DNA of 64,000 nt from Uliginosibacterium aquaticum (lineage in GTDB: Bacteria; Pseudomonadota; Gammaproteobacteria; Burkholderiales; Rhodocyclaceae). The stretch spans positions 1,054,001-1,118,000 of the forward strand of contig NZ_JABCSC020000001.1 of the NCBI RefSeq assembly GCF_012972705.2, written 5' to 3'. Positions 1-64,000 of this stretch are shown piece by piece. Made by a program: the position numbers and the translations under genes. Each line of letters starts with the position of its first letter. Positions within the stretch are counted from its first letter, which is position 1. The notes under the pieces were generated by a model. The model saw nothing but the letters and a program-made list of their open reading frames with translations, did no database searches and was not told the DNA's origin.

Positions 1-502
1 CTCCGCCGCCGTCCTTGCTCATCAGGTATTCAACGGCCGGAATGGCTTGCTGGTTGGGCGCAGCACCGGTGTAGAAGACGTTCTTAGACAGCTCTTCGCC
101 TTCGTACTGCACCGGGTAGAAGAGCAGGCTGTTCAGTTCCTCATACACCGGCAGCACGGATTTGCGGGAGACGGAAGTCCAGCAGCCGAAGGTGACGGCG
201 ACCTTGTCCTTGGAAATCAGCTGGCGGGCCTTTTCGGCAAACAGTGGCCAGTTGGAAGCCGGATCGACGACGACCGGTTCGAGCTTCTTGCCAAGCACGC
301 CGCCCTTGGCGTTGATCTCTTCGATTGCCATCAGCACGGTGTCTTTCAACACGGTTTCGGAGATGGCCATGGTGCCGGAGAGCGAGTGCAGCACGCCCAC
401 CTTGATGGTGTCAGCGGCCGAAGCGCTGAAAGATGCGAAGCCGGCGACGGCCATGGCGGCAGACAGCGCCGAGATCTTGATGAAGCTGCGACGAGATTGC
501 AT
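1..502 (-). CDS. urtA: Urea-type ABC transporter substrate-binding protein (partial, C-terminus off window)
   Basis: Reading leftward from ATG at 502, the first 167 codons of a periplasmic binding protein are present; the rest lies beyond base 1. The N-terminus has a twin-arginine signal (SRRSFIK), a hydrophobic stretch and an ASA-AD cleavage site. The mature start ([19 protein letters not shown]) and the segment ending in [10 protein letters not shown] are typical of the UrtA/FmdD family, which delivers urea or short amides to a branched-chain-amino-acid-type ABC importer. The ligand is inferred from family resemblance. The remaining urt genes would lie to the left. Confidence 0.85.
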
Positions 503-622
503 GTGAAAGCTCCCTGAGTGTGTGGTGGTGTGCAGGCGACCGTTTCCTGATCGCGTGATGCCACTTTAGGGAGTCAGCTTCGGGAGCTGAATACGTCAGA
601 GTGCGTAGGCGCTGCGTAGTGT

Positions 623-2029
623 TCAGCGCGACGGGCGTTGAGGCAAGGCCTGCAGCGCGACGACCAGTGCGTCAACCACGCTGCGCCAGTCGCCATGGCT
701 GGGCTGACGGAACAGGCGCATGCCCGGGTACCATGGGCTGTCGTCGCGCTCCAGCTGCCAGCGCCAGTCGGTATTGAAATGCGGCAGCATGACCCAGCAG
801 GGCTTGCCCAGCGCACCTGCCAGATGAGCCACTGCCGTATCCACGCTGATCACGAGATCGAGCCCTGCGATCACGGCTGCGGTATCGGCAAAGTCCCGCA
901 GTTGCGGGCCGAGCGGGGTGATCGGGCAGGCGGCCTGCACGGTATGCGCCTCGTCTTCCCCAGTGCCTTTCTGCAGGCTCACGAAGCTTACGCCGGGGAC
1001 TGACCACAGCGGCGCGAGATGTAGCAGGTGCGGCAGGGAGCGTTCGCGGTCGTTCTCGAACTTCGGATTGCCGCGCCACACCAGCCCTATGCGCAGGCCA
1101 CCGCTGGGCAACACGCGTTGCCAGCGCGCCTTGTCCGCAGCATCCGGATGCAGGTAGGGCGTGACGGCCGGGATGCTGCGGGCATTGGTGCCGCAGTAGC
1201 GGGGCAGGCTCAGCGGTGGACACCAGAAGTCCCAGTTCGCCAGATGTACCGGGTGGTCGAGGGGCAGCACCTGATCGATGCCCACCAGCGTGGTAAAGAG
1301 TCGCTGCAGGCCCGGGTGGCATAGCAGTTCGACCCGTGCCGCACCGCGTGCCTTGAGCAGGCGGGCATAGCGGCCGAACTGGATCATGTCGCCATGGCCG
1401 GCCTCGCAGGTGATCAGGATGGACTTTCCCGTCAGTGCTTCTCCCTGCCAGCGGCGGATGCCAAGGGTGTCGCCGAGAACATTCTCCAGACCGGCATACC
1501 AGTCACGTGCTTCGAAGTAGCTGAGGCCTTCATCGAAATTGCCCTGGCGCAGGAGCAGGTAGCCCAGGTTGTAGCGGGCGCTGGGGTAGTCCGGCGAATG
1601 CTCGAGGGCTGTGTACAGGCAGGCTTCGGCTTCGGCGTCACGACGCAGGCTGACCAGCAGGGCGCCGAGGTTGGACCACAGGGCTGGGGTGTGCGGGTCG
1701 CTGGAGATGCCTTCGCGATAGGTGGCGATGGCGGCTTCGAAGTCCTGGCGGGCTGCCAGCAATGCGCCGTAGTTCAGGAACAGTTGCGGGCTGCGCTCGC
1801 CCAGCTCCAGGGCGTGGCGATAACAGTGCTCGGCCTCTGTCGCCTCGCCGCCCTGATCGAGTAGCAGGCCCAGATTCACCCAGGCTTGCGAGAATTCCGG
1901 TTGCAGGCTGATCGCGCGGCGGAAACAGCCCTCGGCTTGGGTACGGGTACCCGCCATCATCAGAGCCACCCCTTCATTGAAGAGGGCGTCGGCGGGCGGG
2001 GCGAGGAGGGCGCCGGAAGCGTGGTTCAT
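623..2029 (-). CDS. TPR-repeat protein with GT9-like glycosyltransferase domain
   Basis: 468 residues. The first ~175 residues form at least four tetratricopeptide repeats (pattern W.NLG.LL......A...Y..AL). The C-terminal half (from about residue 200, ILITCEAGHGDMIQFGRYA) resembles the heptosyltransferase-like (GT9) fold found behind TPRs in many proteobacterial proteins, ending with the segment DLVISVDTAVAHLAGALGKP that lines the donor-sugar site in that fold. No signal peptide. Acceptor and donor are unknown. It stands alone, with 120 bp to urtA downstream. Confidence 0.8.
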   Translation of the reverse strand: MNHASGALLAPPADALFNEGVALMMAGTRTQAEGCFRRAISLQPEFSQAWVNLGLLLDQGGEATEAEHCYRHALELGERSPQLFLNYGALLAARQDFEAAIATYREGISSDPHTPALWSNLGALLVSLRRDAEAEACLYTALEHSPDYPSARYNLGYLLLRQGNFDEGLSYFEARDWYAGLENVLGDTLGIRRWQGEALTGKSILITCEAGHGDMIQFGRYARLLKARGAARVELLCHPGLQRLFTTLVGIDQVLPLDHPVHLANWDFWCPPLSLPRYCGTNARSIPAVTPYLHPDAADKARWQRVLPSGGLRIGLVWRGNPKFENDRERSLPHLLHLAPLWSVPGVSFVSLQKGTGEDEAHTVQAACPITPLGPQLRDFADTAAVIAGLDLVISVDTAVAHLAGALGKPCWVMLPHFNTDWRWQLERDDSPWYPGMRLFRQPSHGDWRSVVDALVVALQALPQRPSR

Positions 2030-2131
2030 GTGAGCTGGATGGGCTGCGATGCAAGCGAGGCCAGCTTATGAATTTTTCAGCGCTAGTGGGTTAACTTGAT
2101 ATTTTTTTACTCCTTGGGCCGGGGCGTATGT

Positions 2132-2908
2132 TCAGACGCGCGCCAGGATGGCCGTGACGGCGGCCGCGAAGTCATCGCAGACGAGTGCCGGGCGCTCGCC
2201 TGCTGCCTGTTCATCGGCTGGCCGGTATTTGCCGGTCCGTACGAGCATGGCGGCAACCCCGCAGGCTTGGGCGCCTTGCACATCGTCGCGCAGATCATCA
2301 CCGATCATCACGGCCTCCTGCGCGCCGATGCCCAGCTCGCCCAGCGCGGCCCCGAAGAAGGCTGCAGCCGGTTTGCCGATGATGGTGGCTTGTACGTCTG
2401 CGGCGTATTCCAGGGCAGTGACGAAAGCGCCCATGTCGATCGTGAGTCCGTCGGTTTCCTGGAAGAAACGGTTGCGGGCCATGGCGATCAGCGGCAGGCC
2501 TTGTTTGAGCAGGCGGAAGGCCTGGTTCATGGCGGCAAAACTGAAGCCATCGGCCGCATCGCCGAGCACCACGGCATCCGGTGCGGCGGCGCTGGGGCCC
2601 ATTTCGGCGGCAATGTCCGGGTGAATCAGCAGCCAGGGATGCAAGTGGTGACGCTGTACATATTGGTGCGTGGCATGCACCGCCGTCATCACCTCATCCG
2701 GCGCGATGCCCAAGCCCATCGCCTGCAGCTTGCCGACCACGCTGGCGCGCGGGCTGCGTGTGGTGTTGGTGAGAAAACGCAGGGGCAGCTTGGCTGCACG
2801 CAGGCGCGCCAAGGCGTCGATGGCGCCGGGCAGGGCACGATCACCGACGTGAATCACGCCGGCCAGATCGATCAGCACGCCGCGCGGGCGGGAGGGCAAC
2901 TCGGGCAT
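2132..2908 (-). CDS. HAD-superfamily subfamily IIA hydrolase, LHPP-like
   Basis: 258 residues, the normal length for the family. Motif I is VLIDLAGVIHVGD: the first Asp (residue 14) is the nucleophile and the usual second Asp is Ala, as in LHPP/HAD-IIA-hyp members that have a small residue there. Motif II is RFLTNTTR and motif IV is MIGDDLRDDVQGA, with the Lys of motif III in TIIGKPAA. Such enzymes dephosphorylate small phosphoesters; the physiological substrate cannot be told from sequence. Monocistronic, divergent from the chemoreceptor gene. Confidence 0.85.
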   Translation of the reverse strand: MPELPSRPRGVLIDLAGVIHVGDRALPGAIDALARLRAAKLPLRFLTNTTRSPRASVVGKLQAMGLGIAPDEVMTAVHATHQYVQRHHLHPWLLIHPDIAAEMGPSAAAPDAVVLGDAADGFSFAAMNQAFRLLKQGLPLIAMARNRFFQETDGLTIDMGAFVTALEYAADVQATIIGKPAAAFFGAALGELGIGAQEAVMIGDDLRDDVQGAQACGVAAMLVRTGKYRPADEQAAGERPALVCDDFAAAVTAILARV

Positions 2909-2971
2909 GGCAAGTCTCCTTGGCAGAACCTATCTTCAGCTTATGCAAGAAGCGCGCGCACTGTTGGGCAT

Positions 2972-2999
2972 TCAAGCCGGGGGGCCGCACTGCCGATAA
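2972..2999 (+). promoter_or_regulatory. Sigma-28 (FliA) promoter candidate for the chemoreceptor
   Basis: TCAAG at 2972-2976 and GCCGATAA at 2992-2999 with a 15-base spacer match the flagellar sigma-28 consensus; the -10 octamer is a perfect match. It lies about 200 bases upstream of the methyl-accepting chemotaxis protein and points toward it, so transcription would start near 3006. Confidence 0.7.
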
Positions 3000-3034
3000 A
3001 TGCGTGGCCTCCCTCTTTTGTCATCCGCACTGTC

Positions 3035-3172
3035 ATGCACGACTTGCTTCGTACCCGTACTGCCCGTTGGGCCCTGCTGGCCGCCTGGCTCAGTGCCAGT
3101 TTCGGCGGGCTGCTCTATGTTGAGTACGAAGCGGCTCTGCGCGGCATCCTGTGCAGGGTGGCTACTGGCTGA
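3035..3172 (+). CDS. Possible 45-residue single-pass membrane protein
   Basis: ATG at 3035, stop at 3170-3172, coding for 45 residues with one hydrophobic stretch (about residues 11-30) preceded by Arg residues, so a single N-in membrane helix is plausible. It sits between the sigma-28 promoter candidate and the chemoreceptor, and would be on the same transcript. No convincing Shine-Dalgarno precedes it and I recognise no family, so it may be only the 5' leader of the chemoreceptor mRNA. Confidence 0.25.
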   Translation: MHDLLRTRTARWALLAAWLSASFGGLLYVEYEAALRGILCRVATG

Positions 3173-3199
3173 AGTACGCAAACCACAGGAGCCGCTCAC

Positions 3200-4714
3200 A
3201 TGAACCCATCCGCTGCACAGAATTCCGAGCAACAGGCCTTGCAGGCTTTTCGGGCCCGGGCCGATGGGTTGTTGGCTGGGGTGCTGGGCCTGTTACTGCT
3301 GGTCTGCCTGGGCCTTGCCGTGGCTAATGGCAGCTGGTTGCCGGCGCTTCTGCTGGGCGTGCCGGCCCTCGTCGTGCCACTGGCCCTGATCCGTCTGGAG
3401 CCGGGTGGCCTGATCGCCAGACTGGCAGTGGCGGCGGCCTTCATGATTTTCTCGGGACTGATGATTCATCAGGCGCGCGGCATGATCGAGGCCCACTTCG
3501 GCATCTTCGTGCTGCTGGCCTTTCTGGTGTTGTACTGCGACTGGAAGCCGCCGGTGTTTGCGGCCGGGCTGATTGCGGTGCATCACGTGCTGTTCTCGTG
3601 GCTGCAGGCCGGCGGGCTGGGCGTATATGTGTTCCCGCAGCCCGGCACAGTCGGGCTGGTGGTGCTGCATGCGGTGTATGTGGTGGTGGAAACCGTGGTG
3701 CTGTGTTTTGTGGCCTTGCGCTTGCGCGCGATGGTGCTGGACGCAGCCGAGGTCTCCCGCTTCGCGCTGGAAGTCAGCGCCGGTCGCCTCGACTATCGCT
3801 TCGATGCCGCGCGGCGCGAGGCCAGCCCGGTGATTCAGGCGGTGGCCACGATGCAGGATCAGTTGCGCGAATCGCTGCAGCGCGTGAGCCAGGGTTCGGG
3901 TCGTCTGGCTGCACTGGTGACGCGGCTGAATGCCTCGGTGCAGGCGATTGCCGGCGATGCGGCCGAGCAGGGGCAAGCTACCCAGAGCATGGCCACGGCA
4001 ATGCAGGAGATGAACGCCTCGATCAGCATGATTACCGGAGAGGCGGCGGAAGCGCGGCGTCTCGCTGCGGCCTCGCAGACGGCGGCGGCCGAGGGCGGGC
4101 AGGTGGTGCAGAATTCGGTCAGCGAAATGGGTGCGATTGCCGGGGTGATCTCGCAGGCGGCGGAGCGGGTCGAGGAGCTGGGCGAAAAGTCCGAGCGTGC
4201 CGCCCAGGTCGTCAACATCATCAAGGAGATCGCCGACCAGACCAATTTGCTGGCCCTGAACGCGGCCATCGAGGCAGCACGGGCTGGTGAAACGGGGCGC
4301 GGCTTTGCCGTGGTGGCTGACGAAGTGCGCAAGCTGGCCGAACGTACGACCAAGGCTACCAACGAGATCAACCAGATGATGGACGACATGCGCGCGGCCA
4401 AGCAGAGTGTGCTGGATACCATCGAGCAGGCGGTCGGCAAGGTCGAAGCCGGTGTGGCGCATGCGGGCGAGGCCGGTAGCCGGATGGCCCAGATCAATAC
4501 CCAGACCAGCAGTGTGGGAGAGGTGGTGGAAGCCATTTCCGGCGCCCTGAGCGAACAGAGTACGGTGACGGGCGAGATCGCCAGTCATGTGGACCGGGTG
4601 TCCTGCCGGGCGGACTCGGCGACCGCTGCCACCCGAGATATTGCCCAGGAGGCGGGCGAGGTGCAGGAAGTGGCGCACGATCTGCGGGATTCGCTGGCGC
4701 GCTTCAAGCTCTGA
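3200..4714 (+). CDS. Methyl-accepting chemotaxis protein with multi-pass membrane sensor
   Basis: 504 residues. Residues ~22-180 hold five or so membrane segments with almost no periplasmic loop, so the sensor is in the membrane rather than a periplasmic ligand domain. The segment carries His90, His99 ([17 protein letters not shown]) and His128-His129 (IAVHH), a pattern I recall from other betaproteobacterial receptors. The C-terminal half is the cytoplasmic signalling coiled coil, with the hairpin tip [22 protein letters not shown] that contacts CheA/CheW. No HAMP is evident. A sigma-28 promoter candidate upstream ties it to the flagellar regulon. No che gene is in the window. Confidence 0.9.
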
Positions 4715-4745
4715 GCGCCGGCTCGCATCGGGGGCGGGACGGCGC

Positions 4746-5687
4746 TCAGCCGCGCAGTTTTTCGAGTGCCAGCTTGGCGGCCGCCGTACGGTTTTCCACG
4801 CCCAGCTTCTCGTAGATGTGCTCCAGATGCTTGTTCACGGTGCGCGGTGAGGAACCGAGGATTTCGCCGATATCCGGGCTGGTCTTGCCCTTGCATACCC
4901 AGTAGAGCACTTCGGCTTCCTTGCGGGTCAGCGTGAAGGCGGCAAGCAGGGCCTCGATCTGCGCGGCATCGTTTTCTTCGCGCAATACGATCAGCCATTC
5001 GCCGTCGGCGGTTTGATCATGCAGGGTGAAGATCAGGCGCCGGGATTCGTGGGCGATGTTGAGGGGCAGCAGCGGGCTACCGGGTTCGCGGCGCGCTTGA
5101 TCAAGGGTGCGGATGATCCATTGCAGCAGCGGCGGCGGCGCCAGTTCGGCAGCGCTTTCGGCCGGGAAGTAGTCGGCCAGCAGGCGGCGCGCGAGCGGTG
5201 TCTGCCAGGTGACGCGGCCGCTCTCGGGGCGCACGGCCAGGGTAGCCTGGCCAAAGGCGTCCAGTGCGCTGCGCGCCTGCTTCATCTGGCGGGCGCTGGC
5301 CAGGTGGCTGCTGATGCGGGCAATCACCTCGCCGGTGCGCACCGGTTTGCTCACGTAGTCTGAGCCGCCAGCGTTGAAGGCCGCCACCACATGCTCGGTT
5401 TCGGTGAGGCCGGTCATGAAGATGATCGGGATGTGGCGGGTGGAAAAGTCGGCCTTGAGACGACGCGCTACTTCGAAGCCATCCATGCCGGGCATCAGCG
5501 CGTCGAGCAGGATGATGTCCGGCAGGCTCTGGCGGGCGCGGGCCAGGGCCGAGTCGCCATTGATGGCGACCAGCACAGTGAAGCCGGCCTCATCGAGCGC
5601 ATCGTGCAGCACGGAGAGGTTTTCCGGTACGTCATCGACGATCAGGACGAGATCGGTGCGGCTGCGGTCGAGGTCAAGCGGCGGCAT
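4746..5687 (-). CDS. Response regulator with C-terminal LuxR-type helix-turn-helix
   Basis: 313 residues. The N-terminal receiver domain has the acidic pair DD18-19, phospho-acceptor Asp62 (IILLDALMPGMDG) and the Lys in SKPVRTG. A middle linker (~140-240) has no motif I recognise. The C-terminal LuxR/FixJ DNA-binding domain runs from LTRKEAEVLYWVCKGKT through TVNKHLEHIYEKLGV. The first 14 bases overlap the end of the hybrid kinase gene, so the two are translationally coupled and almost certainly a cognate pair. Targets are unknown. Confidence 0.9.
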   Translation of the reverse strand: MPPLDLDRSRTDLVLIVDDVPENLSVLHDALDEAGFTVLVAINGDSALARARQSLPDIILLDALMPGMDGFEVARRLKADFSTRHIPIIFMTGLTETEHVVAAFNAGGSDYVSKPVRTGEVIARISSHLASARQMKQARSALDAFGQATLAVRPESGRVTWQTPLARRLLADYFPAESAAELAPPPLLQWIIRTLDQARREPGSPLLPLNIAHESRRLIFTLHDQTADGEWLIVLREENDAAQIEALLAAFTLTRKEAEVLYWVCKGKTSPDIGEILGSSPRTVNKHLEHIYEKLGVENRTAAAKLALEKLRG

Positions 5688-8600
5688 CGAGGGCTTTCTT
5701 CACACGCTGTTGCAGGCTATCGAGATCGAATTGTGCCAGCAGTTCGCGTAGCGGTTGAGCCCAGGCGGCGTGCGTCGGGTTGGCCTGGCTGATCGCATCG
5801 AGGGCTGCGTGGATGCCGCGCACATAGCCCAGGCGGACTTGCTGATCGAGTTTTTCGAGCAGCGCCCGGGGCGGCTGGCTGCTGCTCTCCTCTGGCAAGG
5901 GCGCGGTGATTTCGGCGGGGGCTTCGATCCATTCCAATTGCAGCGTGCGTCCGATCCAGTCGAGCAGTTCTGCCACCTTGAAGGGCTTGAGGATAAAGTC
6001 CTGCGGGGAAACGCCAGCGTCGTTTTCCAGCCCCTTGTCGAAGGCGTTGGCCGAGAGGATGGCGATGAAGGGCGCACTGGTTTCGGTCGTAGCGTCTGTT
6101 GTAGAGGCGGACTGATCAGCCTCGGGGCGGCCCGGCGGACGCTGAGCACGAATGCGGCGGATGGTTTCCCAGCCGTCAATGCCGGGCATGGCCAGATCCA
6201 TGAAGATCAGGTGCGGCTGGAAACGCGGCAGTACTTCAAGGCATTCGATGCCAGAGGCGGCCTGGTCCAGCTCGAAGCCGAGCGGAGCGAGCACGCTGGC
6301 GAGCAACTCGCGGTCGTCGGCCTGGTTGTCGACGATCAGGATGCGCCGGCGCTCGCCGCGGTAGCCGGTGTAGTGGCGGCGTGGCAGTTCGCGGGCGGCC
6401 TGGGCTGCATGCACCTGCGGCAGGAACAGGCGCACCGTGAAGCAGGTACCGATGCCGGGTTCGCTCTTCACCGAGAGCTCGCCGCCCATGAGGCCGGTGA
6501 GCATGCGCGCGATGGTCAGGCCCAGTCCCGTGCCGGAGGTGCTCTGGGCGCTGCTGCCGCGCGAGAAGGGCTCGAAGATGCGTTCCAGTTCTTCGGCAGA
6601 AATGCCGGGGCCCGTGTCTTCGATCTCGAAGGTGGCCATGTCGCGGCTGTGGCGCAGGCGGAACTTCACGCCGCCGACACGCGTGAATTTCACCGCATTG
6701 CCCAGCAGATTGATGAGGATCTGGCGCAGCCGTTTCTCGTCGGCCCGCACCACGGCAGGCGGCTCGCCGAGGCACTGGTAATCAAAGGCCAGCGCTTTAT
6801 GCTGGGCCTGCAGGCTGAACATCTGCACCAGTTGCTCGAGGAGGGCGCTGAAGTCGATGGCGCGGGTCTCCAGGCTGAGCTTGCCGCCCTCTATGCGGGC
6901 GATGTCCAGGGTGCCTTCGATCAGCGACAGCAGGTGATCGCCGCTGCGCCGGATCACGCGGATGGCCTGCTGGCGGTGGCTGGGGATGGTGGGGTCATCC
7001 TCCAGGATTTGGGCATAGCCGAGGATGGAGTTGAGTGGCGTGCGCAACTCGTGGCTGATCGCGGTGACGTAACGGCTCTTGGCCTGGTTGGCCGCATCCG
7101 CCACCTGTTTGGCCTGTTGCAGGGCCTCGTCGGTGCGCTTGTGGGATTCGATCTCGCGCATCAGGAGATGGGTCTGGCGGTTCGATTCTTCCTGCGCCAC
7201 CTGGCGGCTCTTGTGGGTCAGCACCAGCCACCAGGCAATGATGCCGGAGGCGAGCAGGAGCACGCAGAAAACCTTGGTGAAGGTGCTGCGGATGGCCGGC
7301 ATCAAGACCGGGTCGACAAGGGTTTGGGCCTGCTGGTAGTACAGCACGCCGAGCAGGGCGGCGAGGCCGGCCAGTACCGCGCCCATCAGCAGCAGGTAGT
7401 GGCCCAGCCCGCTGTCGATGTAAGGCCACAGTGCTCGCGGCAGCAGGCGGCGCATGCCGGCAGACCACTGCGCTGAGAGGCGTGCGTCCGGCTTGCACAG
7501 GTCATGGCAGCGGGCGTCCAGCGAACAGCACAGGGAGCAGATATGGCCCTGGTAGGCCGGGCAGCGCGCCATGTCTTCGCCCTCGTACTCGCGCTCGCAG
7601 ATCACGCAGCGCAGGGTGCCGGCCGCTGCGGGCACGGCCGGACGGGCGAGGTAGTACTTGCCGCCGGTGGCCCAGGCAATCAGCGGCGAGCTGATCAGGG
7701 CGGCGGCCAGCGCGATGAAGCTGGCAAAGGCCTGGGCGTTGGCGCCGAAGACGCCGAGGTAGGCAAGGATGGAGAGGGTGGAGGCGATCAGCATGGCGCC
7801 GACGCCGACCGGATTGATGTCGTACAGATGCGCGCGCTTGAACTCGATGCCGGGGGGCGACAGGCCCAGCGGCTTGTTGATGACGAGGTCAGCCACCACG
7901 GCCACCAGCCAGGCAATCGCGATGTTGGAATACAGGCCCAGCACCTGGCCGAGGGCCTGGAATACGTCCAGCTCCATCAGCATCAGGGCAATCGCGGTGT
8001 TGAACACCATCCACACCACGCGGCCCGGGTGGCTGTGGGTGAGGCGGGCGAAGAAGTTGCTCCAGGCGAGCGAGCCAGCGTAGGCATTGGTGACGTTGAT
8101 CTTGAGCTGCGAAATGATCACGAAGCCGGCGGTGATCGCCACCGCCCAACCCGGATGACTGAAGACAGACTCGAAGCCGACGAGATACATCTGGTTCGGG
8201 TCGACGGCCCGGTCCACCGGCACCGAATTGCGCAGTGCGAGATAAGCCAGCAGGCAACCTCCGAGCATCTTGGCCACGCCCATCAGCACCCAGCCCGGCC
8301 CGCCGACCAGCACCGCGGCGAGCCAGCTTTTGCGGTTCTGCGCAGTCTGCGCTGGCATGAAACGCAGGTAATCGACCTGCTCGCCCATTTGGGTGATCAG
8401 CGCGATGCCCACCGTAAGTGCGGCGCCGAACAGATGCATGTTGAAGCCTGCGCCGAGGCCATTCGCACCGGGATAAACGGCCAGTTCGCCGAGCACGCCG
8501 GGGTTCTTGGCCAGCACGAAGCCAAAGGGCAGGGCCAGCAGGATCAGCCACACTGGCTGGGTGAGGCGCTGCAGGCGGCTGATCACGGTGACTCCGTGGG

Positions 8601-9132
8601 TCACCAGCGGAATCACCACCAGTGCACAGATCAGGTAGCCCCAGGCGGGCGGGATGTCGAAGGCGAGTTCCAGTGCGTAGGCCATCACCGCCGCCTCAAG
8701 GGCGAAAAAGATGAAGGTGAAACTGGCGTAGATCAGTGAGGTGATGGTCGAGCCGATATAGCCGAAGCCCGCGCCGCGTGTGAGCAGATCCATGTCGAGC
8801 CCGTAGCGAGCGGCGTAGAGGCTGATCGGCGTACCGCACAGGAAGATGATGATGCCGGTGGCCAAGATGGCCAGAGCGGCGTTGATGAAACCGTAATTGA
8901 CCAGCAAGGTGGCGCCCACGGCTTCCAGCACGAGGAAGGCGGCGGCCCCGAAAGCGGTGTTGGCAACCTGCCATTCCGAGAGCTTGCGGAAGCTCTTGGG
9001 GGTGTAGCGCAGGGCGTAATCCTCGATGGTTTCACTGGCGACCCAGGTGTTGTAGTCGCGCCTTACCTTCACGACGCGTTGTACGGCATCGTGCTCGTCG
9101 GCACTGGCTTGGGGCAGGGGGCTGGGGTTCAT
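5674..9132 (-). CDS. Hybrid sensor histidine kinase with NCS1-permease sensor domain
   Basis: 1152 residues. Residues ~45-500 form a complete NCS1-type (cytosine/purine/allantoin permease) membrane domain with about 12 helices. A cytoplasmic Cys cluster follows (~508-546: CVIC, CP, CSLCC, RCHDLC), then two more membrane helices (~570-640), a HisKA box (SHELRTPLNS, His near 694), a HATPase with N, G1 and G2 boxes (INLLGNAVKF, DTGPGISAEE, GTGLGLTIA) and a receiver (Asp near 979, LIFMDLAMPGIDG). The C-terminal ~100 residues look like a degenerate phosphotransfer or docking segment. Permease-kinase fusions are known in principle (CbrA has an SSS transporter). A nucleobase, allantoin or urea-type ligand is inference. 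Overlaps its response regulator gene. Confidence 0.93.
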   Translation of the reverse strand: MNPSPLPQASADEHDAVQRVVKVRRDYNTWVASETIEDYALRYTPKSFRKLSEWQVANTAFGAAAFLVLEAVGATLLVNYGFINAALAILATGIIIFLCGTPISLYAARYGLDMDLLTRGAGFGYIGSTITSLIYASFTFIFFALEAAVMAYALELAFDIPPAWGYLICALVVIPLVTHGVTVISRLQRLTQPVWLILLALPFGFVLAKNPGVLGELAVYPGANGLGAGFNMHLFGAALTVGIALITQMGEQVDYLRFMPAQTAQNRKSWLAAVLVGGPGWVLMGVAKMLGGCLLAYLALRNSVPVDRAVDPNQMYLVGFESVFSHPGWAVAITAGFVIISQLKINVTNAYAGSLAWSNFFARLTHSHPGRVVWMVFNTAIALMLMELDVFQALGQVLGLYSNIAIAWLVAVVADLVINKPLGLSPPGIEFKRAHLYDINPVGVGAMLIASTLSILAYLGVFGANAQAFASFIALAAALISSPLIAWATGGKYYLARPAVPAAAGTLRCVICEREYEGEDMARCPAYQGHICSLCCSLDARCHDLCKPDARLSAQWSAGMRRLLPRALWPYIDSGLGHYLLLMGAVLAGLAALLGVLYYQQAQTLVDPVLMPAIRSTFTKVFCVLLLASGIIAWWLVLTHKSRQVAQEESNRQTHLLMREIESHKRTDEALQQAKQVADAANQAKSRYVTAISHELRTPLNSILGYAQILEDDPTIPSHRQQAIRVIRRSGDHLLSLIEGTLDIARIEGGKLSLETRAIDFSALLEQLVQMFSLQAQHKALAFDYQCLGEPPAVVRADEKRLRQILINLLGNAVKFTRVGGVKFRLRHSRDMATFEIEDTGPGISAEELERIFEPFSRGSSAQSTSGTGLGLTIARMLTGLMGGELSVKSEPGIGTCFTVRLFLPQVHAAQAARELPRRHYTGYRGERRRILIVDNQADDRELLASVLAPLGFELDQAASGIECLEVLPRFQPHLIFMDLAMPGIDGWETIRRIRAQRPPGRPEADQSASTTDATTETSAPFIAILSANAFDKGLENDAGVSPQDFILKPFKVAELLDWIGRTLQLEWIEAPAEITAPLPEESSSQPPRALLEKLDQQVRLGYVRGIHAALDAISQANPTHAAWAQPLRELLAQFDLDSLQQRVKKALDAAA

Positions 9133-9409
9133 CCCTGGAACGATGCAGGGCCTGTGCCCGGGGCGTCAAGCAACTGAAGTGAAAGAGTAAAAGCATTGGT
9201 TCGGAGGCGCCTGTGCCTGCGGCATTCCCGCCGATGGTGCCGGAGCATCCGGATACAGCCCCTGGCTGGTGCTCGATCCTGTACTTGTGTGCGGTGTCAG
9301 GCTCAAACAAACAGGCGTATTGTTGCTGCGCAGCATACTTCCGGCAGGCTCTTTGCCTAGTGCCGCGCCTGCCGCCTGAACCGCTTTCCGTTTCTTACCG
9401 GAGACTCGC

Positions 9410-12046
9410 ATGTTCACCGAATTCACCCAGCAGCTACGCAACAGCTTCGAGCTGTATCAGAAGTCCTCTCACCTCTTCTCCCGCCGCAGTGAAGTTGCCA
9501 ACACCCAGGCCACGGCACGCTTCAAGGAGGCTCTGGCCGAGGCCATGGGCGGCAAGATCACGCCGCAGGAGTTCTGGAGTGATTATGGCGATTACGTGGT
9601 GGATTTCGCGCAGCGCTCCGTGCTGTTCATGGACACGCTGCGCCAGCGCGGCAACAACTATCTCGAACACGTGAAAGCCGGCCAGCCTCCGCTGCTGCAC
9701 TTCGATTACGAAGTGGTGCTGGATGCGCGCAAGTTCGACACGCCAGTCAATTACATGTTGCTGAAGATCATTCCGCCGGCCGGCGTGAAGATCGATCCGA
9801 AGCTGCGGCCCTACATCATCATCGATCCGCGCGCCGGCCATGGCCCTGGCATCGGTGGTTTCAAGGATGACTCGCAGGTCGGGGTGGCCCTGCGCGAAGG
9901 CCATCCGGTGTATTTCGTGTCCTTCCATCCGAAGCCCGAGCCGGGCCAGACCCTGCTGGATGTGTGCGAAGCCGAGCGCCGCTTCGTGGCCGAGGTGCGC
10001 CGCCTCCATCCGCACAGCCCCAAGCCGGTGCTGGTGGGCAACTGTCAGGGCGGTTGGGCCGCCATGATGCTGGCTGCCAGCAATCCGGAAGATACCGGCC
10101 CGATCGTGATCAACGGTGCGCCGATGTCCTACTGGGGGGGCGCCTTCAAGGAAGGCGAGGGTGACAATCCGATGCGTTACGCCGGCGGCATGCTGGGCGG
10201 CAGTTGGCTCTCTTCGCTGACGGCGGATCTGGGCAACGGCGTATTCGACGGCGCCTGGCTGGTGCAGAATTTCGAGAACCTGCATCCTTCGAATTCGATG
10301 TGGGACAAGTACTACCACGTGTTCGCCAACATCGATACCGAGCCGCCGCGCTTCCTCGAATTCGAGCGCTGGTGGGGCGGTTTCTTCCTGATGAACCGCG
10401 AAGAAATCGAGTGGATCGTGCGCAATCTCTTCGTCGGCAACTCCCTGTGGGAGGGCGATCTGCGTGCGCGTGACGGTGATCGTCTGGATCTGCGCGCGAT
10501 CCGCTCGCCGATCATCCTGTTCGCCTCGATGGGCGACAACATCACCCCGCCGCAACAGGCCTTCAACTGGGTGGCTGACGTGTATGCCTCCACCGACGAC
10601 ATCAAGGCCAACGGCCAGGTGATCGTTGGCATGCTGCACGAAAACATTGGCCACCTCGGTATCTTCGTCTCCGGCAAGGTGGCGAAGAAGGAGCATGCGC
10701 AGATCGTCGAGGTGATGAAGTCCATCGAGAGCCTGCCGCCCGGCCTGTATGCCATGAAGATCAATGAAGAAAAGGGCGCTGGCGGCAAGATCGAGTATTC
10801 GGTGGAGTTCGTCGAGCACCGTCTGGAAGACATCTCCCTGCGCCTTAACAAGGTGGGGCGCAAGGACGAGAACATCTTCGAAGCCGTGGCCGAGATATCC
10901 AAGCACAACCAGCGCAGCTACGAGATGTTCGTACGCCCCTGGGTGAAGATGATTGCCAACGAGCCGATGGCTCAGGCCCTGCGCACCCTGCATCCGTTGC
11001 GTCTGCAACGCTGGATCCTCTCGGACCTGAATCCCATGGTGGCCTGGCTGGGCCCGGTGGCCGAGCAGGTGAAGGCCCAGCGTCGTGCCCTGCCGGCGGA
11101 TGCGCCGCTGCGCAAGGCAGAGCGCTTCGGCTCCAGCATGATCAGTTCGCTGCTCGATTTCTATCGTGACATGCGCGATGGCCTCACCGAGCAGGCCTTC
11201 TTCGAGCTCTACGGCAACCTGTTCCTGATGGGGGTGGAAGATCCGGATCGGGAAGTGCCGCAAGCGGTGACCGAGCCGCGCCAGCTGGCGGTGGTGAAGG
11301 AGTCGCTGGCCGCCATCGAGCGCGGCGGCTATGCCGAAGCGCTGGTGCGCACGGCCGCCTTGATCAAGCGCCACGGCCAACCCTTCCTGCTTGAGCAGAT
11401 CGAACTCAAGCGCGATCTCGAGGCGAGCTACGCTCACCTCCTGCCGAAGATGGACCGGGCTGACTGGCGCCAACTGCGCGGGGTGCAGGAAATCATCTGC
11501 CGCTACGAGCCGGCGCGTGCCCTGGCGAGCCTGCCGAAACTCCTGAGCAACGCCGATGAGCGTGCCCGTTACCTGCAACTGCTGGATGCAGTTGCAGCCG
11601 ATCCGCGCTTCATCGAGCATGGTCTGGATCCGGAGCAGAAGGCGACTCTGGAAAAGATTCGCGCCAGCCTTGGGCAGCCCGCCGCTGCCCGGCCCGCACC
11701 GAAAGCAGCGGAGAAATCTGTGGCGAAGGCAGTGGCGAAAGCGCCGGCCAAGGCAGCATCCAAGCCTGCCGCCAAACCCAAGGCGGTAAGCAAAACGCCA
11801 GCGGCCAGCAAGCCGGCGGCGAAGCCTGCCGTCGCCAAGGCTGCCAGCAAGGCCGCGCCGAAGCCCGCGGGCAAGGCCAGTGCGGCCGCCAAAGCGGGCG
11901 CTGCACCAGCACCGGCAGTCGCCGCACGCAGTCTGGCGGCTGCCAAGCCTGTAGCCAAGCCTGCAGCCAAACCGGTCGCGGCCAAACCTGCGGCCAAGGC
12001 TGTTGCCGTGGCTACCCGCTCGCGCAGTCGCAAAGCGGCCAGCTAA
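9410..12046 (+). CDS. DUF3141 protein, PhaC-like alpha/beta hydrolase with Ala-Lys-Pro tail
   Basis: 878 residues, preceded by a good ribosome site (CCGGAGACTCGC before ATG). Residues ~1-740 match DUF3141, related to 3-hydroxyalkanoate synthetases: an alpha/beta-hydrolase with nucleophile elbow GNCQGGW (Cys212, as in PhaC lipase boxes), and later a conserved His region (GMLHENIGHLGIF). From ~745 to the end the protein is almost only Ala, Lys and Pro in AKPAAKP-type repeats, like the tails of histone H1-like and granule-associated PhaM/phasin proteins. A role at PHA granules or the nucleoid is inference; no phaCAB genes are adjacent. A strong terminator follows. Confidence 0.85.
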   Translation: MFTEFTQQLRNSFELYQKSSHLFSRRSEVANTQATARFKEALAEAMGGKITPQEFWSDYGDYVVDFAQRSVLFMDTLRQRGNNYLEHVKAGQPPLLHFDYEVVLDARKFDTPVNYMLLKIIPPAGVKIDPKLRPYIIIDPRAGHGPGIGGFKDDSQVGVALREGHPVYFVSFHPKPEPGQTLLDVCEAERRFVAEVRRLHPHSPKPVLVGNCQGGWAAMMLAASNPEDTGPIVINGAPMSYWGGAFKEGEGDNPMRYAGGMLGGSWLSSLTADLGNGVFDGAWLVQNFENLHPSNSMWDKYYHVFANIDTEPPRFLEFERWWGGFFLMNREEIEWIVRNLFVGNSLWEGDLRARDGDRLDLRAIRSPIILFASMGDNITPPQQAFNWVADVYASTDDIKANGQVIVGMLHENIGHLGIFVSGKVAKKEHAQIVEVMKSIESLPPGLYAMKINEEKGAGGKIEYSVEFVEHRLEDISLRLNKVGRKDENIFEAVAEISKHNQRSYEMFVRPWVKMIANEPMAQALRTLHPLRLQRWILSDLNPMVAWLGPVAEQVKAQRRALPADAPLRKAERFGSSMISSLLDFYRDMRDGLTEQAFFELYGNLFLMGVEDPDREVPQAVTEPRQLAVVKESLAAIERGGYAEALVRTAALIKRHGQPFLLEQIELKRDLEASYAHLLPKMDRADWRQLRGVQEIICRYEPARALASLPKLLSNADERARYLQLLDAVAADPRFIEHGLDPEQKATLEKIRASLGQPAAARPAPKAAEKSVAKAVAKAPAKAASKPAAKPKAVSKTPAASKPAAKPAVAKAASKAAPKPAGKASAAAKAGAAPAPAVAARSLAAAKPVAKPAAKPVAAKPAAKAVAVATRSRSRKAAS

Positions 12047-12077
12047 CGGCGCTGCGGTTTAGCGCGCGCGGCACTCA

Positions 12078-12112
12078 GCACAAAGCCGGGCTTGCCCGGC
12101 TTTGTGCGTTTT
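12078..12112. terminator. Rho-independent terminator between convergent genes
   Basis: A perfect 13-bp stem (GCACAAAGCCGGG / CCCGGCTTTGTGC, loop CTTG, 12078-12107) followed by GTTTT. It lies 31 bases after the DUF3141 gene and before the stop of the opposite-strand hypothetical, so it probably serves the plus strand, possibly both. Confidence 0.85.
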
Positions 12113-12134
12113 CAGCTGAGCTTCGCGCGCTGGC

Positions 12135-12626
12135 TCAGCGCCCGGGCGCGCGAAAACCGCTCTCGATCCAACTGCGGGCGCTTGCCTGGCTGAACCTGAA
12201 GTCTGGCCCCACCCGTAGCTCGGCGAGCAGCTCGCCGGCGGCATCGTGCGCGGACAGTGTGGCGTAGGGGTCGTCCTCGTCCGGCACGATGCTGAGCGAG
12301 ACCTCGACCACGCCGTCGTCGGTGCTCACCGAGAGACGCTTGTTGAGCATCGCATGCAGATGCTGCTCGTGACGGCGGATCACTTCGGATGCGGTTTTCA
12401 CCAGGGTGCTGAAGGCGGTGGCATCCAGCGGTTTGGGGTTCTTCTTGTCGCGTCCCATGGTCCACGGGCCGACCAGGGCGGGTTCCGGTTCGCCGTCGAG
12501 AATCATCTCGACCGCCCAGCCGTCGTCATCCTGGTTCTTGATCACGCGAGCAGTCCAGCCCTTGTCTTTCCACAGGCGGTCTTCGTGAACGGCGGTGGTG
12601 TCTTCATGCGGGGAAATCTTTGTCAT
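12135..12626 (-). CDS. Conserved-looking hypothetical protein, acidic, 163 residues
   Basis: I do not recognise a family. The ATG at 12626 (MTKISPHED) is chosen; an upstream ATG at 12755 would run back across the start region of cbpA and its first 43 residues look non-coding. The protein is soluble, acidic in its first third (KDKGWTARVIKNQDDDGWAVEM, repeated Trp and Asp), with a helical middle (VIRRHEQHLHAMLNKRL) and no signal peptide or membrane segment. Divergent from cbpA with 118 bp between. Confidence 0.7.
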   Translation of the reverse strand: MTKISPHEDTTAVHEDRLWKDKGWTARVIKNQDDDGWAVEMILDGEPEPALVGPWTMGRDKKNPKPLDATAFSTLVKTASEVIRRHEQHLHAMLNKRLSVSTDDGVVEVSLSIVPDEDDPYATLSAHDAAGELLAELRVGPDFRFSQASARSWIESGFRAPGR

Positions 12627-12744
12627 GGCGCGATTGTACGGGCTGTGCGACGGGGCGTCGGCGGCCGGATCAAAGGGGCGCGCATCCAGCCTTGCCTGAG
12701 CCTGTGGCATAGCCTGAAACGAGTGTGTTGGGAGAGGATGCCAA

Positions 12745-13698
12745 GTGGAGTTCAAGGATTATTACCAGACACTGGGCGTGAGTCGCAGTGCGTCGGCCGA
12801 TGAGATCAAGAAAGCCTTTCGCAAGCTGGCGCGCAAGTACCATCCGGACGTCTCCAAAGAGCCGGATGCCGAGCGCCGCATGCAGGAAATCAATGAGGCC
12901 AATGCGGTACTCTCGGATGTCGAGAAACGTGCGGCTTATGATCAGCTCGGCAGCGCACCGCCACCGGGGCAGGAGTTCCGTCCCCCGCCGGGCTGGGATA
13001 GTGGCTTCGAGTTTTCGAACCGGGGCTTCTCGTCGGGCGAAGCGGGTGATTACAGTGATTTCTTTGCTGAGCTGTTTGGCCGCATGGGCGGTGGGCCGCG
13101 CCCCCCGCATGGCCATGGCGGGGGCGCCAGCCTGCGCGGCGAGGACCATCATGCCAAGGTGGTGCTGGAGCTGGATGATACTTTCAGCGGCGCAACCCGC
13201 CAGATCTCGCTGCGCGTGCCCCGGCTTGATGAGCGGGGGCGGGTGCTGCTCGCCACACGCACCTTGAACGTGAAGATCCCGCGCGGCGTGCATGAGGGGC
13301 AGGTGATCCGTCTGGCCGGTCAGGGGGGCCCGGGCGTGGGAGGTGCGCCGGCGGGTGATCTGCTGCTGGAGGTGCATTTCAAGCCGCATGCGCGGCTGCG
13401 TGTGGAAGGCCGTGAGTTGCATCTGACACTCCCGGTCACGCCTTGGGAGGCCGCGCTGGGCGCGGTGATCAGCGTGCCGCTGCCGGGCGGCGAGCTGAAA
13501 GTGCGGATTCCAGCGGGCAGTCAGAGCGGGCGTCAGCTGCGGGTGCGTGGGCGAGGCATTCCGTCGAATCCTCCGGGCGATCTGCTACTCGACATCCAGG
13601 TCGTGTTGCCCCCGGCAGACAGCCCTGCCGCGCGCAAAGTCTATGAGGACATGGCGCATGCGCTGGCCTTCGATCCGCGTCAGGAGACTCAAGCATGA
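12745..13698 (+). CDS. cbpA: DnaJ-like co-chaperone CbpA
   Basis: 317 residues. N-terminal J domain (DYYQTLGVS..., HPD at 33-35) that stimulates DnaK ATPase, a Gly/Phe/Pro-rich linker (~70-125) and two DnaJ C-terminal substrate-binding domains, without the Cys-rich zinc region of DnaJ. Start is GTG at 12745, preceded by GGAGAGG; no in-frame ATG is suitable. The stop overlaps the start of cbpM (ATGA), and this pairing identifies it as CbpA rather than a generic J protein. Confidence 0.93.
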
Positions 13699-14009
13699 GC
13701 ACCCATGATGATGAAATCCTGATCGGCAGCCTGCTTGATGAGAGCTGGCTGACCCTTGAGCAGGTTGCGGCTGCGTGTGCGGTGGAGCCAGACTGGCTGA
13801 TCCTGCACATTCAGGAAGGGCTGTTTCCGCGCGTCGAATGTCTGGCTGGAACCTGGCGTTTTTCCAGCGCCTGTTTGCTGCGTGCCCGGCGCATGCGTCA
13901 GCTGGAGCGTGATTTTGATGCCGGCCCCGAGCTGGCTGCATTGGTGGCCGACATGCTGGATGAGCTGGATGCCTTGCGTGAAAGCCTGCGCAAGGTCGGG
14001 CAGGGCTGA
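13695..14009 (+). CDS. cbpM: Chaperone modulator CbpM
   Basis: 104 residues, MerR-like winged fold family. CbpM binds the J domain of CbpA and inhibits it. Diagnostic features are the family length, N-terminal helix [26 protein letters not shown] and the [11 protein letters not shown] helix in the dimerisation half. Its ATG overlaps the cbpA stop, so synthesis is coupled. Confidence 0.88.
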
Positions 14010-14034
14010 GCCTGCGGCGCTCTGATGCCTGTGC

Positions 14035-15249
14035 TCAGGCCTGCAGGCGTTCGCGTTTGGCCAGTTGCGGGAAGAGCTTGATCCACAAGCCGACGATCGC
14101 CAGCGTCCCCAGCCCGCCCACGACCACCGAACCGACTGCGCCGAAGGCCGCCGCGGTGGCGCCGGACTCGAACTCACCGAGCTGGTTGGAAGCGCCGATG
14201 AAGATCGAGTTCACCGCGCTGACCCGGCCGCGCATCTCGTCTGGCGTTTCAAGTTGCACCAGCGACTGGCGGATTACGACGCTGATCATGTCCGCCGCGC
14301 CCGAAATCGCCAGCATCGAGAGTGACAGCAGAAAACTCGTCGACAGCCCGAACACCAGGGTCGCCAGCCCATACACGGCCACCGAGCCGAACATCAGCTT
14401 GCCCGCGCCACGCTCGATGCTGTGATGGGTCAGCCAGATCGACATTGCAAACGCGCCCACGGCCGGCGCAGCGCGCAGGATGCCCAAGCCCCAGGGGCCG
14501 GTATGAAGAATGTCGCGCGCATAGATCGGCAGGAGTGCGGTGGCGCCGCCCAGCAGCACCGCGAAGAGGTCCAGCGAGATCGCGCCGAGCACCGGCTTGC
14601 GCTGCCAGATGAAGCGGATGCCCGCGAACAGGCTGTCCCAGCTCACCGGCTGACGCGAGACGGCCGGTGCATGGTCATAGCGCACGCGGGCCAGAAAGAT
14701 CAGCGCCGCAAGGAAGAGCAGGCCGCACAGTCCATACACCGTCTCGGCACCGGCCACATAGACGAAGCCGCCCGCGGCTGGCCCGGCAATGATGGCGAAC
14801 TGGGCGCCGGCCGAGTTGAAGGCCAGTGCGCGCGGCAGGATTTCGGCCGGCACCAGCAGCGGTGCGAGGGCCTGCTGGGTGGGCATCTGGAAGGCCTTGG
14901 CGGCGCCCAGCGCCACGGAAGCCAGCAGGATGTGCTCACGGCTGATCCAGCCAGAAAGCGTGCCCCATACCATCGCCAGCACCACCAGTGCCTGCGCCAC
15001 GAGACACAGGCCCAGCACGCGGCGGCGGTCAAAGCGGTCGGCAACATGGCCTACCACCAGGGTCAGCGCGAGCGCCGGCAGGAACTGGGCGAGGCCCACA
15101 AGGCCCAGATCCCAGGCGCTGTGGGTGAGGTCATACATCTGCCAGCCCACGCCCACCATCAGCATCTGGTTGGCCATGGTGGTGAAGATGCGCGACACCC
15201 AGAAAGACAGGAAGGCGTGCTGGCGGAAGAGGGGATTTTTAAGCTGCAT
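14035..15249 (-). CDS. MFS transporter, EntS/MFS_3-like
   Basis: 404 residues from ATG at 15249 (MQLKNPLFRQHAFLSFW); an upstream ATG at 15288 would add 13 charged residues and is less likely. Twelve membrane helices are visible, with MFS loop motif A-like GHVADRFDRRRVLG between helices 2 and 3. It resembles the enterobactin-exporter (EntS)/MFS_3 group; the exported compound is unknown. Converges with cbpM with only 25 bp between. Confidence 0.85.
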   Translation of the reverse strand: MQLKNPLFRQHAFLSFWVSRIFTTMANQMLMVGVGWQMYDLTHSAWDLGLVGLAQFLPALALTLVVGHVADRFDRRRVLGLCLVAQALVVLAMVWGTLSGWISREHILLASVALGAAKAFQMPTQQALAPLLVPAEILPRALAFNSAGAQFAIIAGPAAGGFVYVAGAETVYGLCGLLFLAALIFLARVRYDHAPAVSRQPVSWDSLFAGIRFIWQRKPVLGAISLDLFAVLLGGATALLPIYARDILHTGPWGLGILRAAPAVGAFAMSIWLTHHSIERGAGKLMFGSVAVYGLATLVFGLSTSFLLSLSMLAISGAADMISVVIRQSLVQLETPDEMRGRVSAVNSIFIGASNQLGEFESGATAAAFGAVGSVVVGGLGTLAIVGLWIKLFPQLAKRERLQA

Positions 15250-15340
15250 GCTGCGGATTATCTCGCGCTTTGGGCGGGCGTTTGGCAAGGATTGTGGGCT
15301 GAGCGCTGATGAACTGCCCGAAGCGTCGATTCAGTTAGGT

Positions 15341-15367
15341 TTTCAGCAGGTCCGGACTAGGCTGAAA
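15341..15367 (+). other. Hairpin immediately before the P-type ATPase start codon
   Basis: TTTCAGC (15341-15347) and GCTGAAA (15361-15367) can pair around a 13-base loop, ending one base before the ATG at 15369. The only weak ribosome-site candidate (AGG at about 15359-15361) lies in the loop and 3' arm. Could influence translation; not recognised as a known element. Confidence 0.35.
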
Positions 15368-15368
15368 C

Positions 15369-18026
15369 ATGAATCCCCATAGCCTGCATATCGCGCAGCA
15401 GAGTCCCGCAGCGGCACTCGCCACTCTGGGCAGTTCGGCGCAGGGGCTGACGGCAAGCGAGGCCGCCCGGCGCTTGATCGAGTTCGGCGTGAATCAGGTC
15501 ACGGCGCCGCCGCGTGATCCCTTGTGGTTGCTGCTTCTGCGCGAGTTCTCGCATTTCTTCGCCCTGATCCTGTGGCTGGCCGCGGGGCTAGCCTTCGTGG
15601 CGGCATATTTCGATCCCGGCCAGGGCATGTTCGAACTGGGCCTAGCGGTGCTCGGGGTGATCGTCGTGAACGGGGCCTTCTCCTTCTGGCAGAGCTACCG
15701 CGCCGAGCAGGCGCTGGCGGCGCTGCGGGATCTGCTGCCGCAGCTGGTGGAGGTGCGCCGCGACGGGGCAACACTCACCGTGCCGGCCGCTGCGCTGGTG
15801 CCGGGCGATCTGGTGCTGCTCGGTGAGGGCGCCAAGGTGCCGGCCGATTGCCGCCTGGTCGAGGCCTCCGGGGTGCGGGTCGACATGGCCACGCTGACCG
15901 GCGAATCCCGCCCGCGGGCGCGCGAAGCGGCACCGGACGCTGAGGCCGACCCGCTCGCCGCGCGCAATCTCCTGCTGGCGGGCACCTTGTTGGTGGCGGG
16001 AGAGTGCAGTGCGCTGGTGTTCGCCACCGGCATGCACACGGAATTCGGCCGCATCGCGCATCTGACGCAGACCGCGGGTGAGGTCGAGTCGCCCCTGCAA
16101 CGCGAGATCCGCCGCGTGTCGCGCATCGTCGCCCTGCTGGCGCTGGGACTCGGCGTGGCCTTCTTTGTCATCGGCCATTTCATCGGTCTGCCGTTCTGGG
16201 CGAACTTCATGTTTGCCATCGGCATCATCGTGGCCAACGTGCCGGAAGGGCTCTTGCCCACGGTGACGCTTTCGCTGGCGCTCGCCACCCAGCGCATGGC
16301 CAAACGCCACGCCCTGGTGCGCCATCTGCCGGCGGTGGAGACGCTGGGCAGTGCGACGGTGATCCTCACCGACAAGACCGGTACCCTGACCCAGAACCGC
16401 ATGGCGGTGCGCGAGGTCTTCGTGGCCGCAGCCCACCATCTGGCGGCCAAGCGCTGGCCGCGGGTGGATGACCGCCACCTGCGCGCGGTGGCGCGGGTCT
16501 GTCACAACCTGAAATTCCCGGCGGGCGAAGCGCTGGGCGACCCGATGGAAATCGCCCTGTGGACTTTTGCCGGCGAGATGCCGGATACCGGTGAGCGTGT
16601 GGGCGAGATCCCTTTCGACACCGAACGCCGGCGCATGTCGGTGCTGACCCGGCATGCCGATGGCACGGGCGACCTGTGGTGCAAGGGCGCACCGGAGTCC
16701 GTTTTGCCGCTGTGCACGGGCTGGATGCTGGGCGACGCTCTGCAGCCGCTGGACGAGGCGGCGCGGCAGATGTTCGAGCGCGCGCAGAACGACATGGCCG
16801 ATCGCGGCCTGCGTGTGCTGGCCTGCGCCTGGAAGCCGCTTGCCAGTGGCGCGACCGGCGCGGAGCAGGGCCTGCATCTGTGTGGCCTGGTCGGGCTGGA
16901 AGACCCGCCTCGCCCCGATGTGCACGAGGCGGTTGCGCGCTGCCACGGTGCCGGCCTGCGCGTGATCATGGTGACCGGCGATCATCCGCACACCGCGCTG
17001 GCGATTGCGCGCGAGCTGGACCTGATCCGCACGCCGCAGCCGGTGGTGCTCACTGGTGACGCGGTGCGGGCCATGAGCCCGGCCAGTTTGCAGCTGGCGC
17101 TGGCTGCGCCGGAAATTCTCTTCGCCCGCGTCTCGGCTGAGCAGAAGATGCTGATCGTGCAGGCCTGTCAGGCACGCGGCGAGATCGTGGCGGTGACTGG
17201 TGACGGGGTGAATGATGCGCCGGCTCTCAAGTGCGCCGATATTGGCATCGCTATGGGGCTCTCTGGGACTGATGTGGCGCGCGAGGCGGCGGACATCGTG
17301 CTGCTCGACGATCACTTCGCCACCATCGTCAATGCCATCGAAGAGGGGCGCGCGGTGTTCGACAACATCCGCAAGTTCCTGACCTACATCCTCAGCTCCA
17401 ACATCCCGGAGATCGTGCCTTATCTGGCTTTCGTGCTGCTGCGCATCCCGCTGCCACTGACGGTGATCCAGATCCTGGCGGTGGATCTGGGCACTGACAT
17501 GCTGCCTGCCCTCGCGCTGGGGGCCGAGCCGCCGCATGCAGGGGTGATGCGTCGGCCACCGCGTCCGCGCGGGGAACGTTTGCTGTCCTGGCCGCTACTG
17601 GCGCGCGCTTATCTGTTTCTTGGTCCGCTGGAAGCACTCGGTGCGATGGCGGCCTTCTTCTTCGTCCTGCACGCTGCCGGCTGGCAGTACGGCGACGTGC
17701 TGGCGCCGCGCGATCCGCTCTATCTGCAGGCGACCACGGCTTGCCTGATGGCCATCGTGCTGGCGCAGATGGTGAATGTCTTCGTCTGTCGCCATCCGCA
17801 GTTGCCACTCTGGCATTTTTCGCTGCTTGAAAACCGGCTGTTGCTGGCCGGGCTGGCACTGGAGTTGGGGCTGTTGCTGCTGATTATCTACACCCCACTG
17901 GGCAACGTGCTCTTCGGCACGGCGCCGTTGGCCGCCGTGGTGTGGGGCTACGCGCTGCCGTTTGCCGCTTTGCTGGGGGGGCTGGAGGAGGCACGCAAGG
18001 CCTGCATGTCACATTGGTGCAAATAG
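15369..18026 (+). CDS. Cation-translocating P-type ATPase (P2-type)
   Basis: 885 residues, complete. Motifs in order: TGES actuator loop (~177-180), PEGLLPTVTLSLAL in helix 4 (like the NVPEGLL of Na/K- and Ca-type pumps), phosphorylation site DKTGTLT (Asp335), CKGAPES nucleotide-binding motif, GDGVNDAPAL hinge (~612), and six C-terminal helices. No heavy-metal CPC motif or N-terminal metal domain, so it belongs to the P2 (Ca, Na, K or H) group; the ion is not certain. It overlaps tail-to-tail with an NhaR-like regulator by 18 bp, which would suit Na+ homeostasis, but that is inference. Confidence 0.9.
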   Translation: MNPHSLHIAQQSPAAALATLGSSAQGLTASEAARRLIEFGVNQVTAPPRDPLWLLLLREFSHFFALILWLAAGLAFVAAYFDPGQGMFELGLAVLGVIVVNGAFSFWQSYRAEQALAALRDLLPQLVEVRRDGATLTVPAAALVPGDLVLLGEGAKVPADCRLVEASGVRVDMATLTGESRPRAREAAPDAEADPLAARNLLLAGTLLVAGECSALVFATGMHTEFGRIAHLTQTAGEVESPLQREIRRVSRIVALLALGLGVAFFVIGHFIGLPFWANFMFAIGIIVANVPEGLLPTVTLSLALATQRMAKRHALVRHLPAVETLGSATVILTDKTGTLTQNRMAVREVFVAAAHHLAAKRWPRVDDRHLRAVARVCHNLKFPAGEALGDPMEIALWTFAGEMPDTGERVGEIPFDTERRRMSVLTRHADGTGDLWCKGAPESVLPLCTGWMLGDALQPLDEAARQMFERAQNDMADRGLRVLACAWKPLASGATGAEQGLHLCGLVGLEDPPRPDVHEAVARCHGAGLRVIMVTGDHPHTALAIARELDLIRTPQPVVLTGDAVRAMSPASLQLALAAPEILFARVSAEQKMLIVQACQARGEIVAVTGDGVNDAPALKCADIGIAMGLSGTDVAREAADIVLLDDHFATIVNAIEEGRAVFDNIRKFLTYILSSNIPEIVPYLAFVLLRIPLPLTVIQILAVDLGTDMLPALALGAEPPHAGVMRRPPRPRGERLLSWPLLARAYLFLGPLEALGAMAAFFFVLHAAGWQYGDVLAPRDPLYLQATTACLMAIVLAQMVNVFVCRHPQLPLWHFSLLENRLLLAGLALELGLLLLIIYTPLGNVLFGTAPLAAVVWGYALPFAALLGGLEEARKACMSHWCK

Positions 18027-18911
18027 CTCGCCACGGGCGGCATTGCAGATGGCGAGCACGCAGGGATGAGTGATCCGCCGTTCAATCGAAATGGCATAGA
18101 AATCCTGCCAGATGGCCGCTGTACGCCCCAGCAGCTTTACACCGTACTGACTGATGATTTCCGCTTCCAGAATCGTGGGGGCGGCAAAGATGCCATGACC
18201 TTCACGACCGAAGGCCTTGAGCAGGGCACTGTCGTCGAAGACGCCGGCTACGTTCGGATACAGGTGCTCGCTCTCGAGCCAGCGGTCGAGCTGTTTCTGG
18301 ACTTCGGAGTCGTCGCCATGCATGAGCATCGGCATGCCGTTGAGCGTGGCCGGAAAGCTGCCTGTGCAACGGGCCGCCAGTTGTGGCGCCGCAAAGAAAC
18401 TCTGGCCGGAGCGCCCCAGCTTGTGGTTATAGGCCTTGACCGAGAGGCCTGCGGGGATCGGGCTGTCGGCGATCACCAGATCCAGTCGGTGGGTAGCGAG
18501 TTCGGCCATCAGGCTGTCCAGCTTCCATTCCCGACACACGATGCGCACCGGCTCTGGCAGGCGCATGGCCGGTTCCAGCAAGTGGTAAACGATAGATTTG
18601 GACAGGGCATCCGCCACGCCGACCCGGAACTCGATGGCTCGCCCGGACGGGGTTTCAGTGCGAAGAACCTGTTCCATCTCGGCGCCGAGCGAAAAGATCT
18701 CGTCGGCAAAGCTGAAAACGGTCTTACCGGCTTCGGTGAGTTCCAGCTTGCGCCCGCGCTTCTGAAAAAGGGCTTTGCCGAAGCGATCCTCCAGCAGCTT
18801 GATCTGCCCGCTGAGGGTTTGCTGTGAGGTGTGTAGCGCCTCGCTCGCCGGTAGTAGGCCGCCTGATTTCGCGACCATCCAGAAGTAGTGCAGATGCTTG
18901 TAGTTGGTCAT
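18009..18911 (-). CDS. nhaR: LysR-family regulator, NhaR-like
   Basis: 300 residues. N-terminal winged HTH (MTNYKHLHYFWMVAKSGGL, then SEALHTSQQTLSGQIKLLEDRFG) with the NhaR hallmark YKHLHYFW and a LysR co-inducer domain. NhaR activates the Na+/H+ antiporter gene in E. coli; no nhaA is in this window. The last 18 bases overlap the P-type ATPase gene on the other strand. Its ribosome site lies inside a perfect hairpin (18916-18938). Confidence 0.82.
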   Translation of the reverse strand: MTNYKHLHYFWMVAKSGGLLPASEALHTSQQTLSGQIKLLEDRFGKALFQKRGRKLELTEAGKTVFSFADEIFSLGAEMEQVLRTETPSGRAIEFRVGVADALSKSIVYHLLEPAMRLPEPVRIVCREWKLDSLMAELATHRLDLVIADSPIPAGLSVKAYNHKLGRSGQSFFAAPQLAARCTGSFPATLNGMPMLMHGDDSEVQKQLDRWLESEHLYPNVAGVFDDSALLKAFGREGHGIFAAPTILEAEIISQYGVKLLGRTAAIWQDFYAISIERRITHPCVLAICNAARGELFAPM

Positions 18912-18915
18912 TTTT

Positions 18916-18938
18916 ATACTCCTACTTTTTCGGAGTAT
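18916..18938 (-). promoter_or_regulatory. Inverted repeat occluding the nhaR ribosome-binding site
   Basis: On the nhaR mRNA the arms are AUACUCC and GGAGUAU around a 9-base loop, and the ATG follows after AAAA. The GGAG in the 3' arm is the Shine-Dalgarno with ideal spacing (7 bases), so folding would block initiation. As DNA, the same 7-9-7 repeat could be an operator. Confidence 0.55.
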
Positions 18939-19027
18939 CTGTTTTGATAATCCGAATTTTCAATGCAAGTCTCTGCGCCTAGAGTGAGGCATGTCAATAC
19001 CGACATCTCTTGAAAGGGAAGCAGATC

Positions 19028-19384
19028 ATGCATATCGACATCCAGTTTCGTGGGATTGATGTGAGCCAGGCCTTGCGTGAGCACGCCGAGCGGCGTGCGC
19101 GCTTCACTCTCGGACGGCTCGCGGGGCGGATCGCACGCGTGAGCATCAGCCTGGTGGATATCAACGGCCCCAAAGGTGGTGACGACAAATCCTGCACGGT
19201 GCAAATCAGCCTGCAACAGCCGGGCTCCGTCGTGGTGGAGGAGTTGGGCGCCGACCTGTATCAGGTGCTGGACCGCAGCCTGGCGAGGGCCGGGCGCACG
19301 GTAGTGCGGCGACTGGAGCGCCAGGCACGCCAGCGCTATGCGGCACGCAGTGAGCGCATCCCGGCCGAGGCCGAGTTGGTTTGA
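19028..19384 (+). CDS. Ribosome hibernation factor, HPF/RaiA family (short form)
   Basis: 118 residues from ATG at 19028 (MHIDIQFRGIDVSQALREHAERR), with GGGAAG upstream; the ATG at 19010 is too early. The beta-alpha-beta-beta-beta-alpha fold of the family is apparent; there is no long C-terminal extension. These proteins bind the decoding centre of idle ribosomes. It is not next to rpoN, where the main hpf usually sits, so this is probably a second paralog. Residues 40-60 (VDINGPKGGDDKSCTVQI) are typical of the variant with a GPKGG loop. Confidence 0.8.
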   Translation: MHIDIQFRGIDVSQALREHAERRARFTLGRLAGRIARVSISLVDINGPKGGDDKSCTVQISLQQPGSVVVEELGADLYQVLDRSLARAGRTVVRRLERQARQRYAARSERIPAEAELV

Positions 19385-19413
19385 AGATTCTTGATTCTTA
19401 GAGGAGTGTGAGC

Positions 19414-20094
19414 ATGACAAACGGTATTTCTGCCTACAGAACGGGCACGCTGGCAGGGGATGCGTCGCTGCTCGGCACGCATCGCGTACTTCGCAATACC
19501 TATGCGCTGCTGGGCCTGACGCTGCTGTTCAGCGCGGTGGTGGCGAGTCTCAGTACTGCACTGGCTTTGCCGGCCCCCGGATTGCTGCTAACGCTGGGGG
19601 GCTTTTTCGGCCTGTTCTTTTTGACCGCAAAACTCTCCAACTCCGGCTGGGGGCTGCTGTCGGTGTTCGGCCTCACCGGTTTCATGGGCTACACCCTCGG
19701 ACCTGTCCTTAGTCGTACCTTGGCGCTGCAGGACGGCGGCATGATCGTGGCCATGGCACTGGGCGGAACAGCCGTGATCTTTTTCGCCCTGTCGGCCTGG
19801 GTTCTGGCGACCAAGCGGGATTTCAGTTTCATGGGTGGTTTTCTGTTCGTGGGGATGGTGGTTGCGTTTCTGGCCGGGCTTGGCGCGATGTTCTTTCAGG
19901 TGCCAGGGCTGGCTCTGGTGGTGTCGGCGGTCGTGGTGCTGCTGATGGCCGGGATGATCCTGTATGAGACCAGCAACATCATTCATGGCGGAGAGACGAA
20001 CTACATCATGGCGACGGTGAGCCTCTATGTGTCGATCTACAACCTCTTTACCAGTCTGCTGAGCCTGCTCGGTATGGGCGGTAATGATGAATGA
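19414..20094 (+). CDS. Bax inhibitor-1 family membrane protein
   Basis: 226 residues with seven membrane helices. The start is taken as ATG at 19414 because GAGGAG (19401-19406) is 7 bases upstream; a GTG at 19408 would be too close. The family mark is LYETSNIIHGGETNYIMATVSLYVSIYNLF near the C-terminus, as in E. coli YccA, which modulates the FtsH protease. It follows the HPF gene with 29 bp and precedes a TerB-like gene, suggesting a stress-related operon. Confidence 0.88.
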   Translation: MTNGISAYRTGTLAGDASLLGTHRVLRNTYALLGLTLLFSAVVASLSTALALPAPGLLLTLGGFFGLFFLTAKLSNSGWGLLSVFGLTGFMGYTLGPVLSRTLALQDGGMIVAMALGGTAVIFFALSAWVLATKRDFSFMGGFLFVGMVVAFLAGLGAMFFQVPGLALVVSAVVVLLMAGMILYETSNIIHGGETNYIMATVSLYVSIYNLFTSLLSLLGMGGNDE

Positions 20095-20126
20095 GTGGCA
20101 TGGCCTGATCGAATAAAAGGAGAAAA

Positions 20127-20600
20127 ATGATGCGTAGTTATGCGAAGAACAGCCCCCAGGCCGCCGCCCGCTTTCTCGTTTTGACGGCGCTCGCGGATGG
20201 TGATCTGGACCGGCTGGAGCTGGCAGTCCTGGATCATTTTCCGGCCTTGAGAAAGCTGGGTATCGATCGTGATCTGATCGATGTCGTGCTGGGCGATTTC
20301 TGCGAAGACGCGCAGCGCAGCCAGCGGGTGGGGCCTGACTTCAAGCTTGAATTCAGGCCCGGCGATATCGCCCGTTTGCTGGCAGACATTGATCAGCCGG
20401 ATTTGCAGCGCAGCCTCTGCCGTGCAGCGCTGAGCGTGATCGGGGCCGACCAGCTTGTGCATTCGGGCGAAGCCATCCTGTTGTGGGCTGCACTGGATGC
20501 ATGGGATCTACAATTGGCCAATGTTTTGCGCAGCCCTCAACCATTCATTCCGAAGCTTCGGCCGGACAAGCCTTACCAGTCGAATCCTGCTTCGTACTGA
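20127..20600 (+). CDS. TerB-like protein
   Basis: 157 residues, soluble. The helical N-terminus (NSPQAAARFLVLTALADGDLDRLELAVLDHF) has the TerB-type pattern with acidic residues at the first helix ends, where TerB binds metal. A good ribosome site (AAAGGAG) lies just upstream; either of two adjacent ATGs (20127, 20130) could start. It sits directly upstream of a TerC gene, which supports the family call. The C-terminal 30 residues are not conserved-looking. Confidence 0.6.
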   Translation: MMRSYAKNSPQAAARFLVLTALADGDLDRLELAVLDHFPALRKLGIDRDLIDVVLGDFCEDAQRSQRVGPDFKLEFRPGDIARLLADIDQPDLQRSLCRAALSVIGADQLVHSGEAILLWAALDAWDLQLANVLRSPQPFIPKLRPDKPYQSNPASY

Positions 20601-20634
20601 GTCACTCAGACGATTCTCAACCGGATAAAAAATC

Positions 20635-21657
20635 ATGCTGACTGTTGGTACGCCTTTGATGTGGACGCTGTTCGCGCTGTTCGTCCTCCTGGCGCTTGCT
20701 CTGGATTTCTTTGCACTCAGCCGCCAAGGCGCCCATAGAGTCTCGATGCGTGAGGCGGGCGTCTGGTCGCTGGTTTGGGTGGCGGTTTCCTTCCTGTTCA
20801 TGGGCTGGCTATGGTGGTATCTCGGCGGGCTGGGGGACGACGCTACAGCGCGAGAGCTGGCCAATACCAAGGCCATCGAATTCACGACGGGTTATCTGAT
20901 CGAGAAAGCCCTGGCGGTGGATAACGTCTTCGTGTTCCTGATGCTCTTCACCTATTTCGCAGTACCCGCCGAGTTTCAGAAACGCGTCCTCATGATCGGG
21001 GTGCTGGGTGCCCTGGTGCTGCGTGCGGTGATGATTCTGGTGGGGGCCTGGCTGATCGCCCAGTTCCACTGGATCCTCTATGTCTTCGGCGTATTCCTGC
21101 TGTTTACCGGCATCAAGATGTGGTGGGCTGCCGGACAGGAGCCAGATCTGGACAACAACCCGGCGCTCAACTGGATTCGCCGCAAGGTGCGGATCGCGCC
21201 GGACTATGACGGCGAGAAGTTCTTCACCTTCGTGAAGGGCGTGCGCATGGCGACTCCGCTGGCGATCGTGGTGGCGCTGATCGGCATCGTCGATGTGGTG
21301 TTCGCGGTGGACTCGATTCCCGCGATCTTCGCCATCACCACCGACCCGTTCATCGTGCTGACCTCGAATGTGTTCGCCATTCTGGGGCTGCGGGCGATGT
21401 ATTTCCTGCTGGCCGGCGCGCATGAGCGTTTCCACCTGCTCAGCTATGGCTTGGCACTGGTGCTGGCTTTCATCGGGATCAAGATGCTGATCGTCGATTT
21501 CTACAAGATCCCCGTGGCCCTGTCGCTATCGGTTACTTTTGGCATCCTGGTCATCACCATGCTGCTGTCGGTCTTCATCCCGCCCAAGGGCAAGAGCGGC
21601 ACTGCCTACCCGTTTGCGGCGAAGAAGGGTGAGTCTTCAGGAAGTGAAAAGACCTGA
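20635..21657 (+). CDS. TerC/Alx family integral membrane protein
   Basis: 340 residues, nine or so membrane helices. The two family motifs with membrane-embedded Asp are present: EKALAVDNVFVFLM and FAVDSIPAIFAITTDPFIVLTSN. Alx/TerC proteins are linked to manganese efflux and metalation of exported proteins; tellurite resistance is historical. It probably closes the operon with the TerB-like gene (34 bp gap) and is followed by a terminator. Confidence 0.9.
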   Translation: MLTVGTPLMWTLFALFVLLALALDFFALSRQGAHRVSMREAGVWSLVWVAVSFLFMGWLWWYLGGLGDDATARELANTKAIEFTTGYLIEKALAVDNVFVFLMLFTYFAVPAEFQKRVLMIGVLGALVLRAVMILVGAWLIAQFHWILYVFGVFLLFTGIKMWWAAGQEPDLDNNPALNWIRRKVRIAPDYDGEKFFTFVKGVRMATPLAIVVALIGIVDVVFAVDSIPAIFAITTDPFIVLTSNVFAILGLRAMYFLLAGAHERFHLLSYGLALVLAFIGIKMLIVDFYKIPVALSLSVTFGILVITMLLSVFIPPKGKSGTAYPFAAKKGESSGSEKT

Positions 21658-21735
21658 GCAGTGTTCGGTTCAGTGTGTGCAGCGAGGCCTCACGGCCTTG
21701 CCTGCAAGCGGCACATGAAGCATCGAAAGATGAGG

Positions 21736-21769
21736 AAGAGGGAGACGCAGCTTCAGGTCTCCCTCTTTT
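21736..21769 (+). terminator. Rho-independent terminator after the TerC gene
   Basis: AAGAGGGAGA (21736-21745) pairs perfectly with TCTCCCTCTT (21758-21767) around a 12-base loop, with TT following. About 80 bases after the TerC stop. Confidence 0.65.
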
Positions 21770-21789
21770 GGCTTGAGAGCTCAAGATTT

Positions 21790-21851
21790 TTCGTGTCTTC
21801 GTGTCTTCGTGTGGAATGCTTTTCGCTCTCACGAAGGCACGAAGACACGAA
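21790..21851. repeat. 22-bp inverted repeat built from TTCGTGTC direct units
   Basis: Left arm 21790-21811 and right arm 21830-21851 match as reverse complements at 21 of 22 bases around an 18-base loop. Each arm consists of tandem TTCGTG(T/C)C units. The gene-free region 21658-21903 between TerC and nasA holds this, the terminator and nothing else I recognise. It resembles dispersed intergenic palindromes. Confidence 0.7.
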
Positions 21852-21903
21852 GTTTTGCACGGTGTCTTTCGATCTATTTGATGGCCGACTTTATAGGCCA
21901 GCG

Positions 21904-24627
21904 TCAGACGACGGCCTTGCTGCCTTCCGCGATCAGGCGCTTCAACTCCGGCACGCAGGAGCCACAGGATGTGCCGCACTTGAGCCCTTCCTGCAGTTTG
22001 GCCAGATCGGCGCCAGCGGCCACTGCGACCTTGATTTCGTTCTCGGATACGTTGAGGCAGTTGCACACAATGCGTCCGCGGCTGTTGCCGGGGCCGGGCG
22101 GCTTGGGCAAGGGAGCGAAGAGCCAGCGGCGCACGGTATCGGTCGGGGCGCGCTCGATCATCAGTTCCTTGAGCCAGCCCGCAGCGGCGGTTTCACCGGT
22201 GAGGCGCAGGCCGGTGAGGATGCCTTCCTCGACCATGGCCTTCTTGCTCACGCCGCGGCGCGCATCGGCATAGGCCATGCATTGATCGCCCTGCAGATCC
22301 ATCAGGGCGTCGAGTTGCTCCAGCCATTCGGTCGGGATCGGTTCGCTGTGGGCGATGCGCAGCACCACCGATGGAAAGTCGCGTCCAGCCAGCGAGATGG
22401 CGGCGTAGTCGAACTTGGGGAGCCAATGTGACAGCGCAGCAGCGCGTTCCAGGGCGAGGCCGTTGGCAGCGTCGGCATATACGGCGCTTCTCATCAGCAG
22501 GGCCTGGTGCGGCAGATCGACCTTTTCGATCTGCACCGCTGCGTGCTTGAGCTCGGGTTGCTTGGAAAAGGGGTCGACGGTGTTGAGCGTGAGTTCGTTG
22601 GCGCCTGAGGAGGAGAGCAGATTGCGCCCCCAGTGCATGGCGATGAAGGCGTGGCCCGGCTTGATCTCTTCGGTGGCATAGGCGCGCAGTACCACCTTGC
22701 CGCGCCGGCTCTTCACGCTGACGAGGTCGCCATCGCGCAGGCCACGGCGTTCGATGTCCGCCTTGTTGAGTTCGATGCGTGGCTCGTCGACATGGGCGTA
22801 GAGGCGGGCAGCCTTGCCGGTGCGGCTCATGCCGTGCCACTGATCACGCAGACGGCCGGTGGTCAGACGCAGCGGATAGCGAGCGTCGATGGCCTCAGAA
22901 GTCAGTGTGGTGGCTGGCACGACGAATTTTGCTTTGCCGGACTCGGTTTCGAATTTGCCATCGGCATACAGGCGGGAGCGGCCTTCCGAGGCGCCGGCCG
23001 GGAAGGGCCATTGCTGCGGACCGAGTTCATCGAGCACGGCGTAGGAGAGGCCGGTGATGTCCAGATCGCGGTCGCGGGTGGATTCGGCATGCTCCAGGAA
23101 GACGGATTCGGCGTTGGGGTAGGCGAAGAGACGATGAACGTCCTTACGGCCGAGCTTCGCGCCGAGGCAGAGCGCGAAGTCGCGCGCGATGGCCCAGTCT
23201 GCGCGGGTTTCGCCGGGACCGGGAATGGCTGCATTCACATGGGTGATGCGTCGTTCGGTGTTGGTGACCGTGCCTTCCTTCTCGGCCCAGGTCAGGGCCG
23301 GCAGGAGCAGGTCGGCGTAGGCTGCGGTTTCGGTGTTGGCATAGGCTTCCTGCAGCACCACGAATTCGCACTTCTCCAGCGCCTCGCGGATCAGGGCCTG
23401 TTGCGGCATCGAGTGGGCCGGGTTGGTGCAGGCGATCCACAAGGCTTTGACCTTGCCTTCGCGCACCGCTTCGAATAGTTCGACGGCAGACAGACCGGGT
23501 TTCTCCGGTACGGACTCGATGCCCCACAGCGCAGCGACCTCGGCACGGTGCGCCGGGTTGGCCAGATCGCGGTGGCCCGAGAGCAGGTTGGAGAGGCCGC
23601 CGACCTCGCGTCCGCCCATGGCGTTGGGCTGGCCGGTGAGCGAGAAGGGGCCGCAGCCGGGTGTGCCGATCTTGCCAACGGCGAGTGACAGGGCGATCAG
23701 CGCGGTGCCGTTGTGGGTGCCGTGATGCGACTGGTTCAGGCCCATGCACCACAGGGAGAGCGGGGCCTGAGCTTCGCCCCACCACCTGGCGGCGGTGATG
23801 ATGTCCGCTTCATTCACGCCGCAGATCTGCGCGGCGGTGGCCGGGGTGGCTTCGCGCACAGCTTCACGCAGGGCTTCGAAACCTTCGGTGTGCTCGCGCA
23901 CCCACGGCATGTTCACATAGCCTTCCCACAGAAGCACGTGGAGCATGGCGTTGAACAGCCAGATGTCGGTGCCTGGCAGAATCGCCAGATGCAGGTCGGC
24001 GCTTGCGGCAGTGTCAGTGCGGCGCGGGTCCACCACGATGATCTTCATGCCGGGCCGGGCGGCCTTGGCGGCTTCGATGCGGCGGAAGGCAATCGGGTGG
24101 GCAAAGGCCGGGTTGGCACCGGCGATCAGCAGGCAGTCGGTGTGATCGAAGTCTTCATACGCGCAGGGCGGTGCGTCGGCGCCCAGCGTCTGCTTGTAGG
24201 CGGCCACCGCGCTGCTCATGCACAGGCGCGAGTTGGTGTCGACGTTGTTGGTGGCAATCAGACCCTTGGCGAGCTTGTTGAAGACGTAGTAATCCTCGGT
24301 CAGCAGCTGGCCCGAGAGGTAGAAACCGACGGCGTCCGGGCCGTGCTCGGCGATCACGCTGGCGAACCTGTCCGCCGCCGTATCCAGCGCCTGCTCCCAG
24401 CTCACCCGGGCGCGCGGCTCGGCGCGGCCCTGACGCAGCTCGGGAAAGATCAGGCGGGTTTCCGGACGGGCGGTGAAGTGCAGGGTCGAACCCTTGGAGC
24501 ACAGGCGGCCGAAGTTGGCCGGGTGATCCGGGTCGCCACGCACTTCGATCACGCGGGCGCCATCATGCTGGATGATGACGCCGCAGCCGACGCCGCAGTA
24601 GGGGCAGGTAGCCTTGGTTTCAGCCAT
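21904..24627 (-). CDS. nasA: Assimilatory nitrate reductase catalytic subunit
   Basis: 907 residues. N-terminal 4Fe-4S motif CPYCGVGCGV...GRLCSKG, then the molybdopterin (bis-MGD) oxidoreductase core and molydopterin dinucleotide-binding domain (~580-730), and a C-terminal BFD-like [2Fe-2S] domain with CNCLNVSENEIK and CGTSCGSC (~840-895). That extra domain is diagnostic of NasA-type enzymes, as opposed to NapA (which has a Tat signal; none here). Reduces nitrate to nitrite in the cytoplasm. Last gene of the nirB unit, 11 bases after the PilJ-domain gene, so translationally close. Confidence 0.96.
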   Translation of the reverse strand: MAETKATCPYCGVGCGVIIQHDGARVIEVRGDPDHPANFGRLCSKGSTLHFTARPETRLIFPELRQGRAEPRARVSWEQALDTAADRFASVIAEHGPDAVGFYLSGQLLTEDYYVFNKLAKGLIATNNVDTNSRLCMSSAVAAYKQTLGADAPPCAYEDFDHTDCLLIAGANPAFAHPIAFRRIEAAKAARPGMKIIVVDPRRTDTAASADLHLAILPGTDIWLFNAMLHVLLWEGYVNMPWVREHTEGFEALREAVREATPATAAQICGVNEADIITAARWWGEAQAPLSLWCMGLNQSHHGTHNGTALIALSLAVGKIGTPGCGPFSLTGQPNAMGGREVGGLSNLLSGHRDLANPAHRAEVAALWGIESVPEKPGLSAVELFEAVREGKVKALWIACTNPAHSMPQQALIREALEKCEFVVLQEAYANTETAAYADLLLPALTWAEKEGTVTNTERRITHVNAAIPGPGETRADWAIARDFALCLGAKLGRKDVHRLFAYPNAESVFLEHAESTRDRDLDITGLSYAVLDELGPQQWPFPAGASEGRSRLYADGKFETESGKAKFVVPATTLTSEAIDARYPLRLTTGRLRDQWHGMSRTGKAARLYAHVDEPRIELNKADIERRGLRDGDLVSVKSRRGKVVLRAYATEEIKPGHAFIAMHWGRNLLSSSGANELTLNTVDPFSKQPELKHAAVQIEKVDLPHQALLMRSAVYADAANGLALERAAALSHWLPKFDYAAISLAGRDFPSVVLRIAHSEPIPTEWLEQLDALMDLQGDQCMAYADARRGVSKKAMVEEGILTGLRLTGETAAAGWLKELMIERAPTDTVRRWLFAPLPKPPGPGNSRGRIVCNCLNVSENEIKVAVAAGADLAKLQEGLKCGTSCGSCVPELKRLIAEGSKAVV

Positions 24628-24638
24628 GTTTGCTCGGT

Positions 24639-25460
24639 TCAGCTCAGGGTTGCGTAGAGGCCGGTCAGCTTGTCCATGACCTGGAGGATGTTCTCCGAGC
24701 TCACGGCCACGCTGTTTTCAAGATAGGCCTGCTCGTGCTGCTTGGCATTGCCGCGCAGGGCGTCGTCGAAGAACATCCACTGGGTTTCGGCGAGCTTGAT
24801 CCAGGATTCGGTGTCCTTGGTGTTCTCCGGCGCCATCTTGAGGGTCTGCATAGCGGCCACGAATTCCTTGCGTGCCGCGTCGAGGCCCTTGCTCACTTCG
24901 GGCGTGTTCACGCCGGTCACGCTGAAGAAGTAGAACTTGGACATGCGTTGGGACAGCATGCGCTGGCGTCCGGCGATGTTCACCAGCTTGCCGAGCGAGC
25001 CGCCGTGCAAGGCTTCAAGCTGCTGGGTGCCCTGGTGGGCCAGCGCCAGCACTTGCTCGTTGAGTGCGGCGACGGTCTTGAGGCCGTCATTGCTGGCCGG
25101 TGTGCCGACCACGCGCCGGTAGTCCAGCCAGCGGGTGGCCAGTTGCTCGTAGGTCTGGATCAGTTCCGGCGCATTTTTCCTGGCGGCGAACTCGCGCAGG
25201 GTCTGCAGCTGCTTGTCGAACAAGGCCATCGAATCGGCCAGCAGACCGCGTGCATCGGCTTCGCGCACGCCGCGCAGTTGCTGGGCATACAGCTTGGCCA
25301 TGCGTTGCGACAGCATGCGCTGGCGACCGGCTTGGTTGATGGCCTCCAGCATGCCGATCTCTGCCGGCTTCTGGGGGGCAGCCAGCGCACGGGCTGCCAG
25401 GGGGAGGGCGCCAAGTGCGAAGAGCACACGACGCCTGGTGGGGTTGAGGCTGCTGTTCAT
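24639..25460 (-). CDS. Exported protein with PilJ-type (type IV pili chemotaxis transducer N-terminal) domain
   Basis: 273 residues from ATG at 25460, with GAGG eight bases upstream. The N-terminus (TRRRVLFALGALPLAARALA) is a Tat-like or Sec signal with an ALA-AP cleavage site, so the mature protein should be periplasmic, with no membrane helix or signalling domain. The domain is duplicated: AGRQRMLSQRMAKLY at ~44-58 and AGRQRMLSQRMSKFY at ~163-177, each in a four-helix-bundle half. This motif is shared with PilJ and resembles the ligand-binding P-box of the nitrate sensor NarX. Lying between nirD and nasA it is probably a nitrate- or nitrite-binding protein; that function is inferred. Confidence 0.8.
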   Translation of the reverse strand: MNSSLNPTRRRVLFALGALPLAARALAAPQKPAEIGMLEAINQAGRQRMLSQRMAKLYAQQLRGVREADARGLLADSMALFDKQLQTLREFAARKNAPELIQTYEQLATRWLDYRRVVGTPASNDGLKTVAALNEQVLALAHQGTQQLEALHGGSLGKLVNIAGRQRMLSQRMSKFYFFSVTGVNTPEVSKGLDAARKEFVAAMQTLKMAPENTKDTESWIKLAETQWMFFDDALRGNAKQHEQAYLENSVAVSSENILQVMDKLTGLYATLS

Positions 25461-25527
25461 GTTGTTTTCCTCGATCTCTGTGCAGGGGCTTTGGGCGCAA
25501 TCCGCTTCGCTTGTTGCGCCCGACAAA

Positions 25528-25839
25528 TCAAACCGACAGCCACACCTCGCCGTTTTCGAGCTTGGCGGCGAAGGATTTGGTGCAGCCCACATCGGGGGCC
25601 TGGGCTTCGCCGCTGTCCAGATTGATCTTCCAGCTGTGCAACGGGCAGGTGACCTGCTTGCCATGCACGATGCCTTGCGAGAGCGGGCCTTGTTTGTGCG
25701 GGCACTTGTCATGCACGGCGAAGACTTCGTCTTCCGAGGTGCGGAATATGGCGATGTCACCGTGCTTGGCGGTCTTTACGACGCGCGAGCCGAGTTGCGG
25801 GATGTCGGTGAGGGCGCAGATTTTTTTCCAGTCGGACAT
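25528..25839 (-). CDS. nirD: Nitrite reductase (NADH) small subunit
   Basis: 103 residues with a Rieske-like fold. CPHKQGPLSQGI and CPLHSWKINL hold the two Cys-X-His positions, so unlike E. coli NirD (which lost them) this one may still bind a [2Fe-2S] cluster. NirD partners NirB in cytoplasmic reduction of nitrite to ammonium. Separated from nirB by a short ORF and a repeat. Confidence 0.93.
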   Translation of the reverse strand: MSDWKKICALTDIPQLGSRVVKTAKHGDIAIFRTSEDEVFAVHDKCPHKQGPLSQGIVHGKQVTCPLHSWKINLDSGEAQAPDVGCTKSFAAKLENGEVWLSV

Positions 25840-25911
25840 GGTTGTTCTCTCGGGAGTAGTGAGTCAGGCGTCGTGAGGTGGGGCAGGGGTTTTCTACGCC
25901 CTGCGCGCAGC

Positions 25912-25965
25912 TCACGAATGTGTCTCTTCGTCGTCAAAACCGAAATCGGTTTCCCATTCGCTCAT
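25912..25965 (-). CDS. 17-residue ORF between nirB and nirD
   Basis: ATG at 25965, stop TGA at 25912-25914; peptide MSEWETDFGFDDEETHS, strongly acidic (seven Asp/Glu). It has an excellent ribosome site (CAGGAG, 7 bases before the ATG), as good as any in the operon. No family recognised. Either a real microprotein of the nitrite reductase operon or a translational-coupling leader for nirD (72 bp downstream). Confidence 0.5.
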   Translation of the reverse strand: MSEWETDFGFDDEETHS

Positions 25966-26003
25966 GATGTTTCTCCTGTCAGATGTGCAGGGAACTCCTT
26001 AGG

Positions 26004-26044
26004 GCCGACTTCGGTCGGCGATGTGCGGCTGAAGCCGCACCTAC
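26004..26044 (-). repeat. REP-like double-hairpin element
   Basis: Read on the minus strand: GTAG, then a 7-bp hairpin (GTGCGGC, loop TTCA, GCCGCAC; 26023-26040) and a 6-bp hairpin (GCCGAC, loop CGAA, GTCGGC; 26004-26019). A GTAG/GGAG tetranucleotide preceding a GC-rich hairpin is the hallmark of REP elements mobilised by RAYT transposases. It lies just after the nirB stop. Confidence 0.65.
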
Positions 26045-26049
26045 AGAGC

Positions 26050-28500
26050 TCAGGCCGTGAAGTCTTCGTAAGCCGCGCGCAGCGTGCCCTTGTCGGCCAG
26101 GGTGCTGCGTTCGAGCCACGGGTCGGTGTAGTCCTGCAGCGCGTAGAGCAGGCGCTCGTAGAGTTCGCGGCGCAGTGCTGCGTTCTCGACGATCTTGCCC
26201 TTCACGTACTCCAGGCCCACGCGCTGCACGTAGTGCACCGTGCGCTCCAGGTAGAAGCCTTCTTCGCGGTAGAGCTGGAGGAAGGCGCCGGAGTACTCCA
26301 TGACTTCCTCGTCGGTCTTCACCTTGCAGAAGAACTCGGCGACTTCGGTCTTGATGCCGCCGTTGCCGGCCACATACAGCTCGTAGCCGGAATCCACACC
26401 GATCACGCCGACGTCCTTAATGCCGGCCTCGGCGCAGTTGCGCGGGCAGCCTGAGACAGCGAGCTTGACCTTGTGTGGGCTCCACATGCCGAAGAGCATC
26501 TTCTCGAGCTTCACGCCCATGTCCATCGAGCGCTGGGTGCCGAAGCGGCAGTGCTCGGCGCCCACACAGGTCTTCACTGTGCGGATGCTCTTGCCATAGG
26601 CGTGGCCGGAGACCATGCCGGCTTTCGACAGATCCGCCCAGATCTTGGGCAGGTCGTCCTTCTTCACGCCGAGCAGATCGATGCGCTGGCCGCCGGTGAC
26701 CTTCACCGTGGGTACGGCGTACTTGTCCGCTGCATCGGCGATGGCGCGCAGCTCGTCGGGCGTGGTGAGGCCGCCGAGCATGCGTGGCACCACCGAGTAG
26801 GTACCGTCCTTCTGGATGTTGGCGTGGGCGCGCTCGTTGATGAAGCGGCTTTGCGCGTCATCCTTGGCCTCGTGCGGCCAGGTGGAGATCAGGTAGTAGT
26901 TCAGTGCCGGGCGACAGGAGGCGCAGCCATTGGGCGTCTTCCAGGCCAGCGCGTGCATCACGGCCGGGATGCTGGTCAGGTGCTGATCGCGGATCGCCTT
27001 GCGAACTTCGCCATGCGAATGATCGGTACAGGCGCACACCGGCTTGGAGCTTGAGTCTGCCGGTGTGTAGGCGCCGCCCACGGTGGAGGCGATGATCTGC
27101 TCGACCAGGCCGGTGCAGGAGCCGCAGGAGCTGGAGGCCTTGGTGTGTTTGCGCACATCGTCCAGCGAGAACAGGCCGTTTTCCTTGATGGCCTTGACGA
27201 TGGTGCCCTTGCATACGCCGTTGCAGCCGCAGATCTCGGCGGTGTCCGGCAGGCTGGCGGCCTGGTTCTGGCCCTTGTGCCCCGCGTCGCCGAGGTGGCT
27301 CTTGCCGAAGAGCAGGTGATCGCGGATGTCGGCGATGTTCTGACCATCCTTGAGCATCTGGAAGTACCAGGAACCGTCAGCGGTGTCGCCATAGGCCACG
27401 GCGCCGACGATCTTGTCGTCCTTCACCACCACGCGTTTGTAGACGCCCGCCGCCGGGTCGGAGAGCACGATGTCCTCAGTGCCTTCGCCGCCGGAGAAGT
27501 CACCGGCCGAGAACACGTCGATGCCGGTGACTTTCAGCTTGGTGGAGGTGACCGAACCCTGATAGCGGCCGATACCGAACTGGGCGATGTGGTTGGCGGC
27601 CACCTTGGCCTGCTCGAAGAGCGGGGCCACCAGGCCGTAGGCGATGCCACGGTGGTTGGCGCATTCGCCCACGGCATACACGCGCGGATCGTAGGTCTGC
27701 ATCGTGTCATTGACCACGATGCCGCGGTTGCAGTGAATGCCGGCCGATTCGGCCAGCGCGGTGTTGGGGCGGATACCGGCAGCCATCACCACCAGATCGG
27801 CCGGCAGGCTCTCGCCGCTCTTGAGCTTGAGTGCGCAGACGCGGCCACTTTCGCCCTGCACCAGTTCGGCGGTGTGGGCGCCGAGGCGGAACTGCATGCC
27901 GCGGGCCTCGAGCTCCTTCTGCATCATGTTGGCCGCGGTCTTGTCGAGCTGGCGTTCCATGATCCACTCGCCGATGTGCACCACGGTGACGCTCATGCCA
28001 CGCAGGATCAGGCCGTTGGCGGCTTCCAGGCCGAGCAGGCCGGCACCGATCACCACTGCGTGCTTGTACTGGGCGGCGGCATCGATCATCGCGTCGGTAT
28101 CGGCGATGTCGCGGTAAGCGATCACGCCCGGCAGATCCTTGCCTGGCACCGGCAGGATGAAGGGATTCGAGCCGGTGGCGAGTAGCAGGCGGTCGTATCC
28201 GGCTTCCGTGCCGTCCTCAGCGAAAACCTTGCGCGCCTTGCGATCGATCTTGACGATCTTCTTGCCGGTCTGCAGGGTGATGCCGTTGTCCTTGTACCAG
28301 TTCCAGTCGTTGAGAATGATGTCCTGGATGGTCATCTCGCCGGCGAGCACCGGCGACAGCATGATGCGGTTGTAGTTGGGATGAGGTTCGGCACCGAAGA
28401 CTGTGATGTCGTACATGTCCGGAGCGATCTTGCGCAGCTCCTCGAGCGTGCGCACACCGGCCATGCCATTGCCAACCATGACGAGCTTGAGCTTTTCCAT
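26050..28500 (-). CDS. nirB: Nitrite reductase (NADH) large subunit
   Basis: 816 residues from ATG at 28500 (MEKLKLVMVGNGMAG); the upstream ATG at 28551 lies in the leader. Order: FAD/NADH domains (VGNGMAG, VVIGAGLLGLEAANG, VYAVGECANHRG), BFD-like [2Fe-2S] domain (CGCNGVC...CGSC, ~430-480), a second BFD-like segment (CAC...CASC), then nitrite/sulfite reductase repeats with siroheme/4Fe-4S ligands CVGAEHC and CPRNC (~620-680). It carries out six-electron reduction of nitrite to ammonium. First gene of a unit with the short ORF, nirD, PilJ-domain gene and nasA. Preceded by a structured leader with ANTAR-type hairpins. Confidence 0.96.
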   Translation of the reverse strand: MEKLKLVMVGNGMAGVRTLEELRKIAPDMYDITVFGAEPHPNYNRIMLSPVLAGEMTIQDIILNDWNWYKDNGITLQTGKKIVKIDRKARKVFAEDGTEAGYDRLLLATGSNPFILPVPGKDLPGVIAYRDIADTDAMIDAAAQYKHAVVIGAGLLGLEAANGLILRGMSVTVVHIGEWIMERQLDKTAANMMQKELEARGMQFRLGAHTAELVQGESGRVCALKLKSGESLPADLVVMAAGIRPNTALAESAGIHCNRGIVVNDTMQTYDPRVYAVGECANHRGIAYGLVAPLFEQAKVAANHIAQFGIGRYQGSVTSTKLKVTGIDVFSAGDFSGGEGTEDIVLSDPAAGVYKRVVVKDDKIVGAVAYGDTADGSWYFQMLKDGQNIADIRDHLLFGKSHLGDAGHKGQNQAASLPDTAEICGCNGVCKGTIVKAIKENGLFSLDDVRKHTKASSSCGSCTGLVEQIIASTVGGAYTPADSSSKPVCACTDHSHGEVRKAIRDQHLTSIPAVMHALAWKTPNGCASCRPALNYYLISTWPHEAKDDAQSRFINERAHANIQKDGTYSVVPRMLGGLTTPDELRAIADAADKYAVPTVKVTGGQRIDLLGVKKDDLPKIWADLSKAGMVSGHAYGKSIRTVKTCVGAEHCRFGTQRSMDMGVKLEKMLFGMWSPHKVKLAVSGCPRNCAEAGIKDVGVIGVDSGYELYVAGNGGIKTEVAEFFCKVKTDEEVMEYSGAFLQLYREEGFYLERTVHYVQRVGLEYVKGKIVENAALRRELYERLLYALQDYTDPWLERSTLADKGTLRAAYEDFTA

Positions 28501-28567
28501 GCTGTTCCCTCTGTTGAAAGCTGAGGACGTCTTGACATACGTCCTGTTCATAAATCTTCAGCTACAC

Positions 28568-28608
28568 CAGAGATCGCCCTTGACCCTGTCCGGACAGCTT
28601 CGTTGCTG
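28568..28608 (-). promoter_or_regulatory. Tandem hexaloop hairpins (ANTAR target) in nirB leader
   Basis: RNA on the minus strand. HP1: CAGC, loop AACGAA, GCTG (28608-28595). HP2: CAGGGTC, loop AAGGGC, GATC-(T)-CTG (28588-28568; one G-U pair, one bulge). Both loops have six bases with A1 and G4, as bound by ANTAR proteins. NasT is the likely ligand. Confidence 0.72.
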
Positions 28609-28655
28609 GCCGGTTGCGTACAGCAGGATTGCCCCGCCGTACTTGGTGCTCGATA

Positions 28656-28669
28656 TTGATCCAAATCAA
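28656..28669. promoter_or_regulatory. FNR/ANR-type box upstream of nirB
   Basis: TTGATCCAAATCAA, a perfect TTGAT-N4-ATCAA palindrome. Centred where an FNR activator could drive a start near 28621, just before the tandem hairpins; it also covers about -10 to +4 of the predicted sigma-54 start. Confidence 0.7.
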
Positions 28670-28685
28670 AGCATGCGTTGTGCCA
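28670..28685 (-). promoter_or_regulatory. Sigma-54 promoter candidate for nirB
   Basis: TGGCACAACGCATGCT on the minus strand: GG and GC spaced by exactly 10 bases, TGGCAC intact. Nearly the same string occurs before nrtA. Predicted start near 28659. Confidence 0.65.
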
Positions 28686-28802
28686 GGATTTTTAACTCAT
28701 TGAAATTCAAGGGTTGAGTGGTTTTGACAGGCCTTTTCTCAGGCCTTTGATGCACTCGCGGAGGGCGAGGATGCACGCTCTTGAAGCATGGCGCCGCACT
28801 CT

Positions 28803-30503
28803 TTATTTGCTCAGGATCAGGAGCAGCAGGAGCAGGTTGGCGATCAGCGACAGGGCGCACACGAGTTTCAGCAAGGCATGCGGATCGCGCTCCAGCAGCG
28901 GGCGCTGGCGTGGCACCGCGAGCGGGCGGTGGGCGCCGCGCTGCAGGGCCAGCAGGAATTCTTCGGCGGTTTCGAAGCGGCGCTCCGGCTCGCGTGCCAC
29001 GGCTTTCAGCAACACCGATTCGAGCCATTCCGGCAGATCCGGCCGGTAGCGCGTGGGCGGCACCGGGTCGCCAAAGCGTGGATGCTGGAAGGGTTCGATC
29101 TCGCCATACGGATACTTGCGGGTGGCGAGTTCGTAGAGCGTGACGCCAACGGCGTACAGATCGCTGGATTCGTTGGCGCGCGGGCGCTCGGCACCTTGCT
29201 GGAAGAGCTCCGGCGCCATGTAGGAAGGGGTGCCGGGATTGTTGATCTCGCCGAAGCGTTCGCCTTCGTGCTGGCCATCGGCGGCCGCTACGCCCAGATC
29301 GAGGATGCGCAGGCGCCCATCGGCACCCAGGTGCAGATTGTCCGGCTTGATATCGCGATGCACGATGGCCAGCCGATGCAGAGTGGCCAGCCCCTTGAGC
29401 AGGCGCTCTCCCGTCTCGGCCACTTCGGTCGCATTGAAGCGGTGGCCGCGGGTGAGGCGCTGTTTGAGGCTCTCCCCTTCGTGCCAGCTCATCAGGTAGT
29501 ACAGGTGGCTGCGCGAGGGCCGCGAGATCACCTGCGGAAAGGCCGCATCGGTGACCCGGCGGGCAATCCACTCCTCGTGGGCGAGTGCGGCGGCATCCTC
29601 CAGGTCGGCACTGGCATGCAGGGTCTTGAGTACGGCGATACCGCCGGCGGGCATGCGCACACGGTAGAGCAGGGTGATGCGTGAGTCGTGCAGCACATCA
29701 AGCACCTCCAGCCCGTCCAGGCTTTGCCCCGGTTTGAGGCGCGGCGGCAGCGGCAACTCGCGCAGGCGGGCCAGCGAGTCGCGCAGGGTGTCGCGCGGCA
29801 ATTCGCTGACACGAATTACCAGGGCCGTGCAGTTGTCCTGTGCGCCACTGTCGACCGCCCCGTCGGCCAGTGCGAAAGCAGCTTCCTGAGCGTCCGGATG
29901 GCTTTCGATGAGGCTCTGGATGCGTGCATCGCGCAGCGTGCCCCACACCCCGTCGCTCAGCAGGATGAAGCAGTCGCCCTCGTTCAGCTCGCCTTCGCCG
30001 AAGTCGATGGACAGATGCTTGTCGAGGCCAACCGCGCGGGACAGGACGGTCTTCAGCTCCGGGTGCTCCCACACGTGATCCTGGGTCAGGCGGCGCAATT
30101 GCCCTTCACGCAGCAGATAGATGCGCGAGTCGCCTACATGCGCCGTGATCCAGCGCCGGCCTCGCAGAACCACCGCCGAGAGCGTGGTGGCCATGCCGGC
30201 AGTTTCGCTGCGACGGGCTGACTGCGATACCAGCCAGCGGTTAGCCGCGCCGATCACCTTGTCCAGTGCCTGAGGCACGGCCCAGGTATCCGGCGTGGCG
30301 TAGTAATCGCTGAGCAGACTGCGCACGGTGAACTCGGCGGCTTCGCGCCCATTGGCGTGGCCGCCCACGCCGTCCGCGACCACTCCGAGCAGGCCTTTGT
30401 TGTCGAGCTCGGCCCCTTCCGGCGTGACGGCGCCGACGAAATCCTCGTTGCGGGCGCGCGGGCCAGTCAGCGAGGCGTGGCCGAGGGAGACGGTAAGGGG
30501 CAT
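28803..30503 (-). CDS. Fused PP2C phosphatase and Ser/Thr protein kinase
   Basis: 566 residues from ATG at 30503 (MPLTVSLGHASLTGPRARNEDF). Residues ~1-240 form a PP2C phosphatase with metal-binding motifs (RNEDF, GVVADGVGGHANG, AHVGDSRIYLLR, SDGVWGTL). Residues ~265-520 are a Hanks-type kinase: Lys of IAVLKTLH, catalytic HRDIKPDNL, DLG for DFG, and APE (YMAPELF). One C-terminal membrane helix anchors it. Such fusions accompany nas clusters in betaproteobacteria; their target is unknown to me. Downstream of narK with 171 bp between, which contain a perfect 13-bp hairpin. Confidence 0.9.
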   Translation of the reverse strand: MPLTVSLGHASLTGPRARNEDFVGAVTPEGAELDNKGLLGVVADGVGGHANGREAAEFTVRSLLSDYYATPDTWAVPQALDKVIGAANRWLVSQSARRSETAGMATTLSAVVLRGRRWITAHVGDSRIYLLREGQLRRLTQDHVWEHPELKTVLSRAVGLDKHLSIDFGEGELNEGDCFILLSDGVWGTLRDARIQSLIESHPDAQEAAFALADGAVDSGAQDNCTALVIRVSELPRDTLRDSLARLRELPLPPRLKPGQSLDGLEVLDVLHDSRITLLYRVRMPAGGIAVLKTLHASADLEDAAALAHEEWIARRVTDAAFPQVISRPSRSHLYYLMSWHEGESLKQRLTRGHRFNATEVAETGERLLKGLATLHRLAIVHRDIKPDNLHLGADGRLRILDLGVAAADGQHEGERFGEINNPGTPSYMAPELFQQGAERPRANESSDLYAVGVTLYELATRKYPYGEIEPFQHPRFGDPVPPTRYRPDLPEWLESVLLKAVAREPERRFETAEEFLLALQRGAHRPLAVPRQRPLLERDPHALLKLVCALSLIANLLLLLLILSK

Positions 30504-30541
30504 GGTGGTAGCGTGTGGTGGAGCGAACGTTTTTTTTGCGT

Positions 30542-30571
30542 GGCATTGGAATACTGGCGTATTCCAATGCC
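30542..30571. other. Perfect 13-bp hairpin between narK and the phosphatase/kinase gene
   Basis: GGCATTGGAATAC and GTATTCCAATGCC with a four-base loop. On the transcribed (minus) strand it is followed by ACGC and A8, not U, so it is not a terminator in that direction. May be an mRNA processing or stability element, or a protein-binding palindrome. Confidence 0.55.
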
Positions 30572-30674
30572 GGCTCAAAGCTACATCGAACGCTGCCGGA
30601 CCGGACGTATGTGCGTACGGCGAGGCGGCGCGTTCCTCATTCGCAAAGCATGCAGATCTGCAAGCTTGCCCGGA

Positions 30675-31883
30675 TCAGATCTTGGCGGCGACCGCTGCGC
30701 CCCAGGTGGTGCGCCAGCGGGTCTTTACACCGGTGAGGCCCAGCAATGCAGCCACCGCGAGACCGATGAAGATCAAGAGCCCCATCTGGTAGCTGCCGGT
30801 GTGTTGCTTGGCGTAGCCGAGGCTGGAGGCGAGGTAGAAACCGCCGATGCCGCCGGCCATGCCCACGAGTCCGGTCATGACGCCGATGTCCTTGCGGAAG
30901 CGTTGCGGCAGGAGCTGGAATACTGCGCCGTTGCCCATGCCCAGTGCGAGCATGGCAATCGAGATCACGCCAGCGGCGAGCCAGACGTTGCTGATGCCGG
31001 CGCTCACGATGGCAAGGAAGATCGCGGCCACGATATAGACGCCGGTGAGCATCTTGATGCCGCCGATGCGGTCTGCGAAGTTGCCGCCCATGGCGCGCGA
31101 TACGCTGCCGGCAAACACACAGGCCGCGGCGAAGTAGCCAGCGGTCTTGGGGTCCAGGCCGTATTCGCCGTTGAAGAAGATGACCAATGAACTGGCCAGT
31201 CCCGAGAAGCCGCCAAAGGTCACCGAGTAGAAGAACATGAACCACCAGGCATCGCGATCAGTCAGTACTTTGGCATAGTCGGCGAGGCGCTTGGGTGGCG
31301 GGCTGTTGGGGGCATCCTTGGCGATTGCGCAGTAGATGACGAAGACGATGCCGAGCGGGATCAGGACGAGGCCGAAGACATTGTTCCAGCCTACGGCCAT
31401 GGCCAGGCCCGGGGCGAACAGGGCGGCCAGCACGGTGCCGGAGTTGCCGGCACCGGCGATGCCCATGGCGGTGCCCTGATGCTCCGGCGGATACCAGCGC
31501 GAGGCCAGCGGCAGGGCTACGGCAAACGATGCGCCGGCCACGCCGAGGAAGATAGCCAGCACCAGGATCTGGGTGTAGCTATGGATGCCGAAATACCAGG
31601 CACAGCACAGTGCGCCGAGAATGATCAACTGGCCGATCAGGCCGGCTTTCTTGGGCTGGATCTGGTCGACCAGTACGCCCATCACCAAGCGCAGTAGCGC
31701 GCCGGCGAGCAGGGGGGTGGCGACCATGAGGCCTTTCTGGGCGGCGCTCAGTTGCAGATCCACGGCGATCTGTACGGCCAGCGGGCCGAGCAGCACCCAG
31801 ACCATGAAGGCGAGGTCGAAATACAGGAAGGCGGCGAGCAGGGTCGGCGTATGGCCGGCCTTGAGAAAGGATTGCTTGTCCAT
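30675..31883 (-). CDS. narK: NarK/NasA-type MFS nitrate/nitrite transporter
   Basis: 402 residues, 12 membrane helices. The nitrate signature motifs of the NNP family are present: AGAGNSGTVLAALFAPGLA in helix 5 and GMAGGIGGFYLASSLG in helix 11. MFS loop motif (GVLVDQIQPKKAG). Being within an assimilatory cluster it probably imports nitrate (or exports excess nitrite), alongside the ABC importer NrtABD. Its leader carries tandem ANTAR-type hairpins. Confidence 0.92.
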   Translation of the reverse strand: MDKQSFLKAGHTPTLLAAFLYFDLAFMVWVLLGPLAVQIAVDLQLSAAQKGLMVATPLLAGALLRLVMGVLVDQIQPKKAGLIGQLIILGALCCAWYFGIHSYTQILVLAIFLGVAGASFAVALPLASRWYPPEHQGTAMGIAGAGNSGTVLAALFAPGLAMAVGWNNVFGLVLIPLGIVFVIYCAIAKDAPNSPPPKRLADYAKVLTDRDAWWFMFFYSVTFGGFSGLASSLVIFFNGEYGLDPKTAGYFAAACVFAGSVSRAMGGNFADRIGGIKMLTGVYIVAAIFLAIVSAGISNVWLAAGVISIAMLALGMGNGAVFQLLPQRFRKDIGVMTGLVGMAGGIGGFYLASSLGYAKQHTGSYQMGLLIFIGLAVAALLGLTGVKTRWRTTWGAAVAAKI

Positions 31884-31924
31884 GGATCTGCTTCTCTCTG
31901 TGGGTTGGCTTGAAATTCAGCTAC

Positions 31925-31969
31925 CAGAGATCGCCGTTGATCCTGTACTGCGCGACGTCTTTGTCGTGC
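31925..31969 (-). promoter_or_regulatory. Tandem hexaloop hairpins (ANTAR target) in narK leader
   Basis: HP1: GCACGAC, loop AAAGAC, GTCGCGC (31969-31950; one mismatch). HP2: CAGGATC, loop AACGGC, GATC-(T)-CTG (31945-31925). Both loops have A1 and G4. HP2 and its flanks (GGCGATCTCTGGT, AGCTGAA) are almost identical to the nirB leader. Confidence 0.75.
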
Positions 31970-32019
31970 AATTGCACGCCCCGGCTTTTTACAGGGCTTG
32001 GTGCTTTGTTGAGGGTTTT

Positions 32020-32036
32020 AAGCAGATCCCGGGCCA
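32020..32036 (-). promoter_or_regulatory. Sigma-54 promoter candidate for narK
   Basis: TGGCCCGGGATCTGCTT on the minus strand, with GG-N10-GC spacing; one base off the TGGCAC half. Predicted start near 32010, 40 bases before the first hairpin. Confidence 0.5.
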
Positions 32037-32177
32037 TTTTTCACAAGAGACTGATTTGATTGGCTTTGATTGGCCGTCTGGGGCGCTGAAAAGGCCTTGA
32101 ATGGCTGGGCGTGCCCCGTTTGTGGGCGCGCGCTGCCCTGTCTTGAGGCTCGAGCGGGTGTTCGAGGGGCTGAACAA

Positions 32178-32210
32178 CAAAACGCCCGCAGGCTTGCAGG
32201 CCGGCGGGCG
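32178..32210 (-). terminator. Terminator after nrtD
   Basis: Arms CGCCCGC (minus-strand 32210-32204) and GCGGGCG (32189-32183), with further pairing inside, followed on the minus strand by TTTTGTTGTT. 24 bases after the nrtD stop, separating the nrt operon from narK. Confidence 0.8.
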
Positions 32211-32233
32211 CTCAAACAACTGCTGGAGGAGGG

Positions 32234-33025
32234 TCAGGCGGCTTTCCGGACTTGCTTCTGGTACAGGAACTCGATGATCGCAGCCCGGCAGCGGGTGTAC
32301 TCCGCGTCGTTGGCGAGCGTCAGGCGATTGCGCGGTTTGGCCAGATTCACTTCGAGGATCTCGCCGATGGTGGCGGCCGGGCCGTTGGTGAGCATCACCA
32401 CGCGGTCGGACAGCAGCACAGCCTCATCCACGTCGTGGGTCACCATCACCACGGTGGCGCCGGTTTTCTGCATTACACCGATCAGTTCGTCCTGCAGGGC
32501 GGCACGGGTCAGTGCGTCGAGTGCGCCGAAGGGCTCGTCCATGAGCAGGATTTTGGGTTCCATCGCAAAGGCGCGGGCGATGCCGATGCGCTGCTTCATG
32601 CCGCCGGAGATCTCACCGGGGTGTTTGTCTGCTGCATGCGCCATGTGCACCATTTCGATGGCGGCCATGGTGCGGGCCTTGAGTTTGGCTTTGCCTTCCT
32701 TCTGGCCAAAGACGCGCTCCACGCCAAGATAGACATTTTCGAAGCAGGTCAGCCAGGGCAGCAGCGAGTGGTTCTGGAACACGACGGCGCGCTCCGGGCC
32801 GGGGCCGGCGATTTCGCGTCCGCCACAGATGAGCGCTCCATCGGTGGGCAGGGTGAGGCCGGCGATCAGGTTCAGCAGTGTGGATTTGCCGCAGCCCGAG
32901 TGCCCGATCAGCGAGACAACTTCGCCTTCGTTGATCTGCAGGTTGATGTCACGCAGGGCGACGAAAGAGCCTTTCTTGGTTTCGAAGCTCATGCCGACGT
33001 TTTCAATCTGTACCAGTGATTTCAT
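32234..33025 (-). CDS. nrtD: Nitrate ABC transporter ATP-binding protein
   Basis: 263 residues from ATG at 33025 (MKSLVQIENVG). Walker A GHSGCGKST, Q-loop VVFQNHSLLPWL, signature ISGGMKQR, Walker B ILLMDEPFGALD and the H-loop His (VTHDVDEA). NrtD-like length with no NrtC-type C-terminal binding-protein domain, so one ATPase probably forms a homodimer. 11 bases after nrtB in the nrtABD operon. Confidence 0.92.
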   Translation of the reverse strand: MKSLVQIENVGMSFETKKGSFVALRDINLQINEGEVVSLIGHSGCGKSTLLNLIAGLTLPTDGALICGGREIAGPGPERAVVFQNHSLLPWLTCFENVYLGVERVFGQKEGKAKLKARTMAAIEMVHMAHAADKHPGEISGGMKQRIGIARAFAMEPKILLMDEPFGALDALTRAALQDELIGVMQKTGATVVMVTHDVDEAVLLSDRVVMLTNGPAATIGEILEVNLAKPRNRLTLANDAEYTRCRAAIIEFLYQKQVRKAA

Positions 33026-33036
33026 GACGGTTCTCC

Positions 33037-33969
33037 TCAGCTGTTGCTGTCGTAGCTGAATTTCTTGGCGATCTGGATCAGCAACTGCTCCAGCAGCAGG
33101 CCGACCAGGCCGATCACGAAGATGGCGATGATGATGTGCTCGACCTTCAGGTTGTTCCATTCGTCCCACACCCAGAAGCCGATGCCGACGCCGCCGGTGA
33201 GCATTTCAGCGGCCACGATGACCAGCCAGGCCGTACCGATCGAGAGGCGGATGCCGGTCAGCATGTAGGGCAGAACAGAAGGGAAGAGAATCTTGGTGAT
33301 GACCTTCCATTCGGAGAGGTTCAGGACCCGGGCCACGTTGAGGTAGTCCTGCGGTACGCGCTGTACGCCTTGAGCGGTGTTGAGGATCATCGGCCAGATG
33401 GAACAGATGAAGATGGTCCAGGTGGCGGCCGGGTCGGCCTTCTTGAACACCAGCAGGCCGATCGGCAGCCAGGCCAGCGGGGATACCGGGCGCAGCAGCG
33501 AGATGATCGGGTCCAGCGCGGCGCTGAGGAACTTGAAGCGGCCGATCATGAAGCCCAGCGGGATGCCGACGGCGGCGGCAAAGCCAAACCCGATTGCAAC
33601 GCGCTTGAGCGAGGACAGGATGTTCCAGCCGATACCCTGGTCATTCGGGCCATTGCTGTAAAAAGGATCGGAGAACAGGGTGACGGCGGCATGCCAGACG
33701 ACTTCCGGTGTCGGAATGCCTTTGTTCTTCATCGAGACGATGGCCCAGATACCGACCAGCAAGGCGAAGCCTAGGATCGGAGGGAGGAGAGCGCGCAAGG
33801 CGCGGCCGATTGGCTCGGCGTAGTTTTTAGGCGCCGGCTTGCTCGCGGCGATGGTGGTGGGGGCTGCACTGGTCATGTGATTCTCTGTCGTCCTGGCGGG
33901 GCTTGTGGGCTCGGCTGCGGGCGCCGGGTTGCTGCTGTTGGCGGTAAGGCTCAGGCTGGCTGCACTCAT
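33037..33969 (-). CDS. nrtB: Nitrate ABC transporter permease
   Basis: 310 residues. AGGAG six bases before ATG at 33969 supports this start, giving a ~45-residue Ala/Pro/Thr-rich cytoplasmic extension before the first helix; an ATG at 33876 is less supported. Six membrane helices, with the ATPase-coupling EAA-like loop (DYLNVARVLNLSEWKVITKILFPSVLPYMLTG). Close to the SsuC/TauC/NrtB branch. Forms the channel of the nitrate importer. Confidence 0.92.
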   Translation of the reverse strand: MSAASLSLTANSSNPAPAAEPTSPARTTENHMTSAAPTTIAASKPAPKNYAEPIGRALRALLPPILGFALLVGIWAIVSMKNKGIPTPEVVWHAAVTLFSDPFYSNGPNDQGIGWNILSSLKRVAIGFGFAAAVGIPLGFMIGRFKFLSAALDPIISLLRPVSPLAWLPIGLLVFKKADPAATWTIFICSIWPMILNTAQGVQRVPQDYLNVARVLNLSEWKVITKILFPSVLPYMLTGIRLSIGTAWLVIVAAEMLTGGVGIGFWVWDEWNNLKVEHIIIAIFVIGLVGLLLEQLLIQIAKKFSYDSNS

Positions 33970-34035
33970 GATCGTTACTCCTGATCGGGCGGGGCTGGAG
34001 CCCCGCCCGTTGACTGGATTCAGAACGCCCGGTTG

Positions 34036-35295
34036 TCAGGCCTTGATCTTGAAACTCTCGGCATACTTCTTTGGATCCTTGCCGTCCCACACCACGCCGT
34101 CGATGAGTTTCGAGCTGCGCATGTCGGACTTCGGGATCGGCGCCTTGACGATGGCGGCGGCCTGCTTGTAGAGCTCGATCTGGTTGATCTTCTTGGCCAC
34201 GCCCAGGTAATCCACGTCGCCCTTGAGCAGGCCCCAGCGCTTGTGCTGGGTGAGGAACCACATGCCATCGGAGAGGTAGGGGAAGTTCACCGTGCCGTCG
34301 TTGTAGAACTTCATGTAGTTCTTCTCCGACCAGGTCTTGCCGAGGCCGTTTTCATACTGGCCGATCATGCGACTGCGGATGACATCGGTATCGGTGTTGA
34401 CGTAGGCCTTGGCCGACACGGTTTCCGCCGTCTTGCTGCGGTTGGCTGCGCTGGCGTCGATCCACATCGAGGCTTCGAGAATGGCGCAGATCATGGCGCG
34501 CGCCGTGTTCGGATACTTGGCCACGAATTCAGCCGTGGCGCCCAGCACCTTCTCGGGGTGATCGGCCCAGATATCCTGGGTGGTGGTGGCGGTGAAGCCG
34601 ATCTTGTCAATGATGGCACGCTGGTTCCAGGGCTCGCCCACGCAGTAGCCGTCCATGTTGCCCACGCGCATGTTGGCGACCATCTGCGGCGGCGGCACCA
34701 CGATGGTCTTCACGTCCTTCATCGGGTTGATGCCCTGAGCGGCCAGCCAGTAGTACAGCCACATGGCATGGGTGCCGGTCGGGAAGGTCTGGGCGAAGGT
34801 GTATTCCTTGTCCTTCTTGGCAATCAGCTTGGCCAGCGAGGGGCCATCCACGGCGCCTTTGTCACGCAGTTCGTTCGAAAGCGTGATGGCTTGACCGTTG
34901 TGATTCAGGGTCATCAGGATGGCCATGTCCTTCTTCGGCCCGCCGACTCCCAGATGCACGCCGTAGACCAGGCCGTAGAGCACATGTGCTGCATGCAGCT
35001 CGCCATTGACCAGCTTGTCGCGAACGCCGGCCCAGGAGGCTTCCTTGGTGGCGTTGATCTTGATGCCGTATTTCTTGTCCAGGCCCAGTACGCTGGCCAT
35101 GACCACGGAGGAGCAGTCGGTCAGTGGGATGAAGCCGATGTTGACTTCAGTGAGCTCCGGCTTGTCGCTGCCGGCTGCCCATGCGCTGCTGGCGGGAAGC
35201 AGACCGCTGGCGGCCACGGCGGCGGCGCTGCTCACGGCAGCACCTTGCTTGAGGAAGCTGCGTCGGCTGAGGTTGGCATCGTATTTCTCCGTCAT
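34036..35295 (-). CDS. nrtA: Nitrate ABC transporter substrate-binding protein
   Basis: 419 residues from ATG at 35295 with GGAGAGAG upstream; an earlier in-frame ATG at 35397 lies in the structured leader. A Tat signal (LSRRSFLKQ) and AWA-AG cleavage site mean the protein is exported, so it is the binding protein rather than the cytoplasmic NasS sensor of the same family. Family segments include NIGFIPLTDCSSVVMA and HAMWLYYWLAAQGINP. Head of nrtABD. Its leader contains tandem hairpins and an attenuator. Confidence 0.94.
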   Translation of the reverse strand: MTEKYDANLSRRSFLKQGAAVSSAAAVAASGLLPASSAWAAGSDKPELTEVNIGFIPLTDCSSVVMASVLGLDKKYGIKINATKEASWAGVRDKLVNGELHAAHVLYGLVYGVHLGVGGPKKDMAILMTLNHNGQAITLSNELRDKGAVDGPSLAKLIAKKDKEYTFAQTFPTGTHAMWLYYWLAAQGINPMKDVKTIVVPPPQMVANMRVGNMDGYCVGEPWNQRAIIDKIGFTATTTQDIWADHPEKVLGATAEFVAKYPNTARAMICAILEASMWIDASAANRSKTAETVSAKAYVNTDTDVIRSRMIGQYENGLGKTWSEKNYMKFYNDGTVNFPYLSDGMWFLTQHKRWGLLKGDVDYLGVAKKINQIELYKQAAAIVKAPIPKSDMRSSKLIDGVVWDGKDPKKYAESFKIKA

Positions 35296-35325
35296 GATTC
35301 TCTCTCCGGGGTAATTGGAAGGGCA

Positions 35326-35386
35326 CCAAAAGAAAACGGCGCCACAGCTCCTTGGCTGCCGACTTGGCAGAAGAGCTGGACGCCGT
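35326..35386 (-). terminator. Attenuator terminator in nrtA leader
   Basis: 5' arm ACGGCGTCCAGCTC (35386-35373), 3' arm GAGCTGTGGCGCCGT (35350-35336; one bulge, one G-T pair), with an inner CTGCC/GGCAG hairpin at 35356-35370, then TTTCTTTT. The 5' arm shares bases with the loop and 3' arm of the second hexaloop hairpin (35377-35392), so the two structures exclude each other. Confidence 0.72.
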
Positions 35387-35412
35387 TGTCCATGCAAGCC
35401 ATCTTTGGCTCG
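35377..35412 (-). promoter_or_regulatory. Tandem hexaloop hairpins (ANTAR target) in nrtA leader
   Basis: HP1: CGAGCC, loop AAAGAT, GGCTTG (35412-35395). HP2: TGGAC, loop AACGGC, GTCCA (35392-35377). Both loops have A1 and G4; HP2's loop is identical to that of narK HP2. Begins about six bases after the predicted sigma-54 start. Confidence 0.78.
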
Positions 35413-35428
35413 ACTTCAGTGGAGAGTT

Positions 35429-35444
35429 AGCATGGGGCGTGCCA
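35429..35444 (-). promoter_or_regulatory. Sigma-54 promoter for nrtA
   Basis: TGGCACGCCCCATGCT on the minus strand: complete TGGCACG, GG-N10-GC spacing, one departure in the -12 element (ATGCT for TTGCW). Predicted start near 35418. Confidence 0.78.
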
Positions 35445-35560
35445 GATTCCTGGATTCCTTGCGCTACAAGGGCTCGATGTTGATGGAGCGCTTCTTGGGA
35501 GTAGCCCGGCAGGAAAAATGACGCACTGCGAATGTGCCGGAATGGCGCCCAGGCACCAGT

Positions 35561-35574
35561 TTGATCCGAATCAA
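35561..35574. promoter_or_regulatory. FNR/ANR-type box upstream of nrtA
   Basis: TTGATCCGAATCAA, a perfect TTGAT-N4-ATCAA palindrome differing in one spacer base from the box before nirB. It lies about 150 bases upstream of the sigma-54 start and abuts the nasT terminator. Confidence 0.6.
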
Positions 35575-35597
35575 AAAACCATTTTTATAAAATGGTT
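35571..35597 (-). terminator. AT-rich terminator after nasT
   Basis: Minus strand: AACCATTTT, loop ATA, AAAATGGTT, then TTTT. A 9-bp perfect stem with a U-run, about 90 bases after the nasT stop. It overlaps the FNR-type box by four bases. Confidence 0.65.
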
Positions 35598-35687
35598 TAT
35601 GCGGAGCGCTTGTGCTACGGCTTCTTTCCCGGCGCTGGGCGGGCCCGTCTTGCTTGTCGGGCAGGGAAGGCAGGGCGAGGGTCGGGT

Positions 35688-36266
35688 TCAGCCGAGCAGC
35701 AGATCTGCTGCCGAGATGATCTGCTCTGCCACTTCGCCGATCTTGCGGCCGCGCTCCATCGCCAGCTTGCGCAGGGCGTGATAGGCCTCGTCTTCGCTCA
35801 TGTTGCGGGATTTCATGAGGATGCCCTTGGCGCGATCGACCAGGGTGCGTTCGGAAAGTTTGCGCTGGGCTTCATCGCGCTCCTGGCGCAAGGCCAGGTA
35901 TTCCTCGAAACGCAGGGTGGCAACCTTGAGCAGGCTTTGCAGGCGCTCGGGGGCTAGGCCATCCACTACATAGGAAGAGACGCCGGCACGCATGGCCTGG
36001 CGAATGACGTCGTCCGCATCGTCTTCGGCAAACATCAGCACCGGGCGTGGCATCTTGCGGTCCAGCACGGCGAGGTTCTCTAGCGTGTCGCGGCTGGGGG
36101 ATTCGGTATTGATCAGTACTACGTCGGGCTGCAGCTGCTGCACCCGGTCGTGGAGTTCGATTGCATCGGGCAGTACCGCTGCGACCATATGGCCGGCGCG
36201 GGTCAGACCCTCGCAGATCTCCAGGGCGCGTTCCTGGATTTCGTCGATGACGAGTATCTTGAGCAT
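35688..36266 (-). CDS. nasT: ANTAR-domain RNA-binding response regulator NasT
   Basis: 192 residues. Receiver-like domain (1-125), coiled-coil (ALRQERDEAQRKLSER) and C-terminal ANTAR domain (~135-192: LVDRAKGILMKSRNMSEDEAYHALRKLAM), which binds tandem hexaloop hairpins in leader RNA and prevents termination. At the phospho-acceptor position the sequence is VVLINTESPSRDTL: Asn (AAT at about 36109) rather than Asp. NasT is normally held inactive by NasS until nitrate binds; no nasS is adjacent. Its own terminator precedes nrtA, so it is a separate unit. Confidence 0.93.
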   Translation of the reverse strand: MLKILVIDEIQERALEICEGLTRAGHMVAAVLPDAIELHDRVQQLQPDVVLINTESPSRDTLENLAVLDRKMPRPVLMFAEDDADDVIRQAMRAGVSSYVVDGLAPERLQSLLKVATLRFEEYLALRQERDEAQRKLSERTLVDRAKGILMKSRNMSEDEAYHALRKLAMERGRKIGEVAEQIISAADLLLG

Positions 36267-36392
36267 GTTGGGGCAGGGCTGTTTTCAGTGTTATGAGCGA
36301 AGTATTACGCAAGAACGGTTGCGTATGGAAAGCCGCTTGAAGCCTCCTTTCAGTATGGTCTTTGGGCGCGGCTGGCGAAATGACGGGTTCGC

Positions 36393-36421
36393 TTGCCCTG
36401 AAAGCCTTTTTGCACTAGTAT
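36393..36421 (+). promoter_or_regulatory. Sigma-70 promoter for the rpsF operon
   Basis: TTGCCC (36393-36398), 17-base spacer, TAGTAT (36416-36421). Predicted start near 36428, leaving a ~59-base leader. Confidence 0.6.
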
Positions 36422-36434
36422 TGCGGGTTCCCTT

Positions 36435-36461
36435 GCTCCACCGGTACGCATGCCGGGGAGC
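36435..36461 (+). promoter_or_regulatory. Candidate S6:S18-binding leader motif
   Basis: Stem GCTCC/GGAGC (36435-36439, 36457-36461) enclosing a CACCG (36439-36443) and an inner CCGG/CCGG pairing. A CACCG-bearing hairpin just before rpsF is the described motif by which the S6-S18 complex represses its own operon. Confidence 0.55.
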
Positions 36462-36486
36462 TGTTTTCAACCCGTAAGGAGTCCGC

Positions 36487-36873
36487 ATGCGACACTACGA
36501 AATTGTTTTTATCGTCCATCCGGATCAGAGCGAGCAGGTGCCCGCAATGATCGAGCGCTACAAGTCCGTCGTGGCTTCGCGCAATGGACAGATCCATCGT
36601 CTGGAAGACTGGGGCCGCCGTCAGCTGGCTTACCCGATCCAGAAGATCCACAAGGCTCACTATGTTCTGATGAACATCGAAGTGGATCAGCCGACCCTCG
36701 ACGAAATCGAGCACGCGTTCAAGTTCAACGACGCCGTGCTGCGTCACCTCACCATCAAGATGAAGAAGGCTGTTACGACTCCTTCGCCGATGATGAAGGA
36801 AGAGAAGTCCCGTTCGCTGACCCCGGCTGCCGCTGAAGAAGCCAAGCCCGAGGCTGCTCAACCGGAAGCCTGA
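36487..36873 (+). CDS. rpsF: 30S ribosomal protein S6
   Basis: 128 residues. [25 protein letters not shown] is the classical S6 start, with [16 protein letters not shown] in the middle. The last ~25 residues (Glu/Ala/Pro-rich) are the variable tail. Binds 16S rRNA together with S18. First gene of rpsF-priB-rpsR-rplI; good ribosome site (AAGGAG). Confidence 0.98.
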
Positions 36874-36878
36874 GCGGA

Positions 36879-37187
36879 GTGAGCGGGGAGAACACGGTTC
36901 GTATCTCCGGAGTCCTGGTCGCAAAAGAAGCTATGCGATGGACGCCTGCCCGGGTACCGGTGCTGGAATTGCGCATCGAACATCAGAGCCGGCAGATGGA
37001 AGCCGGTGCGGAACGTGAAGTCTCCTGCGAACTCAGTGTCAGGGCTGTCGGCCCCGCAGCACAGCAGATCGAAGTGGTAGCACCGGGCAGCAGAATCGCC
37101 ATCGAAGGCTTTCTCGCTGCCAAGAGCGCCCGAAATCGGGCTCCGGTACTGCACATCAGAACATTTGAATTGTTGGAAGGAAATTAA
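36879..37187 (+). CDS. priB: Primosomal replication protein N
   Basis: 102 residues, GTG start at 36879. Single OB fold ([26 protein letters not shown], ending in [12 protein letters not shown]), homologous to SSB. PriB acts with PriA and DnaT in replication restart. The position between rpsF and rpsR is conserved in beta- and gammaproteobacteria. Confidence 0.93.
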
Positions 37188-37189
37188 TC

Positions 37190-37462
37190 ATGGCATTCAG
37201 GCCCAAGAAAGACGAAAAGAAGGGTGGCAATCGCGGCGGTGGCTTGTTCAAGCGTCGCAAGTTCTGCCGTTTCTCCGCCGAGAAGATTGAAGAGATCGAT
37301 TACAAGGACACCGAAATCCTGAAGGATTTCGTGACCGAGCACGGCAAGATCATGCCGGCACGCATCACCGGCACCAAGTCCGGCTACCAGCGTCAGCTGT
37401 CTACCGCGATCAAGCGCGCCCGTTTCCTGGCGCTGCTGCCTTACACTGACCTGCACCAGTAA
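37190..37462 (+). CDS. rpsR: 30S ribosomal protein S18
   Basis: 90 residues. [23 protein letters not shown] and [28 protein letters not shown] are S18 signatures. The N-terminus has an extra basic, Gly-rich stretch, common in betaproteobacteria. Two bases after priB. Confidence 0.98.
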
Positions 37463-37477
37463 TCCGGGGGACTCACG

Positions 37478-37927
37478 ATGCAAATCATTCTGCTTGAAAA
37501 AGTCGTCAACCTCGGCAACCTGGGCGATGTCGTCAACGTCAAGGAAGGTTACGCTCGTAACTTCCTGATCCCGAGCGGCCGTGCCAAGCGCGCGACTGCT
37601 GCCAGCCTGGCCGAGTTCGAAGCTCGCCGTGCTGAACTGGAAAAGATTGCCGCTGAAAAGCTGGCAGGTGCTCAAGCCGCAGCCGCCAAGGTGGAAGGTG
37701 TGACCGTTCAGATCGTCCGCAAGGCCGGCGTGGATGGTCGTCTGTTCGGTTCCGTCAGCACTGGCGATATCGCTGAAGCGCTGGTGGCACTGGGCCACCC
37801 GGTCGAGAAGGCTGGCGTTCGCCTGCCGAATGGCGCCATCAAGCTCGTGGGCGACCACGCGATTGAAGTGGCTCTGCACACCGACGTGGTGGTTCCGGTT
37901 ACGGTTTCCGTGCTGGGCGAACACTGA
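37478..37927 (+). CDS. rplI: 50S ribosomal protein L9
   Basis: 149 residues. N-terminal domain [32 protein letters not shown], long connecting helix, and C-terminal domain ending in VTVSVLGEH. Binds 23S rRNA at the base of the L1 stalk. Last gene of the operon, followed by a strong terminator. Confidence 0.98.
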
Positions 37928-37959
37928 TATTGGCGCCCATCAGGGCGCTGTATCAAAGG

Positions 37960-37989
37960 AAAGGGCCGCGAAATCGCGGCCCTTTTTGT
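37960..37989 (+). terminator. Terminator after rplI
   Basis: AAAGGGCCGCG and CGCGGCCCTTT with loop AAAT, followed by TT and GTTTG; an 11-bp perfect stem. Confidence 0.92.
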
Positions 37990-38024
37990 TTGTGGTGATC
38001 CGAATTGTGTAGGGTCGGGGTCCA

Positions 38025-38051
38025 CAAAAAAGGGCCGCCACAGCGACCCTT
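38025..38051 (-). terminator. Terminator after thrC
   Basis: Minus strand: AAGGGTCGC, loop TGTG, GCGGCCCTT (one G-T pair), then a run of T. 21 bases after the thrC stop. Confidence 0.88.
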
Positions 38052-38072
38052 CGGGACAGGTGCCGGTAACGC

Positions 38073-39503
38073 TCAGCGCGTGTGCTGCACCACGAAGTCT
38101 TTAACCTTCTGCACATCCACAGGCATTTCTTCCACGCGCTGCGGCAGGGCTTCGATGTTCTGCATGCTGGCCGGGCGCCAGGGTTTCTCGCCCAGCGCTT
38201 CGATGATGGTCTCTTCGAATTTCGCGGGCAGGGCGGTTTCCAGTACGATGGTCGGGATGTCGGCGTCGCGGTGCTCCAGTGCCACCTTGATGCCGTCGGC
38301 CGTGTGGGTGTCGATCATCAGGCCGTAATCCTTGTACACGCGGCGGATCGTGGCGAGGCGGTCGGCGTGGCTGGAAGAACCCGAGACGAAGCCGAACTCA
38401 TCCATGCGTGCCCAGTACGGCGTAGCGGAGAGATCGAAGTAGCCACCGGAATCCACGGCTTTCCACAGTTCGGCCACCACCTTCGGATCGCGGCCGACGA
38501 GATCGAAGATGAAGCGCTCGAAGTTCGAGGCCTTGGAGATGTCCATCGACGGGCTGGAGGTGACCTTTACGTCGGCGGTCTTGCGCGGCTTGTAGGCGCC
38601 GGTGCGGAAGAACTCGTCGAGCACGTTGTTTTCGTTGGTGGCGAGGATCAGCTTGCGGATCGGCAGGCCCATCATGCGCGCGATGTGGCCGGCGCAGATG
38701 TTGCCGAAGTTGCCCGAAGGCACCGCGAAATTTACTTCCTGATCGTTGCTGGTCGTCGCGGCGAGGTAACCCTTGAAGTAGTAGATGACCTGCGCGGCCA
38801 CGCGGCCCCAGTTGATCGAATTCACTGCGCCGATCTTGTACTTGGCCTTGAAATCCAGATCGTTGGACACGGCTTTGACGATGTCCTGCGCGTCGTCGAA
38901 CATGCCATGCACGGCGATGTTGAAGATGTTCGCATCCTGCAGCGAGTACATCTGGGCGCGCTGGAAGGCGCTCATGTTCTCGCGCGGCGAGAGCATGAAA
39001 ACGCGCACGCCTTTCTTGCCGCGCATCGCGTATTCAGCCGCCGAACCGGTGTCGCCCGAGGTCGCACCGAGGATGTTGATCTCCTCACCGCGCTTCGCGA
39101 GCACGTACTCGAACAGGTTGCCGAGCAACTGCATCGCCATGTCCTTGAAGGCCAGGGTCGGGCCGTTCGAGAGCTCCTGGAGGTAGAGATTGTTCTCCAG
39201 CTTGCGCAGCGGCGTGATCTGCTTGGCGTCAGAGTCCGGGCGGCCGTTGCAGTAAACCTGCTCCGTGTAGGTCTTGGCGGTCAGCGCACGCAAGTCGTCC
39301 GCCGGAATGTCGGTGGCGAACTTCGACAGGATCGTGAAAGCCAGCTCCGCGTAACTCATGCCACGCATGGCGCTGAGCTCGGCGTCGGTAACTTGTGGAT
39401 ATTCGGCCGGCAGCGACAGGCCGCCGTCCTGCATCAAACCTCCGAGCAGGATGTCGGAGAAGCCGAGTTGCGGCGACTGGCCGCGGGTGGAGATGTATTG
39501 CAT
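38073..39503 (-). CDS. thrC: Threonine synthase
   Basis: 476 residues, the long (class 1) form. PLP Lys in SNGPTLAFKDMAMQ; phosphate-binding loop GATSGDTGSAAEYAM; MQYISTRGQ start. Converts O-phosphohomoserine to threonine. 47 bp downstream of hom, forming hom-thrC as is usual in betaproteobacteria; no thrB is present here. Confidence 0.97.
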   Translation of the reverse strand: MQYISTRGQSPQLGFSDILLGGLMQDGGLSLPAEYPQVTDAELSAMRGMSYAELAFTILSKFATDIPADDLRALTAKTYTEQVYCNGRPDSDAKQITPLRKLENNLYLQELSNGPTLAFKDMAMQLLGNLFEYVLAKRGEEINILGATSGDTGSAAEYAMRGKKGVRVFMLSPRENMSAFQRAQMYSLQDANIFNIAVHGMFDDAQDIVKAVSNDLDFKAKYKIGAVNSINWGRVAAQVIYYFKGYLAATTSNDQEVNFAVPSGNFGNICAGHIARMMGLPIRKLILATNENNVLDEFFRTGAYKPRKTADVKVTSSPSMDISKASNFERFIFDLVGRDPKVVAELWKAVDSGGYFDLSATPYWARMDEFGFVSGSSSHADRLATIRRVYKDYGLMIDTHTADGIKVALEHRDADIPTIVLETALPAKFEETIIEALGEKPWRPASMQNIEALPQRVEEMPVDVQKVKDFVVQHTR

Positions 39504-39550
39504 GGTTGCGGGATTCCCGTGCCCGGGCGCCGTGGCGCCCGGCTATGCGC

Positions 39551-40861
39551 TTAGTTGAGTTCTTCCAGACGGATCTTGGTGACCTTGCCGACGACAGTGG
39601 CGAGATCTTCGATGCGCGTAATCGCCGCATTGACCTGGCCTTCGATGGCAACGTGCGTCAGCAGGATGATGTCGGTCTGCGATTCGCCTTCGCCCGGTTC
39701 TTTTTGCAGCATGGCGTCGATGGAGATCGCGCCGTCGGCGAGGATGCGGGTGATGTCGGCGAGCACGCCGGTTTTGTCTTCCACGCGCATGCGCAGGTAG
39801 TAGGCGGTCTGGACTTCTTCGATCGGCAGAATCGGCAGGTCGACCAGCTGGTCAGCCTGGAAGGCCAGTGCCGGCACGCGGTGCTCGACGCTGGCGGTAG
39901 CCAGACGGGTGACGTCCACGAGGTCAGCGATCACGGCCGAAGCGGTCGGCTCGGCGCCGGCGCCCTTGCCGTAGTACAGCGTCGCGCCCACGGCGTCGGC
40001 CTGCACCAGCACAGCGTTCATCGCGCCTTCCACGTTGGCGATCAAGCGCTTGGTGGGGATCAGGGTCGGGTGCACACGCAGCTCGATGCCGGCGTCGCGG
40101 CGGCGTGCAATGCCCAGCAGCTTGATGCGGTAACCGAGCTGTTCGGCATACTTGATGTCGGTGGCTTCGAGTTTGGTGATGCCTTCGATATAGGCCTTGT
40201 CAAACTGCACCGGGATGCCGAAGGCCATGGCAGACATCAATGTGATCTTGTGTGCAGCGTCCACGCCTTCGATGTCGAAGGTCGGGTCGGCTTCGGCATA
40301 GCCGAGGGCTTGCGCCTGCTTGAGTACGTCGGCGAAGGGCAGGCCCTTGTCGCGCATCTCGGACAGGATGAAGTTGGTGGTGCCATTGATGATGCCGGCG
40401 ATCCATTCGATGCGGTTGGCAGACAAGCCTTCGCGCAGCGCCTTGATGATCGGGATGCCTCCGGCGACGGCGGCTTCGAAGGCCACGGTCACACCCTTGG
40501 CCTGTGCGGCGGCGAAGATTTCCTTGCCATGCACGGCGAGCAGGGCCTTGTTGGCGGTGACGACGTGTTTGCCGTTTTCGATGGCGGCAAGGACCAGATC
40601 TTTAGCGATGGTATAGCCGCCGATTAGTTCGACGACGATGTCGATTTCCGGGTCGCGGACCAACTCGAAGGCATCGGCTGTGATGCGCGCGGCACCGCCG
40701 GTGACTTTTGCAGCGAGCTCCGTGTTGCGGTCAGCCACGGCGGTGATGCGGATCGGGCGGCCGGCGCGACGGGTGATTTCCTCCGCGTTACGGGAGAGGA
40801 CAGTCCAGGTGCCGCCGCCTACGGTGCCAATGCCCAGCAGGCCTACATTCATCGGTTTCAT
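39551..40861 (-). CDS. hom: Homoserine dehydrogenase
   Basis: 436 residues. NAD(P)-binding GIGTVGGGTW at the N-terminus, catalytic region with NKALLA, VAGGIPIIKALREGL and GIINGTTNFIL, and a C-terminal ACT domain (~355-436; YYLRMRVEDKTGVLADI) that gives threonine feedback inhibition. Its first four bases overlap the stop of the GNAT gene. Confidence 0.97.
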   Translation of the reverse strand: MKPMNVGLLGIGTVGGGTWTVLSRNAEEITRRAGRPIRITAVADRNTELAAKVTGGAARITADAFELVRDPEIDIVVELIGGYTIAKDLVLAAIENGKHVVTANKALLAVHGKEIFAAAQAKGVTVAFEAAVAGGIPIIKALREGLSANRIEWIAGIINGTTNFILSEMRDKGLPFADVLKQAQALGYAEADPTFDIEGVDAAHKITLMSAMAFGIPVQFDKAYIEGITKLEATDIKYAEQLGYRIKLLGIARRRDAGIELRVHPTLIPTKRLIANVEGAMNAVLVQADAVGATLYYGKGAGAEPTASAVIADLVDVTRLATASVEHRVPALAFQADQLVDLPILPIEEVQTAYYLRMRVEDKTGVLADITRILADGAISIDAMLQKEPGEGESQTDIILLTHVAIEGQVNAAITRIEDLATVVGKVTKIRLEELN

Positions 40862-41316
40862 ACGCGCTGTTTCTTGAAGTTGAACGAGGTGATTACGAAG
40901 CCTTCGCGAAAATAGAAGCGGTGCGCTTGCTGGCGCTGCGTGCCGGAGTCCAGCACCAGCGCCTCGGCGCCGCGCTGCTGCGCTTCCATTTCAAGCTGGG
41001 CAATGAGGGATTTTCCCACGCCTTGGGAGCGTAGTGCTGCATCGGTGACCAGATCATCGATGTAAAACTTGATGCCGTCGAAGGTGTTCTCGTGCCAGCG
41101 CCATACCGCCAGGCCGCAAACGGCTTCGCCACGTATGGCCAGGGTCATGCGTGCTCCGCCGGCAAATACGCGCCGCATCTTGGCGGCGTAATCAGCAGGC
41201 AGGGCCGGGCGTAGCTGACGATGGATGCTTTCCGCGCGGGCGAGCCAGACAGGTTCTGTCACGTCTCCGGCGTCGTCGCAGACATTTATTAGAGAGAGTG
41301 GCGCGTGCCCGGTCAT
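40858..41316 (-). CDS. GNAT-family N-acetyltransferase
   Basis: 152 residues. Acetyl-CoA loop of the GNAT fold is ALRSQGVGKSLIAQLE (Q/R-x-x-G-x-G/A), followed by the beta5/alpha4 region AEALVLDSGTQRQQAHRFYFREGF. Substrate unknown. Embedded between alaA (5 bp gap) and hom (4 bp overlap), so cotranscribed with amino-acid genes. Confidence 0.85.
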   Translation of the reverse strand: MTGHAPLSLINVCDDAGDVTEPVWLARAESIHRQLRPALPADYAAKMRRVFAGGARMTLAIRGEAVCGLAVWRWHENTFDGIKFYIDDLVTDAALRSQGVGKSLIAQLEMEAQQRGAEALVLDSGTQRQQAHRFYFREGFVITSFNFKKQRV

Positions 41317-41321
41317 GCGGC

Positions 41322-42623
41322 TCAGCGACCGTGGCGTTTGCGGTAAGCATCGAGAAAGCGGGCGATCCTGCTCATGACCTCAGTGAGATCGTCCGAGTTC
41401 GGCAGGAAGACCACGCGGATGCGGTCCGGCGTCGCCCAGTTGAAGCCGGTGCCCTGCACCATCAGTACGCGCTCGGCTTCGAGCATTTCGAGCACAAATT
41501 GCTGGTCGTCCACGATCGGATAGAGCTTCGGATCGAAGCGCGGGAACATGTACAGCGCGCCCTTGGGCTTGACGACGCTGACGCCGGGCATCGAACTCAG
41601 TGCCTCGTAAGCGATGTCGCGCTGACGGGTGAGTCGTCCGGTGGGTTTGACCAGATCATTGATCGACTGATAGCCGCCCAGTGCAGTCTGGATGCCGAAC
41701 TGAGCCGGCACATTAGCGCACAGGCGCATCGTTGCCAGGATGTTGAGGCCTTCGATGTAATCGCTGGCATTGCGCTTGTCGCCGGAGACGACCATCCAGC
41801 CGGCGCGGTAACCGCAGGCGCGGTAGTTCTTGGAGAGGCCATTGAAAGTGAGGAACAGCACATCATCGGCCAGTGAGGCCATCGAGGTGTGCGTCACGCC
41901 GTCATAGAGCACCTTGTCGTAGATCTCGTCGGAGCAGACGATCAGGTTGTGCTGACGGGCGAGTTCAATGATTTCGCGCAGCACATCGTCCGGATACACG
42001 GCGCCGGTCGGGTTGTTCGGGTTGATGACGACGATGGCTTTGGTGCGCTTGGTGATCTTGGCCTTGATGTCGTCAATGGCCGGCAGCCAGCCGTTATCCG
42101 GATCGCACAGGTAATGGCGGGCCTTGCCACCGGACAGATTCACCGCTGCGGTCCATAGCGGGTAATCCGGTGCCGGCACCAGCACTTCGTCGTCGTTGTT
42201 CAACAGGGCCTGCATGGCCATCACGATCAGTTCGGAGGCGCCATTGCCGATGTAGATGTCGTCGACATGCACATTGGCAATCTTCTTCTCCTGCGTGTAA
42301 TGCATGATCGCCTTGCGTGCCGGGAAGATCCCCTTGGAGTCGACATAGCCCGCCGCATTGCCCATGTTGCGGATCATGTCCTGGGTGATTTCCTCGGGCG
42401 CTTCGAAGCCGAAAGCCGCCGGATTGCCGGTGTTCAGCTTGATGATGCGATGGCCTTCTTCCTCCATCTGGCGCGCGCGCTCCAGTACCGGGCCACGGAT
42501 TTCATAACAGACGTTGGCGAGCTTGTCGGACTTGGCGATCGAGCGGGCCACGGCACGGGCGGCGGCTTCCGAAGCCCCAGGGGTTTCGTTGGTCGCGACG
42601 TGCAGGGTGTGGCCGTGTTTCAT
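41322..42623 (-). CDS. alaA: PLP-dependent alanine/glutamate aminotransferase, AlaA-like
   Basis: 433 residues, class I fold. LANVCYEIRGPVLERARQMEEEGHRIIKLNTGNPAAFGF is the AlaA (YfbQ) hallmark; PLP Lys near 265 in LSKNYRACGYRAGW; NPNNPTGAVY. About 30 N-terminal residues precede the family core. It makes alanine from pyruvate and glutamate. In proteobacteria it is typically upstream of hom-thrC, as here. Confidence 0.93.
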   Translation of the reverse strand: MKHGHTLHVATNETPGASEAAARAVARSIAKSDKLANVCYEIRGPVLERARQMEEEGHRIIKLNTGNPAAFGFEAPEEITQDMIRNMGNAAGYVDSKGIFPARKAIMHYTQEKKIANVHVDDIYIGNGASELIVMAMQALLNNDDEVLVPAPDYPLWTAAVNLSGGKARHYLCDPDNGWLPAIDDIKAKITKRTKAIVVINPNNPTGAVYPDDVLREIIELARQHNLIVCSDEIYDKVLYDGVTHTSMASLADDVLFLTFNGLSKNYRACGYRAGWMVVSGDKRNASDYIEGLNILATMRLCANVPAQFGIQTALGGYQSINDLVKPTGRLTRQRDIAYEALSSMPGVSVVKPKGALYMFPRFDPKLYPIVDDQQFVLEMLEAERVLMVQGTGFNWATPDRIRVVFLPNSDDLTEVMSRIARFLDAYRKRHGR

Positions 42624-42748
42624 GATCGGAGCTCCGGTAGGCGGGGCAACTGCCCCTTGAACCCTCTATGATAGCGAATCCCTGCCAATCCCCGAAGGGG
42701 CGCGGCCCGCCGGAATGGCCCGGTATTCCTGCCGATACACTTGTTTCC

Positions 42749-43126
42749 ATGAAGCTCAATCGCGAAGCCGCCAGCGGCATCCTTCTTGTCGACGCCCACG
42801 ACCCTCAATCCATTACCGTGCGGGGCGTGGCCTGGTCGCACAGTCTGTTGATCACGCCCGATGGGGTGCAGGCCTGGGCTGTTGCCGGTTTTGCTGCGCT
42901 GGATGCCGCGAGCCTGGCTGCTGCCTGTGCGCTGCAGCCCGCTGTGCTGTTGATCGGCACTGGAGTGCGTCAGCGCTTCCCCGCGCCGGCCGTGTTGCGC
43001 CCGTTGATTGAGGCGCGTATCGGCTTTGAAATCATGGATACCGGGGCGGCCTGTCGCACCTACAACCTGCTCGCCAGCGAGGGGCGGCGAGTGGCCGCAG
43101 CCTTGATTCTGGAAGTCGCTGCCTGA
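42749..43126 (+). CDS. Mth938-like domain protein
   Basis: 125 residues from ATG at 42749; the earlier ATG at 42668 would run through the divergent alaA promoter. Mth938/NDUFAF3-like fold, with LLIGTGVRQRFPAPAVLRPLIEARIGFEIMDTGAACRTYNLLASEGRRVAAALI typical of the C-terminal half (described here as the GTG.RQRFP and DT.AA.RTYN.L..EGR..AA motifs). Function not established in bacteria. Confidence 0.85.
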   Translation: MKLNREAASGILLVDAHDPQSITVRGVAWSHSLLITPDGVQAWAVAGFAALDAASLAAACALQPAVLLIGTGVRQRFPAPAVLRPLIEARIGFEIMDTGAACRTYNLLASEGRRVAAALILEVAA

Positions 43127-43235
43127 GTAATCAAGGGCTTGCGAAGCCGGCTGGCCGGGCTGTTGCGAGGGGCTGGAAATGCCGATACGCTGCACCTGAA
43201 TGCTCGATTTCCTCATAAGCGGAGCACATAAAAAC

Positions 43236-43688
43236 ATGAGTCTGTCAGCCCCCGACATCAGCCTGCCGGCAACCGGTGGAGCCCCCGTTTCGCTGGCCGC
43301 CCTGGCCGGACAGAAAATCGTTGTGTACTTCTACCCCAAGGACAACACGCCCGGCTGCACCACCGAAGGTATCGACTTTGCGCGCCAGCATGCCGAGTTC
43401 GCAGCTGCGGGAGCGGTGGTGTTCGGTGTTTCGCGCGACAGCGTGAAGTCCCACGATGGCTTCAAGTGCAAGTTCGAGTTCCCGTTCGAGTTGCTCTCGG
43501 ATGCAGACGAAAAGCTCTGCGAAGCCTTCGGCGTGATCAAGATGAAGAATATGTATGGCAAGCAGGTGCGCGGTATCGAGCGCAGCACCTTCGTATTCGA
43601 CGCGGCAGGCCAACTGGCGCGTGAATGGCGTGGCGTGAAGGTGGATGGCCACGTGCAGGAAGTTCTGGAGTTCGTTCGCTCTCTTTAA
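43236..43688 (+). CDS. Peroxiredoxin, BCP/PrxQ type
   Basis: 150 residues from ATG at 43236 (MSLSAPDISLPATGG). Peroxidatic Cys in YPKDNTPGCTTEGIDF; the usual resolving Cys five residues later is replaced (Ile), though Cys occurs later in FKCKFEFPF and EKLCEAF. Catalytic Thr and Arg (RGIERSTFVFD) are present. Thiol-dependent reduction of peroxides in the cytoplasm. Followed by the PhoH-family gene, as in other betaproteobacteria. Confidence 0.92.
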   Translation: MSLSAPDISLPATGGAPVSLAALAGQKIVVYFYPKDNTPGCTTEGIDFARQHAEFAAAGAVVFGVSRDSVKSHDGFKCKFEFPFELLSDADEKLCEAFGVIKMKNMYGKQVRGIERSTFVFDAAGQLAREWRGVKVDGHVQEVLEFVRSL

Positions 43689-43745
43689 ACGTTATTAGGC
43701 GGCTTGCCGCCTGCTGGACCCTTCCTTCGACTCTCGAAAGCAGAC

Positions 43746-45167
43746 ATGGCCACCCGTAAAAAAGCAGTTACGCCGCCACCCACCAAGCTGTTTGTTCTCG
43801 ACACCAACGTGCTGATGCACGATCCGACCAGTCTCTACCGCTTCGAGGAGCACGATGTTTTCGTGCCGATGATGACCCTCGAGGAACTGGACAATAACAA
43901 GAAGGGCATGTCCGAAGTCTCGCGCAACGCGCGCCAGGCCAGCCGGACCATGGATGAGGTGGTCACGACCTGTGAGCATCACATCGAGCAGGGCATCCCG
44001 TTACAGGAGCCCTCGCGGGGCCAGGCTTCCGGGCGCCTTTACCTGCAGACCGAGGCGATTGACTCCACGCTGCCCGCCTCGGTGCCGACTGCCAAGGCGG
44101 ATAACCAGATTCTCGCCGTGGTCATGTACCTCACCGAGAAGCGCAAGGATCGCCATGTGATCCTGGTGTCGAAAGACATCAACATGCGCATCAAGGCCCG
44201 TGCGCTGGGGCTGGAGGCGCAGGATTACTTCAACGACAAGGTGCTGGAGGATACGGATCTCCTCTACACCGGGATGCGCGAGTTGCCGCCGGATTTCTGG
44301 GAAACTCACGGTAAGGACATGTCTTCCTGGAAGGAAGCCGGGCGGACCTATTACAAGATCCGTGGCCCACTCTGCGCTGAGCTGGTCATCAACGAACTGG
44401 TTTTTCAGGAAGGCGAAAAGCCGTTGTACGCCATCGTGAAGCAGAAGGATGGCCCGGTCGTGGTGCTGGAGTCGCTGATTGACTTCACCCACCAGAAAAA
44501 CAACGTCTGGGGCATCGTAGCGCGCAACCGTGAGCAGAACTTCGCCTTGAACCTGCTGATGAACCCGGAGGTCGATTTTGTTTCGTTGCTCGGCCAGGCC
44601 GGCACCGGCAAGACCCTGCTGACACTCGCGTCAGCCCTGACTCAGGTGCTTGAAACCAAGCGCTACGCCGAAATCATCATGACCCGGGTGACCGTGCCGG
44701 TCGGTGAAGATATCGGCTTCCTGCCCGGTACAGAGGAAGAGAAGATGGCGCCGTGGATGGGGGCGTTGGAAGATAACCTCGAAGTGCTTAACGGCAGCCC
44801 GGATGATGGTGGTTATGGTGGTGAGTGGGGGCGGCAAACCACGCGCGACCTGATTCGTACCCGGATCAAGGTGAAGTCGCTCAACTTCATGCGCGGGCGC
44901 ACCTTCCTGAACAAATTTTTGATCATCGATGAGGCGCAGAACCTGACCTCAAAGCAGATGAAGACCCTGATCACGCGTGCGGGCCCTGGTACCAAGGTTG
45001 TCTGCCTGGGCAATATTGCGCAGATCGACACACCCTACCTGACCGAAGGTAGTTCAGGCCTGACCTACGTGGTCGATCGTTTCAAGGGCTGGGAACACAG
45101 CGGTCACATTACCTTGCAGCGTGGCGAGCGCTCGCGTTTGGCCGATTACGCGGCTGAAACCCTCTGA
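43746..45167 (+). CDS. PIN-domain and PhoH-family ATPase (PhoH2-like)
   Basis: 473 residues from ATG at 43746 (MATRKKAVTPP). N-terminal PIN nuclease domain (KLFVLDTNVLMHDP with the first acidic residue; VSKDINMRIKARALG) and C-terminal PhoH ATPase (Walker A GQAGTGKT, Walker B FLIIDEAQNLT). PhoH2-type proteins are RNA helicase/RNases. The start is chosen because earlier in-frame residues overlap the region after the peroxiredoxin stop. Confidence 0.92.
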   Translation: MATRKKAVTPPPTKLFVLDTNVLMHDPTSLYRFEEHDVFVPMMTLEELDNNKKGMSEVSRNARQASRTMDEVVTTCEHHIEQGIPLQEPSRGQASGRLYLQTEAIDSTLPASVPTAKADNQILAVVMYLTEKRKDRHVILVSKDINMRIKARALGLEAQDYFNDKVLEDTDLLYTGMRELPPDFWETHGKDMSSWKEAGRTYYKIRGPLCAELVINELVFQEGEKPLYAIVKQKDGPVVVLESLIDFTHQKNNVWGIVARNREQNFALNLLMNPEVDFVSLLGQAGTGKTLLTLASALTQVLETKRYAEIIMTRVTVPVGEDIGFLPGTEEEKMAPWMGALEDNLEVLNGSPDDGGYGGEWGRQTTRDLIRTRIKVKSLNFMRGRTFLNKFLIIDEAQNLTSKQMKTLITRAGPGTKVVCLGNIAQIDTPYLTEGSSGLTYVVDRFKGWEHSGHITLQRGERSRLADYAAETL

Positions 45168-45181
45168 AACCGGCGTATGCG

Positions 45182-45222
45182 GGCCGCCGCTTTGTTTTTG
45201 AGCAAAGCGGCGGCCTTGTTTT
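45182..45222 (+). terminator. Terminator after the PhoH-family gene
   Basis: GGCCGCCGCTTTG and CAAAGCGGCGGCC, a perfect 13-bp stem with an 8-base loop, followed by TTGTTTT. Confidence 0.92.
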
Positions 45223-45297
45223 ACGGCGCGGATTTCCCTGTCAGCGGAAATCCGTCACGGTTTACAGTCTCTTTCTGCTGAGGTTATAGTCCGGTCC

Positions 45298-45837
45298 ATG
45301 CGAAACCTGCCCAAACGTCTTGTCGTGTTGTCCCTGCTGCTGGTCACTGCCGTGGCCAGTGCACAGGAGGCCGCGCCTGCTGCCCAGGGCGAGCAAGGTG
45401 CTGTCGGCAGCCTGATCGACAAGGGTTTCGGTTATCTGGGCATCAAATATCGCTTGGGAGGCACTGGTCCCGAAGTGGGTGGTTTTGATTGCAGCGGCTT
45501 GGTGCGCAAGGTGTTTGGTGATGCGCTGGGCCTCAATCTGCCCCGGACGGCGGCTGAAATGGCCCGCATTGGCGACAAGGTTGGCGCTCAGGATCTCAAA
45601 CCGGGCGATCTGGTGTTTTTCAACACCATGCGCCGCGCGTTTTCGCACGTCGGCATCTACGTGGGGGATAACAAGTTCCTCCACTCTCCGTCGAAAGGTG
45701 GCGTGGTGCGCGTCGAGGAGATCGACAGCAGTTACTGGATGAAGCGCTTCAATGGTGCGCGCCGTCTGGTGCCTGAAGCCCAGGCCGCTCCGTTGGCCCC
45801 GCCGCCCTTGCTGGCAGCTCCGCCTCTGGAGCGTTGA
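45298..45837 (+). CDS. NlpC/P60 cell-wall hydrolase
   Basis: 179 residues. Signal peptide (MRNLPKRLVVLSLLLVTAVASA-QE), then the NlpC/P60 domain: catalytic Cys in GGFDCSGLVRKVF, His in FSHVGIYVGDN and a third polar residue near FLHSPSKGG. A Pro/Ala-rich C-terminal tail. Such enzymes cut peptide stems of peptidoglycan in the periplasm. Confidence 0.92.
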   Translation: MRNLPKRLVVLSLLLVTAVASAQEAAPAAQGEQGAVGSLIDKGFGYLGIKYRLGGTGPEVGGFDCSGLVRKVFGDALGLNLPRTAAEMARIGDKVGAQDLKPGDLVFFNTMRRAFSHVGIYVGDNKFLHSPSKGGVVRVEEIDSSYWMKRFNGARRLVPEAQAAPLAPPPLLAAPPLER

Positions 45838-45856
45838 TTCCTACCCCGTTCTGTAT

Positions 45857-45889
45857 AAAGGCCATCCTTGCGATGGCCTTTGTGTTTTT
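45857..45889. terminator. Bidirectional terminator
   Basis: AAAGGCCATC and GATGGCCTTT, loop CTTGC, followed by GTGTTTTT on plus; TATACAG follows on minus. Between the convergent NlpC/P60 and ExeA-like genes; it abuts the stop of the latter. Confidence 0.8.
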
Positions 45890-47322
45890 CAGCGCAGGGA
45901 CTTGAAGGGGCGGACGAAAGCTCCACCGGCACGGATCCAGCCCGGCAGTTTGGCGAGACCGTTCTGGGCAGCAGTGGCATCAGGATAGCTGCCGTAGATC
46001 ACCCCGATGGTCTGGCGTGGGTCGTTCTTGACGACGTAGAGGCGTAGTTCGCTCACGTCGATGGCTTTGGCTGCGGCCGGAATGAAGTTCTCCAGCGTGG
46101 AGGCATTGGAGGCCGGGATCGAGCGCAGCTGGATGAACCACTGTTTGTCACTGATCTGTTGCATGTCGGCACGTGAGGCCTGCAGGCGCTCGCGGGCGAG
46201 CACACCAAGCTGTTCCGGAATCGGGGCGAAGCGTTCTGTGTCAGTGTTTGAGGCGCTGTTTGACGGAGTATTCGTGATGAGCGCCACCGCTGGGTTGGAA
46301 CGGGCGGTGAGTGCTGCAGTGGCAGTCTTGGCCGGCGGGCTTGTCGTGCTGGCTGCGCTGCTGTCTGTAGATTGCGTGCTTGCCGGTGTCGAGGCGCTTG
46401 CTTCTGGTGTAGTGGTCGGGCTGCCTGGCACGCGTTGCTGCCACAGGTAGCCGGCGCCTGCCAAGGCGATCAGCAGCAGGGCTGCCAGGCCGATCTGGCT
46501 AATGCGTTGCCAAGGAATGGGGGCATGGTAGTCCGCGTCGCGCAAGGCGGCTTCGGCGTGGCGTTGGTTCAGGGTGTGGGTGTTGTCGGCGAAGGCCGCC
46601 AGCAGGGTTTTGTCGGCGAGAATGTTGATGCGCCGGGTGAGGCCTCGCGAGGCATGCACGATCAGGTTAAGCACCTTGTCGCCGAAAAGCTCGGGGCCGC
46701 GGTAGCCCGCGGCACGCAGGCGGAAATCGAGGTAGTCACGGGTTTGCTGCCGATCCAGTGGCTGCAGGCGAAAACTCTGGGTGATGCGTTCGCGCAGAGA
46801 GCGCATGGGTCGTTCGGCCAGGATCGCATCCAGTTCGGGCTGGCCGAAGAGCACGATCTGCAGCAGCTTGCGCGTGCTGGTTTCGAGGTTCGAGAGCAGG
46901 CGGACCTGGTCCAGGGATTCGCGCGGCATGGCGTGCGCTTCGTCGATGATGGCGAGTACGCGCCGGCCTTCGGCATATAGCGTGATCAGACGACGCTCGA
47001 TCTGGCGCAGCAGGCTGTGGCCTTCTTGCGCTTCGACCTGCAGTTCGTGCGCCACAGTGGCGATCAGTTCGCTCGGGCTGAGGCTAGGGTTGGCGATGTA
47101 GATCACCAGCGTGTCGGTGGGCAGGCGGTCGATCAGCATGCGACACAGCATGGTCTTGCCGGTACCGACTTCTCCGCTCACGCGGATGATGCCTTCATCA
47201 TTGCTGACTGCGAATAGCAGCGCTTCGAGTAGCGGTCCCCGCTGAGCGCCGGTGTAGAAGTGTTCGGTTTGCGGTGTGATCCGGAACGGGGGGTGACTGA
47301 GTCCGAAATGTTCGCGATACAT
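45889..47322 (-). CDS. ExeA/GspA-like ATPase with C-terminal SPOR domain
   Basis: 477 residues. MYREHFGLSHPPFRITPQTEHFY is the ExeA/GspA start; Walker A GEVGTGKT, Walker B RRVLAIIDEAHAMP; a membrane helix at ~280-298 (IGLAALLLIALAGAGYLW), then a Thr/Ser/Ala-rich linker and a SPOR domain (~395-477, WFIQLRSIPASN...GVIYGSYPDATAAQNGLAKL) that binds denuded peptidoglycan. It probably helps assemble a trans-envelope machine. Five bases after the sigma-54 activator gene. Confidence 0.88.
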   Translation of the reverse strand: MYREHFGLSHPPFRITPQTEHFYTGAQRGPLLEALLFAVSNDEGIIRVSGEVGTGKTMLCRMLIDRLPTDTLVIYIANPSLSPSELIATVAHELQVEAQEGHSLLRQIERRLITLYAEGRRVLAIIDEAHAMPRESLDQVRLLSNLETSTRKLLQIVLFGQPELDAILAERPMRSLRERITQSFRLQPLDRQQTRDYLDFRLRAAGYRGPELFGDKVLNLIVHASRGLTRRINILADKTLLAAFADNTHTLNQRHAEAALRDADYHAPIPWQRISQIGLAALLLIALAGAGYLWQQRVPGSPTTTPEASASTPASTQSTDSSAASTTSPPAKTATAALTARSNPAVALITNTPSNSASNTDTERFAPIPEQLGVLARERLQASRADMQQISDKQWFIQLRSIPASNASTLENFIPAAAKAIDVSELRLYVVKNDPRQTIGVIYGSYPDATAAQNGLAKLPGWIRAGGAFVRPFKSLR

Positions 47323-47327
47323 GGCGG

Positions 47328-48803
47328 CTATCCCTGGCTGGAGGATTCGTTGGCCGGCGCTTGGCTGGCGTAGCGCGCGAGGGTGTCGATGCGGCTGTAG
47401 AGGGTTGAGCGATTCAGGCCCAGCAGGCGTGCGGCCTGGCTCATGTTGCCGTGGGCCAGTTGCAGGGCGGCGGCAATCCAGTCGCTTTCCACGCGGCGTA
47501 GCTCTTCATCGAGAGATACGCTGCCACAAGCCTGCAGGCGGGCGAGCAGGGCAGCCTGCTCGGCTGGGGCTGCCATGACGGCTGGTGAGGGGCTGGCTGG
47601 TTGGCTGTCGGGGTCGGATTCGAACTCGGCTTCTAATTGGGCTGCGCTGATTGCGAGGCCGGCATGGCGGCTGAGTAGGCGCGCGACGATGTTGCGCAGC
47701 TCGCGTACATTGCCAGGGAAGTCGTAGCCAAGCCAGGCCGTGCGGGCGCTAGGCGTCAGCGAGCATGGCGGCACTTGCAGCTGGTGAGCGTAATCGTGCA
47801 CATAGTGCTCAAAGAGCGCTAGGCGATCTTCGCCGAGACTGCGTAAGGGCGGCATTACCAGGCGCAGAACGGAGAGCCGGTGGTAAAGATCCGCCCGGAA
47901 GCGGCCGGCACGTACCTCGCCACGCAGATCGCGATTGGTGGCGGCAATGATCCGGGCGCCGGTATGGCGGCGCTGGGTTTCGCCAAGACGCTGGTATTCG
48001 CCGGACTCAAGCACGCGTAAAAGCTTGGGTTGCAAGTCCAGCGGTAGCTCGCCGATTTCGTCAAGAAACAGTGTGCCTTCACGCGCCTCCTCGAAGCAGC
48101 CTGCTTGAGCACCGACTGCACCGGTAAAGGCGCCACGTGCATGGCCGAACAGGGTGGCTTCGATCAGGCCAGGAGAGATGGCGGCGCAGTTCAGGGCCAC
48201 GAAGGGTTTGTCGTGGTGGCGAGCCAGTTCGTGCAGGGCCCTTGCGGCGATTTCCTTGCCGGTGCCTGATTCGCCTTCGATCAAGACTGGAAATGGCGTG
48301 GTGGCGCTGCGTTGCAGCTCTGCGCGCACAATCTGCAACGCGGGGTGGGTGCCGCGAATGCGCTGCAGGGCCAGCGGTTGCTGGCGCTCAGCCTCTTCTT
48401 GTCGGCGTAGCTGCAAAGCGCGTTGCAAGGCTTGACGCAACTGGTCCGGGCTGGCGGGTTTTGCTATGAACTCGAGGGCGCCGAGGGCGCGGGCATGACG
48501 AGCGTGAGCCTCTTCGTCCTGTCCCGAGAGCACAATGATTTTGCACAGGGGGTCGCTGGCTAGAAGTTCGCCGATCAGTGCGAGGCCCTCGTCTGCGCGG
48601 TGCGGGTGCGGGGGGAGTCCCAGATCAAGTAGAGCCAGCGCCGGAGGCTTGCCGGCGGCAAGGATTTGCCGTCGCGCGTCGCTGCGGCTTTCGGCAATGC
48701 ACAGATCGAAATCGGTGGCCAGAATGTAAGCGAGCGAGCTGCGAATCAGCGGATCGTCATCAACGAGCAGCAGGCTTGGGCGCGGAGCAGTGGCTGCAGG
48801 CAT
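47328..48803 (-). CDS. Sigma-54-dependent response regulator
   Basis: 491 residues from ATG at 48803 ([20 protein letters not shown]); upstream ATGs extend through the intergenic operator region. Receiver domain (Asp in ALLDLGLPP), AAA+ domain with Walker A GESGTGKE, sigma-54 contact loop GAFTGA and Walker [12 protein letters not shown], and a Fis-type HTH near the C-terminus ([21 protein letters not shown]). It resembles the PrsR/PEP-CTERM-box regulators. Its partner kinase is not in the window. Cotranscribed with the ExeA-like ATPase gene. Confidence 0.9.
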
Positions 48804-48947
48804 GCAGTGGCGGCAATCTGGATGGTGAACAGGGTTGTGTCCAGTGTAGCGTATTCGATCGCCCTGACCGGCGGCGAGCTTGAGGGTGGATGCTCTGAGG
48901 CCTGTCACCCTTGAGCCCGCATTGGTGAGCTTTTGCAGATTTTGACT

Positions 48948-48971
48948 TACATACATGCACGGATGTATGTA
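48948..48971. promoter_or_regulatory. AcrR/TtgR-type operator palindrome
   Basis: TACATACAT, 6-base spacer GCACGG, ATGTATGTA: a perfect 9-bp inverted repeat whose arms are identical to the E. coli acrAB operator bound by the TetR-family repressor AcrR. It overlaps TTGACT (48942-48947), a good -35 element. Lies between the sigma-54 activator and mlaF. Confidence 0.65.
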
Positions 48972-49046
48972 TATTAAGTCCTCGTTTTCATATCGCGAGA
49001 AAGCGGATTCCTAGTCATGGGTGTGCGCTGCCGCGCAAACGTGACG

Positions 49047-49055
49047 TGCTAAAAT
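49047..49055 (+). promoter_or_regulatory. Extended -10 promoter element for mlaF
   Basis: TG-C-TAAAAT, an extended -10. Transcription would start near 49061-49063, inside the longest possible mlaF ORF, which favours the TTG start at 49094. Confidence 0.5.
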
Positions 49056-49093
49056 CCGCTTCCCCCGCTGAGCCCCCGACAGCAGCCGATACT

Positions 49094-49915
49094 TTGAACA
49101 CACAGAGCAAAACTCCTTCTTTGGTTGAAGTGCGCGATCTGCGCTTTGGATATGGCGACCGTGACGTGCTGCAAGGCGTGAATCTGGTCGTGCCGCGTGG
49201 CAAGGTGGTGGCCATCATGGGCGGATCCGGCTGTGGCAAGACCACACTGATGCGTCTGATCGGTGGGCAGCTCAAACCGCGTGGAGGTGAGCTCAAGGTG
49301 TGTGGTCAGAGCGTGCCGGCGCTGGATCGAGAGGGGCTGTACGCCTTGCGCCGACGCATGAGCATGCTGTTCCAGTTCGGCGCCTTGTTCACCGACATGT
49401 CGGTGTTCGACAACGTGGCTTTTCCGATGCGCGAGCATACGGCTTTGTCCGAGCCGATTGTTCGTGATCTGGTTCTGATGAAGTTGCATGCGGTCGGTCT
49501 GCGTGGCGCAGCACAGTTGTTGCCCAGTGAACTTTCCGGTGGTATGGCCCGGCGCGTGGCGCTGGCGCGGGCCATTGCACTGGACCCAGAGCTGATGATG
49601 TACGACGAGCCTTTCGCCGGGCTGGATCCGATTTCGCTGGGCGTGATCGGTCAGCTGATCCGCAAGCTCAATGATGCGCTGGGGGCGAGTTCGATTGTGG
49701 TGACCCACGATGTGCATGAGTCCCTGCAGATCGTCGATTACATCTACTTCCTGTCTGAAGGCAAGGTTGTGGCTGAAGGGACGCCGGATGAAATCCGCGC
49801 CTCTACCGATCCCTGGGTGCATCAGTTCGTGTGGGGTGAGGCGGATGGTCCGGTGCCCTTCCAGGTGGCGGCCGAGCCCTATGAAACTGCCTTGCTGGGG
49901 GTGAGCCGTGCTTGA
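49094..49915 (+). CDS. mlaF: Phospholipid transport ATPase MlaF
   Basis: 273 residues from TTG at 49094; GTG at 49046 is the longest alternative but overlaps a promoter element. Walker A GGSGCGKT, signature ELSGGMARR, Walker B LMMYDEPFAGLDP, H-loop VTHDVHES; RRRMSMLFQFGALFTDMSVFDNVAFPMREHT is highly specific to MlaF. Drives the MlaFEDB complex moving phospholipids between membranes. Overlaps mlaE by 8 bp. Confidence 0.93.
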   Translation: MNTQSKTPSLVEVRDLRFGYGDRDVLQGVNLVVPRGKVVAIMGGSGCGKTTLMRLIGGQLKPRGGELKVCGQSVPALDREGLYALRRRMSMLFQFGALFTDMSVFDNVAFPMREHTALSEPIVRDLVLMKLHAVGLRGAAQLLPSELSGGMARRVALARAIALDPELMMYDEPFAGLDPISLGVIGQLIRKLNDALGASSIVVTHDVHESLQIVDYIYFLSEGKVVAEGTPDEIRASTDPWVHQFVWGEADGPVPFQVAAEPYETALLGVSRA

Positions 49916-50699
49916 GTCTGTGTTGTCTGTATTGCAGGGCATTGGTGCGCGCACCACGGCCGCTGTGTGGCACCTGGGTTTCGCCACTCGATTTTTCGTA
50001 GCAGTCTTGCTGGCTTCCGGAACGAGTTTCAGGCGTATCCATCTGACTCTGCGCGAGGTTTATTTTTCCGGCGTGCTGTCGCTGGTGATCATCATGGTGT
50101 CCGGCCTTTTCGTCGGCATGGTGCTGGGTTTGCAGGGGTATGACACATTGGCGCGCTACGGCTCTGAAGAGGCGCTGGGTGTGCTGGTGGCCTTGTCATT
50201 GGTACGCGAATTGGGGCCGGTGGTTGCAGGCCTGTTGTTTGCCAGTCGTGCCGGCTCGGCGATTACGGCCGAAATTGGTCTGATGAAAGCCACCGAGCAG
50301 CTCGACGCGATGGACATGATGGCGGTGAACCCGATTGCGCGCGTGGTGGCTCCCCGGTTCTGGGGCGGCGTGATATCGATGCCTTTGCTGGCTGCACTGT
50401 TCTCGGCAATGGGAGTGCTGGGCGGCTACATTGTGGGAGTCGTGCTGATCGGCACGGATACCGGCAGTTTCTGGGGCCAAATGCAGGCCTCGGTTGATTT
50501 CAAGCGTGACATCCTGAACGGCGTGGTGAAAAGCGTGGTGTTCGGGGTGGCGGTGTCCTGGGTGGCAGTGTTCGAGGGCTATGACTCGGATGCCACGGCA
50601 GAGGGCGTTTCGCGCGCAACCACGCGTACCGTGGTGACCTCCTCGCTGGCCATTCTCGGGCTGGATTTCATTTTGACCTCTCTCATGTTCAGGGGCTGA
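49908..50699 (+). CDS. mlaE: Phospholipid transport permease MlaE
   Basis: 263 residues, GTG start overlapping mlaF. Five or six hydrophobic segments, family motif RELGPVVAGLLFASRAGSAITAEIGLMKATEQLDAM-type (written here in parts: RELGPV, AGSAITAEIG, EQLDAM). Inner-membrane permease dimer of the Mla system. Confidence 0.95.
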   Translation: MLESVLSVLQGIGARTTAAVWHLGFATRFFVAVLLASGTSFRRIHLTLREVYFSGVLSLVIIMVSGLFVGMVLGLQGYDTLARYGSEEALGVLVALSLVRELGPVVAGLLFASRAGSAITAEIGLMKATEQLDAMDMMAVNPIARVVAPRFWGGVISMPLLAALFSAMGVLGGYIVGVVLIGTDTGSFWGQMQASVDFKRDILNGVVKSVVFGVAVSWVAVFEGYDSDATAEGVSRATTRTVVTSSLAILGLDFILTSLMFRG

Positions 50700-50704
50700 C
50701 GGAT

Positions 50705-51181
50705 ATGAAGCGCACTACCATCGACATTTGGGTGGGTATTTTTGTGGTGATCGGGTTTGGAGCCTTGCTGTTTCTGGCGATGCGGGTAGGTAACCTGGGC
50801 GGCAGCAAGCTGCGCGATCCCTACGAGCTGCAGGCCAAGTTCGACAATATCGGCGGCCTCAAGGTCCGTGCTCCGGTCAAGAGTGCCGGGGTAGTGGTTG
50901 GCCGGGTGGAGAAGATCGTGCTTGATTCGCAGACCTATCAGGCCAACGTGACCATGCAGATGGATGCGCGCTACGCCTTCCCGCAGGACACTTTCGCGAC
51001 GATCAACACTTCTGGCCTGCTGGGTGAGCAGTACATCGGCCTCGAGCCGGGCGGTGATGAAAAGACGCTGGCTGCTGGCGAGGTGATCAAGAAAACCCAG
51101 TCTGCTGTCGTGCTTGAAAAACTGATCAGTCAGTTCATGTTCAGTACGGCCGAAGGCTCTTCCGTCAAAGCCGGTAATTGA
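50705..51181 (+). CDS. mlaD: Phospholipid-binding MCE protein MlaD
   Basis: 158 residues. One N-terminal membrane helix (IWVGIFVVIGFGALLFLAMRV) and one MCE domain (LQAKFDNIGGLKVRAPVKSAGVVVGRV), with the conserved LLGEQYIGLEPG stretch. Forms a hexameric ring in the periplasm on the MlaFEDB complex. Confidence 0.95.
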   Translation: MKRTTIDIWVGIFVVIGFGALLFLAMRVGNLGGSKLRDPYELQAKFDNIGGLKVRAPVKSAGVVVGRVEKIVLDSQTYQANVTMQMDARYAFPQDTFATINTSGLLGEQYIGLEPGGDEKTLAAGEVIKKTQSAVVLEKLISQFMFSTAEGSSVKAGN

Positions 51182-51192
51182 GGTCTGCTGAA

Positions 51193-51903
51193 GTGAGTCC
51201 CCGCAGTCTGCTTTCGCTTTGTTTGTTGGTACTGCTCGCTTTGAGTGGCTGTGCCAGCACGAGTGGTCATCCCGATGATCCGTGGGAGGGCATGAATCGC
51301 AAGGTTCAGACTTTCAACGACAATCTCGATGACTACGCCGCCAAACCCGTAGCCGAGGTTTACAGAGCCAGCGTGCCCTTGCCCACGCGTACCAACGTGA
51401 GCAATTTCTTCGGTAATCTCGAAGACGTGTGGATCGGGGTGAATAACCTGCTGCAAGGCAAGCCGAGGGATGGTTTGACTGATTTGAGCCGTTTTGCCGT
51501 TAACTCCACGATCGGCATCATTGGTTTCTTTGACGTGGCGACCGAGCTGGGCCTGGAGAAGCATGACGAGGATTTTGGTCAGACTCTCGGGCGCTGGGGG
51601 GTTCCGAGTGGCCCCTATCTTGTTTTGCCGCTGGTTGGCCCCAGTTCAGTACGTGATGCCGGTGGTTTCGTGGTGGACAAGCTGGCGAACTATCCCGACT
51701 ACTTCATCGAAAGCGTGCCGATGCGTAATGCCGGCTACGTAACCAAGTTTGTTGATACGCGTACGCGTCTGCTCGGTGCGGAGTCCGTGCTGGAAGACGC
51801 TGCGCTTGATAAATACAACTACCTCAGAGGTTTTTATCTGCAGCGCCGCAAGAGCCAGATTTACGATGGCCGGCCGCCGCGTGAAGACGATGACTACCGC
51901 TGA
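51193..51903 (+). CDS. mlaA: Outer-membrane lipoprotein MlaA (VacJ)
   Basis: 236 residues. GTG at 51193 is chosen, with GAGG nine bases upstream; TTG at 51178 overlaps mlaD. Lipobox LALSGC followed by ASTSGHPDDPWEGMNRKVQTFND. Family motif GRWGVPSGPYLVLPLVGPSSVRD present. It extracts mislocalised phospholipid from the outer leaflet and passes it to MlaC. In E. coli mlaA is encoded elsewhere; inclusion in the operon is common in betaproteobacteria. Confidence 0.93.
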   Translation: MSPRSLLSLCLLVLLALSGCASTSGHPDDPWEGMNRKVQTFNDNLDDYAAKPVAEVYRASVPLPTRTNVSNFFGNLEDVWIGVNNLLQGKPRDGLTDLSRFAVNSTIGIIGFFDVATELGLEKHDEDFGQTLGRWGVPSGPYLVLPLVGPSSVRDAGGFVVDKLANYPDYFIESVPMRNAGYVTKFVDTRTRLLGAESVLEDAALDKYNYLRGFYLQRRKSQIYDGRPPREDDDYR

Positions 51904-51927
51904 GCCACTTCCCTCAAGGAGTAGAGA

Positions 51928-52542
51928 ATGAAACTGATCAAGTTCCTGTCGAGTCTGTTGCTGTCGGTTTTTGCCCTCCAGGCCGTGGCGCAGGAGGCGC
52001 CGGACGCGCTGGCCAAGCGTGTGATGAACGAAGTGCTGGAGATCGTGCGTACTGACAAGTCCATCCAGTCGGGTGATCAGAAGCGCATTTTCGAGCTGGT
52101 GGATGCCAAGGTGCTGCCGCATTTCGATTTTCGTCACATGACAGCACTGGCCATGGGGCGCGAGTGGCGGAATGCTTCTGCCGAACAGAAAGAAGCAATG
52201 ACGGCGGAATTCAAGATCCTGCTGGTGCGCAGCTATTCGAATGCGCTGGCCCAGTACAAGAATCAGACCATCGATTTCAAGCCGATCCGCATGCAGGCCG
52301 CGGATAGCGATGTGATCGTGCGTACCGAGGTCAAGCAGGCCGGCACCAAACCGGTGTCGATCGATTACCAGATGGAAAAACTGGCCGAAGGCTGGAAGGT
52401 TTACGACGTGATGGTGGCCGGGGTGAGTCTGGTGACCAATTATCGCGAAACATTCGCGCAGGAGATCAAGGCTGGTGGTATCGACGGCCTGATCAAGAGC
52501 CTGAAGACCAAGAACGCTCAAGCCGAGGTGGTCAAGAAGTGA
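51928..52542 (+). CDS. mlaC: Periplasmic phospholipid-binding protein MlaC
   Basis: 204 residues with a signal peptide (MKLIKFLSSLLLSVFALQAVA-QE). Typical Ttg2D/MlaC sequence with VLPHFDFRHMTALAMGREW and WKVYDVMVAGVSLVTNYRETF. Shuttles lipid between MlaA and MlaFEDB. Overlaps mlaB by 4 bp. Confidence 0.94.
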   Translation: MKLIKFLSSLLLSVFALQAVAQEAPDALAKRVMNEVLEIVRTDKSIQSGDQKRIFELVDAKVLPHFDFRHMTALAMGREWRNASAEQKEAMTAEFKILLVRSYSNALAQYKNQTIDFKPIRMQAADSDVIVRTEVKQAGTKPVSIDYQMEKLAEGWKVYDVMVAGVSLVTNYRETFAQEIKAGGIDGLIKSLKTKNAQAEVVKK

Positions 52543-52856
52543 TTTCCGAACGCGACGGTCAGCTCTTCATCACGGGGGCCATGAATCAGCAGACAGTGCC
52601 GGAGCTGCAGCCGGAGGGCGAGCTGCTGGTCGTGCAGGCCGATCGCGTGGTGAATCTTGCGGGGATCGAAGCCGTGGATTCGTCCGCGGTTGCCGTGCTG
52701 CTGAGCTGGAAGCGGGCTGCACTGGCAGCTGGCAAGCAGCTGTCTATTGTGTCGGCCCCGGCGGCATTTGTCAGCCTTGCCAGCCTGTATGGCGTAACGC
52801 CCTTCCTTTTTCCTGAACTTTCCGCCGACGGTAGCCGCACCAGTGTCCAGCATTGA
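52539..52856 (+). CDS. mlaB: STAS-domain protein MlaB
   Basis: 105 residues, GTG start overlapping the mlaC stop. STAS fold with ADRVVNLAGIEAVDSSAVAVLLSWKR, the conserved Ser-containing loop. Binds MlaF and is needed for complex assembly. Its end overlaps the next ATPase gene by 14 bp. Confidence 0.88.
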   Translation: MISERDGQLFITGAMNQQTVPELQPEGELLVVQADRVVNLAGIEAVDSSAVAVLLSWKRAALAAGKQLSIVSAPAAFVSLASLYGVTPFLFPELSADGSRTSVQH

Positions 52857-53766
52857 TTCTCCCGCCATCCAGGTATGCGGGGCAGTCAAGCAGTTTGGCT
52901 CGCTGCAGGCGCTGGCTGGTGTAGACCTCGAAATCCGGCAAGGTGAGTTCTTCGGTCTGCTGGGGCCTAATGGTGCCGGTAAGACCACCCTCATCTCCGC
53001 GCTCGCTGGTTTGCAGCGCCTCACTGCAGGTTCGATCCGGGTGATGGGGCATGACGTGGTGAGTGACTACCGTGCCGCACGCAGCAGCCTCGGTGTGGTG
53101 CCGCAGGAGCTGGTTTTCGATCCTTTCTTCTCGGTGCGCGAGTTGTTGCGCATCCAGTCCGGCTATTTCGGCATCCGTCGCAATGATGACTGGATCGACG
53201 AGCTGCTTGCCAGTCTGGACCTCACCAGCAAAGCCGATACCAACATGCGCCAGCTCTCTGGCGGCATGAAGCGCCGGGTGCTGGTGGCCCAGGCACTGGT
53301 GCACAAACCTCCGGTGATTGTGCTCGATGAGCCCACGGCCGGCGTCGATGTGGAATTGCGGCAGACCCTGTGGGTCTTCATCCGCAAGCTCAACGAGGCG
53401 GGCCACACCATCGTGTTGACCACGCACTACCTGGAAGAGGCTGAAGAGTTGTGCGGGCGGATAGCCATGCTCAAGGCTGGGCGTGTCATCGCGCTTGATA
53501 CCACGCCGAACATTCTTGCCCGTGTCAGCCACCATGCCCTCAAGCTCCGGGTAGCAGGACTTGATTGCCTGCCGGCTGCGCTGCAGACACAGGGTGCGGT
53601 GTTGCAGGACGGTATGCTGCAGATTCCCTTCGAGCGCCATGCGCAGATAGAAAGCTTGCTGGCGGCGGTTCGTGAAGCCGGGGCCGGGATTCTGGAGGTT
53701 GAAGTCGCGCGTCCCGATCTGGAGCAGGCCTTCGTCGAAATCATGAATGCGGAGGTCACGGCATGA
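52843..53766 (+). CDS. ABC exporter ATP-binding protein, YadG-like
   Basis: 307 residues. Walker A GPNGAGKT, signature LSGGMKRR, Walker B VIVLDEPTAGVD, H-loop TTHYLEEAEELC, and a C-terminal DUF4162-like extension. Drug/antibiotic-type (ABC-2) exporter ATPase; partner permease overlaps by 4 bp. The pair regularly sits between mlaB and ibaG in betaproteobacteria, hinting at an envelope role, but the substrate is unknown. Confidence 0.9.
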   Translation: MSSIDSPAIQVCGAVKQFGSLQALAGVDLEIRQGEFFGLLGPNGAGKTTLISALAGLQRLTAGSIRVMGHDVVSDYRAARSSLGVVPQELVFDPFFSVRELLRIQSGYFGIRRNDDWIDELLASLDLTSKADTNMRQLSGGMKRRVLVAQALVHKPPVIVLDEPTAGVDVELRQTLWVFIRKLNEAGHTIVLTTHYLEEAEELCGRIAMLKAGRVIALDTTPNILARVSHHALKLRVAGLDCLPAALQTQGAVLQDGMLQIPFERHAQIESLLAAVREAGAGILEVEVARPDLEQAFVEIMNAEVTA

Positions 53767-54518
53767 TCGCCTTCCGTACCCTGCTTTACAAAGAAACATT
53801 GAGGTTCTGGAAAGTCAGTTTCCAGACCGTGGGGGCGCCAGTACTCACCTCGGTGCTCTATCTGATGATTTTTGGTCATGTGCTCGAAGGCCGTCTGCAG
53901 CCCTTCGATGGCGTCAGCTATACCAGCTTCCTGGTTCCGGGACTGGTGATGATGAGTGTGCTGCAGAACGCGTTTGCCAACAGTTCGTCCTCGCTGATCC
54001 AGAGCAAGATCACCGGCAACATCGTGTTTGTGTTGCTGCCGCCGATCTCCTGGCTAGAGTTCTATGCCGCTTACGTCATTGCTTCCATCGTCCGCGGCGT
54101 GGTGGTGGGCGGTGGGGTATGGCTGGCGTCGCTGTTTTTCAGCTGGACCGGAGTGGCGCATCCTCTGTGGGCACTGGCTTTCGTGGTGCTGGGCGCGGCC
54201 TTGCTGGGCACGCTGGGTGTTGTCGGCGGGATATGGGCGGACAAGTTCGATCAGCTCGCGGCCTTCCAGAACTTCTTGATCATGCCGCTGACCATGCTTT
54301 CCGGAGTGTTCTATTCCATCAACTCGCTGCCGCCCTTCTGGCAGGCATTGTCGCACTTCAACCCGTTCTTCTTCATGATCGATGGTTTCCGCTATGGCGT
54401 TTTCGGCGTCTCCGACGCGTCGCCCTGGTTGAGCCTTGCCATCGTGAGCGCCGCGCTGCTGGTGCTGGCCGGGATGTGTCTGAACATGCTGCAGCGTGGT
54501 TACAAACTGAGAGGTTGA
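53763..54518 (+). CDS. ABC-2 type permease, YadH-like
   Basis: 251 residues with six membrane segments and the ABC-2 motif (PLTMLSGVFYSINSLPPFWQALSHFNPFFFMIDGFRY, seen in parts as LSGVFYSI and NPFFFMIDGFR). Partner of the ATPase upstream, whose stop overlaps its ATG (ATGA). Confidence 0.9.
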   Translation: MIAFRTLLYKETLRFWKVSFQTVGAPVLTSVLYLMIFGHVLEGRLQPFDGVSYTSFLVPGLVMMSVLQNAFANSSSSLIQSKITGNIVFVLLPPISWLEFYAAYVIASIVRGVVVGGGVWLASLFFSWTGVAHPLWALAFVVLGAALLGTLGVVGGIWADKFDQLAAFQNFLIMPLTMLSGVFYSINSLPPFWQALSHFNPFFFMIDGFRYGVFGVSDASPWLSLAIVSAALLVLAGMCLNMLQRGYKLRG

Positions 54519-54773
54519 ATGATGTTTCAAGCCAGCGAAATCCAGCGTTTGATCGAGCAGGGGCTAGCCTGCGACACCGTGATCATCGAAGGTGATGACG
54601 GCGTGCATTTTTCCGGCATCGTCGTGAGTGCCGAATTCGAGGGCAAGATGCGCGTGCGCCAGCATCAGGCCGTGTACGCCACGCTGGGAAGCCTGATGGG
54701 CAACGAAATTCATGCCTTGCAGCTCACCACCTATACCCCGGCCCAGTGGGCCGAGTTGCAGAAAACCCTTTGA
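54519..54773 (+). CDS. ibaG: BolA-family protein IbaG
   Basis: 84 residues. BolA fold, with GVHFSGIVVSAEFEGKMRVRQHQAVYATLGSLMGNEIHALQLTTYTP matching IbaG/YrbA (key parts: HF.G.VVS.EFEGK...RQ..VYA.LG). Two adjacent ATGs (54519, 54522) are possible. BolA-type proteins bind glutaredoxin [2Fe-2S] clusters. Located before murA as in E. coli. Confidence 0.9.
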   Translation: MMFQASEIQRLIEQGLACDTVIIEGDDGVHFSGIVVSAEFEGKMRVRQHQAVYATLGSLMGNEIHALQLTTYTPAQWAELQKTL

Positions 54774-54798
54774 ATTGAACCGGCCTGCGGGCCATTGA

Positions 54799-56124
<1,326 letters not shown>

Positions 56125-56134
56125 GGACGGGATT

Positions 56135-56788
56135 GTGAGCACTTACAACGGTATTACCCTAGCGCTTTCCAAGGGCCGCATTTTTGAGGAAACCTTGCCG
56201 CTACTCGCTGCGGCCGGCATCGAGCCAGTCGAGAATCCTGAGTCTTCGCGCAAGCTGATCATCGGCACCAATCGTGCTGATGTGCGTCTGGTGATCGTGC
56301 GCGCCTCAGATACGCCGACCTATGTGCAGTATGGCGCGGCCGATCTGGGCATTGCCGGCAAGGACACCCTGATCGAGCATGGTGGTGCTGGCCTCTACCA
56401 GCCGGTCGATCTGAATATCGCCAAGTGCCGCATGAGCGTGGCCGTGCCGGAAGACTTTGATTACGCGGCCGCCGTGCAGCGCGGCGCGCGCATCCGCGTG
56501 GCCTCGAAGTACATCAAGATTGCCCGCGAGCACTTCGCAGCCAAGGGCATGCACGTCGACCTGATCAAGCTTTACGGTTCGATGGAACTCGCCCCGCTGG
56601 TGGGGCTGGCGGACGCCATTGTTGATCTGGTGTCGACCGGCGGCACCCTGCGCGCCAACAAGCTGCGTGAAGTAGAGGAAATCATGCAGATCAGCTCGCG
56701 CCTGATCGTCAATCAGGCTTCGCTGAAGGTGAAGCGCGAGTTGCTCCAGCCGGTGATCGAGGCTTTTGCCGGAGCAGTCAAACCATGA
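56135..56788 (+). CDS. hisG: ATP phosphoribosyltransferase, short form
   Basis: 217 residues from GTG at 56135 ([23 protein letters not shown]), with GAGG eight bases upstream. PRPP-binding loop [18 protein letters not shown]. The short form lacks the C-terminal regulatory ACT-like domain and normally needs HisZ, which is not in this window. First step of histidine synthesis. Confidence 0.95.
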
Positions 56789-58080
56789 GCCAGATCCGCC
56801 GCATGAACTCGGCCGAACCCGGCTTCATTGCCGCGCTTGATGCGTTGCTGGCCTTCGACAACAGCACGGATGTGCGCGTGGATGCGGCAGTCACCGAAGT
56901 GCTGGCGGCGGTGCGCGCGCGCGGCGATGCTGCCGTGATCGAGTTCACCAACCGCTTCGATCAGCTCGACGTGGCGGATATGGGGGCCCTTGAGTTGCCC
57001 AAGGCTGCGTTGCAGGAAGCGCTCGACAGCCTGACGCCCGAGCAGCGCAGCGCGCTGAACATCGCCGCGGCGCGGGTGCGGACTTATCACGAAAAACAGT
57101 TGCTGGAATCCTGGAGCTTCACCGAGCACAACGGCACGCGCCTCGGACAGAAGGTGACACCGCTGGATCGCGCCGGCCTGTATGTGCCGGGTGGCAAGGC
57201 GAGCTATCCGAGTTCGGTGCTGATGAATGCGATTCCGGCCAAGGTGGCAGGTGTGGCGGAGCTCATCATGGTGACGCCAACCCCGCGCGGCGAACGCAAT
57301 CCTCTGGTGCTGGCTGCTGCAGCGATTGCTGGCGTGGACCGGGTGTTTACCATCGGTGGCGCACAGGCTGTGGCCGCTCTCGCCTATGGCACGCAGACGA
57401 TTCCGCAGGTCGACAAGATCGTTGGTCCGGGCAACGCCTATGTGGCTGAAGCCAAGCGCCGCGTATTTGGCACGGTGGGCATCGACATGGTCGCAGGTCC
57501 GTCAGAAGTGCTGGTCATCTCTGATGGTTCGGGCAACCCTGACTGGGTGGCAATGGATCTCTTCGCCCAGGCCGAGCATGACGAAGTGGCGCAGTCCATC
57601 CTGCTGTGCACCTCGGAAGCCTTCATTGACGCTGTCGCTGCCTCGGTTGCCAGACTGTTGCCGGACATGCCGCGCAAGGAAATCATCGCTGCCTCGCTGG
57701 ACAATCGCGGTGCCCTGATCAAGGTGGCAAGCCTGAACGAGGCCTGCGAGATCGCCAACCGCATCGCGCCGGAGCATCTGGAGCTGGCCATTGAAGATGC
57801 CGAACCGTGGGTCGAGCGCATCCGCCATGCCGGCGCGATCTTTGTGGGCCATAGCTCGGTCGAATCGCTGGGCGACTATTGCGCCGGGCCGAATCACGTA
57901 TTACCTACCATGCGCAGTGCGCGTTTCTCCTCGCCGCTGGGGGTCTATGACTTCCAGAAGCGCACCAGCATCATTCACATGTCAGTTGCCGGTGCAGCTG
58001 AACTGGCCCCTGTTGCTGCGACACTGGCTTATGGTGAAGGCCTGCAGGCGCACGCGAAGTCGGCTGAATATCGCAAATAG
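56785..58080 (+). CDS. hisD: Histidinol dehydrogenase
   Basis: 431 residues, ATG overlapping the hisG stop. Motifs: [31 protein letters not shown] (in parts), [24 protein letters not shown] and the zinc-binding region AEHDEVAQS. Two NAD-dependent oxidations from histidinol to histidine. Confidence 0.97.
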
Positions 58081-58182
58081 AGCAACCCGGGTGAAAGGCT
58101 GCAGGCCGGATCCGGGTATGTGTTGTGGACGCTCCCGGGCTTTGCTTTGCTGCACCCGGACTACGGATCGATACGCCTGGAT

Positions 58183-58920
58183 ATGCCCGAGCTAAAACTC
58201 ATTACGCCTGACTGGCCCGCACCGGAAAAGGTTCGGGCCGTTTCGACGACGCGCTGGGGCGGTGTCAGCACCGGAGCCTATGCTGCGTTGAACCTGGGCA
58301 AGCATGTTGGTGATTCACTTGAGAACGTGCTGGAGAATCGCCGTCGTCTGGTGGCCAAGCTGCCTATGGAGCCCTTGTGGCTGGAGCAGGTACACGGTAC
58401 TACCGTCGTCAATGCAGCCTGTACATGCCCGGATGCGCAGGCAGATGCCAGCGTGGCGCGCATGAGCTACCAGATCTGCAGTGTGATGACGGCCGATTGT
58501 TTGCCAGTGCTGCTCTGTGATATCGCCGGCACAGCCGTGGCCGCAGCACATGCGGGCTGGCGGGGGCTGGCGGGGGGCGTGCTGGAGAACTCCGCGCGCG
58601 CCATGCAGGTACCGGCCACCTCGATCATGGCTTGGCTCGGCCCCGCCATCTCGCAGGCGCGCTTCGAGGTCGGTGATGAAGTGCGGACGGCTTTCCTGGC
58701 GCATACGCCCGAGGCAGCTGAGGCCTTCCTACCGGGTAAGGCACAGGGGAAATGGCAGGCTGATCTGTATCTGCTGGCACGGCAGCGCCTGGCTTTAATG
58801 GGGGTGACGCAGGTGTATGGTGGCGATCGCTGCACCTATGATGAAGCGGACGCTTTTTTCTCGGCGCGTCGAGACGGTACCCAGTCGGGGCGACAGGCTT
58901 CCCTTGTCTGGCTTGAATAG
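58183..58920 (+). CDS. pgeF: Purine nucleoside/peptidoglycan-editing laccase-domain protein
   Basis: 245 residues from ATG at 58183 (MPELKLITPDWPAPEKV). DUF152/YfiH family: zinc-site residues in LEQVHGT, MTADCLPVLL and AAAHAGWRGLAGG. E. coli YfiH (PgeF) is reported as a peptidoglycan editing factor; homologs cleave purine nucleosides. It interrupts the his operon here. Confidence 0.9.
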   Translation: MPELKLITPDWPAPEKVRAVSTTRWGGVSTGAYAALNLGKHVGDSLENVLENRRRLVAKLPMEPLWLEQVHGTTVVNAACTCPDAQADASVARMSYQICSVMTADCLPVLLCDIAGTAVAAAHAGWRGLAGGVLENSARAMQVPATSIMAWLGPAISQARFEVGDEVRTAFLAHTPEAAEAFLPGKAQGKWQADLYLLARQRLALMGVTQVYGGDRCTYDEADAFFSARRDGTQSGRQASLVWLE

Positions 58921-58999
58921 GGCGGACAGCCCGTCAGTGCAGTAGGGGGCAATAATGCTCTAGGGTAGATTGAGGTGCTGAAAGTTGGTTTGGTGCCGT

Positions 59000-59923
59000 A
59001 TGTCTTTTTCCTCCTTGCTGAGCAGTGTTCTGCCGCTCGCAGCCCTTCTCTTTTTCTCCAATCTGGCTCTTGCAGAGGATGTTTTACGCCGTTTTGGTCC
59101 ACTCCAGGATACGGGTGCCGCTGGGCATGACTATGCTGGACGGGTTCTGGATGAGGCGATGCGACGAACCAGGTCAAGCTATGGTGCATATCGCATCGAG
59201 ACCCGGCAAGTGCCCATGGGGCGTGAAGAGCAACTACGCAAGATGCTGCTCGGTGACGAGGTCAATGTTTCGGTCGTCGCAACTCAGCCTTCTTGGGAGT
59301 TGCAACTTCTGCCGATCTATATTGCGCCGGATATGGGCCTGTCGAATTACCGGATTGCTTTGACAACTGCAGAAGTGCAGCCGAAGCTCAGCGCAGTAGG
59401 GAGTCTTGATCAGCTGAGAGCGTTGCGGGTGGGGGTGGGAGAGGCCTGGTCGTCACGGCGGGTGCTGGAGATTGCTGGCTTTGCGGTGTATACGGAGGAG
59501 AGTGCCAAGCCTTTGGTGGCTCGGCTGTTGGCAGGGAAAATTGATTACTTTCCGCGTGGCCTGAATGAAGTGTTTGCCGAGTTCGACGAGCTTCGATCAG
59601 TGTCTCCCAGTTTGCGTGTCGAGCAGGACATCCTGCTCAAGTTTCCTTTGCCGGGCTATGTGTTTGTTTCGCCAGCCCATCCGCGTTTGCACAAACGACT
59701 CACTGCGGGCCTCGAAAGCATGGTGCGGGACGGCAGCTTGTTACGCATGCTCAAGCGGCATTACGCAGATGTGTTCAAGCGTGCGCGCCTTTGCGAGCGG
59801 CGCGTATTCCTGCTTGATAACTACAATCTCCTTAACCCTAAGCCCTTGCAGCGCAAGGAATTATGGTTCGACGCCTTTGATCCCCGTAGTGGTGTGTGCA
59901 AGAAGACGCGCAAACTCAGCTGA
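59000..59923 (+). CDS. Family-3-like periplasmic solute-binding protein
   Basis: 307 residues from ATG at 59000. Signal peptide ([27 protein letters not shown]), then a weak SBP_bac_3-like fold: an Arg-rich opening, [34 protein letters not shown]. No transport genes nearby, so it may be an orphan sensor-type binding protein. Codon use is less GC-rich than its neighbours. It overlaps the end of hisC tail-to-tail by 8 bp. Confidence 0.75.
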
Positions 59924-60977
59924 GGATTTCCTTCAGTGCGGCGACCAATAGGGAGCATTGCGCGTCAGTGCCGATGGTGATGCGCAGAAACTGATCGATT
60001 CGCGGTAGCTTGAAGTGGCGCACGATGATGCTGCGGGCGCGCAGTGCCTGTGCCAGTTCGGCGCCATCGCGCTTTGGGTGGCGTGCAAAAATGAAGTTGG
60101 CGGCCGAGGGCAGCACTTCGAAACCGAGTGCCTGCATCTCGGTGCTGAGTGTTTCGCGGCTGGCGATCACGCGCAGGCGGGTATCCTCAAACCAAGCGAC
60201 GTCATCCATGGCGGCCGCGGCGGCAACGATAGCCATGCGGTCCAGCGGATAGGAGTTGAAGCTGTTCTTAACGCGCTCCAGTCCCTCGATCAGGTGCGCC
60301 TGACCGACCGCAAATCCGGCCCGTAGCCCTGCCAGCGAGCGACTCTTGGAGAGCGTCTGGATGACCAGCAGATTCGGGTGGCGTCGGGTCAGACTCACGG
60401 CGCTTTCTCCACCGAAGTCGATATAGGCCTCATCGATGACGATTACCGCATCCGGTTGGCCTGTAGCGAGGCGCTCGATGTCTGCCAGGGGGAGCAGACG
60501 CGAAGTAGGGGCGTTCGGATTGGCGAGGATGATCGCGCCCGCTTCACGGCCGAGATAGTCGTCGACGCAAATGCCGAATTGCGCGTCCAAGGCCACGGTT
60601 TCGTAGGCGATGTCGTAGAGCCCGCAATACACCGGATAGAAGCTGTAGGTGATGTCCGGGAAGAGCAGGGGTTTGTCGTGTTTCAGGAGACCCATGAAGA
60701 CATGCGCCAGCACTTCGTCCGAGCCGTTGCCGACAAATACGCAGGTAGGCTCCACGGCGAAAAAGCGGGCGACCGCCTGCTTGAAAAGATCGGAGTTCGG
60801 GTCCGGGTAGAGGCGCAACGCATCGCTAGCTTCGCTGGCGATGGCGGCCAAGGCCTTGGGCGAGGGGCCGTAAGGGTTCTCGTTGGTATTGAGCTTGACC
60901 AGATTGGCGATCTTGGGCTGTTCGCCCGGCACGTAAGGGGTCAGGCGATGAACAAGATCGCTCCAGTAGGCACTCAT
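59916..60977 (-). CDS. hisC: Histidinol-phosphate aminotransferase
   Basis: 353 residues from ATG at 60977 ([21 protein letters not shown]); an earlier in-frame ATG at 61100 would cross the hisB promoter. PLP Lys in [39 protein letters not shown]. In betaproteobacteria hisC normally lies on the same strand between hisD and hisB; here it is inverted. Confidence 0.95.
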
Positions 60978-61111
60978 GGATTCATTCCGAGGGTTTCGTT
61001 GCGCGGCAATCACGGTCTTGCAGATGGTGCAAAGCCGCACCAATGCTATCATAGGGCTTACCCGGACGCCCTTGTGCCGGGCTTTCACTTCCTTCGACAT
61101 GGGCCCCCGCC

Positions 61112-61699
61112 ATGAGGCAAACCGAAGTCAGCCGCAACACTCTTGAAACCCAAATCACAGTAAGCCTCAATCTGGATGGCAGCGGTGCGGCCAAGCTTGC
61201 CAGCGGCGTGCCTTTTCTGGATCACATGCTTGATCAGATTGCCCGCCACGGCCTGATTGATCTGACTGTTGAGGCCAAGGGGGATCTGCACATTGATGCC
61301 CACCACACGGTGGAGGATGTGGGTATCACGCTGGGTCAGGCCTTTGCCAAAGCCGTGGGTGACAAAAAGGGTCTGCGCCGTTATGGCCACAGCTACGTGC
61401 CGCTGGATGAGGCCTTGTCGCGCGTAGTGGTGGACCTCTCGGGCCGCCCCGGGCTGGAGTTCAATGTGGATTTCACGCGTGCCATGATTGGTTCGTTTGA
61501 TGTGGATCTGACCCGCGAGTTTTTTCAGGGTTTCGTTAATCATGCCGGCGTGACGCTGCATATCGACAACCTGCGTGGCAAGAACGCACACCATCAGTGC
61601 GAGACGGTGTTCAAGGCCTTTGGCCGAGCCCTGCGCGCAGCATGTGAAGTCGATGAACGTGCCGCTGGCGCCATGCCGTCGACCAAGGGCACGCTCTAA
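61112..61699 (+). CDS. hisB: Imidazoleglycerol-phosphate dehydratase
   Basis: 195 residues, monofunctional. Signature metal-binding motifs: [39 protein letters not shown] and the second set [16 protein letters not shown]. Removes water from imidazole glycerol phosphate. Confidence 0.97.
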
Positions 61700-61754
61700 A
61701 GCCTCCAGAGGGGCTTTGCCCTTCACTCCTCACTTCGTCGCGAAGCTCACAGAA

Positions 61755-62390
61755 ATGAAGATCGTTGTAGTCGATTACGGCATGGGTAACCTGCGTTCGG
61801 TTGCCAAGGCCATTGAAAAGGTGACACCCGCCAGTGCCAGTGTGCTGATCAGTAGCGAAGCCGCGCAGATCCATGCGGCAGATCGCGTGGTGGTGCCCGG
61901 CCAAGGCGCCATGCATGACTGCATGCGCGAATTCATGGGGCGTGGTCTGCGCGAAGCGGTGCATCAAGCTGCGCAGAGCAAACCTTTTCTGGGTGTATGC
62001 GTTGGCATGCAGATGCTCTTCGATCACAGCGAAGAGGGTGACACGCTGGGCCTCGGTTTCATCCCGGGGCAGGTCAAGCGCTTTGCTGATGGCATGAGCG
62101 GGCCGGATGGCTTGCGTCTGAAGGTGCCGCATATGGGCTGGAACCGGGTTGATCCCACGCGTGCTCATCCTCTGTGGGCGGGTATCGAACCGGGGGCACG
62201 CTTCTACTTCGTGCATAGCTACTACTGTCAGCCCGATGATGGGTCGGCGAGCGCGGCGACGACTGATTACGGCCTGCGCTTTACCTCGGCGGTGGCCCAA
62301 GCTAATATTTTTTCAGTTCAGTTCCATCCGGAAAAGAGCGCTGCAGCCGGCCTGCAACTGCTTTCCAACTTCGTGAACTGGCAGCCCTGA
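61755..62390 (+). CDS. hisH: Imidazole glycerol phosphate synthase, glutaminase subunit
   Basis: 211 residues from ATG at 61755 ([16 protein letters not shown]). Class I glutaminase: nucleophile Cys in [16 protein letters not shown], His and Glu in VQFHPEKS. Supplies ammonia to HisF through its barrel. Confidence 0.96.
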
Positions 62391-62470
62391 GCCTGACCCA
62401 TAAGGAACGCCCGGATCCTCCGGAATCACTTCACCGCTTGCCTCCAAGCGCTTACGCCCCCTGAAAAATC

Positions 62471-63220
62471 ATGCTGCTCATTCCCGCGATTGACCTCAAA
62501 GACGGCCACTGCGTTCGCCTGCGCCAAGGCGAGATGGAAGGTGCCACGGTCTTCTCCGAAGACCCTCGCGCCATGGCCCGGATGTGGCTCGATAAAGGCG
62601 CACGTCGCCTGCATCTGGTCGATCTGAATGGCGCTTTTGCTGGCAAACCCAAGAACGAAGCGGTCATCAAGGCCATCTGCGAGGAAGTCGGCGACGACAT
62701 CCCGGTGCAACTGGGTGGTGGCATCCGCGATCTGGATACCATCGAGCGCTATCTGGACGACGGTATCAGCTATGTGATCATTGGCACTGCTGCGGTCAAG
62801 AACCCTGGCTTCCTTCACGACGCCTGCAGCGCCTTTCCGGGCCATATCATCGTTGGTCTGGATGCCAAGGACGGCAAGGTGGCTGTCGATGGCTGGTCCA
62901 AACTGACCGGGCACGACGTGATTGATCTGGCCAAAAAATTCGAGGACTACGGTGTCGAGTCCGTGATCTATACCGATATCGGCCGCGATGGCATGCTGTC
63001 CGGCGTGAACATCGAGGCGACCGTGAAACTGGCTCAGGCCCTGCGCATTCCGGTGATCGCCAGCGGCGGCATCACCGATCTGAAGGATATTGATGCGCTG
63101 TGTGCTGTCGAGTCTGAAGGCATCATGGGTGCCATTACTGGCCGGGCCATCTACGAAGGCACGCTGGATTTCGAAGCGGCTCAGGCGCGTGCCGATGAAC
63201 TCAATGGCGAGGCTGACTGA
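62471..63220 (+). CDS. hisA: ProFAR isomerase
   Basis: 249 residues, (beta/alpha)8 barrel. [17 protein letters not shown], with the catalytic Asp near position 8, and [22 protein letters not shown] phosphate loops. Converts ProFAR to PRFAR. Three bases before hisF. Confidence 0.97.
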
Positions 63221-63223
63221 TCA

Positions 63224-63982
63224 ATGCTCGCCAAACGCATCATCCCCTGTCTCGATGTCACCGCCGGACGTGTCGTCAAGGGCGTCAATTTCCTTGAGCT
63301 GCGCGACGCCGGTGATCCCGTCGAGATTGCACGCCGCTATGACGAGCAAGGGGCGGACGAGCTGACCTTTCTGGATATCACGGCGAGCTCCGACGAGCGC
63401 AACATCATGCTGCATATCGTCGAACAGGTGGCCAACCAGGTTTTTATTCCGCTAACGGTGGGCGGTGGCGTGCGCTGTGTTGAAGATGTTCGACGCCTGC
63501 TCAATGCCGGTGCGGACAAGGTCAGCATGAACAGCGCTGCGGTATACAACCCCGATCTGGTGGCCGAAGCCTCCGGCAAGGTTGGTAATCAGTGCATCGT
63601 GGTGGCGATAGATGCCAAGCAGACTGCGCCGGGCAAGTGGGGGGTATTCACTCACGGCGGACGCAAGCTCACCGAGCTGGATGCCATCGAATGGGCCCAG
63701 CGCGTCGAAAAGCTTGGCGCCGGTGAAATCCTTTTGACCAGCATGGATCGTGACGGCACCAAGATCGGTTTTGATCTGGCGCTGACCCGCGCAATCTCTG
63801 ACGCGGTGAATATCCCGGTGATTGCGAGTGGTGGCGTGGGCAATCTGCAGCACCTCACGGATGGGGTGATCGAAGGTCGGGCGGATGCAGTGCTGGCGGC
63901 GAGCATCTTTCACTACGGTGAGTACACCGTTCGGCAGGCCAAGGAATACATGCGCGAACGCGGCGTGGAGGTGAGACTGTGA
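63224..63982 (+). CDS. hisF: Imidazole glycerol phosphate synthase, cyclase subunit
   Basis: 252 residues, (beta/alpha)8 barrel. [23 protein letters not shown] with catalytic Asp11; [31 protein letters not shown]. Partner of HisH; yields IGP and AICAR. Confidence 0.97.
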
Positions 63983-64000
63983 GCGAAGACAGCCGCTGGC
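63979..64000 (+). CDS. hisI: Start of next his gene, probably hisI (truncated by window end)
   Basis: GTG at 63979 overlaps the hisF stop and opens a frame reading MSEDSRW until the window ends. Position after hisF in betaproteobacteria suggests phosphoribosyl-AMP cyclohydrolase; seven residues are too few to prove it. Confidence 0.45.

Follow-up and report, generated by a model that had tools for sequence, protein, structure and literature searches.

Tandem-hairpin leaders of a predicted local NasT regulon in Uliginosibacterium aquaticum, with apparent antitermination at nrtABC and apparent release of a ribosome-binding site at least at nirB

ANTAR leaders at nas and nirB genes are already known. 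In the ANTAR target RNA of EutV, NasR and AmiR, as far as the accessible part of the paper goes (Ramesh 2012, PMC3369931), two stem-loops (P1 and P2) with six-base loops carrying A at position 1 and G at position 4 are joined by a variable linker, P2 overlaps a terminator and an ANTAR protein is encoded in the genome; the genes with matches already include nitrate and nitrite transporters and nitrite reductase, and control of translation initiation is raised as a possibility. The accessible text on the NasS-NasT systems of Paracoccus denitrificans, Pseudomonas and Bradyrhizobium (PMC3795266, PMC5424462, PMC7261876, PMC6759348) places NasT next to genes of nitrate assimilation that have hairpin leaders and reports binding of NasT to the Paracoccus nasA leader. 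In actinobacterial ANTAR RNAs, according to the available portions of the source (PMC8164766), ANTAR control is linked to a ribosome-binding site lying in or on the target, and mycobacterial binding represses translation.

The window analyzed here, a stretch of 64,000 nucleotides from U. aquaticum, holds three leaders of this two-hairpin form (Table 1). The tandem hairpins that a sequence-only reading had described ahead of nrtA, narK and nirB were recovered at the same positions on the minus strand, each leader having two consecutive stem-loops of at least 3 bp and all six loops carrying A1 and G4. The same reading had placed nasT upstream of all three leaders, which was borne out; apart from NasT no ANTAR protein was found in the genome, and the nasT gene adjoins the leaders. 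As in the RNAs of PMC3369931, P2 overlaps a terminator at nrtA; unlike in the antitermination targets, no terminator is seen in the narK and nirB leaders, and for nirB at least the switch seems to act on its Shine-Dalgarno sequence (SD). The locus differs from the NasS-NasT systems, as portrayed in the accessible text of those papers, in that no NasS was recognized, three separate leaders are present and a sigma-54-type element stands just before the RNA.

Table 1. Features of the nasT-nirB region, in window positions.
Feature	Position	Strand	Sequence or detail	Basis
nasT, ANTAR response-regulator-like RNA-binding protein	35688..36266	-		Pfam ANTAR 74.1 bits, Response_reg 31.7
nrtA sigma-54-type -24/-12 element	35429..35444	-	TGGCACGCCCCATGCT	pattern fitted to three sites
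nrtA leader P1	35395..35412	-	CGAGCC-AAAGAT-GGCTTG, loop AAAGAT	motif scan, covariation
nrtA leader P2	35377..35392	-	TGGAC-AACGGC-GTCCA, loop AACGGC	motif scan, covariation
nrtA leader intrinsic terminator	35328..35387	-	ends in TTTTCTTTT	fold; duplex -26.8 kcal/mol (row L027)
nrtA, nitrate-binding protein, first gene of nrtABC	34036..35295	-	twin-arginine-like signal (by eye)	Pfam NMT1_2
nrtB, permease	33037..33969	-		TIGR01183 above cut-off
nrtC, ATP-binding protein	32234..33025	-		TIGR01184 above cut-off
narK sigma-54-type element	32021..32036	-	TGGCCCGGGATCTGCT	pattern fitted to three sites
narK leader P1	31953..31966	-	CGAC-AAAGAC-GTCG, loop AAAGAC	motif scan
narK leader P2	31928..31943	-	GGATC-AACGGC-GATCT, loop AACGGC	motif scan
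narK predicted anti-SD, overlapping P2 3' arm	31925..31930	-	TCTCTG, pairs CAGAGA 31900-31895	fold
narK, nitrate/nitrite MFS transporter	30675..31883	-		MFS_1; best NCBIfam NarK family TIGR00886, 280.6 bits, under its 311.7 cut-off
nirB sigma-54-type element	28670..28685	-	TGGCACAACGCATGCT	pattern fitted to three sites
nirB leader P1	28595..28608	-	CAGC-AACGAA-GCTG, loop AACGAA	motif scan
nirB leader P2	28572..28585	-	GGTC-AAGGGC-GATC, loop AAGGGC	motif scan
nirB predicted anti-SD strand	28558..28573	-	TCTCTGGTGTAGCTGA	duplex -17.3, with loop -19.4; fold
nirB SD	28506..28512	-	AGAGGGA	sequence, duplex and fold
nirB, nitrite reductase large subunit	26050..28500	-		TIGR02374 above cut-off

Compensatory changes across related leaders, which the sequence-only reading had named as a check, were found in both stems. 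Among 24 leaders, 91.6% of P1/P2 cells were paired versus 75.5% after shuffling, double changes numbered 46 versus 11.8, and the covariation score was 0.562 versus 0.221 (0.035-0.170 for slid structures); A1 and G4 were present in both loops in 24/24 rows of the alignment (A3). A covariance search with model R1, whose training set included the three window sites, ranked these sites at the top of their own genome (E-values 1.6e-6, 5.3e-5 and 4.9e-4; next match 0.36). Strong sites (E<=0.01) were obtained in 57 of 150 family genomes; an ANTAR protein is encoded in 57/57 of these, as compared with 92/150 overall (P = 2.4e-17, uncorrected for relatedness), and for 52/65 strong sites an ANTAR gene is no more than 1 kb away. 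NasT keeps the EutV residues that read G4, and its R140, E158, Y162 and M170 align with EutV R142, E160, Y164 and M172. The RNA-contacting residues are not all kept; EutV N173 and R175, which belong to a triple mutant that lost binding, correspond to E171 and G173. The covariation, the ANTAR co-occurrence, the gene proximity and the G4-reading residues give good support to the predicted local NasT RNA regulon, and the neighboring NasT very probably recognizes all three leaders.

A sigma-54-type promoter had been claimed 6-50 bases ahead of each hairpin pair. An element of this type does precede each pair, while the distance was correct only in part, with gaps by coordinates of about 16 (nrtA), 51-54 (narK) and 61 bases (nirB). 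The pattern, fitted to these three sites, matches only them in the window (0.4 expected). The wider nrtA set of 40 leaders was hand-picked from 62 candidates whose score rewarded a terminator or promoter, with L004 and L016 added and some hairpin pairs re-chosen by eye; loci outside it that gave no tandem pair by scan include L049, L051, L055, L059 and L104. After removal of L068 (mis-set P2) and L074 (a narK leader), a similar sigma-54 element was present in 38/38 of these selected leaders, one being the window's own, versus 1.0 expected. In the fold of the window nrtA leader the 5' arm of the terminator includes the P2 loop and 3' arm, and terminator and P2 are mutually exclusive. A P2-overlapping terminator was seen in 38/38 selected nrtA leaders versus 1/18 nirB/narK leaders of a group termed GATC-type; within the window this overlap occurs at nrtA only, and no P2-overlapping hairpin with a U-run was found in the narK and nirB leaders or in 17 of the 18 GATC-type leaders.

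The union of promoter and hairpins is also met in the Rfam narK RNA, RF03032, whose consensus reads GGCaC-N5-UUGCU, a 7-bp hairpin with loop AACGGC, then CGAC-AAAGAC-GUCG. A gathering-threshold Rfam search of the window gave no match; below threshold, RF03032 scored 34.1 at narK and 27.7 at nrtA (gathering score 43.2) and did not match nirB, and no match above cut-off was present among 61 genomes (own and relatives). Sub-threshold matches to RFPL3-AS1, xerDC, ctRNA, sR-tMet and Erse were taken as chance. Both window matches show the RF03032 anatomy with register shifts: a promoter-like 5' block, the AACGGC-loop hairpin and a 3' GACAAAGACGUC block. L298 and L299, members that exceed the gathering score, are located ahead of narK homologues; both have A1/G4 hairpins in tandem and come from genomes with ANTAR proteins. 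RF03032 and the window leaders share a sigma-54 promoter followed by an ANTAR hairpin pair, whereas Rfam draws one hairpin only, with the promoter-like block included, and the window leaders have two.

At nirB the predicted anti-SD strand overlaps the end of P2 and would pair with bases up to the SD; at narK the P2 5' arm (GGATC) has an alternative partner at 31888-31884 in the fold. Selection of the GATC-type leaders used the pattern GATC-6-GATC together with judgement by eye (25 regex matches, 17 kept, 8 excluded by eye as coding or lacking G4 or P1); two L038 leaders brought the duplex test to 19, and removal of L158 left 18 in 13 clusters. Across the 13 clusters native anti-SD/SD duplexes averaged -14.6 versus -12.35 for swapped pairs (p 0.013), and -17.0 versus -13.6 with the loop (p 0.0013), the native duplex being best of its row in only 4/13 clusters and 1/13 with the loop. 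Predicted SD accessibility (unpaired) rose from 0.28 in free RNA to 0.44 with P2 forced, while spacer-shuffled leaders started at 0.39 and changed by only 0.02; in 8/18 leaders more than 5% of shuffles reached or exceeded the observed gain, which was almost nil in two leaders and a loss in L170. In 14/18 leaders P2 had a predicted probability of at most 0.13 in free RNA because its bases pair elsewhere. All 18 P2 loops carry G4, A1 is absent in L154, L162, L163 and L164, and a P1 with an A1/G4 loop is present in 17/18, the scan giving none in L155. As a control, forcing P2 did not open the SD in nine of the 38 nrtA leaders, chosen for an NrtA match starting at residue 1 or 2 and including L012 with its start one codon off (0.48 to 0.40).

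The individual window leaders were less uniform. In the P1+P2 fold some opening is also seen for the nrtA SD (0.52 to 0.67), and the nirB start codon becomes less accessible (0.72 to 0.58). The narK anti-SD was not above spacer shuffles, 27% of which reach its value, or above shuffled SD regions (z +1.0 and +0.5). In a second group of nine leaders (start codon of L214 reset), three showed no gain, a TTTT run was present in three, and only two had 5% or fewer of the shuffles at or above their gain, although spacer shuffles say little there, P2 itself pairing with the SD side. Since the pairing register differs between lineages (alignments A2, A4), column-wise covariation of the anti-SD/SD helix could not be shown. 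By scan and eye, at least 22/90 nirB leaders carry the motif (15 GATC-type, 5 second group, 2 terminator-type, L167 and L217), as do at least 4/50 narK leaders (L118, L131, L132 and L142, the last with G at P2 loop position 1); across the family, the majority of the narK and nirB leaders inspected do not have it. Taken together, an SD-hiding helix competing with P2 is predicted clearly for nirB and weakly for narK.

We consider it probable that the three leaders, read from sigma-54 promoters, present hairpin pairs to NasT, with antitermination at nrtABC and a freed SD at nirB, possibly also at narK. Free NasT would bind each leader and stabilize P1 and P2. At nrtABC the held P2 would block the terminator, averting an early stop of transcription, while at nirB, and possibly narK, formation of P2 would take sequence from the SD-hiding helix and NasT would therefore switch translation on. 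One operon thus appears to be opened through transcription and at least one other through its ribosome-binding site, the predicted direction at the latter being release, unlike the mycobacterial repression. The outcome would be an AND gate of nitrogen limitation (presumably through sigma-54/NtrC) and nitrate (presumably through NasT). The photoreceptor NmPAL, which we take to carry an ANTAR domain, provides an engineered counterpart in which translation is light-induced. There, in the part of the source available (PMC11381354), protein binding refolds the RNA and induces translation, with no natural nitrate regulon involved. One report counts against the proposed scheme: in a Bradyrhizobium nasT mutant, as given in the accessible text, narK was up under denitrifying conditions.

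Antitermination is the established mode of proteobacterial NasT/NasR, and it might act at all three leaders if the narK and nirB terminators were weak or unusual and had been missed by the scan. P. aeruginosa nirBD was reported as an antitermination case (Romeo 2012, according to its title), and by eye a terminator follows P2 in some nirB leaders (L217, L167, L024). We nevertheless regard this explanation as unlikely, given the lack of P2-overlapping hairpins with U-runs at narK, nirB and nearly all GATC-type leaders, and given an SD-hiding helix that is on average stronger than its swapped and shuffled controls and absent in nrtA leaders. Binding of NasT to all three leaders could instead act at narK and nirB by other means, for example through an effect on Rho-dependent termination or on RNA decay. 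In favor of this, the SD switch is predicted on thermodynamic grounds, fails the window narK control and varies among leaders. That P2 is predicted hardly to form in most free leaders, and on average opens the SD when forced, makes such a route unlikely as well.

That the hairpins are chance pairings or DNA elements such as operators is hardly conceivable. By itself the loose tandem motif is poor evidence, being only mildly enriched: with loop ANNGNN, stems of at least 4 bp and a linker of up to 20, six occur in the window versus 1.5 on average over 40 shuffles, and at a linker of up to 12, three versus 1.0 expected, with 20/300 shuffles reaching three. A tight form (AANGNN, linker up to 12), defined after the sites had been seen, occurs three times versus 0.03 expected, and none of 300 shuffles reached three. 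Against chance or operators stand the constraint on the loops, the helix covariation, the ANTAR co-occurrence and the place of the hairpins just downstream of sigma-54 elements.

No NasS (a signal-less NrtA-like protein) was recognized beside nasT or in the genome by a PF13379 search, which counts against the nitrate input of the proposed scheme. The neighbor of nasT is nrtA with its twin-arginine-like signal, and the other three genome matches (L033, L034, L035) were ruled out as NasS by signal-like N-termini (by eye). Two NIT-domain proteins, sought as alternative nitrate sensors, are encoded in the genome, both on other contigs. With L079 taken out of the NasS-less group, its NrtA-like match overlapping its nasT end, the twin-arginine counts were 15/31 and 7/21. 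In twin-arginine export the precursor folds in the cytoplasm, and an NrtA precursor folded there could retain NasT in the manner of NasS in other systems. This fits with the sister-genus locus L038, in which a signal-less NrtA-like ORF directly follows nasT. We nonetheless think it very unlikely that NrtA itself serves as the nitrate sensor of a NasS-less NasT that both prevents termination at nrtABC and activates translation of nirB and narK by freeing their SD.

No report of the dual output or of the RF03032 link was found in the literature searched. RF03032, until now filed merely as a cis-regulatory RNA, gains a candidate function as the combination of a sigma-54 promoter with a NasT target. 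An adjoining NasS gene is lacking for many nasT genes of betaproteobacteria, which makes nitrate sensing by their products a testable question. The leaders described here suggest that a single ANTAR protein can work through one kind of RNA module both to prevent termination and to activate translation, a possibility raised, in the accessible part of that paper, by Ramesh 2012 (PMC3369931).

Tandem hairpins (P1, then P2) with six-base loops carrying A at position 1 and G at position 4 (A1/G4) were located by sequence reading and motif scan in all three minus-strand leaders, at the positions claimed by the sequence-only reading and listed in the table. Domain and family profile searches identified the genes around the leaders as nasT, nrtA, nrtB, nrtC, narK and nirB. 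The ANTAR protein said to be encoded beside the leaders was recognized as NasT (ANTAR domain, 74.1 bits), the sole ANTAR protein found by profile search of the genome. A loose tandem motif was only mildly enriched in the window (6 versus 1.5 in shuffles); the form seen at the leaders (AANGNN loops, linker of at most 12), which was fixed post hoc with the sites already known, occurred 3 times versus 0.03 expected.

Positions of the leader hairpins and of other features (window coordinates unless a locus is named)
Feature	Positions	Strand	Remark
nirB leader hairpins	28568-28608	minus	
narK leader hairpins	31925-31969	minus	
nrtA leader hairpins	35377-35412	minus	
FNR-like box, TTGATN4ATCAA	28656-28669		directly adjoins nirB sigma-54 element
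FNR-like box, TTGATN4ATCAA	35561-35574		upstream of nrtA
PilJ-domain protein	24639-25760		between nirB region and nasC-like nitrate reductase gene
Fused PP2C phosphatase-Ser/Thr kinase gene	28803-30503		between narK and nirB
NrtA-like ORF, signal-less	L038:10588-11900		start about 10713; directly 3' of nasT

Covariation was strong in both helices when the three window leaders were aligned with 21 from other genomes (alignment A3, 24 leaders). Paired cells amounted to 91.6% versus 75.5% in shuffles, with 9 pairs changed on both sides (5.0 in shuffles) and 46 double-change cells (11.8 in shuffles). The covariation score was 0.562 versus 0.221 for shuffled alignments and 0.035-0.170 for slid structures, and loop positions A1, A2 and G4 were invariant in both hairpins of all 24 rows. 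The outermost P2 pair (A3 columns 31-46) was unsupported, with no pairing in 15 of the 23 rows with letters there.

A covariance model (R1), whose training set included the three window sites, placed these sites top genome-wide (E 1.6e-6, 5.3e-5 and 4.9e-4; next 0.36). Among 150 family genomes, R1 matched 90 at E<=0.5; at the stricter E<=0.01, 57 genomes with 65 sites remained. An ANTAR protein was encoded in 92 of the 150, including all 57 with a strong site (hypergeometric 2.4e-17, kinship of genomes ignored), and of the 65 strong sites, 52 had an ANTAR gene no more than 1 kb away and 59 had one no more than 15 kb away. NasT could be aligned to EutV (structure 6wsh), in which, as reported in PMC8934654, R142, E160 and Y164 contact the flipped G4, M172 is essential, and N173 and R175 are members of a triple mutant with binding abolished. 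The counterparts of R142, E160, Y164 and M172 in NasT are R140, E158, Y162 and M170, while N173, R175 and K143 are not carried over (E171, G173 and T141, respectively).

The leaders also resemble the Rfam narK RNA, RF03032, a link which is an addition to the sequence-only reading. Two window leaders matched below the gathering score (34.1 and 27.7 versus 43.2). The printed consensus runs GGCaC-N5-UUGCU, then GGcagCC-AACGGC-GGcugCC, with CGAC-AAAGAC-GUCG at its end; as in the window leaders, this is a promoter-like block followed by two hexaloop hairpins, although Rfam draws one hairpin. While 25 of 61 genomes (the window genome and 60 relatives) matched at E<=0.05, none exceeded the cut-off. 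Six of 369 genomes of the class matched at E<=1e-4, two of them above the gathering score, and all six encode an ANTAR protein. Both above-threshold loci lie upstream of narK homologues, and in each a terminator-like stretch comes after tandem A1/G4 hairpins; the tandem pair was found by scan in five of the six loci, and the same anatomy was seen by eye in the sixth, L300. Among the publications listed in literature searches, none was found to link RF03032 with ANTAR, and the original description (Weinberg 2017) may say more.

With respect to promoters, a sigma-54-type element had been proposed before each leader, and a pattern search with TGGC[AC]C-N5-NTGC, derived from the three window sites themselves, found one 5' of every leader. 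A similar element was present in all 38 selected nrtA leaders, the window's own included, versus 1.0 expected from shuffles (pattern relaxed slightly, with the last match in 100 nt counted). Measured to the innermost 4 P1 base pairs, the gap had a median of 19 nt (16 to 56), and from this short distance, together with the usual sigma-54 start distance, the nrtA RNA probably starts a few bases 5' of P1. The FNR-like boxes are perfect (0.03 expected in the window), and of the 38 nrtA leaders such a box was present only in the five from the same genus, the window's own among them.

A division between terminator and Shine-Dalgarno (SD) platforms is a further addition. In its predicted fold, the window nrtA terminator takes up the P2 loop and 3' arm and would therefore exclude P2. 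Such a P2-excluding terminator was present in 38/38 selected nrtA leaders; none was found in the window nirB and narK leaders, and 1 of 18 GATC-type leaders (nirB/narK leaders picked by a GATC-6-GATC P2 pattern and by eye) passed the same test. Terminator presence or absence in these selected sets is firm. A P1 with an A1/G4 loop was found in 17 of the 18 GATC-type leaders, the scan finding none in L155.

In the GATC-type leaders, a stretch that begins with the P2 3' arm and continues past it is predicted to be able to pair with the SD region. Native anti-SD/SD pairs were on average more stable than species-swapped pairs (-14.6 versus -12.35 kcal/mol, p 0.013; counting the loop, -17.0 versus -13.6, p 0.0013; 13 clusters), the native pair being best of its row in just 4/13 clusters (1/13 with the loop). 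The window narK pair was no better than shuffles. Forcing P2 raised predicted SD openness in the 18 leaders from 0.28 to 0.44; with shuffled spacers, openness was 0.39 and the rise 0.02. In 10 of the 18, at most 5% of shuffles reached the observed gain; the window narK leader was outside these (27% of shuffles), and L155, L162 and L170 showed no useful gain. As a control, forced P2 left the SD unopened in 9 terminator-type nrtA leaders (mean 0.48 to 0.40). In longer window leaders with P1 and P2 both forced, predicted openness of the SD rose at every operon, with narK showing the largest change (0.33 to 0.77; nirB 0.43 to 0.62, nrtA 0.52 to 0.67); at nirB the start codon closed (0.72 to 0.58). 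In a second group of 9 nirB/narK leaders, some members reproduced this topology with different sequences; SD gain was at least 0.09 in six and about none in three, and at most 5% of spacer shuffles reached the gain in 2/9. An SD switch is predicted with moderate confidence for nirB and is weakly suggested for narK.

Neighboring genes were surveyed at 80 loci: in 46 an NrtA-like match stood so close behind nasT that a signal peptide must be absent, as expected of NasS; in L079 and L085 the match overlapped the nasT end, and L070 had none; in the other 31, mostly Rhodocyclales and Burkholderiales loci and without a recognized NasS, the first NrtA-like gene was further downstream and mostly a true nrtA (at least 64% identity) behind a leader; in L041 and L097 the nasT-NrtA gap is large enough to hold another gene. 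A PF13379 search gave no other NasS candidate in the U. aquaticum genome, and that no NasS is recognized there also adds to the sequence-only reading. The NasT phospho-acceptor column was not conserved: among 15 sequences it held N, H, Q, E or D. The L038 ORF has a NasS-like arrangement and 55% identity to the window NrtA over the matched part. Twin-arginine NrtA was commoner in NasS-less loci (15/31 versus 7/21; regex, L038-L117, L079 reassigned), a comparison confounded by phylogeny. The PilJ-domain protein has an exported-looking N-terminus and, in the DNA read by eye, two copies of RQRMLSQRM, a motif resembling the NarX P-box.

The motif is not universal among relatives: of the nirB leaders examined by scan and eye, at least 22 of 90 carry it, and of the narK leaders, at least 4 of 50. 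By eye, nirB lies directly 3' of nrtC in L149 and L150 (same-genus genomes), while L038 (Ca. Dactylopiibacterium) keeps both narK and nirB leaders with altered stems. Paracoccus NasT is reported to bind the nasA leader, with a role for hairpin I (PMC3795266, PMC5424462). For Bradyrhizobium, narK and bjgb are reported to have predicted hairpins upstream, yet loss of nasT increased expression of both under denitrifying conditions (PMC6759348). The wide ANTAR-motif search of Ramesh 2012 has genes for nitrate transporters and nitrite reductase among its matches and suggests that terminator-less matches may control translation initiation (PMC3369931). In actinobacteria, ANTAR RNAs that overlap the RBS have been described, with repression as the outcome (PMC8164766). 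Among the matches listed for ANTAR and translation, no title or abstract start described a natural case of translational activation through ANTAR. The interpretation offered by the sequence-only reading holds, namely that the three leaders would form a local NasT RNA regulon, with predicted binding and regulation by NasT.
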